Origin: an uncultured Pseudomonadales bacterium
Lineage (GTDB): Bacteria > Pseudomonadota > Gammaproteobacteria > Pseudomonadales > Pseudohongiellaceae
Length of the DNA stretch: 33,886 nucleotides
NCBI GenBank assembly: GCA_949430125.1
Contig: CASQMQ010000064.1
Coordinates: 1-33,886 of the forward strand
Direction of reading: 5' to 3'
This document shows, in pieces, positions 1 to 33,886 of this stretch. Numbering within the stretch: the stretch's first letter is position 1; every line of letters starts with the position of its first letter. The notes beneath the pieces were generated by a model. It was given only the letters and a program-made list of their open reading frames with translations, did not search any database and was not told the origin of the DNA. Position numbers and translations under genes: made by a program.

Positions 1-567
1 AGCCACTGCCCTTTCGCATCGCTGCCGACGCTACCAATTACACGGCAGCCCTTGAGCTTCGCTATCTGACAAACGTTAGCGCCTACGGCACCAGACGCTG
101 CGGAGACGAAGACTGTCTCGCCCTCGATCGGCTCTCCATATTTAAACAAGCCGACATAGGAGGTTAGACCGGGCATTCCTAGCGTCCCTAGGTAGAGTGA
201 GAGTTGCTCGGGATCGAAAGGGATGACCTTGCTAACGGTGTTCGCCTTAGCGATGAATTTATCCTGCCATGCAGCTGGATTGAGAACGATGTCGCCGGCT
301 TGTCAGTGAGGGGTCGGCAGATTCAATGACTTCGCCCACAGCGCCGCCATACATGACCGAATCGAGAGCGTAAGCCTCGGCATAGACAGCATTCTCACGC
401 ATGCGACCGCGCATATAAGGGTCAACTGACATGTAGAGATTCTTGACTAGCACCTCGCCGTCGGTTGGCGCAGGTAGTTCGACTTCAACGAGCTTGAAGT
501 TCGCTTTGGTGGGCATGCCGCTAGGGCGGCTGATGAGGTGTACTTGTTTAGCTGTGTGATTGCTCAT
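1..567 (-). CDS. CurA/MDR-family NADP-dependent oxidoreductase, partial and frameshifted
   Basis: N-terminal half of a zinc-independent medium-chain dehydrogenase/reductase of the CurA (curcumin/prostaglandin reductase) type, which reduces activated double bonds with NADPH in the cytoplasm. The first 90 or so residues carry the family motif SVDPYMRGRM. Near position 300 the frame breaks: the written frame runs to a stop at 259, but the neighbouring frame continues with AGDIVLNPAAWQDKF and then a Rossmann nucleotide-binding segment (VFVSAASGAVGANVCQIAKL) to the window edge. Dropping one A of the minus-strand AA at 300/301 restores one frame. The C-terminal part lies outside the window. It follows the TRAP permease on the same strand after 58 bases, so it may be co-transcribed. 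The family assignment is firm; the substrate is unknown. The shift may be a sequencing error or a real mutation. Confidence 0.8.
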
Positions 568-625
568 GATTTACTCTTGGATAGGATGATAGGTGTTTTG
601 GAATGTATTTTTGTATTTTTTCGAG

Positions 626-2641
626 CTAGGCTGGACTGGCGGCCGCAGCCTTTATCGCGCGGTTTTGCATGAAGACGATACCGAACAAGATCGCCGCACC
701 TACGAAGTGATAGATAATTGGAAACGGGGCCCACATCAGGAGCGTGGCACTGACTAAAAGTAGAGCAGCGATGCCTGCGTTAATCTTGGCTTCAAGATGC
801 CACTGTAGGATTCCTGCAAGTGCATACAAACCCATGCAAGACCATATGAAGACTTCTATGCGCTCGGGCCAGGTTCCCGAGATTAGCGGCGAATAGGCGA
901 ATAGCACTGGCACTAGATACAGACCTTTAGCGACTTTCCAGCTAGTGAGTCCAGTGGCCATAGGTGGTGTTCCCGCTATCCCGGCTGCGGCAAACGAGGC
1001 GAGACACACAGGTGGCGTGACATTACTGTCCTGCGATAACCAGAAGATTATTAGGTGTGCACTCAGCAACATGCCGGTGAGCATTTCGGGTTCCAGCATC
1101 TCTTGACGGATAAGCTGTTTCATCTCTAGCGGCATCTCTTGCAGCGCGATTAGTGGGTCACCGCCGAACAGGCTGAGGGTCGCCACTACGTTGGAAGGTA
1201 GGTCGCCAGCCTGCAATGCGATGAGCAATTGTGACTGTGAGATCAGGTCGAATATCAGTGGTGCCGAGAGCGTCGCCAATACGATATAGGATGCCGTTAC
1301 CGGTAAGCCCATGCCTAGTACTAGCGAGGCTAGGGCAACTAAAATGAGTGTTATGAGCAGGCTGCCTTGTGCCCACTCCACGATCATCAGCGAGAAGGCG
1401 TTGCCCACACCGGTAGTCGTTACAACATTGATTATGATGCCAACGGCCACTAACAACAGAGCTGTGGACACCATGGTCTTTACGCCCTCGACCGTTGCAT
1501 CGAATATATCCGGTAGCCGCATTGGTGTAGAAGATAGCCAAGAGGCGCCGATGACGCTGATTATAGCGAACGCGGCTGATGTCGTTGGAGTTCTACCTAT
1601 TACAAGAAAGCTTACCAAAACGATCATGGGTATTATGAAATGCCAGCCTTCTTTTAATACAGTCGAGACTTTCTCCGTATCCTCTGCTGGCGTGAGCTTC
1701 AGACCCAGACGCTTTGCTTCGATACGTACGAAGTAACACACGGTCAGAAAGTAGAGGATAGCCGGTAGGGTAGAGGCGGCGATGATCGTCAAATAGGGGA
1801 TCTGTGTATAGCTTGCGAGAACGAAGGCGCCGGCTCCCATAACTGGCGGCATTAGCGCGCCGCCGGTTGACGCGGCCGCGACAACTCCTGCCGAAAATTT
1901 CCCAGGGAATCCTGATTTCTTCATCATCGGAATCGTAATCACACCGGTGGAGACGGTGTTGGCAACAGCAGACCCAGAGACCGAGCCCATCAAGCCGGAG
2001 CCGACTACGGCAACCAGTCCTGCGCCGCCGGTGTAGCGACCGGCCAAACATTGCGCCAGTCGGACTATAAAATCGCCGGCGCCGGAACGAAGCAAGAATG
2101 ATCCGAAAATAATGAACATGAAGACAAACGTAGAAGATATCTGCGCGGTGAGTCCGAACATGCCTTCGCTAGTGAAGAAGCTACGATACAGCACAGTCTC
2201 GAGGCTGAGTCCGGGGAAGGAAAATACGCCTCCAATGTAGCGCCCTAGAAATAATATATAGGAGAGGCTGAGCAAAATTAGCACAGGCATAAACCAGCCC
2301 GTTGTGCGCCGCGTAAATTCTATCGCTAGCCCTATGGCGACTAAGGAAAAGATATAGTCGCTGAGAATATACTCAGTTTCTCGTGCATACAGCGCGTTCT
2401 CAAATAGGATCAGATAGGTCGAGGTCGATACTGCTGTAATAGCCAGGAGGATATTGATCCAGTAAGTGGCTGACTTGCGTTGCACGGTAGGCGATTCATT
2501 GCTTATGAGCGCGCAGAGCGCACAGAAACCACCGAAGTGAATGGCAGAGAGCCAGAGCTCTGAAATGCTAGCGAATACGTTGCAGTAAATGTGAAACAGG
2601 GCGAAGAAAAACGCGGCCCAACGTAGATAGTTAGATTTCAT
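626..2641 (-). CDS. TRAP transporter fused permease, TAXI type (DctQ-DctM fusion)
   Basis: A 671-residue inner-membrane protein with hydrophobic helices throughout. The N-terminal part (about residues 1-125) resembles the small DctQ subunit and the rest the large DctM subunit, the fused form usual for TAXI-type TRAP systems. DctM-like signatures include SGSAVANTVSTGVITIPMMK, GGALMPPVMGAGAFVLASY and the glycine/proline-rich LGMGLPVTASYIVLA. It would drive ion-coupled uptake of a small solute, often an organic acid, delivered by the periplasmic binding protein. The matching binding-protein gene ends 8 bases upstream on the same strand, so the two form an operon. The length is normal for fused TAXI permeases and the frame is intact. 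The substrate cannot be read from the sequence. Confidence 0.93.
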   Translation of the reverse strand: MKSNYLRWAAFFFALFHIYCNVFASISELWLSAIHFGGFCALCALISNESPTVQRKSATYWINILLAITAVSTSTYLILFENALYARETEYILSDYIFSLVAIGLAIEFTRRTTGWFMPVLILLSLSYILFLGRYIGGVFSFPGLSLETVLYRSFFTSEGMFGLTAQISSTFVFMFIIFGSFLLRSGAGDFIVRLAQCLAGRYTGGAGLVAVVGSGLMGSVSGSAVANTVSTGVITIPMMKKSGFPGKFSAGVVAAASTGGALMPPVMGAGAFVLASYTQIPYLTIIAASTLPAILYFLTVCYFVRIEAKRLGLKLTPAEDTEKVSTVLKEGWHFIIPMIVLVSFLVIGRTPTTSAAFAIISVIGASWLSSTPMRLPDIFDATVEGVKTMVSTALLLVAVGIIINVVTTTGVGNAFSLMIVEWAQGSLLITLILVALASLVLGMGLPVTASYIVLATLSAPLIFDLISQSQLLIALQAGDLPSNVVATLSLFGGDPLIALQEMPLEMKQLIRQEMLEPEMLTGMLLSAHLIIFWLSQDSNVTPPVCLASFAAAGIAGTPPMATGLTSWKVAKGLYLVPVLFAYSPLISGTWPERIEVFIWSCMGLYALAGILQWHLEAKINAGIAALLLVSATLLMWAPFPIIYHFVGAAILFGIVFMQNRAIKAAAASPA

Positions 2642-2649
2642 GAACTAAT

Positions 2650-3684
2650 CTACACTCCTTCAGTTTGTTCTGTGGTCGGGGTCGTTTCTTCGAGTAGGAG
2701 GCGCTCAGGGATTTCCAGCCCGACCTCTCGATAATAACGAACGGCGCCAGGGTGGAGAGGGGCGCCTAATCCGTCGATAGCGATCTCGAGACGCATGTCT
2801 TTGGTTGCGCCGTGAATTTCTTGCAGCGTAGCCAGGTTCTCCCAGATGACTTTTGTTAGGTTATAGACGACCTCATCTGGGATGTCAGCACGCGTTACCA
2901 AGACGTTAGGTGACCCTATCGTGCGTATCAACTCATCTTGATTGGGGTAGGTGCCAGCAGGAAGTTCGTACCAGGCCCATAGTGGGTAACGGGCATTTAT
3001 CTTGTCGAGAGTTTCCTGTGTCCAATTGAGTACCCTCATGCGATCGCCGAGCAGGGCAAAGGCCTGTGTGATCGAGCTGACGGGCGCGCCGGCGGGGATA
3101 TTCATGCCGACTATGTTGCCATCTTGAATGGCGCTAGTAGTGGGGCCATAGCCCATATAGCCAAGACTCATTTTTTCTTCGTAGTCTATGCCAAGCGTCT
3201 CCAGAATAAATCTACCGGTCTGTTCGGCTCCAGAGTTTCTAGCGCCTAGCACATAACGCTCACCGTCTAGGGTGTCCAGATCCATGATCTCACCAGTCGT
3301 TGTGAGTTCACTGAGCAGAACGAAATGTTCGACATTCTGCCACAGGGCGCTAACACTGCGCATATGGGTTTGCGGTGAACTTACCGGCCCTTCGCCAGTC
3401 CATGACCAGGCGCCAAAAGGCCCCTGCAGGATGGCAAACTGAGCCTGATTGTCGCGCAGCAGCTTTACGTTCTCGAGCGAGCCTGCGGAACTAATCGCGG
3501 TGAGAGATATGCCCTGGGTATCCGCGAGTTGTGAATGCGCGATGGTGGCAAGGGCAACGCCGACAGGATAAAAGGCGCCGCCTGTGGTGGCGGTAGTCAG
3601 TATATAGGGACGTGCGCGATTTAATTCATCGCTGCAGGAAGTAAGTAGTAATAAAAATACGAGAGCCAGTGCGCTGTTTTTCAT
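2650..3684 (-). CDS. TAXI-family TRAP solute-binding lipoprotein
   Basis: A 344-residue periplasmic solute-binding protein of the TAXI family. The signal peptide MKNSALALVFLLLLTSC ends in a lipobox (LTSC, Cys17), so it should be a lipoprotein. The early motif TTATTGGAFYPVGVALATI is the standard TAXI opening, and the middle part (LDGERYVLGARNSGAEQTGR) is the usual second-lobe segment. It captures ligand and hands it to the fused permease directly downstream. TAXI proteins bind glutamate, other amino acids or dicarboxylates in characterised cases; which applies here is unknown. An AAGAAG ribosome-binding sequence lies directly before the ATG, and a sigma-70-like promoter is listed upstream. First gene of the uptake operon. 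Confidence 0.93.
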   Translation of the reverse strand: MKNSALALVFLLLLTSCSDELNRARPYILTTATTGGAFYPVGVALATIAHSQLADTQGISLTAISSAGSLENVKLLRDNQAQFAILQGPFGAWSWTGEGPVSSPQTHMRSVSALWQNVEHFVLLSELTTTGEIMDLDTLDGERYVLGARNSGAEQTGRFILETLGIDYEEKMSLGYMGYGPTTSAIQDGNIVGMNIPAGAPVSSITQAFALLGDRMRVLNWTQETLDKINARYPLWAWYELPAGTYPNQDELIRTIGSPNVLVTRADIPDEVVYNLTKVIWENLATLQEIHGATKDMRLEIAIDGLGAPLHPGAVRYYREVGLEIPERLLLEETTPTTEQTEGV

Positions 3685-3721
3685 CTTCTTTTTATCGCCA
3701 GCGTTCTTTCTAACTAATTGA

Positions 3722-3751
3722 AATATAGGTTAAAAAATTGCGTGTTATCAA
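3722..3751 (-). promoter_or_regulatory. Putative sigma-70 promoter of the TRAP-TAXI operon
   Basis: On the minus strand TTGATA (3751-3746) and TATATT (3727-3722) are separated by 18 bases, close to the sigma-70 consensus, 38 bases before the ATG of the binding-protein gene. The spacer is A/T rich. Predicted from sequence only. Confidence 0.5.
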
Positions 3752-3879
3752 TCAGAGAACGGCAATTGATGAAACCATATTTCCTGCTAAAGCACAACGT
3801 GGAGCAGTGCTCGCGACTGTAGGTTTAATCGTGAGCCTGTGTTGCCAAATTGCTTGTGGATGTGGCGTAGAAAAGCGGC

Positions 3880-4741
3880 TTAGTTATCAGGATTAATGGG
3901 TAATATTTGAACCGCGCCGGATTGCCTAGGCCCACTTTGAATGAAACTGCCTTCGAAGAAAGCCGCGCCCCCAGAAAAGACACCGCTAGTTACACCGATT
4001 GGGCCAAATGATGCGGAGGTATTCTGTCTCTGTTCTTGGAATTCGGCAAAGGCGTCCAATTCGGAAGCAGTTAAATCGTAGGCGAGCACTTCAAGTTGTG
4101 AGTTAGGATCTGATATTGCTCTCATCTGATTAAACAAGTCAGTACGAGCTGGCACCAGTGGGTCGGGGGTTTGCATTTCCAGCATGAGCTCACCTCGCGC
4201 CTGATTCTGATCCGCAATCATGTTGTGCAGCGCATTGATGATTACTTCCTCTCGCTCCTCGCTGACATTCAATCCTTTAACATATTCTCCATATTGTGCA
4301 TTCAAAGCCGTGATTTCTCCCATCACCATGGGATCGGAGATTGGAATAGCTTTTTGTAGTACGGCTATTCTTGAATCTCGTTTGTCAGTTGTTGACGAAT
4401 TTGAGATTCGATTCGTTGGTAATCAGGGTCGATTTGCTGCTGCGCGGTTTCGAGCTGACGCGAGAGGAGCGGCTAGTTGGCTTTCACGATTCTTCAATTC
4501 GTCTTGCAGTGAGCGAAGCGTTTTGGCGGACTCTATATTTTTTAAGCTGTTTTTTTCGATCTGTGTCAGCAGTTGGGAATTCTGACGCAGCATAGTCGTC
4601 GATCTGCTGTGTTAGTAAGTTGCTCTGTTGCATCTCGCTATAAGTGAATCCTCCAACGAGCACAATTGCAGCGAATAAGAGAGCAATAGAACCTTCATAG
4701 CTAGTCCGTTTTCTTATCAGCTCCGAGTGTGTCACGAACAT
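3880..4741 (-). CDS. Membrane-anchored coiled-coil protein, broken by three frameshifts
   Basis: I do not recognise a named family. A start near 4741 (ATG) or 4735 (GTG) gives a short cytoplasmic tail, one membrane helix (SIALLFAAIVLVGGFTY), then a Gln/Glu-rich coiled coil and a helical C-terminal domain. No single frame covers it. The coding signal moves between frames near 4594, 4463 and 4368; joining the pieces gives about 286 residues, with the segments MLRQNSQLLTQIEKNSLKN, RQLETAQQQIDPDYQRIESQ and IAVLQKAIPISDPMVMGEI. The last 149 residues are intact in one frame. The protein resembles the 337-residue coiled-coil protein at 14222-15235 in order of parts and in the motif after the coil (DPDYQ versus DPNYD). 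It overlaps the upstream two-helix gene by about 40 bases, suggesting coupled expression. The three shifts in 250 bases could be assembly error or decay. Confidence 0.6.
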
Positions 4742-4946
4742 TGCCCGACAGCGGCTTCTCTCCTTCCAATACGCCTACCAAAAGTATTGCGCCAACAAAT
4801 ATGGCGGAGATGATTGTGATGCCGGTTATCAAGACAATGCGGTAGAACATAGCGATAGTGACGCCGCTAAAATAGAACACGAGCTCGGCAGCTACATTGA
4901 CTACTACCGCAGCGATTAATAGGGTTATCCAGACTGCGTGCTTCAT
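4701..4946 (-). CDS. Small two-helix inner-membrane protein
   Basis: An 81-residue protein of unknown function with two hydrophobic helices (about residues 4-28, WITLLIAAVVVNVAAELVFY, and 35-60, IVLITGITIISAIFVGAILL) and a short charged C-terminal tail ending KKTD. A CAGGAA ribosome-binding sequence sits about six bases before the ATG. It lies 48 bases after the second FG-GAP gene and overlaps the following coiled-coil gene, so it is probably the penultimate gene of the long minus-strand operon. Its size and topology suggest a membrane partner of the coiled-coil protein, but that is only inferred from position. Confidence 0.65.
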   Translation of the reverse strand: MKHAVWITLLIAAVVVNVAAELVFYFSGVTIAMFYRIVLITGITIISAIFVGAILLVGVLEGEKPLSGNVRDTLGADKKTD

Positions 4947-4994
4947 GATTCCTGCCTAGAAAGTCTAATTTTTACAGGGTTAGCGAGGACTGCT

Positions 4995-6689
4995 TCAATT
5001 TGAGAGTAACAGCAATCCTCGAATGTGACTACTGCTGGTCTCGGTAAAGATGATGACATCATCGCGATCATCTTTGTTGAGCGCGACTGGAATTATATCT
5101 CCGCTCACGACGCCCTGGCTCAATTCGATTACAGAATCGGCCGTTCTTTCGGCGACTGCCTCTAAGTGGCGATTGCCTCTTATAGCGATGTTTTCGATAA
5201 CATCACGAATATTGAATTCGTAGTTGTCGCGTTCTCTAGAATAGTCCAGTGCGCCGAGAAATAAATCGGAATCGGAATCGTTGTCGAGTACGATCTCTGG
5301 TTGAATGCTATTCAGAAAGATTTGAATTTGATTGCCAGCCATCAGAATCAGGTCTTGCTGTTCGATATTGTCGTCCAGGCTGGCGAGGCTGCTAAAGGTT
5401 TCTTCTTCCAAGCGAGCGTCGTCGAGTTCTCGTGCAATGTCTCTGAAGGTTGATGTCAGACTAATCACCGAAGGAAATTTTAAGTCTATAGTTACCTTGC
5501 GCGAAGGCCGGCGTGCGAACCTTTCCCCGTCGTTTGGATAAATGAAGGCTTCGATAGCAATGCTGCCGGACAGAGCAAGCCAGACGAAGATGTCGCCCAC
5601 GGAGATGCTTTCAACTCGCCATAGCCAGAGATCCTTTAAACCATCCTCATTCTCGTCCTGTAAGAAAGTGCTTAGCACATTACCGCCCGATCGAAGAACT
5701 TGACGAGGTTGTGCGAAGTTCATGCCCTGCTCACTGCCGGCAAAAAGTGAAACCTTGCCGCCTTCTCGAAGTAGGAGATCATCTATGCCATCGCCGTTGA
5801 CATCGTCGAGTATCTCTTCGTGGGTAAGAGCCAGTAGTCCGGTCAGATTGGAGAAATCTAAATTGTCGATATCAAATTCACCCAGCCTTTCTTCTATCTC
5901 CAGAATGTTCAGAGAATAGCTAGCCTCATTGGGAAAATAAGCGGCGGCGTTCGCGTTGGCGATAAAGACTTTCAATTCTTCTTCCGTGCGAGAAACTAGA
6001 TCATCGTAGCCATCGCTATTGACGTCTCTCAGCTCCATCATAGGAATACGAATAGACTGGCCGGTACGTCGCTCTAGGCTGCCTTCGTTTAGGTTCGTGC
6101 GCATGCGCAATTCTGAGCTCACGCTAAGAGACGCTTGGTAATCGTAGTCTCCGGAGGAGTCGCGCCCGTTACTTATGTGTAGATTGATTACACCCGCACC
6201 GGGAATCAGGAAGTCGTCGATATCATCGGCATTTATGTCTCTTGAAAAATGCAGACGATTCACTCCCTTGCTCAAATAACCATTCAAGTTTGATTTGATG
6301 GTCTGCGGCGCTAGCAGTGTTTGATCTTCGACTGACCAGGCTAAGACTTCCTTGCCGTCGATCAGCGCGATGATCGCGGTGCTGCCAGTAGTGCCGTGCT
6401 GCGTGCTCAAGTCCCAGCCAATGGACTGACCCGGAAACTCGATGCTGTTATTGCTATCAAAATCGAAGCCGCTCTCGGTCTGAAAATAGATCTGCAAACC
6501 GTTCTTCACTACCGCTAAGAGTTCGAGCAATCCGTCACCATTGAGATCGGCAACGACGAGATTCTCTGTCCCCAGCGGTAGCTGAAATTCTTGTTGATTG
6601 AAATTTAACTCAGCAGCCTGAGCTACTGTGCAACTAAGCATCAAGCTGATGCTAGACAGCACTTGAGCAAATGCGGCTAAGCGAATCAT
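4995..6689 (-). CDS. Exported FG-GAP/VCBS repeat protein 2
   Basis: A 564-residue exported protein with a signal peptide ending in TVAQA (about residue 25). It holds a series of FG-GAP/VCBS-type calcium-binding loops of the pattern D-x-N-x-D-G: LVVADLNGDGLLELLAV, DINADDIDDFLIPG, LRDVNSDGYDDLVSR, ILDDVNGDGIDDLLLR and LQDENEDGLKDLWLWR. Such repeats build beta-propellers used in adhesion, scaffolding or surface enzymes. The start ATG overlaps the stop of the preceding FG-GAP gene (ATGA), so the pair is translationally coupled and probably acts together. The frame is intact, unlike most of its neighbours. No catalytic domain is visible. Confidence 0.85.
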   Translation of the reverse strand: MIRLAAFAQVLSSISLMLSCTVAQAAELNFNQQEFQLPLGTENLVVADLNGDGLLELLAVVKNGLQIYFQTESGFDFDSNNSIEFPGQSIGWDLSTQHGTTGSTAIIALIDGKEVLAWSVEDQTLLAPQTIKSNLNGYLSKGVNRLHFSRDINADDIDDFLIPGAGVINLHISNGRDSSGDYDYQASLSVSSELRMRTNLNEGSLERRTGQSIRIPMMELRDVNSDGYDDLVSRTEEELKVFIANANAAAYFPNEASYSLNILEIEERLGEFDIDNLDFSNLTGLLALTHEEILDDVNGDGIDDLLLREGGKVSLFAGSEQGMNFAQPRQVLRSGGNVLSTFLQDENEDGLKDLWLWRVESISVGDIFVWLALSGSIAIEAFIYPNDGERFARRPSRKVTIDLKFPSVISLTSTFRDIARELDDARLEEETFSSLASLDDNIEQQDLILMAGNQIQIFLNSIQPEIVLDNDSDSDLFLGALDYSRERDNYEFNIRDVIENIAIRGNRHLEAVAERTADSVIELSQGVVSGDIIPVALNKDDRDDVIIFTETSSSHIRGLLLLSN

Positions 6690-8238
6690 GGTGCACCCAC
6701 CAGGAATGTGGTTGTGGTGCCGTGGCGTAGCAATAGGTCGGGCTTGCTGTCCTGATTCAGTTGCAACACCTGAAATTCAAAGACAGTTTTTGGAGAGATA
6801 TATTCCCAGAAGGGTTGGCTCTGAATAGTCAGGTCTTCGTTGATTTTTTTGGCAGCAAGCGTGCCATTCTCAGTAACAAAAATGGCGTCCTTGCGACCGT
6901 CGCCATCGATGTCATATTGCAGGGACATCTGCTCCGATAAACCGCGCACATTCGCTGCCGAGAAACTTTCGTCGAGCCTGGAATCGGGGCGCCGATTGAA
7001 AAATTGATTCTCGCCTACATCATCGCTGCCAAATAACAGCTGGGAACGATTGATGCTAGCGTTGCGAATCGCGTCGACCACAGGAATTGTGTAGTAGCTA
7101 ACATTTAATAGTGGGGCGGAACCTTGCTCTAATGGAATTACATTGAGTCGCACATCGTAGCCTGAGAAACGCATGACTTGGTTCGGTTGTTCTAGATCAA
7201 AAGAGCCGTTCTGATTGCGATAAAAATAGGCACTACGCTCGTTTCCCTCTCCGGTTACACGCAATAGATCGAGCAGCTTGTCATTGTCTATATCGACGAG
7301 TTGCATATCGCCCCGCGTATCTATGCTGCCTATCCAATCTGGTTCGCTGTTGAAACCATTCTCAGCATCCTGAAAATGAAAGTTTAGTTGTCCCAGACCA
7401 TCAGCACCCTGATTGATATAGGCGATGTCAGAAAGCGCGTCTTCATTTAGCTGCGCGATGATTGCAGTTGGCATCCAATTCTCTGCGCGTAGCAAAGAAC
7501 GTGCAGGCTCCTCAGTAGAATCCCATTGCTCGACGAAATCCGCGAAATAGGAATCGGACTCGACGTTTATTTCGATAACGACACCCTCTTCGGCATTGAT
7601 ACCGATTCGAGCGTCCATGCCTGAACTGTCGCGGCCTCGTTGTGCGGCTGACAGAGTTTCATTGTTCTGTGCTGAACGTGGACACCAGCTCGAAGACTTC
7701 ATTGCCTCTGCCTTTGAATAGACCGTAGAGGCCATCACCGGGTAGCAGCAGGTCTATCTCTCCATCCTTGTCGATATCTTGTAGATCGGATAAAAACTGC
7801 ACTCGTTCTAGATCGGGTACGGCGGCAATCAACTCCCACTCCAGCAACTGCTTGATATTACCCCCATAGCCTTCGAGTGCAGAGGAGAGGCTGAACACGC
7901 CAGAGTTTGAGATCAGTACGAGTTCACTACCCGGCGTAGCTCGCAGATCTGCAAAGGCGACAGCAATTATCTCGGTCTTAATTTCGATACGCTGCGCGGT
8001 TGTAGAGAAACTTCCGTCTGCTCTGTTGATGAAAGATGTGTAATTCGCGGCCAATCCCGGCTTGGTAATTGGAGTGGATGATGTCTTTGAGTCCATCTCC
8101 ATTGAGGTCCTCAAATGCGAGCTGTCGCTCCCAGTTGTTCTCACGTTCCAGTTCGAAGGCAACATAATTGGATTGCGCAAATGTAGCGCTGGATAGCAGC
8201 GCACAGATGAAAAAGCCGAAAGGGTCAATCTTATCCAA
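6686..8238 (-). CDS. Exported FG-GAP/VCBS repeat protein 1, two frameshifts as written
   Basis: About 517 residues when three frames are joined. The first piece has a signal-like segment (FGFFICALLSSATFAQ) and a repeat loop (AFEDLNGDGLKDIIHSNY); the frame changes near 8021 (ELHIFHQQ then ADGSFSTTAQRIEI) and near 7663 (VSTFSTEQ then ETLSAAQRGRDSSG). Each junction is cured by removing one base. Further loops follow: LQDIDKDGEIDLLLPG, LVDIDNDKLLDLLRV, QYDIDGDGRKDAIFV and QLNQDSKPDLLLRHG, so it is a calcium-binding beta-propeller like its downstream partner, which it overlaps by four bases. The start is uncertain: no ATG is in frame, TTG at 8238 is used here, and GTG at 8267 in the next frame is an alternative if another shift exists. 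Function unknown; secreted or periplasmic. Confidence 0.72.
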
Positions 8239-8286
8239 CCTTCTGTTGATGATTTTCTGATCGTCACTTTGATTTACCGTCCTTAG

Positions 8287-9256
8287 TTCTCTTCTTCAAT
8301 CAGCTCGCCTAGGTCGCTGCTATAGTTTATTAGGCCAAGAATGCTGTGTGATCTTCTCCTCATCTACTCGGTTGTAGCTATATAAAGAAAATAGCCAAAG
8401 ATCCAATAAAGAGAAACTCTTCGAGTCTGGCTCAACCGACGATTGATATCGAAGTAGGGGCCCGAAAGATATTGCGCTCACGCGTCTACCTGGATTCCAA
8501 AGATAGAAGCGTTTTTCTAAAACTGATTCGCCGTCAAAGACGGTGACAGTTACCGTTTCTCCGAGTTCGAACTCTGAGTTAAACCGACTGACTAGATCCT
8601 GCGCCGAGTTAAGAGGCACATTGTTCACGGCTAAGATCACATCGCCGACTTCGATCGCAGCGCCACGCAGCGGGCTGGTTTGATAAACATCTACAACCCG
8701 AGCAGCGGCGATACTAGGCTGCGCACTGATGCTGACCATCTGCGTGCGATAGGCGGCACGACTCGCGATTGGATCGATTCGATACAACTCGCGGGGGGCT
8801 GCATTGTTGTTAATAGTGCGAGGAATCACGGTCGCCTCAAACACCACAGTATTTCTACGAACATTGAAAAGCGTGTTCTCAATCGTTGGCGTCTGCTGTT
8901 GCAGAGCTTCAACAACGTCGGGATGATTGGTTAATGTTCCATTGATGCTAAGGATAATGTCCCCTAGCTGAATTCCGGCTGAATCAGCAGGGCCATTGGC
9001 TGAAATTCCGCGAACACGAACGCCGGGCAGTATTTCGATATTGCTGAGGGAATCACTCTCGTTCAGGCCGAGCTCGACACCGAAAGTCGATTCTGGCACC
9101 GCTGGCGCCTGCTGTGTCTGCAAGTGTAATGTCTTCCGCCGATAAGTTTAGCGCCGGTACTAGGATGGCAGGCTCGTAACTTACGCAGCCTGTTAGCAGC
9201 GACAGTTGGAGGAGGCCAAATATCGAGATACCGCGCTTGATTTCACTTGTGCACAT
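8287..9256 (-). CDS. Lipoprotein with two PDZ domains, frameshifted at both ends
   Basis: Starts at ATG 9256, two bases after the permease stop, with an AAGGA ribosome-binding sequence. The signal peptide ends in a lipobox (LLTGC, Cys24). The frame shifts near 9124 (SAEDITL to QTQQAPAVPESTFGVELG). Two PDZ domains follow: the first around VRVRGISANGPADSAGIQLG and IILSINGTL, the second around VVDVYQTSPLRGAAIEVGDV and ILAVNNVPL. There is no protease domain, so it is a PDZ adaptor rather than a DegP-like enzyme. Near 8345 a further shift replaces a spurious ending (TQHSWPNKL) with HSILGLINYSSDLGELIEEE and a stop at 8287. The total is about 323 residues. PDZ domains bind protein C-termini; a link to the neighbouring peptidase or exporter is inferred from the operon. 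Confidence 0.75.
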
Positions 9257-9258
9257 AC

Positions 9259-10117
9259 TTATATTTTCCTTCGCTGCACGATCCATAGGCCAGCGGCAAA
9301 GAACAATATCAGTGCTGGAAAGGGCACCCACATATTCAATTGCAGCACGCTATCGTCTATTAATACATCGGAGTAGCCGCGAACTATTCGGCTAACGGAT
9401 TGTAGGTAAGATTGATCGATCAAGGACGGCTGAAAGCTCGCGTACAGATAGTTGGCCATATCACCGAGCAGTCCTTTAAAGATATCTATCGCCAGTGTAA
9501 TGCCCAGCGCGGTAGTAACAGCCTGAGTTGCCGATTGCGTGGACACCGAGATTAATAGTCCAAAGGCAATGGCTGCTGGCAATGGCACTAGCGCCAAGCG
9601 AAGACCTAACCCTATCTCCTCACGAATTTCCTGCTCACTGATCAGTTCAAAACCATCTTCAACTATCGCGCCATATTCCCAGAGCATCCCGCTGACTAGG
9701 TAGCTTGTAGCTAGCAGCAGTAGGGCGGACAGCAGCAGCTAGTAAATGTAGGTGAATCAGTTTTGCAGTGAGCACGCTGCTGCGGCTTACGCGCCTGATC
9801 AATAGGTGGCGAATGCTGCCAATGTCGCGATCGTAGCTAAAACTGTAAGCACCCTGAGCGACTAATAGCAGCCCTAGCATGGTTAGTCCGGTAGTCAGTC
9901 CATCTACGAAGAAGCCATAGGCGTTGTTTGCCACCGACTGCTCGAAGCTGGACCCTCCTAACATACTATCTCGTGCCTGCTGACCGGCCTCGGTGAGTTT
10001 TACCAGCATCAATTGTGCTGCGGCGACCAGAGCGGGTGCTGCCACGATAAGTTTGCTCGCGAAGGTGCGCAGCGCGACAAAGATTTCCGACTTGATGGCT
10101 ACCAGCAGGCCGTTCAT
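9259..10117 (-). CDS. ABC-2 type transporter permease, one frameshift
   Basis: Membrane subunit of an ABC-2 (NosY/GldF-like) transporter, about 286 residues with roughly six helices, among them KLIVAAPALVAAAQLML, LTTGLTMLGLLLVAQGAYSF, LALVPLPAAIAFGLLISV and the last helix VPFPALILFFAAGLWIV. The ATG overlaps the stop of the ATPase gene (ATGA), fixing the partnership. The first frame ends early at 9659; the second frame carries LLSALLLLATSYLVSGMLW and continues to 9259. The junction lies in a GCT-rich stretch around 9728-9740, where one extra base explains it. The motif DRDIGSIRHLLIRRVSRSSV after helix two is the usual cytoplasmic coupling segment. It would export a peptide, lipid or other hydrophobic substrate; which one is not visible. 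Confidence 0.8.
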
Positions 10118-11025
10118 TTCGCGTCCTCGCTGGTAATCTCGCGAAATAGTCCGGCGAGTGATGCGCGTTTCAGAATTAGCTCTGCGACTGGAATTTGATT
10201 TTCCACAAGCGTCTGATTGATGGCTATGGAGTCAGACTCTGAGGCAGTAAGGTTCAGGTAGCCGCCTGCATCGATGTTGAGCAGCTCAACACCCGAGGTA
10301 TTCTCCAGCACCTTGCTTGCGGCTTCGACCTGAGGAGTTTTGATCTGCAAAGTGGTCTGCGTATTTCCTAACAAATTACTGATGGTATCGCTGTGAGTAA
10401 TTTTCCCATGGTGCAGAATCGCAATATGGCTGCATATCTGTTCCAGATAAGGAAGTTGATGGCTCGATAGTAAAAACGTAGTGCCATGATCTCGATTGAG
10501 CGTGCTGATCAATTCCAGCACATCGTCCACGCCCTCTGCGTCGAGTCCATTGAACGGCTCGTCTAGGACTACAAATTCGGGGTCTCCCAAGAGGGCTTGC
10601 GCAATTGACACGCGGCGCTTGTTGCCAAGCGAAAGATTCTTTATCTTGAAATCGCTGAAGCGACTAACGCCCAGCAATTCTTCCACCTCGCAAGCGCTAC
10701 GCGTGCTGGTATTTCGCACAGTAGCAGGGCGTGTTGTAAGCACTGGCGCACAGTTAGAGTTGGGATGCAGGCTCGGGCTATCGAAAATGGCAACGAGCTT
10801 GCCTTTTGTTAGATGAAGTTGCTTAGGTGATTGGCCTAGCGCTGTGATATCGCCTGAATTGTAGGCCTGAAGGCCGAGTATGCACTCAATAGTCGTAGTT
10901 TTGCCGGAACCGTTCAGGCCAACCAGGCCATGTATCGATCCTTTTTCGATCTGTAGGTTGAGATTATCGAGGACCGCAAACGAACCGTAATTCTTTGTTA
11001 GTCCCGTAACGGATAAGGCTGACAT
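10114..11025 (-). CDS. ABC-2 transporter ATP-binding protein with a locally scrambled segment
   Basis: A 303-residue ATPase with Walker A GLNGSGKTT (residues 36-44), signature LSLGNKRR (131-138), Walker B FVVLDEP (151-157) and the H-loop SSHQ. The family is that of two-component ABC-2 exporters of the CcmA/NosF type. Residues 90-110 (SNCAPVLTTRPATVRN and on) do not look like this family, but the +1 frame of the same DNA reads LTVRQCLQHALLLCEIPAR, the expected LTVRQ helical-domain segment. Two compensating single-base indels, near 10759 and 10698, therefore seem to have altered about 20 residues while keeping the frame open. The partner permease gene overlaps by four bases downstream. A 34-base palindrome separates it from the M16 peptidase gene. 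Confidence 0.85.
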   Translation of the reverse strand: MSALSVTGLTKNYGSFAVLDNLNLQIEKGSIHGLVGLNGSGKTTTIECILGLQAYNSGDITALGQSPKQLHLTKGKLVAIFDSPSLHPNSNCAPVLTTRPATVRNTSTRSACEVEELLGVSRFSDFKIKNLSLGNKRRVSIAQALLGDPEFVVLDEPFNGLDAEGVDDVLELISTLNRDHGTTFLLSSHQLPYLEQICSHIAILHHGKITHSDTISNLLGNTQTTLQIKTPQVEAASKVLENTSGVELLNIDAGGYLNLTASESDSIAINQTLVENQIPVAELILKRASLAGLFREITSEDAK

Positions 11026-11073
11026 GCAGGAGGGTGCTCGCTGGTAACACTACGCATAAGAACATTGGATTGA

Positions 11074-11107
11074 AACGTAGCGACAGCTTCGAAGCTGTCG
11101 CTACGTT
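11074..11107. repeat. 34-base perfect palindrome between M16 and ABC genes
   Basis: Positions 11074-11090 (AACGTAGCGACAGCTTC) and 11091-11107 (GAAGCTGTCGCTACGTT) are exact reverse complements with no spacer, starting seven bases after the M16 stop codon. It would form a long RNA hairpin in the operon message. No U-run follows on the minus strand, so it is more likely an RNA-stability or partial-termination element, or a REP-like repeat, than a standard terminator. I found no second copy in the window. Confidence 0.85.
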
Positions 11108-11114
11108 GGCCACT

Positions 11115-14112
11115 TTAGTCTACGAACAAGTCGTCTACTTGGATTTCTTTGACCGTACCAAACTGTTCAAGTTCCTCTTCGTCGAGAATCGATAGATCGC
11201 CGACTATTGAGATCAGCTTCGGCCTATCTTTGACGTGTTTTTGCTGAAAACTCAGCAGATCGGCCATGCTGGCAGTTTGCAGTTTCTGATAGCTTTCTCT
11301 GCGAGGATCGCCCTGGATACCGAGTCGTTCCCAACCGCGTACTGCACCGATAATTTGACGAAAACTAATCTTCGAGGTGCGATAGCGGTTCATAAGAGAT
11401 TCTACCGAGGTCTCGAAGCGTTCGTCGGATTCCGGCATATTATCGATCAGGTCGAGGAAGGCTCTCAGTGCATCGACCGTCTTGTCAGTTTGCGTGCCGA
11501 TGGTGCCCAGCATGATGTTCTGATCATTTAATCGGCCACCCTGTGCATAGCGCGCGCCAGCCGTATAGGCAAGAGCTCGTGCCTCGCGCAGTTCTTGAAA
11601 GACTACGCTGGACATGCCGCTACCAAAATAATTGGTATAGATAGAAGATATGAGACTGTCATCTCGGTCGTAGACGCCGTCTGGGAATTCAATGCGTACT
11701 TGCGCCTGTGCAGTCTGTTGATCCACAACATAGATTTCCGTCTCCTCTAACTCTCGTGCCGTGCGGAATCGATAGTCTGGGGTATCTGCAAGTTCGCCAG
11801 CTAGTGGATGTTGGCGCCGAAGCACCTCTACCAAATCTTCCAAAGGCATTGAGCCGGTATAAGAGAGGGTATGCTTGAAGTTCAGCAACTCGGCCGGAAG
11901 TGCGAGGAGCTCGTCGACGGTCGAGTCCATTATCTCTTCGCGCGTGAGCGCTTCTAGCATAGGAGATTCTTCGCCATAGCGATTGTAGAGAGTCAGTGCT
12001 CTGGAAATTGCCGGTGGAGAGCTCTTCTGATCTTCTCTGGATTTCAGCAAGATTCCCTTCATCTGCTCCAGCGTCTGCTCATCGGTGCTCGGATTTTTGA
12101 TTAGGTCCATAGCAACAGCCAGCGAGGCTTCGAATTGTTCGTCGAGACCCGAGATAGAGATGCTTGAAGAGTTTCCTCCAGCGCCGAATCTGAAATCGCT
12201 ACCCATCTGATACCATTCTTTCTGCAGCTCCTCGTTTGTTTTGCTATTCGTGCCTGCAACGTCTATCAAGGCGGCAGCTAGATTTAGTTTTTCGTTCTCT
12301 TCCGTGCCCACATCTATGCTTATTGAGAAGGAGAACAAATCATTGAGAGGATTAGGTGCGTAATACAGCTGCACGCCATCAGCGAATTCGATGACGCGGT
12401 AGTCTCGGTCTGCCTCTACATAGGTCGGCTCTATTTCTTCATATTCCATCGCCAAGATGCGCGAGGCAAACTCAGACTGAAGCGATGAGTCAATGTTTAC
12501 AGGATCGATCTGCGGCTTTTCAACAACGGGAATCTCGTTCTGCGCGTCGATTCTATAGACGGCCACATAGTCATTGCCAAAGTATTTGTTGGCGACATCC
12601 ACAACATCTTGCTTAGTCAGCTGACTCATTCGATCGAGTTCAGCCACGTGATACTCCCACTGTGAACCCTGAATGAACGAGTCGCGCATCATGCTCACTC
12701 TCGCCTGATTGAATTCCAGGCCGCCCTTTTCGCTCTTCTTAAAGTCATTGATGATCGCCGGGATAATCCACTCTTCAAATTCACCAGCCTTAATTATTTC
12801 TAGTTGATCGAGAAGGAGCTGTTCAACTTCAGCAAGAGTCTGATCCTGTTTCGGCACGCCATATAGATTCTGCGAACCGGCATCGTTCAAGAATAGTGGC
12901 GACGAACCGGCGCCAGAGACGAGTTGTTGCTGATTCAGGTTCAGATTGATGAGCCCGGCGGTGCTGTTGTCCAGAATCATATCCACTAAGATAAGTGCTT
13001 CCTTGTCTTCGCTACCGTTGCCCGCCGTGCGGAAGGCGAGCTGCACTTGCTCTTCGCCTGGGTATTGCACAGTTTTTCGTTCCGCGCCTTGTAAAGGTTC
13101 TTCAACCCACGGGCCAATTTCGGGGATGGTCTTTCTTTCCCAATGGGAAAATTTCTCGCTTATCAGCGCGATAGTCTCGACAGGGTCGATATCGCCACTG
13201 ATGAAGATGGCCATGTTGTTAGGTACATAGTTGGTATTGAAGTAATTCTGAATGTAAACCAGTGAAGGGTTCTTCAGGTGATCAACTGTCCCAATTGTGG
13301 GTCGTTGCCCATAGGGATGAACCTTGTATAAGGTCTCGTTGACAGCGGTTCCTATAATGCGGCCGGCACTATCTAGTGAACGATTCTTCTCTTCATAGAC
13401 CGTTTCTAATTCAGTGTGAAAAAGACGAAATACCGGGTTGACGAATCTGTCAGATTCGACTTCTGCCCATTGCCTGAGTCGGTTCGAGGGAAGGCCGATC
13501 TTGTAGACGGTTTCTTCAAATGAGGTGTGTGCATTTAATGCACTACCGCCCATGTTGTTGTAGAGCTTGTCTAATTCTCCTGGCACTGAATACTGAGCGG
13601 CCAGTTGGGCTTCGCTATTTATTTCTGCATAGATTTCTGCGCGGCGCGTAGTGTCTGTCTCGCCATGGTGCTCTTCATACAGTTCGACGATGCGGTCCAG
13701 GTGTGGTTTCTCTAGAGAATAGTCGAGGCTGCCTAGGTTCTGATTGCCCTTGAACAGTAAGTGCTCGAGATAGTGGGCCAGACCTGTGCCATCTATGGGG
13801 TCGTGCTTGCTTCCCGCACGAACGGCGATCTCAGCATAGAATCGTGGTTCTTCATGGTTCTCAGTAAGGTATACGCGCAGACCGTTGTCGAGTTCGAATA
13901 TCTGTGCGTCTCAGCGGGTCGTTCTCATCCGCGGCATTTATTCGGCTATAGCCAAGTTCGGCCATGTTGGCTTGCTGCATATCGCTATTAGTAGATGTAT
14001 TGGCTGCAGTATTTGTAGAACTTCCATTATCGTTGCAGGCAACCAACGTCAGAAGGGAAATAGCGAGTAGGCTGCTTCGCTTCCAATCCCTAGCTGTTCG
14101 TAATTCAGACAT
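11115..14112 (-). CDS. M16-family zinc metallopeptidase lipoprotein, one frameshift near its N terminus
   Basis: About 998 residues, the size of double M16 peptidases (pitrilysin/PqqL group). The start ATG at 14112 has a CGGAG ribosome-binding sequence; the signal peptide ends in a lipobox (LVAC, Cys26) followed by a Ser/Thr/Asn-rich linker. At about 13905 the frame shifts: NDPLRR then QIFELDNGLRVYLTENHEEP, the M16 opening. The zinc motif HYLEH (H-x-x-E-H) follows at about residues 113-117 and the downstream acidic segment ELETVYEEKNRSLD supplies the third ligand. The rest, 11115 to about 13905, is open and includes the second M16 domains. M16 enzymes degrade or mature short peptides within a closed chamber. 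Being lipid-anchored and next to an ABC-2 exporter, it may process an exported peptide (inference). Confidence 0.87.
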
Positions 14113-14221
14113 ATCTAGACTCCGTTATGAGATTATTGAGGGCCACACGCGTGCAGCCGCAAGCCTCCTAATGTATGGCATTCTGCTAAAAAATGTAAGT
14201 CAGCAGAGTTGTCTTGAAGCT

Positions 14222-15235
14222 TTAGTGGGGTAGATTCTCCACCCCTACGCGAGCTTGGGTGATGGACACTCTGCCGCTACCGTCAGATGAAGCTTCCAAT
14301 ATCACATCGATGCCGCTGGATTGAGTCTCGATAAACCTGTCGAGATGCTCCAGTTGCTGTGTATTGAGGTCCGGCTCTAGAACGTCTCGGGCACGGTCAA
14401 AAGCGGCTAGCTTGTCATTATAAGCACTGCGCATGCTGCCATCTTCTGCAACCAATGCGCCCCAATTATTCTCCGCAGAGACGACTTCATCGATCAATGC
14501 TTGAGTAACCTGTTCCTGAGTAGCACCCGCCAGAGCTGTTCCGGTGTTTCGCAGGGACTGTTGATAGACCTCGCGTAGGGTATCGAATTTGAGCAGCTGA
14601 TCGTATTGACGCAGATCGACTTGCTGAGTTGCAGTTAGCGAATTCTGTAGGCTTTCGGACAGCGCATTAGCGCCAAACAGCGCGACGGACTGATCTGGGG
14701 ACATTGACCCGGCTAATAACTCGTCTAACATTTGGTAGCGCTGGGCGCCGAAGTCCACCAGTGTCTCCATAATTCGCTGCCTCTCGGTCCCTGGAATGCC
14801 GAGTGCATTCAGATAACTGTCGTACAATTTAGGCATGCTTTCATTGGCCCGCGCACGCGCGTTTTCTGGGTCGGTGAATGCGGCGAATGCTGTTCCGTTG
14901 GTGCCCGGTTGTCTTTGATTCGTCTGCTGCGCGACTTCATCGCGTGCTTGTTGCAAGAGGGCATCATAATTCGGGTCCACTTGGAGACGCGTTTTTTCCA
15001 GTGTGCTTGATAGATTACTCAATTGATAAGTCGCGCTGGAGAGCTGCTCGTTCAAATCGCTTATCTCGCTCTCAAACTGCAGGCGCTGCTGGGCATTGCT
15101 CTGGGAGAGTTCTTGCAGCTGGCTTTGATAACTCAGTGCTAGATCGAGATGCTGCTGTAAGCTTTGATTCTGAGCCGCCAGCCAGACAGCGCATGCTAGT
15201 AAGACGCCGAATCCCAGTAGGGGTTTAAATTTCAC
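14222..15235 (-). CDS. Membrane-anchored or exported coiled-coil protein
   Basis: A 337-residue protein I cannot assign to a named family. It starts at GTG 15235 after a GAGG ribosome-binding sequence. An N-terminal hydrophobic segment (LLGFGVLLACAVWLAA, residues 6-21) acts as an anchor or signal, then residues 22-105 form a Gln/Leu/Ser-rich coiled coil. The motif VDPNYDALLQQARDEV (86-101) ends the coil, and a helical domain follows with LYDSYLNALGIPGTERQRIM and LEPDLNTQQLEHLDRFIETQ. The same order appears in the frameshifted protein at 3880-4741. It lies 109 bases upstream of the M16 gene on the same strand and is possibly the first gene of that operon, divergent from the TolC operon. The frame is intact. 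Confidence 0.75.
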   Translation of the reverse strand: MKFKPLLGFGVLLACAVWLAAQNQSLQQHLDLALSYQSQLQELSQSNAQQRLQFESEISDLNEQLSSATYQLSNLSSTLEKTRLQVDPNYDALLQQARDEVAQQTNQRQPGTNGTAFAAFTDPENARARANESMPKLYDSYLNALGIPGTERQRIMETLVDFGAQRYQMLDELLAGSMSPDQSVALFGANALSESLQNSLTATQQVDLRQYDQLLKFDTLREVYQQSLRNTGTALAGATQEQVTQALIDEVVSAENNWGALVAEDGSMRSAYNDKLAAFDRARDVLEPDLNTQQLEHLDRFIETQSSGIDVILEASSDGSGRVSITQARVGVENLPH

Positions 15236-15482
15236 TTAGCCTCATCTTCATCTCTCATTTTGTGCGTCAGGTATGTGCTCAGAATACATTGCCCGCTTAG
15301 TGTTTATGAAGCGTAGCAGAATCCAGATAGTGTCCAGATAATAGCAAGTGATGGAAGCAAGCAGTGAGCAGAACGCGGATGAGCCTCGGCTTTCCCGAAA
15401 AATGAATGTAAATCAGATTGTTATCCCGTTCGTTCAGGCCTCAACCGGTCGCTAAATTAGAAGGATTCCACCGAATAGGGCG

Positions 15483-15488
15483 TATAAT
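15483..15488 (+). promoter_or_regulatory. Putative -10 box of the export operon
   Basis: A perfect TATAAT lies 38 bases before the TolC-like start codon. No good -35 hexamer is seen at 16-18 bases, so an activator may be needed. The 291-base divergent gap 15236-15526 otherwise holds nothing I can recognise. Confidence 0.4.
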
Positions 15489-15526
15489 TCTCTGCCTAAT
15501 TCGATATTCATAGGAAATACCGTGCC

Positions 15527-17233
15527 ATGCTAGCTAAGTTTATGAAAATCATAGCTAAAATATCAATCGTGCTTCTCGCTGGAGGCACGTTGGTGAGTTG
15601 TACGGCCAATTCCTACCGTCAAGGCGCGGATCAGGAAACCTATGAAGCCATAGCGGACAAGACCAATCTCGTTCCGGGGATGACGCAGAGAATAGGGATT
15701 AATGAGGAGAAAGACGCTGATCTTAGTAGCCTCCCCACAAATGTGGATAGTTACGAATTTCTAGATAACGAGGCAGACAGCGAACTCGACGCGAATATCC
15801 TCAGCCTGAATGTCGCTCTGGATTTGGCGTTTCAGCATAGTCAGGAATATCAAACACAGAAAGAGGCACTCTATCTTGAGGCACTCGCGCTAACCTTCGA
15901 TCGCTATCGCTATACCCCGACTTTTTCTGCGGTGGGCGGTGCGGACTACCAATGGGATGCCGAAGATCAATTCGTTACCGACATGCAGGCTTTGACTGGC
16001 ATGAGCGTGCTCAGTGCTAGCGAGAGAGTGGATGCGAGTACCAGCTTAGGCGCGCGCTATCTCCTCAAAGGTGGCGGGGCAATCGCCTTAAACCTCACTA
16101 ATAATTTTACCCGATTCCTGACTGGCGATATTAGCGAGTTTGGTGCCGGTGCACTGATCGGCTCGTTCACACAGCCGTTGCTGCGAGACTTCGGCAGCGA
16201 TATCGAAACCGAGACGCTGATGCAGGCGGAGCGTGATCTGCTTTATCGTTTGCGAGATTTCACACGCTTTCGAAAGACCTTTGCGGTACGAGTTGCCTCT
16301 TCTTACTACTCAGTCTTGCTGAACAGAGAGACTGCTAGAAATAACTACGCGGGCCTTCTGGCTAACAACTCATCGCTAGAACGCGAGCGAGCATTTCAGG
16401 CAGAGGGGCTGCGCACCTTATTGCAGGTGGGCAGATTAGAGCAGTCTTCTCTGCAACAAGATCTGCGTTGGACTTCTTCCATCACGCGCTACAAGCGTAG
16501 TCTGGATAATTTCAAGATACTGCTAGGCCTGAAGGCGGAGGAGAATATAGCTCTGGACGACAATGAGATGATTCTGATTTCAGAAACGGGGATGGATAGT
16601 CCGGATCTTAACCTCGAACAGGCCATGGACCTCGCCGTGCAGACCCGCTTGGACTTGTATAACGGTCTCGACCGCGTTCAGGATCGTGCCCGAAAAATAG
16701 AGGTTGCGGCGAATGCGCTGAAGCCTGGACTGGACCTGAACCTTGTCGCTAGAGTGCCAGATGCTAACAACGGTGATCTGGGTGAGCTAGATTTTGAGAA
16801 TGCTCTGTACTCGGCTGGGCTCGATTTTGATTTGCCACTAGATACCAAGTTAGATAGAAATAGTTATCGCCGAGCATTGATCGACTACGAAGTTGCCACG
16901 CGAAACTACTTGCTCGACATGGATAATATTAAATTGGATGTGGTCGACCTTTGGCGGCGCATGAACCAAGCTAGAAAAAATTATGAAATTAATCTAACCA
17001 GCGTTCAGATCAACGAACGTCGAGTCGAAGAAGCCGAGCTGCGTGCTGAATTAGGGCTAGGAGATATTCAGGATACGGTAGATTCGCAGAACGATCTAAC
17101 AGCGGCACAAACGGATTTAATTAGCTCGATCGTAGATCACAATATATCGAAGTTAGAATTTTGGCGAGACTTGGGTTTGTTGTATGTCGACGATAGCGGG
17201 CAGTGGGAGGAAGGCGTTAATGAGTCAAGATAA
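15527..17233 (+). CDS. TolC-family outer-membrane efflux lipoprotein
   Basis: A 568-residue outer-membrane channel of the TolC superfamily. The start ATG at 15527 has TAGGAAA about ten bases upstream. The signal peptide ends in a lipobox (LVSC, Cys25), as in lipid-anchored OprM-like channels. Two repeats of long helical hairpins are visible: the first around ALDLAFQHSQEYQTQKEALY, the second around QAMDLAVQTRLDLYNGLDRV, each followed by strand-forming segments (FSAVGGADYQWD; LDLNLVARVP). The C-terminal helix carries ELRAELGLGDIQDTVDSQND, typical of OEP domains. It provides the outer-membrane exit for the exporter encoded by the next three genes and overlaps the adaptor gene by 14 bases. Confidence 0.9.
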   Translation: MLAKFMKIIAKISIVLLAGGTLVSCTANSYRQGADQETYEAIADKTNLVPGMTQRIGINEEKDADLSSLPTNVDSYEFLDNEADSELDANILSLNVALDLAFQHSQEYQTQKEALYLEALALTFDRYRYTPTFSAVGGADYQWDAEDQFVTDMQALTGMSVLSASERVDASTSLGARYLLKGGGAIALNLTNNFTRFLTGDISEFGAGALIGSFTQPLLRDFGSDIETETLMQAERDLLYRLRDFTRFRKTFAVRVASSYYSVLLNRETARNNYAGLLANNSSLERERAFQAEGLRTLLQVGRLEQSSLQQDLRWTSSITRYKRSLDNFKILLGLKAEENIALDDNEMILISETGMDSPDLNLEQAMDLAVQTRLDLYNGLDRVQDRARKIEVAANALKPGLDLNLVARVPDANNGDLGELDFENALYSAGLDFDLPLDTKLDRNSYRRALIDYEVATRNYLLDMDNIKLDVVDLWRRMNQARKNYEINLTSVQINERRVEEAELRAELGLGDIQDTVDSQNDLTAAQTDLISSIVDHNISKLEFWRDLGLLYVDDSGQWEEGVNESR

Positions 17234-19337
17234 GACTAGTGCAACAGAGAATACTGCTGTTAGCCAACTTTGGGGAAAAATTCCAGAGCCCGTCAGAGCG
17301 CAAGCTATTGAGCAGAAGGCTCGATTCTTGGCGGCTAAAAAACCTACGCAATATGCTATCGCTGCCTCGGTGGTGGTCTTGGCAGGCTTGCTGTTTTCTT
17401 TCGGTGGTAACTCGAGTGACACTCTTGCTGGCAGTATTACCTTCGAAGCTAGGCGCGGGAATCTAGATATAACCGTATTGGAAGGTGGGTCTCTAGAGGC
17501 ATTGCAATCGCAAGAAATTCGGTCTCGCGTCAAAGGCCGCGAAGGAGTTAAGATTCTCAGCATTGTTGAGGAAGGCTATCGGGTTACTCCCGAGGATGTA
17601 ACCGCCGGTAAGATATTGGTTGAGCTCGATACGTCGCAGTTAATCGACGAGCAACTCAATCAGGAAATCGCAGTAGAGACCGCTGAAGCCAGCTATATAG
17701 AGCGCAAAGCAGAATACGAAATTCAATTGAATCAAAACATGACGGACTTAAATGACGCGCGTCAGGACATGCGCTTCGCGAAGTTGGATTTCGAGAAATT
17801 CCTGGGCGGCAATATTGTTACCGAGATTGTTTCGCAACTGGAGATAGAAGAGCGTCTAGCACGTGCCGAGCAGGCAGACTTCGAAGCTGCGCAATTAGCT
17901 GACTCACTAGCCGTTGAGCCAGCTCCCAACACGGTCTCTGACTTGGCTACAGCAGAGCTACCGTTCGATCTCGATTCAATGCCGCCACAGATGCAGGAAA
18001 GAATTCGTCAGGCCATGGCAGACAACGGTGGCACACTGCCTGAAGACATGTTGCAACGTATGCAAAACTTTGGACAAGGCGGGGCTGGTGGTGGTCGTGG
18101 ACGACCCGGCGGTGCAGCTCCAAGGCCAACTGCTGAGACAGGTGCACCTGTAGCACGCGAGCCGCAGCCGCTATCCCTGCGAGCAGCTGCGCCTGCGAGC
18201 ATTAGTAGCAGGACACTGGACGCCGAACCAAACCTGCTCATGGATGACAGCTACATGGCGATTCGAGATAAGCTCGACTTTACACAGTATGCCGATATCA
18301 ACATGTTGGAAGACGGCGAGGCTAAACAACAGCTGCGATCCCTGCAAGATGATTTGCAAGTGGCCCAAGAAGAGCTGTTGTTGTCGCGGGACCGGATCGC
18401 GGGGCAGCGACGTTTAGAATCGCGCGGATTTATAACGCCAACAGAATTAGAAGCCGAAGAGCTAAATCTAAATAAAGCCAACAACAAGATGGAGCAAGAA
18501 GAGACGTCTTTGAAGTTATATATTCAGTACACGTTTCCGAAAGATGCGGAAGAAAAACTATCCGACTATGAAAACGCGGTGATGAGTTACCAGCGTCAGG
18601 TAAAAGAGAATGTTGCAGAAAAGGCGCAAGAAGCGGCGCGCTATAGCTCTGCCGAGCGCAAATTCAATCTTGAGCGAGTCAAGCTGGCGGATGTGAACGA
18701 GCAGATCGATCTAGCTACGATCATTGCACGGCGACCTGGCCTCGTCGTCTACGGTGCCGCTGACCAAAACTCTATGCGTTTCCGCAGCAACAGCCAGGAA
18801 GCTATTCAAGAAGGCGCTACTGTTAGAGAGAGACAGTCTATCTTGACTATTCCCGACATGCGGGAGATGGCAGTCAAAGTTAATATACATGAGTCTGCTG
18901 TGCAACGCGTCGCCGTAGGTCAGTTGGTGAAAGTGTCAGTTGACGCCTTTCCTGATGAGCAGCTAACAGGCGTCGTCATCAAGGTAGCTGTCGTCGCCGA
19001 CTCTGCAAACTCTTTCATGAACCCCGACCTAAAAGTCTATCCGACCACGATCAAGATTGATGGCACGCACGATTGGCTGCGTCCTGGAATGAGTGCTGAG
19101 ATCGATATTTTGGTGCGAAGCCTCGAAGATGTTGTCTACGTCCCAATTCAGGCGGTTACTTACTTCGACGACGAGCGCGTCGTCTATGTTTCTAACCGCG
19201 GCAGAACTGAGCGTCGAGAAATCAAGGTAGGCACCTTCTCTGATTCATATATCGAAATTCTAAGTGGATTGGAGGCGGGCGAGGAAGTGCTTCTGCTTCC
19301 ACCACAGCAAAGCCTGAGAGATGCCTCTGGCGCGTAA
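17220..19337 (+). CDS. HlyD/MacA-like periplasmic adaptor with Gly/Pro-rich insertion
   Basis: Membrane-fusion adaptor linking the ABC transporter to the TolC-like channel. ATG 17220 is chosen because GGAGGAAGG precedes it, rather than the in-frame ATG at 17184. The protein has 705 residues, against 350-450 for typical MacA. One membrane helix (about 44-61, QYAIAASVVVLAGLLFSF) is followed by barrel-sandwich strands (GNLDITVLEGGSLEALQSQE), a long coiled coil, and C-terminal beta-barrel segments (MAVKVNIHESAVQRVAVGQL; LRPGMSAEIDILV; VYVPIQAVTYF). Unusually, the coiled coil is interrupted by a low-complexity region at about residues 250-340, including GQGGAGGGRGRPGGAAPRP at about 284. Its tip should contact the TolC-like partner. 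Co-transcribed with the flanking genes. Confidence 0.9.
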   Translation: MSQDKTSATENTAVSQLWGKIPEPVRAQAIEQKARFLAAKKPTQYAIAASVVVLAGLLFSFGGNSSDTLAGSITFEARRGNLDITVLEGGSLEALQSQEIRSRVKGREGVKILSIVEEGYRVTPEDVTAGKILVELDTSQLIDEQLNQEIAVETAEASYIERKAEYEIQLNQNMTDLNDARQDMRFAKLDFEKFLGGNIVTEIVSQLEIEERLARAEQADFEAAQLADSLAVEPAPNTVSDLATAELPFDLDSMPPQMQERIRQAMADNGGTLPEDMLQRMQNFGQGGAGGGRGRPGGAAPRPTAETGAPVAREPQPLSLRAAAPASISSRTLDAEPNLLMDDSYMAIRDKLDFTQYADINMLEDGEAKQQLRSLQDDLQVAQEELLLSRDRIAGQRRLESRGFITPTELEAEELNLNKANNKMEQEETSLKLYIQYTFPKDAEEKLSDYENAVMSYQRQVKENVAEKAQEAARYSSAERKFNLERVKLADVNEQIDLATIIARRPGLVVYGAADQNSMRFRSNSQEAIQEGATVRERQSILTIPDMREMAVKVNIHESAVQRVAVGQLVKVSVDAFPDEQLTGVVIKVAVVADSANSFMNPDLKVYPTTIKIDGTHDWLRPGMSAEIDILVRSLEDVVYVPIQAVTYFDDERVVYVSNRGRTERREIKVGTFSDSYIEILSGLEAGEEVLLLPPQQSLRDASGA

Positions 19338-19377
19338 AGTGCATTAGTAGAAAGTCCGCCCAACACAGAGCGAAATT

Positions 19378-20124
19378 ATGCTTGAGACCGTATCATCTGA
19401 AAATGCCGACAGCGATGTCACCGCAATTCGCGGACAAGATATTGTCGCGAGTCTGGATGATATTCGTAAGACATATTATATGGGTGCGCTCTCGGTTGAG
19501 GTGTTGCACGGAATCAGCCTCGATTTTTATCAAGGCGACTATATCAGCATAATGGGTCCATCCGGTTGTGGTAAGTCGACGCTGATGAATATCCTCGGCT
19601 GTCTGGATCAGCCAACTGAAGGTAAGTACTTCCTCGGTGACCAGGATACTTCGAAGATGGAAGACGATGAATTGTCTAGTATTCGTGGTGCTAGGCTCGG
19701 ATTCATCTTCCAGTCCTACAATCTTATTCAACAACTAAACGTCTTAGAAAATATCGAGATGCCTCTGTTCTATCAAGGCTACTCCGAGGCAGACAGTCAC
19801 GAGATTGCTATGGGGCTAGCGGCTCGCGTTGGCTTGGACGACAGGGTCGATCACAAACCGTTTGAACTCTCTGGTGGACAGCAGCAACGCGTAGCGATTG
19901 CACGGGCATTGGCGGTCGACCCATTAATCATTTTGGCGGATGAGCCCACAGGAAATCTCGACTCTAAATCAGGCGCGGAAATATTAAATTTATTCGATGA
20001 GCTTCATGATCAGGGTAAGACTTTGATCATGGTGACACACTCAGATGAAATGGCGGAAAGATCGCAGCGCTTGGTTCGGCTGCGTGATGGGTTGGTGGAG
20101 AGCGATGACAGACGCAACGCTTAA
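19378..20124 (+). CDS. MacB/LolD-type ABC transporter ATP-binding protein
   Basis: A 248-residue ATPase with Walker [10 protein letters not shown] (about 60-68), Q-loop FIFQSYNLI, signature LSGGQQQR (about 164), Walker B IILADEP, D-loop GNLDS and H-loop MVTHS. The sequence is of the MacB/LolD class, in which ATP hydrolysis drives mechanotransmission across the periplasm rather than passage through the membrane. About 25 extra N-terminal residues precede the domain. The gene overlaps the start of the FtsX-like permease by 20 bases, fixing that partner. With the TolC-like and HlyD-like proteins it makes a full tripartite exporter, for example for peptides, siderophores or antibiotics; the actual cargo is unknown. 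Confidence 0.93.
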
Positions 20125-21466
20125 TTCTCCTAAAACAGGTTCGCGCCTGAACAGAAGTCCTAGTCTCGCTAAAGGATTTAATTTCGTTCGCTTCAAGAAA
20201 ATCACCGAAGTGGGCATCAAAAGTATCTATTCTCATGGACTGCGGTCTCTGCTTACGGTGCTGGGCATCGTAATTGGAGTGGCGGCGGTGATCGCCATGC
20301 TCGCGGTAAGCGAGGGTGCAAGCTATGAGGCGCAGCAGCAATTCCGCGATTTGGGTGCGAGCAATATACTCGTAAAGAGTGTGAAGCCTGCCGAGGTAGA
20401 GGAGAGCAGTCGCAGCGGTTTCGGTCCGCCTCAGGCTATCGTCTACGGCTTAACCACAGCCGACATTACTACAATCCGCAATTCGATTCCCGGCATAAAC
20501 AATGTCATCGCGTCGCGCATTGTTAAGAAGAATGTGTGGAACGGCGGGCTTAATATCAACACGGACGTAGTCGGTACGTCGGTGGACTATCCCGTCTCAC
20601 GTAACTACAACCTAAGAGCTGGACGCTTCTTTAGTGAGTCGGAGATGCGCGATCATGGCAATGTCGTCGTTCTTGGCGATGAAGTAGCGCAGGCGCTGTT
20701 TCCCATAGATAACCCGCTAGGCAAGACCATACGAATAGACAGCGACTATTACAATATAGTCGGCATCATGGAGTCTGAGGGGTTTTCGAACCTCGGCCAA
20801 AATCAGGCAGGCAGTTCCAATTCCGCACCTAGCCGAATTTTTATACCTTTCACTTCGTCTAAGAGTCGTTTCGGTGAAACAACTACACGCCAGACGGCAG
20901 GTGGCGTCGAATCCGAGACCGTCGAATTGCACGAAGCGATAATTCAGGTTGAAGGGCAGGATGGAGTCATCGAGGTCGGTGAGATCATTGATCAAATCTT
21001 GCAGCGTAGGCACAAGGATATCGACTACGCAATAGAGGTGCCACTCGCTCTGTTGCGGCAGGCCGAGGAGAGTGCGCTTCGTGATCAGATCGTAGCTGGA
21101 GCCATCGCCGGCATCTCACTGCTGGTAGGCGGCATCGGCATCATGAATATCATGCTCGCCAGTGTAACCGAGAGAACCAGAGAGATTGGCATACGTCGCG
21201 CGCTCGGTGCTAAGCGTAAAGACATCATCATGCAGTTCCTGATCGAGGCGGTTATTCTTTCGGGTGTGGGTGGTCTCATTGGTGTGGTGTTAGGAATTGC
21301 CATTCCTTTTATCATCTCCGCGTTTTGGGGCATGACCACTATTGTCACGCCGCTCGCCCCGATCTTGGCATTTTCAATCTCGGCACTGATCGGTGTGATC
21401 TTCGGCATCTATCCCTCCATCCGCGCAGCGGATATGGACCCCGTGGAAGCATTGCGACACGAATAG
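20105..21466 (+). CDS. MacB/FtsX-family ABC transporter permease
   Basis: A 453-residue permease with the MacB topology: an N-terminal cytoplasmic segment, helix one (about 48-67, SLLTVLGIVIGVAAVIAMLA), a large periplasmic MacB core domain (about 70-320), and three C-terminal helices. The cytoplasmic motif TERTREIGIRRALGAKRKDI and the ending AADMDPVEALRHE are hallmarks of the FtsX/MacB group. ATG 20105 is preferred over one at 20045 because it follows GGTGGAG and overlaps the ATPase gene by 20 bases. It works with the ATPase upstream. Last gene of the operon; the remnant that follows is not part of it. Confidence 0.92.
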   Translation: MTDATLNSPKTGSRLNRSPSLAKGFNFVRFKKITEVGIKSIYSHGLRSLLTVLGIVIGVAAVIAMLAVSEGASYEAQQQFRDLGASNILVKSVKPAEVEESSRSGFGPPQAIVYGLTTADITTIRNSIPGINNVIASRIVKKNVWNGGLNINTDVVGTSVDYPVSRNYNLRAGRFFSESEMRDHGNVVVLGDEVAQALFPIDNPLGKTIRIDSDYYNIVGIMESEGFSNLGQNQAGSSNSAPSRIFIPFTSSKSRFGETTTRQTAGGVESETVELHEAIIQVEGQDGVIEVGEIIDQILQRRHKDIDYAIEVPLALLRQAEESALRDQIVAGAIAGISLLVGGIGIMNIMLASVTERTREIGIRRALGAKRKDIIMQFLIEAVILSGVGGLIGVVLGIAIPFIISAFWGMTTIVTPLAPILAFSISALIGVIFGIYPSIRAADMDPVEALRHE

Positions 21467-21500
21467 CAATGCCTAGATAAAATTGAAAGGCGAATGACAG

Positions 21501-21623
21501 AATATTGACTACTTGTCTCGAATCGAAACGGAAACCAAAGATACCAAGGTCGCTATTCTCGTCAATGGCAAAGAGTTACCGATTAGCCTCAGCGGCTAGG
21601 GAAGTCTGAAGAAGCTTCTGTAG
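21501..21623 (+). pseudogene. Remnant of a LytTR-type DNA-binding domain
   Basis: A frame without start reads NIDYLSRIETETKDTKVAIL then VNGKELPISLSG, a stop (TAG), and SLKKLL. This resembles the C-terminal end of LytTR DNA-binding domains, where a Tyr usually follows the SG; here TAC or TAT appears to have become TAG. A stop lies directly upstream. It is probably the last third of a lost LytTR response regulator, perhaps once the regulator of the export operon. The identification rests on a short segment. Confidence 0.5.
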
Positions 21624-21754
21624 GCAGCTTGAATGATAAATGGGGTGCTGCCAAGTTAACTCTCAAACAGTCAAAAATTTGCTGCATCACCGAATCCAAT
21701 GGGTACAAGCGCCATAGGATTCCGGTGGAGAAATTTTCGGGATCCCTTTGATTG

Positions 21755-23032
21755 CTAGTCAATAATCGCCTGCTGCACGGCATTCTCAAAGTCACTCTGT
21801 GCAGGTCCGTAGGGCTGCTGCAGCATGATAACTGCCGTTAGCTCTTCCGCTGGATCGGTATAGGAGCGGGTGCCGAATGCGCCGCCCCAACCAAAGGCGC
21901 CTGAGCTGCGTCGTGTATTGGATACTATTGGATCTTCTACCACGGCTACGGTATAGCCAAATCCCTGCCCCCTGACATTCCGTCTTATTCCTTCATAGAG
22001 GTCGCCCGCTTGGTTGCTGCCCATCATGCGAACCGTGCGCGGGCTTAAAAGACGATTGCCGAATAGCTCACCGCCGTTAACCAGCATCTGTTCGAAGCGC
22101 AGGTAATCTGCAGCGGTACTATTGAAACCGTAGGAACCGGAGAAGTATGTCGTGTCAGGTACATCGAAGAAGGGTGCCATGTCGCGATCAGAGATTACTA
22201 CTCGGCGGTCCGCGTATTCTTCCGGCACGTTCCACCAGGTGTTGTTCATGCCTAGGGGTTCGAATATGCGCTCCTTCACGAACTGGTCGAAGGGTAGGCC
22301 GGATTCAATCTCGATGATGCGGGCAACCACATCCAGTGCCGTGCCGCCACTGTACTGCCAGCGCGTACCCGGTTGGAAATCAAGCGCGTAACTGCCGTAC
22401 TTAGGCACCGTGTTTGCCAGCGTTGCGCCCGGGCTGCGATCGGCTTGTGTTGAGATAGCAGAGCCTAGACCGCTGCTTGCCAAGCCGGAGGTATGAGTGA
22501 GTATGTCATGCACGGTGATTTGTCGATGTGCGGGCACGAGTCGATATTCCGGGAGGTTTTCACGATCTATGCGCATCGGGCTGATGTTTTCATCATAGGG
22601 GTCCGCGAGTACCGCCACTTCTATATTCTCGAATTCTGGAATCCACTTTGATACCGGATCGGTAGGACGGATTAGGCCTTCCTCTATCATCATCATAGCG
22701 GCAACGCCAAGCACCGGTTTGGTGGAGCTCATCATGATGAAAACATTGTCATCAGTCATGGGCCGGTTGTTGGGAACGTCCATCAGGCCGTGGGACTGGA
22801 AGTGCACGAGTTTTCCACGCCTAGCCACGACAGTTACCGCACCTTGAATGTTACCGGCATCAATATGCCTCTGCATGGCTTGATTGATGCGCTCGAGACG
22901 CTCACTGGACATGCCCACATCCTCGGCGCTTGAGGCCCAAGGGATCTCCTGGGCCGAGGCCACGCTGACGGCCAGTGCCGCGAATAGGGAAACAAAGACT
23001 ACTGGTAGGTTTCTCAGGGGCTTTATGCTCAT
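21755..23032 (-). CDS. Class-C beta-lactamase-family serine hydrolase
   Basis: A 425-residue exported hydrolase. The signal peptide ends at about residue 28 (SVASAQ). The catalytic SxxK is SSTK (Ser102, Lys105) within FIMMSSTKPVLGVAAMM; the usual Y-x-N is represented by YSG in GTRWQYSGGTALDVVARI. A late glycine-rich segment (SSGAFGWGGAFGTRSYTDP) takes the place of the KTG box. This pattern is common to EstB-like esterases and DD-peptidase-like enzymes as well as AmpC, so resistance to beta-lactams should not be assumed. It is convergent with the export operon and followed upstream by a 213-base gap. Substrate unknown. Confidence 0.88.
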   Translation of the reverse strand: MSIKPLRNLPVVFVSLFAALAVSVASAQEIPWASSAEDVGMSSERLERINQAMQRHIDAGNIQGAVTVVARRGKLVHFQSHGLMDVPNNRPMTDDNVFIMMSSTKPVLGVAAMMMIEEGLIRPTDPVSKWIPEFENIEVAVLADPYDENISPMRIDRENLPEYRLVPAHRQITVHDILTHTSGLASSGLGSAISTQADRSPGATLANTVPKYGSYALDFQPGTRWQYSGGTALDVVARIIEIESGLPFDQFVKERIFEPLGMNNTWWNVPEEYADRRVVISDRDMAPFFDVPDTTYFSGSYGFNSTAADYLRFEQMLVNGGELFGNRLLSPRTVRMMGSNQAGDLYEGIRRNVRGQGFGYTVAVVEDPIVSNTRRSSGAFGWGGAFGTRSYTDPAEELTAVIMLQQPYGPAQSDFENAVQQAIID

Positions 23033-23147
23033 GTTCTGCTCGCCTCGACGCTTTTTATTGAATTGATGTTAATCCAGAGACTACCGCAAATTATTGCAAA
23101 AGGGGACTGGTGATTCGGTGAAACGGGAGAGAAATAAGGGGAATGCA

Positions 23148-23166
23148 GGGGTTGAACTTTGACCCC
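23148..23166. repeat. REP-like hairpin
   Basis: GGGGTTGAACTTTGACCCC folds into a hairpin (GGGGT paired with ACCCC, extended by wobble and A-T pairs). It sits in the gap between the serine hydrolase and the LRR gene. The sequence style resembles GGGGT...ACCCC REP elements of proteobacteria, from memory. Confidence 0.4.
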
Positions 23167-23245
23167 CGCGGTTCATTTCTTCAATGGGATTGTAGAGCGA
23201 TGAATATTTTCTCAAACCCCATATTGCCGATACAGCTACCAGTTT

Positions 23246-24310
23246 TTATCTTTGTCTGGTGGCCGTGGCGCAAGATGAAAACAGTTCAGTGCGAACCTCC
23301 ACGCCTTTTTCTGCCAGTAGTGCCTGGTCTGCGCACGACACATTAGTGTGTCTTAGCTCGACAATATCCCCTGAGCCAATGCCGGGGTTCTCAAACAGCG
23401 CTTGAATATTGCCTAATTCAGGGTTGAATCGAAGATCGAGCTGCATCAGGTTTGTTAGTCCACTAAGCGGGGTAATGTCGGTTATGTCGTTACCCGTGAG
23501 TTCGAGATACTGCAAAGTAGCGAGTCCACGTAGCGGGCTGAGATCGGTAAATGAGTTTGCCGCTAATCGCAGTTCAATAAGAGAAGTTAAACCACTCAGT
23601 GGTGTCAGATCGCTTATGTCTTGCGTGTGAATATTAAGGTCTACAAGGTTGGTAAGTTTTGCCAACGGACTAATGTCGGTAACGGCGTTAGTAAAGAGTA
23701 AGCCTGTTGCTCCCATATGCGTTCTAGGGTTTTGTCCGCCGATGAAGTCTCCGTGGCGATGCATCCGAAGCACTCTCAATTCGGTAAGCTCACTTAGGGC
23801 ACTGATATCGGTCAAGGGATTCTCGGCGATACGTAACCTGACCAGCTTGGTCAAACCACGCAGAGGGCTGATGTCAGAAATCCAGTTTGTGTGTAAGTTT
23901 AGGTTTATCAAGTCGGTCAAGCCAGCCAGTGGGCTAATGTCGGAGAGGCCGCGGTTTCGTAGAGCGAGGTCGGTTAAGCCTGTGAGGTTCTGAATTCCGG
24001 AAAGGTCATGAAACAGATGTTCAGGGTCTCTCCATTCAGGAGACCCTGAAACCGATCGTCTAGCGCCCACACCAGAAGCATCCAGATTGGTTAATTGCGC
24101 TACTTGGCCACAGCTAAGAGTGTCCTGTGGTCCTCGGGATAAAGCCTCACGCACTTCACTTTCCAGCACGGCATCTGCAAAGGTCACTATGTCAGAAGCA
24201 GTATGGTCTCGACAATTGTCAGAGGGTTGCAGAACTTGTTGGCCCCAAGCACCAGAGCAAAGGGCGAGCGACAGTGCAGTTAAAGATAAGTTTCTAAAAA
24301 AATGTTTCAT
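23246..24310 (-). CDS. Exported leucine-rich-repeat protein, internalin-like, copy 2
   Basis: A 354-residue exported protein. The signal peptide ends around SGAWGQ (residue 24). An N-terminal cap (DNCRDHTASDIVTFAD, then TLSCGQVAQL) with two conserved cysteines precedes about nine 22-residue repeats of the bacterial type L-x-x-L-x-x-L-x-L-x-x-N-x-I-x-D-I-S-P-L, for example LTDLINLNLHTNWISDISPL and LATLQYLELTGNDITDITPL. A C-terminal cap carries two more cysteines. Such proteins form a curved solenoid used for protein binding at the surface or in the periplasm. It is a tandem paralogue of the next gene upstream, with 96 bases between them, and shares both caps. No enzyme domain or anchor is seen. 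Confidence 0.88.
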   Translation of the reverse strand: MKHFFRNLSLTALSLALCSGAWGQQVLQPSDNCRDHTASDIVTFADAVLESEVREALSRGPQDTLSCGQVAQLTNLDASGVGARRSVSGSPEWRDPEHLFHDLSGIQNLTGLTDLALRNRGLSDISPLAGLTDLINLNLHTNWISDISPLRGLTKLVRLRIAENPLTDISALSELTELRVLRMHRHGDFIGGQNPRTHMGATGLLFTNAVTDISPLAKLTNLVDLNIHTQDISDLTPLSGLTSLIELRLAANSFTDLSPLRGLATLQYLELTGNDITDITPLSGLTNLMQLDLRFNPELGNIQALFENPGIGSGDIVELRHTNVSCADQALLAEKGVEVRTELFSSCATATRQR

Positions 24311-24406
24311 TACTATATTCCTTGCTTGGGTTCCGTCTAAATACTAAAGCACTATTGTCTTGTTTGAATGCTGGAGATATTTCAAACTCTGGCCAATTTG
24401 ATAGGT

Positions 24407-25693
24407 TCAGAAGTTCTGATCATCTTCCAGCCTTCGACCATCACAGGCTGAGCCATTTATCGCAGTGACTCTGAGCAGATTGACTCCCAAGTTGGCAAAA
24501 GCGTCCATGTCGGAGCAAGGAGTATAGGTGAAGCGTAGGTCGAGTTCGTCGCCTTCACCGATGCCCTCGTTCAATAGCAGTGGTTGTACATTATAGAGGG
24601 ACCAGTTCTGAGCTAGGCTCAACTCTCTAAGCTGATTTAGGCCGGCGAGGGCGCTCACGTCAGTGATGTCGTTGTTCTCTAAACGTAGGACCTGCAATGC
24701 GTTGAGTCTACGCAGCGGCGCGATGTCCTCAATATTGTTGTTGCTGAGAAACAGATATCTCACGCCTATCATGTCCTGAAGAGGGCTAACGTCGGAGATG
24801 GCGTTGCCATCCAAGCTAAGTTGCACCAGGGCCGGCTTACCTCTTAGTGCGCTAAGGTCTTCTATCTGGTTGTTGTTAGCCCACAATAAAGTCAGTTCAT
24901 TCATATTCGCTAGCGCACTAATGTCTTTAATTTGGCTTTCATAAATACGCAGATGGGTGAGTTTGGTGAGATTGGCCAGCGCACTAATATCAGAAATAGC
25001 ATTGAGGTGAATGCGCAGCAAGCGCATTTCGGTGAGCCTCGCAAGCGGACTGATATCAGTGATTCCATTGAATACTACGTTAGGGTCGCGTCCATCGTCC
25101 ATATCGAGATAATGTTGGAGTTGCTGGGGATACAGGCCATGTACATGCAGTCTTCGAAGCTTAGTTAGTCTCGCCAATGGGCTAATATCGAAGATCGGGT
25201 TCTCACTGACGATAAGCTGTTCGAGATTGGTCAGTTCACTTACCGGGCTAAGGTCGCTGAACCAATTAGTATGCAAGTTCAAGGTAACGAGATTAGTCAG
25301 AGTGCGAAGGGGGCTAATGTCAGTAATGAGTCGATTGATCAGGTTGAGTCTGGTTAGGCCTGTAAGGTTCTGGATTCCCTCCAGGCTTTCGAAAGGTTTT
25401 TCTGGCGAGGGTCGTAAGGTGCCGCCGTAAACTACGCGCTCAATGGTAGTCCCCACAATCAGTTGTTCTAACTTGGCTGCTTGTCCACAGGTTAGTGCTG
25501 TCCGCGTATCCAAACCTATCGCTTCATGAACAACTTCCGCTAAGTCTGGATCGGCAAAGGTGACGATCGCATCCGCCGAAAAATCCCGGCAATGATCCGT
25601 AGGTGATAGCGTGGTTTGAGCTTGCGTGTTTATGAAAGGGAAGCACATTAGCAGCAGAGTAATCAGGATCGATATGTGGCGGCGAGAATTCAT
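24407..25693 (-). CDS. Exported leucine-rich-repeat protein, internalin-like, copy 1
   Basis: A 428-residue exported solenoid protein with the same plan as its neighbour: signal peptide (FPFINTQAQ end), Cys-containing cap (DHCRDFSADAIVTFAD and LTCGQAAKL), about twelve 22-residue LRRs such as LVTLNLHTNWFSDLSPV and LQVLRLENNDITDVSALAGL, and a C-terminal cap with DLRFTYTPCSD. It has three or so more repeats than copy 2, so the pair differs by repeat gain or loss after duplication. The ligand is unknown. The two genes are probably one operon. Confidence 0.88.
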   Translation of the reverse strand: MNSRRHISILITLLLMCFPFINTQAQTTLSPTDHCRDFSADAIVTFADPDLAEVVHEAIGLDTRTALTCGQAAKLEQLIVGTTIERVVYGGTLRPSPEKPFESLEGIQNLTGLTRLNLINRLITDISPLRTLTNLVTLNLHTNWFSDLSPVSELTNLEQLIVSENPIFDISPLARLTKLRRLHVHGLYPQQLQHYLDMDDGRDPNVVFNGITDISPLARLTEMRLLRIHLNAISDISALANLTKLTHLRIYESQIKDISALANMNELTLLWANNNQIEDLSALRGKPALVQLSLDGNAISDVSPLQDMIGVRYLFLSNNNIEDIAPLRRLNALQVLRLENNDITDVSALAGLNQLRELSLAQNWSLYNVQPLLLNEGIGEGDELDLRFTYTPCSDMDAFANLGVNLLRVTAINGSACDGRRLEDDQNF

Positions 25694-25763
25694 GGGGTCT
25701 CCATTGTTATTGTAAGATTTCTTAACTATAGCGGTAATCGATGCAGTAATTTAACGATAGCTA

Positions 25764-26759
25764 TCAATCAGTAAAATTAATTTCGCTGACGGCGATGCCG
25801 CTCTCACCCGCAACTGAATAGAGTAGATAGGTTTTGTCATCTTCGGAATAGATGGCTGGATCTCTGAGTTGGTGAACCCGCTCATCGATGTAGCCTCCTC
25901 TTGAAGCTTCCAAAGGCAAATCGGCTCCTTCGTAATCCATTTCAGGCCGCATTACTTCTATCGGCTCACTTGCAGTCCATTCATTCCAGTCATCTTTTAA
26001 CTCGATCGTAGAAAGCATTATGCGTTCCGGTTCGTCGCCCCGATTAGTGAAGAATACATAGAGGCGTCCATCTCGAATCAGCAGAGCCGAATGACGCATG
26101 TTAGGGGTAAAAAATTGGGGGCCCGCCTCGAAATTCGTCAAGCCGTCGCGAGAGCGGAAAAGGTAACCTGGCATGCTCATGGCATAGTGAAAATTCCCGT
26201 GCTCTATCACGCGAAAGTAGGCGCGACCTAAATCTTCCTCTCTGCCTTCGAAGTGAATGCCGTCTTCAGACACAGCTGCACGTGTGAATTGTCTGCCTTC
26301 ACTTTGGCCATGGTAATACATCACTATTTGTTGAAGGTCTTCCCGCACTTGTACGTCAGGTGATGCAATATGAGCATACAGGGCTCCGGTTCTACCTGGC
26401 CTATGTGAGCAGGGCGGGCAAGTAGTGGGGAAGAATGAGTCTTCGAGCTTTAAGGAACCTGGTGAATGCACGATCCACGGGCCAGTGACTTCCTCGGCGT
26501 AGGCCATGCGAATGTAGGTGCCACGATGATCGGCAAAATACAGATAGTAGTTGCCTAGCGGATTCTCTACCCAATTGGGCACCTTGATCAACGTGGGGCC
26601 TTGGATATTGCCACCCATTCGAGTATCCATTTCGGGAGTGATGATGGGAGCATCGCCAAGGCGAGTGACAGTGATGTTGGCTGGCTCCGCAGCGTGCGCG
26701 GCAGAAGACAAGATAAATAAAGAGTATAGTAGCAGAGCTAATGTTTTAGTCGTTTTCAT
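25764..26759 (-). CDS. Exported GH43-like five-bladed beta-propeller protein
   Basis: A 331-residue exported protein. ATG 26759 gives a good signal peptide (TLALLLYSLFILSSAAHAA), better than the TTG 18 bases upstream. The repeats of the pattern YLYFADHRGTYIRMAYAEEV, GPWIVHSPGSLKLED, QIVMYYHGQSEGRQFTRAAV and LYVFFTNRGDEPERIMLSTI are like those of GH43/GH32/GH117-type glycoside hydrolase propellers, where each blade ends in a strand describing product or time-of-visit features. I could not place the catalytic Asp/Glu set with certainty, so hydrolase activity is unproven. It is divergent from the cytochrome/copper gene across a 195-base gap with a palindrome. Confidence 0.7.
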   Translation of the reverse strand: MKTTKTLALLLYSLFILSSAAHAAEPANITVTRLGDAPIITPEMDTRMGGNIQGPTLIKVPNWVENPLGNYYLYFADHRGTYIRMAYAEEVTGPWIVHSPGSLKLEDSFFPTTCPPCSHRPGRTGALYAHIASPDVQVREDLQQIVMYYHGQSEGRQFTRAAVSEDGIHFEGREEDLGRAYFRVIEHGNFHYAMSMPGYLFRSRDGLTNFEAGPQFFTPNMRHSALLIRDGRLYVFFTNRGDEPERIMLSTIELKDDWNEWTASEPIEVMRPEMDYEGADLPLEASRGGYIDERVHQLRDPAIYSEDDKTYLLYSVAGESGIAVSEINFTD

Positions 26760-26838
26760 GAATGAGCACCGGGGCAATGGAATCGAAAAACTATCTTAGA
26801 AGCCAAGAATTATCCAGTATTGGCAACAGAAATGTGAC

Positions 26839-26857
26839 GACAAGTCCGAGACTTGTC
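26839..26857. promoter_or_regulatory. Operator-like palindrome in the divergent promoter gap
   Basis: GACAAGTC-CGA-GACTTGTC is an exact inverted repeat with 8-base arms and a 3-base spacer. It sits directly before a possible plus-strand promoter (TTGGAA at 26858-26863, 19-base spacer, TATGCT at 26883-26888) of the cytochrome/copper monooxygenase gene. This is the size of a dimeric regulator site. The regulator is not in the window. Confidence 0.5.
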
Positions 26858-26954
26858 TTGGAAATTCTAGTTAAAAATGGGTTATGCTAAGTGGCAGCAA
26901 CTTAGAGAAGCCTTACAAACTCAGCTCAGATGATCTCCGCTAGAGGGAATGCAT

Positions 26955-28292
26955 ATGAAACTTATCAAATTAACGCTCGCAGCCTTTGCTGTGCTTGGGC
27001 TCCAGAGTGTATTCGCCCAAGATCAGATTTCCTACAACGAGCACGTGGCGCAAATCATCAATGAGAATTGCGTCGTGTGTCACCAGGAAGGCGGCATCGG
27101 CCCGATGCAGCTCACTAATTTTGATCAGGTACGCCCCTGGGCTCCGCTGATTCAACTGAAGGTGGCAAATCGAGAAATGCCTCCCTATGCCTATGACCAC
27201 GGCATTGGCATCCAGGAGCTAGTTGGGGACTGGCGCATGCAACAGGACGATATCGATACCATCGTGGCCTGGGTGAATGCTGGCTCCCCTCGAGGCGATA
27301 TTGACGTTATTGCACCTGTTGCTCAGGTGAAAACTCCAAGCCAATGGAACTTCGAAGCTGAACTTGGCGCGCCGGATCTGATCGTGCCTTCATCCTCCTA
27401 TGATGTCCCCGCCACCGGTAATGACCTGTGGATAAGAGAGATTGTTGACCCCAGATTAACTGCGGCAGTTGCCGAGCGCTGCATTAAGGCAGTTCAAGTG
27501 AAGCCTCGCGGAGATGCAGCGGCGGTAGTCCACCACGCAAATTCAATCATCTTTGTCGAAGACGAATACGGTGACCTTCGCCGAGATGGCATGCTCACTG
27601 AATACGCCATGGGCAAATGGGGCGAGAAAGTGCCTGGTGATGTCTGTAGGACTCTGCCTCCCGGCGCACAAATACAATGGAATATTCATAATTTCCCCGG
27701 TGGCGTTGGTGCAACCGCCAAAGGCGCGATGATCGAGGACAACGTGGTTGAAATTGGCCTGTGGTTCCACGATGAAGAATTCGGCGAGCAGGAAGGCGTC
27801 TACAGACAGACCCTGACAAACTACCGTATCGAGCAACAGGAAGATCTTATAATTCCACCTAACGGCTATCAAATGACGCAGGGCTTCCACACCTTTGACC
27901 ATCCTGTGCGCATCGATAGTTTCCAGCCCCATGGCCACCTGCGCATGAACGCCGCCTCTCTGGAGATTTTCTATCCCGAAACCGGCCGTACAGAGCCGGT
28001 CAGCCAGATCTCCAAATGGAGCGCTACTTGGCATCACAACCATATCTATGAACCCGATGTTGCTCCACTGCTTCCAGCAGGTGCAGTTCTAGTATTGAAG
28101 CAGTGGTATGACAATACGGCCGACAACCCCAATAATCCGGATCCTGATATGTGGGTTGTGGGCGGCAGTCGCACCGGCGATGAAATGACACACGCCTGGA
28201 TCGCCGTTACTCACCTTGACGATGAGGGCTTTGAGATTATGGTTGCCGAAAGAGAAGCCAAGCAGAAACGCTCCCTTGCAGGCAGTGACTGA
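26955..28292 (+). CDS. Cytochrome c fused to a copper type II (PHM-like) monooxygenase
   Basis: A 445-residue exported protein. ATG 26955 is chosen over the ATG at 26949 because GAGGGA lies at proper distance only from the former. The signal peptide ends at about residue 22. A cytochrome c-like domain follows with the haem motif CVVCH (39-43) and a likely axial Met75 in REMPPYAYD. The rest resembles the copper type II ascorbate-dependent monooxygenases (peptidylglycine hydroxylase/dopamine hydroxylase): adjacent His193-His194 in VVHHANSIIF, His245 in WNIHNFPGG, His326-x-His328 in QPHGHLRM and Met411 in GDEMTHAWIAV match the five His plus one Met that hold the two coppers. The cytochrome domain may replace ascorbate as electron donor (inference). 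First gene of a plus-strand cluster of exported redox proteins; substrate unknown. Confidence 0.78.
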   Translation: MKLIKLTLAAFAVLGLQSVFAQDQISYNEHVAQIINENCVVCHQEGGIGPMQLTNFDQVRPWAPLIQLKVANREMPPYAYDHGIGIQELVGDWRMQQDDIDTIVAWVNAGSPRGDIDVIAPVAQVKTPSQWNFEAELGAPDLIVPSSSYDVPATGNDLWIREIVDPRLTAAVAERCIKAVQVKPRGDAAAVVHHANSIIFVEDEYGDLRRDGMLTEYAMGKWGEKVPGDVCRTLPPGAQIQWNIHNFPGGVGATAKGAMIEDNVVEIGLWFHDEEFGEQEGVYRQTLTNYRIEQQEDLIIPPNGYQMTQGFHTFDHPVRIDSFQPHGHLRMNAASLEIFYPETGRTEPVSQISKWSATWHHNHIYEPDVAPLLPAGAVLVLKQWYDNTADNPNNPDPDMWVVGGSRTGDEMTHAWIAVTHLDDEGFEIMVAEREAKQKRSLAGSD

Positions 28293-28317
28293 TAAATTCT
28301 GCAGTCGTGACTGAAGA

Positions 28318-28351
28318 TTGATTGCGCCTCGCTAGATCGGGGCGCAATCAA
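28318..28351 (+). terminator. Hairpin after the cytochrome/copper gene
   Basis: An 11-base-pair stem (28318-28328 with 28341-28351, core GATTGCGCC/GGCGCAATC) and a 12-base loop lie 25 bases after the stop codon. No U-run follows, so termination, if any, would be incomplete or Rho-assisted. Confidence 0.45.
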
Positions 28352-28431
28352 GTCGTTGAGATATTGCGATAAGTAATCGGGCAGCTGTGAATCGCTAGTA
28401 GCTTCTGCCAGAAATATTGAGAGAACAGTTC

Positions 28432-30399
28432 ATGCCATTCACCCGCAGTACTTTCCACAAAATATCTACGCAGTTAGCTTTCTCCTCCATCCTCTTGTCA
28501 CTCAGCGCATTCAGTCACTCGCAGGCTCAGGATCAGGAGTGGCGCACCTATGGAGGCGACCTAGCGAGCACCCGTTATTCTCCGCTGGACACAATCAATG
28601 GTGAAAACTTCAGCCAGTTAGCGCTAGCTTGGGAATTCGACACGAGTAACTTTGGCCCTAGTCCAGAATTCAATTTTCAATCAACGCCGCTGATGGTCAA
28701 TCGAACAATCTATACCACTGCCGGAAACAGGCGAGCTGTTGTTGCTTTGGATGCGCAGACAGGAGAAATGCTCTGGATGTCCCGACTCGATGAGGGAGAG
28801 CGCGCTTCCAACGCTCCCCGTCGGTTGTCAGGCCGCGGACTGGCATGGTGGGATGATGGCAGCGAAAAAGGACGAATCATTTATGTGACGCCTGGCTACC
28901 AGATGATTGCCCTAGATGCAGCGAACGGGCTACGCATCGAGGATTTTGGACTCGATGGCATTGTAGATTTAAAACAAGAATTCGATCAGGAATTGGACCT
29001 GACAACAGGTGAAGTAGGACTCCATGCCGCGCCTATTGTTGCCAATGGCGTCATCGTTATGGGTTCGGCGTTTCGTGCTGGAAGAATGCCCACTAGTCGA
29101 GAGAAGCCGAAAGGTCATGTACGCGGCTACGATGCACGAACCGGGAATAGGCTTTGGATTTTTCACAGCATTCCTCAGGCCGATGAATACGGTAATGACA
29201 CCTGGCTGAATAATTCTTCGTCTTATACAGGATATGGTGGCGTCTGGGCGCAGATGACTGTCGACGCTGAGCTTAATACAGTTTATCTACCTACTGAAAC
29301 CGCCACCGGAGACTCCTACGGTGGTCATCGCCACGGCGACAATCTTTTTACAAACAGCGTAGTAGCACTAGACCTTACAACTGGCGAGCGACAATGGCAT
29401 TTTCAGACCACACATCATGACGTGTGGGATTGGGATATTCCCTCTGCGCCCATACTTCTTGATCTAACGATTAATGGCCAAACTAGCGCCGCGCTAGTGC
29501 AAACCGTGAAACAGGGTTTCACCTTTGTGTTTGACCGGGCGACCGGCGAACCCTTATTTGAAATAGAGGAAGTGCCAGTACCCCCATCTGATGTCCCGGG
29601 TGAACGACTCTCTCCTACCCAGCCAATTCCTGTTAAACCTCCGCCGTTCGCTCGCCAAGGACTCAACGACGATGAACTAATTGATTTCACGCCTGAACTT
29701 AAAGCTAAGGCACGCGAGATACTGTCTCAGTACCGCTACGGCGATATCTATATGCCTCCGTCTCTTGCAGACGCCGACGACGGTACGTTCGGCACACTGT
29801 TCATGCCCTCACAAACAGGCGGAGCCAATTGGCCTGGAGGCGCAGTAGATCCTGAAACTGGCATCATGTATATTTTTAGCAAGTCTGATGTGGGTCGAAT
29901 GTCTATGAGCAGTCGCCCGGACCGTTCCGACATGGATTATATTAATCTGCAATTGAGAACTGCGCCGCGCTTGAGTGTGGACGGTTTGCCATTAATCAAA
30001 CCACCTTATGGCCAGATTGTGGCGTTAGATTTGAACGAAGGTGAAATCTTGTGGGATGCTGTCCACGGTGAGACGCCGGATTCCATTCGTAATCATCCTG
30101 CACTGGCAGGCATAGATATCCCACCTACTGGACAAGCTGGGCGTGTGGGTGTTCTGGTTACCAAAACACTCGTTATAGCCGGCGACGGCGGCGGCTATAC
30201 TAATGCGGATGGCAAGCAGGAAGCCTTGCTACGAGCCTACGACAAACGTACCGGTGAACAACTGGGTAGTTTGGCAATGCCGGCGCAACAGACTGGTAGC
30301 CCAATGACTTATGCAATCGATGGAGTTCAGTATCTTGCTGTTTCGATTTCTGGCGGAGATGTACCGGGGCGGTTGAGAGTTTATAGTTACGAACCTTGA
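28432..30399 (+). CDS. Exported PQQ-dependent dehydrogenase (quinoprotein, eight-bladed propeller)
   Basis: A 655-residue quinoprotein. ATG 28432 with GAGAGAA seven bases upstream is preferred to a TTG at 28417. The signal peptide ends near residue 33 (SHSQAQ). The propeller opens with WRTYGGDLASTRYSPLDTI, the standard PQQ-dehydrogenase start, and shows blade motifs such as VVALDAQTGEMLWMSRLD, GYDARTGNRLWIFHSIP and ALDLTTGERQWHFQTTHHD. The segment HHDVWDWDIPSAP corresponds to the HNDLWDYD active-site region, and GGANWPGGAVDPETGIMYI to the late conserved blade. There is no N-terminal membrane part, unlike membrane-bound glucose dehydrogenase, and no cytochrome c domain, so it may pass electrons to a separate cytochrome, perhaps the gene upstream. 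Alcohol, sugar or aldehyde substrates are possible; none can be chosen. Confidence 0.87.
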   Translation: MPFTRSTFHKISTQLAFSSILLSLSAFSHSQAQDQEWRTYGGDLASTRYSPLDTINGENFSQLALAWEFDTSNFGPSPEFNFQSTPLMVNRTIYTTAGNRRAVVALDAQTGEMLWMSRLDEGERASNAPRRLSGRGLAWWDDGSEKGRIIYVTPGYQMIALDAANGLRIEDFGLDGIVDLKQEFDQELDLTTGEVGLHAAPIVANGVIVMGSAFRAGRMPTSREKPKGHVRGYDARTGNRLWIFHSIPQADEYGNDTWLNNSSSYTGYGGVWAQMTVDAELNTVYLPTETATGDSYGGHRHGDNLFTNSVVALDLTTGERQWHFQTTHHDVWDWDIPSAPILLDLTINGQTSAALVQTVKQGFTFVFDRATGEPLFEIEEVPVPPSDVPGERLSPTQPIPVKPPPFARQGLNDDELIDFTPELKAKAREILSQYRYGDIYMPPSLADADDGTFGTLFMPSQTGGANWPGGAVDPETGIMYIFSKSDVGRMSMSSRPDRSDMDYINLQLRTAPRLSVDGLPLIKPPYGQIVALDLNEGEILWDAVHGETPDSIRNHPALAGIDIPPTGQAGRVGVLVTKTLVIAGDGGGYTNADGKQEALLRAYDKRTGEQLGSLAMPAQQTGSPMTYAIDGVQYLAVSISGGDVPGRLRVYSYEP

Positions 30400-30502
30400 T
30401 CCAGCAATATTTTTGCACACACACAACCAACTATGGCCAACTTCAATCTCGAATCACTCGAGAGTATTGAATTTTCAACGACACGAGGGATTTAGTCTTA
30501 AA

Positions 30503-31297
30503 ATGAAACTACTAACCGCAATCACCTTACTTTGTTTTACCATTGTTGCTACCGCGCAAGAAAGTGCGGGAAGTGAGAGTGAGGCGCGCATTTTGTCTGT
30601 CTATCATGGGCTCGATCCCTTGCCGCCGCGAGCTACTAGATTATGTGGATTGCCGCCTGCAGGCGGGCAGGATGGAATGCCGGTTACCTTTTCAGTCCAG
30701 ATAAGTGGTGCATCAGTTTCTGCAGCTGCCTTTGCAGTTGAAACCAGCTCTGGCGAGGTTGTTACTCCTTTGTGTGCAACTCTGCGACCTGCCATAGAGT
30801 CTCTCGAGTTGCGCACAGTTCTTCTTATTGGATCTTTTAGTCCCGAGGATTCGCTGCCGCTCAGCGTTGAAATAGTAGAACAACTCGAAGATACCGATGG
30901 AAATTCCCTAATAGGCTTGAGAGGAGAAAAGGTGACAGCCCTTGAAGACGGCCCCAGTCTCGTCTTTGCCGAACGCTTTGCACCCAGCGCATCAGGACTC
31001 GAGGGTGCATGCCATGAAGATACTGCACAGGCTATTCTGCTAACCTGGGAAGGCGGAGTTACCGGACCTCAGGGCGCTAATCTCGCCGAGGCGCAGCGAA
31101 CTGCTATGTCGGTCCTTCTTGAAAATGGTGACCTAGTACTTCCACTCTCACTCGGTGATGATGATCCAGATAATCATGTCATCGCCTGCCTAGCCGAAAC
31201 CAGCCCAGCAGTTTCGGTAAGCGTAATAGCAGGGTTCTTTCATGATCCCGGTGATGATGCGAATCCTGCGACTAGTGTAGATGTCAATCAAAGATAG
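30503..31297 (+). CDS. Exported protein of unknown function
   Basis: A 264-residue protein I do not recognise. ATG 30503 gives a clean signal peptide (LLTAITLLCFTIVATAQ); an upstream in-frame start at 30413 would bury it, so the later start is used. GAGGGA lies about 12 bases before it, a weak site. The mature part is rich in Ser, Ala, Glu and Asp and predicted mainly beta; it holds four cysteines (RLCGLPP, TPLCATL, EGACHED, VIACLAE) that could form two disulfides, and ends in DDANPATSVDVNQR. It lies 103 bases after the PQQ gene and 107 bases before the first PAL-like gene, so it belongs to the same cluster. A periplasmic accessory role is only a guess from position. Confidence 0.7.
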   Translation: MKLLTAITLLCFTIVATAQESAGSESEARILSVYHGLDPLPPRATRLCGLPPAGGQDGMPVTFSVQISGASVSAAAFAVETSSGEVVTPLCATLRPAIESLELRTVLLIGSFSPEDSLPLSVEIVEQLEDTDGNSLIGLRGEKVTALEDGPSLVFAERFAPSASGLEGACHEDTAQAILLTWEGGVTGPQGANLAEAQRTAMSVLLENGDLVLPLSLGDDDPDNHVIACLAETSPAVSVSVIAGFFHDPGDDANPATSVDVNQR

Positions 31298-31404
31298 CCA
31301 GAGTACTTCGATCCAATACCAATAAATCGGGTTACGGCAAAAATTTAGTATTGTATTCTTACTCTTCCCCAGTTTTTATTCACCGTCAGCCGAGCAAGAC
31401 GATT

Positions 31405-32445
31405 ATGACAAAACTGAACAAAGTCCATATCCAGCAAACTTTAGCGGCAGCGCTTTCGCTCGTTTTTTCTGTCACTGCATTCTCTCAACTTACGGACGTC
31501 CGTTTCGTCGCTGAGGAAGACTATAGCTTCGACGAAACATTTTTCAAACTACCAGCAGGCAGAACAATCGGCGCCACCTCAGGCCTGGCAATTCACCCGG
31601 ATGGCTCTTCTATCTGGGTGTATGATCGCTGCGGCGGCTCCGATTGCCGAGGTTCAAATCTTGCTCCTATCATGCAATTCGATCGCGAGGGCAATCACCT
31701 TCTCAGCTTTGGCGCAAATCTTTTCCAGCGCCCCCATGGGTTGTTTGTGGATAGAGATGGCAATGTCTGGGTGACGGATGATGTTGGCTCACGTGAAATC
31801 GATACTGTTAGCGAAGGTAAGGGCCATCAGGTTTTCAAGTTCAGCCCCGAAGGTGAGCTGCTCATGACCCTGGGCAAACCCGGCATTCCCGGCGACGGAC
31901 CGGACACATTCAATATGCCATCGGCAGTTCTCGTTGCACCCAATGGCGATATTTTTGTCGGTGATGGGCATGGTCCACGCTCCAACGCTCGCATAGTAAA
32001 GTTTAATTCTCGTGGGGACTTTCTCATGACATGGGGCTCAGCTGGCGACGGTCCGAATCAGTTTCACACGCCTCACGCACTTGCTATGGACTCGGCAGGG
32101 AGGTTATTTGTTGGTGATCGTGGTAATAGCAGAGTGCTCATTTTTGACCAGCTAGGTAAATTTATCGATGAGTGGAAACAATTTGGTCGTCCCAGTGGCA
32201 TGTTCATCGATGACAATGACCTGTTGTATGTCGCCGATTCCTCATCTTCAAACACAGCACAATCTAATCCTGGCTTTGAAGAGGGCATCCGAGTTGGTCA
32301 TGTTAGAGACGGTGAAATTATTTTGTTTATCGAGGACACCGACAGCGACGGTAGTCAGGAGGGAGTTACTGCTGATAGTGATGGCAATATCTATGGCTCA
32401 CTCACAGGAGGCATGGCTTTGCGGAAATATCCGCAATCAGAATGA
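31405..32445 (+). CDS. PAL-like NHL-repeat beta-propeller protein 1
   Basis: A 346-residue exported six-bladed NHL propeller of the peptidyl-alpha-hydroxyglycine amidating lyase (PAL)-like family. ATG 31405 gives the signal peptide (ending TAFSQ). Blade motifs align with animal PAL: RPHGLFVDRDGNVWVTD (His111), GHQVFKFSPEGELLMTLG, NARIVKFNSRGDFLMTWG, TPHALAMDSAGRLFVGDR (His224, Arg239) and FGRPSGMFID. Arg75 in YDRCG may match the first catalytic Arg. However, the position of the catalytic Tyr reads DGHG and the third zinc His is replaced by QEGVTAD. PAL activity is therefore uncertain; another lyase or binding role is possible. It is a tandem paralogue of the next gene. Confidence 0.8.
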   Translation: MTKLNKVHIQQTLAAALSLVFSVTAFSQLTDVRFVAEEDYSFDETFFKLPAGRTIGATSGLAIHPDGSSIWVYDRCGGSDCRGSNLAPIMQFDREGNHLLSFGANLFQRPHGLFVDRDGNVWVTDDVGSREIDTVSEGKGHQVFKFSPEGELLMTLGKPGIPGDGPDTFNMPSAVLVAPNGDIFVGDGHGPRSNARIVKFNSRGDFLMTWGSAGDGPNQFHTPHALAMDSAGRLFVGDRGNSRVLIFDQLGKFIDEWKQFGRPSGMFIDDNDLLYVADSSSSNTAQSNPGFEEGIRVGHVRDGEIILFIEDTDSDGSQEGVTADSDGNIYGSLTGGMALRKYPQSE

Positions 32446-32521
32446 TGTGAGTAACTTGATTGCTAAATCAACGCTGAATAATTTCGGTCCCTATTAATTT
32501 TCATTACTACTGGGTTCACTC

Positions 32522-33574
32522 ATGAGAACAATAAAAACACTAGCGCTACTCGCGGTATCGCTCCTCATTGCCGATACGGGGATACACACTCACGCCCAAT
32601 CCCAATCGGCGCCAAGCATTGCCCACGGCGTGCGCAATGACCTGCCTCAGCCCTATGAGACACAACGCAGTTGGGGCGAATTACCTCAAGGGTCAAAATG
32701 GGCTGCAGTTACTGCCGTGGAACCTTCTCCTGATGGTCAATTCATCTATGTGATACACCGCTGCATTGACAACTCCTGTGAGGGTCGAAGCGAAGCACCT
32801 ATTCTTAAATATGACTATGACGGTAATTTACTGAATTCTTTTGGTGCAGGACTGTTTATTTTTCCCCATGGCGGCACGGTGGATTATGAAGGGAATCTTT
32901 GGGTCACGGACGCGCGCAGTAACGATAGCATTGGGCATCAGGTTTTCAAGTTCAGCCCCGACGGTGAGATTTTGATGACGCTGGGACAACAAGCGCGGGG
33001 CGGATCAACACCGGGACTTCTTTTCAATCCGACTGACGTTGTTGTTGATCCTAACGACGGGGACATCTTTGTCGCCGAGAGCCACCGGGGTGGCATGAAT
33101 AATCGAATTGTGCATTATTCATCTACGGGAAGGTTCATTAAGCAATGGGGAAGCAAAGGATCAGGGCAAGGGGAATTCAGCGAACCCCATAGCATAGCCA
33201 TGGATTCCCAAGGAAGGTTGTTTGTTGGCGATAGAGACAACAATCGCATCCAGATTTTTAGTCAGGAGGGAGTTTTTATAGACGAATGGAGGCAGTTCGG
33301 TCGCCCTAGCGGTATTTTCATTACTGCTGATGACAAAATTTATGTGGCCGATTCGGAATCCGGACCCGACACCGGTGCGGGTGAATTAATGGGAATAAGA
33401 AAGGGTATTCGTATCGGCTCAGCCGTTGATGGAACAGTGACTGCATTCATCGAAGACATGGAACCTCTGCGGGACGATCACTCGGGTGCCGAGGGTGTTG
33501 GAGTGGATGCTAATGGAAATGTTTACGGCGCGGTGGTTAGACGACAAATGTTAGAGCGGCATGTACTGAGATAA
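32522..33574 (+). CDS. PAL-like NHL-repeat beta-propeller protein 2
   Basis: A 350-residue exported paralogue of the gene 76 bases upstream. The signal peptide ends around HTHAQ (residue 26). It keeps FPHGGTVDYEGNLWVTD (His116), GHQVFKFSPDGEILMTLG, NNRIVHYSSTGRFIKQWG, EPHSIAMDSQGRLFVGDR and FGRPSGIFI. As in copy 1 the Tyr position differs (ESHRGG) and the third His site reads AEGVGVD, so the two proteins share the same departure from animal PAL. A 26-base stretch is identical between the two genes. The pair may act on different substrates or as a complex. The stop codon overlaps a REP-like element. Confidence 0.8.
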   Translation: MRTIKTLALLAVSLLIADTGIHTHAQSQSAPSIAHGVRNDLPQPYETQRSWGELPQGSKWAAVTAVEPSPDGQFIYVIHRCIDNSCEGRSEAPILKYDYDGNLLNSFGAGLFIFPHGGTVDYEGNLWVTDARSNDSIGHQVFKFSPDGEILMTLGQQARGGSTPGLLFNPTDVVVDPNDGDIFVAESHRGGMNNRIVHYSSTGRFIKQWGSKGSGQGEFSEPHSIAMDSQGRLFVGDRDNNRIQIFSQEGVFIDEWRQFGRPSGIFITADDKIYVADSESGPDTGAGELMGIRKGIRIGSAVDGTVTAFIEDMEPLRDDHSGAEGVGVDANGNVYGAVVRRQMLERHVLR

Positions 33575-33609
33575 AATAATGGGGACAGATTTATTTTCTA
33601 CAGCTGTCC
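33573..33609. repeat. REP-like palindromic element
   Basis: AAAATAA (33573-33579) pairs with TTATTTT (33591-33597), and overlapping this GGACAG (33583-33588) pairs with CTGTCC (33604-33609). The core TGGGGACAGATTTATTTTC resembles a REP motif of gammaproteobacteria often linked to RAYT genes (from memory). It overlaps the stop codon of PAL-like copy 2 and could act as a transcript end. Confidence 0.45.
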
Positions 33610-33725
33610 GCGCCTATGCAAAAAATAATCGATGCGGTAATTAAACTGACGGCTTTGCGTTCTATCCCTCGTGAGCAGTGTTTGATAAATCTACCCTGGA
33701 CAACCCAGTTAGGAGTCACAAGTCA

Positions 33726-33886
33726 ATGAAACGCAGACAACTGTTAAAAATGGCGGCGGCGGGAGCTGCAACATTTCCCTTTTCTGCCTTGGCGCAATCA
33801 ACAGATTTCACATTCTATTCCTCGCTGGCAAAAAACTGGCATGAAGAAGGAAGTTATTTTCCATGGACCTCCACTACTGAATTTAA
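33726..33886 (+). CDS. Tat-exported protein, N-terminal fragment
   Basis: The first 53 residues of a gene cut by the window edge. An AGGAG ribosome-binding sequence lies ten bases before the ATG. The N terminus MKRRQLLKMAAAGAA has the twin-arginine motif RRQLLK followed by a moderately hydrophobic stretch and an Ala-x-Ala cleavage site (SALAQ), so it is exported folded by the Tat pathway, which often implies a cofactor-bearing enzyme. The mature part seen (STDFTFYSSLAKNWHEEGSY) does not identify a family. It follows the PAL-like genes on the same strand. Confidence 0.7.
   Translation, partial: MKRRQLLKMAAAGAATFPFSALAQSTDFTFYSSLAKNWHEEGSYFPWTSTTEF

Follow-up and report, generated by a model that had tools for sequence, protein, structure and literature searches.

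A candidate divergent PHM/PAL-type oxidative cleavage locus in a marine Pseudohongiellaceae bacterium

Peptide amidation by PHM and PAL, which are fused in animal PAM, occurs in animals and in green algae. Six residues of rat PAL (R533, H585, Y654, H690, R706 and H786) are taken here to form its site, with Y654 as catalytic residue and H585, H690 and H786 as zinc ligands; the rat numbering of H585, Y654 and H786 agrees with the index of PDB chain 5wm0. A bacterial pathway of comparable logic is the stepwise demethylation of methylguanidine by MdgH and MdgL, a hydroxylation followed by a lyase reaction, which its authors liken to PAM (PMC12508155). No description of a bacterial PHM-type/PAL-type pair was found in the literature searched, most subscription journals lying outside its coverage. 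A bacterial family that pairs cytochrome c-bearing PHM genes with PAL propellers would be relevant to how PAM originated and would show a copper enzyme drawing electrons from a respiratory cytochrome rather than from ascorbate. It would also provide naturally occurring variants of the PAL active site (Tyr/His, His/Glu, Leu/His and Glu/His) with chemistry open to testing.

The gene cluster and its copper monooxygenase

The locus belongs to an uncultured marine bacterium of the Pseudomonadales (Pseudohongiellaceae; assembly GCA_949430125.1, contig CASQMQ010000064.1). The window, by which is meant the whole stretch of 33,886 nt that was analysed, contains at positions 26949-33574 a cluster of five ORFs, A-B-C-D-E, all on the + strand. 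An ORF check bore out the genes, strand and gene order given in a preliminary description of this DNA, namely a PHM-like gene, a quinoprotein and two PAL-like propellers.

26949..28292, + strand: ORF A, 447 aa, with signal peptide, cytochrome c domain (~residues 29-110) and predicted PHM/DBH-type copper monooxygenase domain
28417..30399, + strand: ORF B, secreted PQQ-type quinoprotein without CxxCH; likely start ATG 28432
30413..31297, + strand: ORF C, secreted protein without family match; likely start ATG 30503
31351..32445, + strand: ORF D, PAL-family propeller with variant H/E site; likely start ATG 31405
32522..33574, + strand: ORF E, PAL-family propeller with variant H/E site

The N termini are of secretion type. 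ORF B, the quinoprotein placed between monooxygenase and propellers, is a PQQ propeller (Pfam PF01011, E 5.2e-182), and the family search gave no family for ORF C.

ORF A is a predicted secreted cytochrome c fused to a copper monooxygenase of PHM/DBH fold. It starts at ATG 26949, with a second ATG at 26955; the residue numbers of the preliminary description are 2 too low because they were counted from the latter, and the corrected copper ligands are H195, H196, H247, H328, H330 and M413. Their conservation, and that of the heme residues, was read from the 62 rows of alignment A1, from which L074:5593-6858 was dropped and in which L038, a 100% copy, was replaced by the window sequence.

27069..27083, + strand: heme motif C41xxC44H45; C41, C44 and H45 in 62/62 rows
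27177-27179, + strand: Met77, likely axial heme ligand; 62/62 rows
27531..27536, + strand: H195-H196, two CuH-type ligands; 62/62 rows
27687..27689, + strand: H247, third CuH-type ligand; 60/62 rows
27930..27938, + strand: H328-x-H330, two CuM-type ligands; 47/47 close relatives and 0/15 AhpC-type rows
28185..28187, + strand: M413, CuM-type Met ligand; 61/62 rows, one being cut

All six proposed copper ligands were found, five of them in 47/47 close relatives and the Met in 46/47 (the 47th row is cut there), and a more diverse set (n = 24) shows no exception at any of the six. They would form a CuH (HH...H) and a CuM (HxH...M) site, as read from residue order rather than metal geometry. The monooxygenase's own cytochrome c, also proposed earlier, is recognized by the invariant CxxCH and likely axial Met77, its Pfam matches being weak. 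The 15 AhpC-type rows, which are without the HxH ligands, are genes flanking tandem arrays.

The PHM-like character assigned to A held in structure prediction as well. Foldseek with the AlphaFold2 model (pLDDT 81.1, pTM 0.80) gave DBH (2) and PHM (28) as ranks 1-30, at E 1e-10 to 3e-7 with DBH first, and the model suggests the double jelly-roll fold of PHM at modest TM-scores (0.37-0.46 over the query, rmsd 5.4-9.1). PDB sequence searches with A, profile A1, mixed profile A6 and an AhpC-type relative found neither PHM nor DBH, so that the case for homology of A to PHM is built on its fold, the order of its ligands and the Pfam matches of its relatives. Against the Pfam copper monooxygenase models (PF03712 and PF01082, for the type-II enzymes) A itself gave no match at E 0.01; among family members PF03712 matches 11/24 (E up to 0.01), one relative scoring barely above the cut-off (23.3 vs 23). 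Weak PDB sequence matches to epoxysuccinate hydrolase, SMC3, the heme part of hydrazine synthase and a thioredoxin-like protein were judged to reflect chance or the heme/redoxin part. Two residues before HxH, at what we take to be the place of the carboxylate-binding Arg240 of PHM, A has Gln and not Arg.

The PAL-family propellers and their sites

D and E carry NHL repeats (Pfam) and are PAL-family propellers, as had been proposed. The predicted fold of E is a six-bladed propeller with PAL 3fvz as its top match (E 4.3e-22, TM-score 0.69/0.73; next match 3.3e-18). A PDB search with residues 88-210 of E retrieved rat PAL first, at 1.7e-20, the best non-PAL match (2e-11) being nine orders of magnitude behind; the C-terminal part of E alone gave no alignment to PAL. 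The residues at the six PAL site positions are:

ORF D: R93, H129, H207, H242, R257, E337
ORF E: R80, H116, H188, H223, R238, E324

Both proteins keep equivalents of Arg533 and Arg706 (R93/R257 in D, R80/R238 in E), as well as those of H585 and H690. The catalytic Tyr654 is replaced by His (D207, E188) and the zinc ligand His786 by Glu (D337, E324), giving His, His and Glu in place of three His; the latter assignment rests on MAFFT alignments, in which complete-site relatives carry His in the same column. The PAL Tyr and third zinc His are absent, as the preliminary description had noted, not through plain loss but through conserved substitution: in alignment A2 (22 members), R80, H116, H223 and R238 of E are invariant, and H188 and E324 occur in at least 90%.

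Related propellers fall into several site classes. Among 71 propellers classified, a hand-picked and not random set with 20 regions out of ~150 places with complete-site PAL matches (picked to cover other genera and second loci, with their PHM neighbours not yet seen), 36 have the complete PAL set of all six positions, one of them in the window's genome, and 19 combine Tyr654->His with His786->Glu (the H/E class); Leu/His and Glu/His are further variants. Equivalents of R533, H585, H690 and R706 are retained by 68/71, variation being limited to the positions of Tyr654 and His786. The complete site lies at other loci, outside the window. PHM genes of A's own clade neighbour propellers of the complete (L116, L158), H/E (window, L111, L136, L137) and L/H (L125, L127) classes. 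As a lead only, from a hand-made table leaving out L/H and E/H pairs, the residue two before HxH (Gln/Arg) was associated with PAL class at Fisher p = 0.015 over 12 pairs, and at 0.107 once orthologous loci were collapsed.

Linkage of PHM and PAL genes in the bacterial family

PHM matches occur in 116/137 Pseudohongiellaceae-family genomes searched and complete-site PAL in 103/136 genomes of the bacterial family; genera without any PHM match are also without complete-site PAL. The complete-site profile (E 1e-60), run against 369 genomes of the class with up to five candidates scored in each, matched at least two, the window's and G384.

In complete genomes PHM and PAL genes are linked far more often than in shifted controls. 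In three such genomes, 7/11 complete-class propellers have a PHM-family gene at a distance of up to 5 kb, compared to 0.45 expected (1/5000 shifts), while the D/E (H/E) class gave 5/38 compared to 1.56 expected, a value reached by 111/5000 shifts; classes were set by score, with residues checked in 11/11 complete-class genes and in part of the 38. Before counting, split matches were merged and five propeller rows scoring under 80 bits were removed. Two genomes have a complete-site PAL gene directly 5' of a relative of A (~65% identity), the gaps being 68 and 39 bp. In the window's genome the H/E class is mostly found without PHM, and H/E-class propellers often lie near quinoproteins without PHM. 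Conserved association of the two families in related genomes was thus seen for the complete-site class, and weakly for the class present in the window.

Orthologues of the window's locus keep much of its arrangement: B adjoins A in 8/9 loci, a D/E gene lies within 6 kb in 8/9 records, and the A-B-D association is kept across orthologues 79-94% identical. C is kept in 6/39 loci (L039-L041, L043, L044, L046), all of them orthologues of the window's locus, and in 5 orthologous loci E sits at the opposite side of A in divergent orientation. The wider A-like tandem arrays usually neighbour a secreted protein of ~280-320 aa of no known family (within 500 bp in 22/30 loci); a PAL-family gene lies within 10 kb in 6/30.

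These counts bear on an alternative that we consider possible, if rather less than probable, in which A, B, D and E belong to a catabolic island as oxidative enzymes independent of one another: A would resemble DBH and hydroxylate small molecules from algae, the resulting alcohol would be oxidised by B, and D/E would be unrelated metallo-propellers, lactonase- or lyase-like. Their neighbourhood would then be shared because the lineage has very many such genes, and G136, G134, G135 and G082 are indeed crowded with PHM genes (33, 14, 18 and 23, respectively), D/E-profile propeller genes (29, 16, 17 and 19) and PQQ matches (66, 35, 38 and 66). The weak PHM linkage of the H/E class, its frequent position near quinoproteins, and DBH as the first fold match of A are consistent with this, as is the breakdown of diverse algal metabolites inferred for HTCC2089/Pseudohongiellaceae in a North Sea survey (PMC8371827). 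However, the complete-site class is specifically linked to PHM and shares loci with A's closest paired relatives, and the A-B-D association has persisted among orthologues.

Proposed pathway and comparison with known systems

We hypothesize, with a probability of about 0.5, that the locus is a periplasmic two-step oxidative cleavage module and a diverged offshoot of a broader PHM/PAL system in bacteria, because equivalent PHM genes in the bacterial family pair with complete-site propellers. Families, ligands, substitutions, N termini and linkage are evident from sequence or model; for the module we infer metal loading, electron flow, step order and substrate class as follows. A, a type-II copper monooxygenase, would hydroxylate a substrate, imported or at the cell surface, at a C-H bond, with electrons from its own cytochrome heme replacing the ascorbate used in animals. 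The resulting carbinol would then be cleaved by D and/or E, metallo-propellers with a rebuilt site, and B may oxidise one of the pathway's alcohols, possibly supplying the cytochrome. The weak H/E-PHM linkage, the PAL-poor tandem arrays, the displaced and divergent E of the 5 orthologous loci, the modest TM-scores of A and its Gln at the presumed Arg240 place count against the module.

At the level of sequence, a periplasmic split PHM/PAL system in the bacterial family is well supported, and the window, judged by the residues of D and E, holds a re-engineered version of it. In relatives, similar oxygenases stand beside an unaltered-looking PAL, which suggests a bacterial counterpart of the animal peptide-amidation pathway. 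More tentatively, and at somewhat below even odds, the family may run a genuine split PAM-type periplasmic pathway (cytochrome-coupled PHM plus complete-site PAL), from which His/Glu, Leu/His and Glu/His lyases, the window's included, would have arisen for other oxidative dealkylations.

It is improbable that the window genes themselves carry out true peptide (or N-acylglycine) alpha-amidation, with A hydroxylating a C-terminal glycine and D/E releasing glyoxylate: fold and family of both partners and the four shared PAL residues would fit, but His for Tyr654 and Glu for the third zinc His in D/E, and Gln in A where we take Arg240 to lie, argue against it. Of the split amidation-type reading in the preliminary description, the PHM fold and ligands, the PAL family and the co-occurrence stand, whereas a complete PAL site is absent from the window and D/E are weakly linked to PHM. 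Least likely, D and E would be non-catalytic binding or scaffold NHL propellers, as strong sequence matches to TRIM71 and Thin could suggest, but PAL scores above TRIM/Thin both in the fold search and with the diagnostic segment, and the polar site residues are conserved across the class.

Compared to PHM and DBH, A shares the fold and the HH...H...HxH...M ligand order, with PF03712 matches among family members; the bacterial enzymes differ in having cytochrome c, alone or together with AhpC/TSA, as fusion partner rather than being ascorbate-reliant, and A differs in its Gln at the presumed Arg240 place and in having no PDB match to them by sequence. PAL is the top match for the six-bladed NHL propeller of E, and its R533, H585, H690 and R706 equivalents are kept, all six residues occurring in about half of the relatives classified; D/E differ from it by His for Tyr654 and Glu for His786, and as separate secreted proteins without PHM fusion. 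MdgH/MdgL likewise perform a bacterial hydroxylate-then-lyase dealkylation, but use a 2-oxoglutarate/Fe dioxygenase and a lyase that, according to the authors, is not homologous to PAL (PMC12508155). As in animal PAM, PHM-type and PAL-type enzymes are encoded together and are likely to share a compartment, whereas here the genes are split, the hydroxylase is fused to a heme domain, and the lyase partners fall into several PAL site classes.

The five-gene run and its copper monooxygenase

The window is contig C64 of a partly recovered genome (1.95 Mb, 89 contigs, completeness 68.7%) and carries five consecutive genes on the same strand:

26949-28292, +, A, cytochrome c fused to a copper monooxygenase of the peptidylglycine alpha-hydroxylating monooxygenase (PHM)/dopamine beta-hydroxylase (DBH) type
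28417-30399, +, B, PQQ quinoprotein
30413-31297, +, C, secreted protein
31351-32445, +, D, propeller of the family of PAL, the lyase partner of PHM in animals
32522-33574, +, E, second PAL-family propeller

The intergenic gaps are 124, 13, 53 and 76 bp when counted from the first start codons, and three of them lengthen with likely ATG starts. Inspection by eye showed secretion-type N termini on A, B, D and E. The record L038, titled uncultured Gammaproteobacteria bacterium, contains an identical copy of the A protein, and Pseudomonadales, Pseudohongiella and SAR86 are among the titles of other related records. Elsewhere in the window, successive genes for an OEP-type outer membrane protein, an HlyD-type protein, an ABC ATPase and MacB/FtsX (15527-21466, +) likely encode a tripartite efflux system, and two neighbouring leucine-rich-repeat proteins (23246-25693, -) have internalins as their nearest NCBIfam models, far below the cut-offs.

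Pfam searches with A returned weak cytochrome c matches alone; PF03712 was matched by 11 of 24 more diverse relatives, across all of which the six copper ligands are invariant. All 62 alignment rows retain the HH pair, the heme-motif residues C41, C44 and H45, and M77; the remaining ligands are kept in 47/47 close relatives, with the Met in 46/47 (one row is cut off there). In a PDB fold search with the AlphaFold2 model of A (pLDDT 81.1, pTM 0.80), DBH occupied ranks 1-2 and PHM ranks 3-30, and the first other match was an unrelated tandem carbohydrate-binding domain (7.6e-7); similarity to DBH/PHM is modest by TM-score (0.37-0.46 across the full-length query, heme domain included). By its predicted fold and its ligand residues, A is classed as a type-II copper monooxygenase. 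The preliminary description had proposed six copper ligands and an own cytochrome c in A, with a quinoprotein between A and two PAL-like genes on the same strand; the alignments and gene order agree with it, as does the predicted overall fold.

In all 15 AhpC-type rows (AhpC-cytochrome c-PHM fusions) flanking tandem A-like genes, Arg/Lys and Asn/Ser replace the HxH ligands, and HH and Met are retained. These relatives, on the opposite strand to the tandem arrays (L047-L076, e.g. L054:4974-6737; 62-row alignment), seem from their sequences to be a conserved subfamily with apparent loss of CuM.

Propellers of the PAL family and their altered site

Whole-length sequence searches of the PDB placed Thin and TRIM71 above PAL for D and E. 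A search with a diagnostic segment of E returned PAL first (1.7e-20; best non-PAL match 2e-11), and PAL 3fvz headed the fold search with the model of E (4.3e-22; next match 3.3e-18), in agreement with the earlier reading of both genes as PAL-like. Alignment with relatives showed conservation at the Arg533, His585, His690 and Arg706 positions (rat numbering), with His at the Tyr654 position and Glu at the His786 position. The rat numbers H585, Y654 and H786, which we take to be catalytic or zinc residues, are consistent with the residue index of the PDB match in the segment search; E324 of E sits right behind a low-confidence model stretch (residues 316-319). The Tyr and third zinc His described as missing are thus absent from both proteins, but they are replaced by His and Glu. 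Their fold places D and E in the PAL propeller family, but two defining site residues differ, so they are not named PAL.

Read from the sequences, the propellers fall into four site classes.

Table. Six-position readout of 71 mutually distinct propellers from the fetched stretches, which were hand-picked, so that class proportions are not natural frequencies.
RHYHRH (complete site): 36/71
RHHHRE (D and E included): 19/71
RHLHRH (Leu at the Tyr654 place, all three His retained; includes L125, L127): 8/71
RHEHRH: 5/71
HHYHRH: 1/71
Incomplete readout: 2/71

The His-at-Tyr654 and Glu-at-third-His changes always co-occur among the 71, neither being found alone. The window's genome also encodes a complete-site propeller (L090:9605-10861, contig C49) flanked by AhpC-type fusions and, on contig C34 (L089), a Glu/His propeller in a compact run with PHM and a cytochrome-quinoprotein. 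This Glu/His propeller (L089:7703-9487) has Glu at the Tyr654 place and a fused N-terminal metallo-beta-lactamase-like domain (PF13483, 1.2e-8).

Linkage of PHM and PAL-family genes

Nine orthologous records carry A at 85-100% identity. B adjoins A in 8/9 (the exception, L045, is a contig end), and a D/E-class gene lies within 6 kb in 8/9 (the exception, L038, is a contig end). In L041-L045, E lies on the upstream side of A in divergent orientation, whereas in the window it comes after D; a PGA_cap-like gene (PF09587; L041:14758-16224) precedes D in four relatives (L039, L041, L043, L046) and is absent from the window. The other 30 A-like loci often hold A in tandem copies; a PAL-family gene lies within 10 kb in 6 of them and a secreted protein of ~280-320 aa within 500 bp in 22. 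This direct neighbour of heme-PHM genes (L089:13060-13899, L091:7046-7963, L064:1-837 and many others), for which no Pfam or NCBIfam match was found, is a possible accessory or substrate protein. L068, titled Klebsiella pneumoniae, has four tandem A-like genes ~60-62% identical to A, like marine relatives, and its label is probably wrong. Quinoproteins are greatly expanded, with 66, 35, 38 and 66 PF01011 matches in G136, G134, G135 and G082.

Linkage was tested with circular-shift controls in three complete genomes (G134, G135, G136), which are of one genus and have some common loci, so that the loci are not independent. A propeller matching the D/E profile lies within 5 kb of 12/46 PHM loci (expected 2.3; reached in 0/2000 shifts), with 13 versus 3.9 expected at 10 kb and 14 versus 6.9 at 20 kb. 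By class, 7/11 complete-site propellers lie within 5 kb of PHM (expected 0.45; 1/5000 shifts), compared with 2/10 intermediate (0.40; 265/5000) and 5/38 D/E-class propellers (1.56; 111/5000). The co-occurrence proposed earlier as a check was found for complete-site PAL, but the D/E class itself is weakly linked. Per genome, the complete-class values are 5/7, 2/2 and 0/2, G135 being the exception. A PHM gene is present in 11/20 further stretches around complete-site genes (6/9 misses are stretches <16 kb).

Family-wide, PHM was matched (E 1e-10) in 116/137 genomes and 6/8 genera, and complete-site PAL (1e-125) in 103/136 genomes and 4/8 genera. The PHM-negative genomes listed (20 of 21) all belong to genera g2, g3 and g8, where the profile search at 1e-125 found no complete-site PAL; co-occurrence tracks phylogeny and, taken alone, is weak evidence. 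Beyond the family, a search of 369 genomes of the class, in which a limited number of candidates was scored, gave one complete-site match, in G384, as a lower bound.

Operon-like pairs occur in L116 (G136) and L158 (G110), where a complete-site PAL gene lies 68 and 39 bp, respectively, ahead of a same-strand PHM that shares ~65% identity with A. In a tree of 63 PHM sequences, from regions partly picked for propeller proximity, complete-site partners appear in several branches, namely AhpC-type branches, A's clade, L102/L103, L152, L154 and L156, and A's clade has propeller partners of three site classes. A locus that combines AhpC-type fusion genes and complete-site PAL with CstA and a HupE/UreJ-type protein (Pfam assignments in L120) recurs in the window's genome, L117, L119, L120 and L155, with comparable arrangements in the other genera g6 and g7 (L142-L145, L147, L148).

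A putative pathway and known systems

Database annotations exist for bacterial PAL-like and copper monooxygenase domains, and no bacterial PHM/PAL pair was found in the literature searched. PMC8812541 describes PHM as widespread in eukaryotes and PNGase F as widespread in bacteria; PMC8371827 describes HTCC2089/Pseudohongiellaceae genomes as little studied and HTCC2089 as oxygenase-rich. Beyond the parts list, residue changes and linkage observed here, our preferred inference is a mechanism in which A would hydroxylate a C-H bond in the periplasm, with electrons arriving via its own cytochrome domain. B would oxidize an alcohol and may supply electrons, and D and/or E would then cleave the carbinol formed, using a metal site with three His and one Glu where PAL has three His and Tyr.
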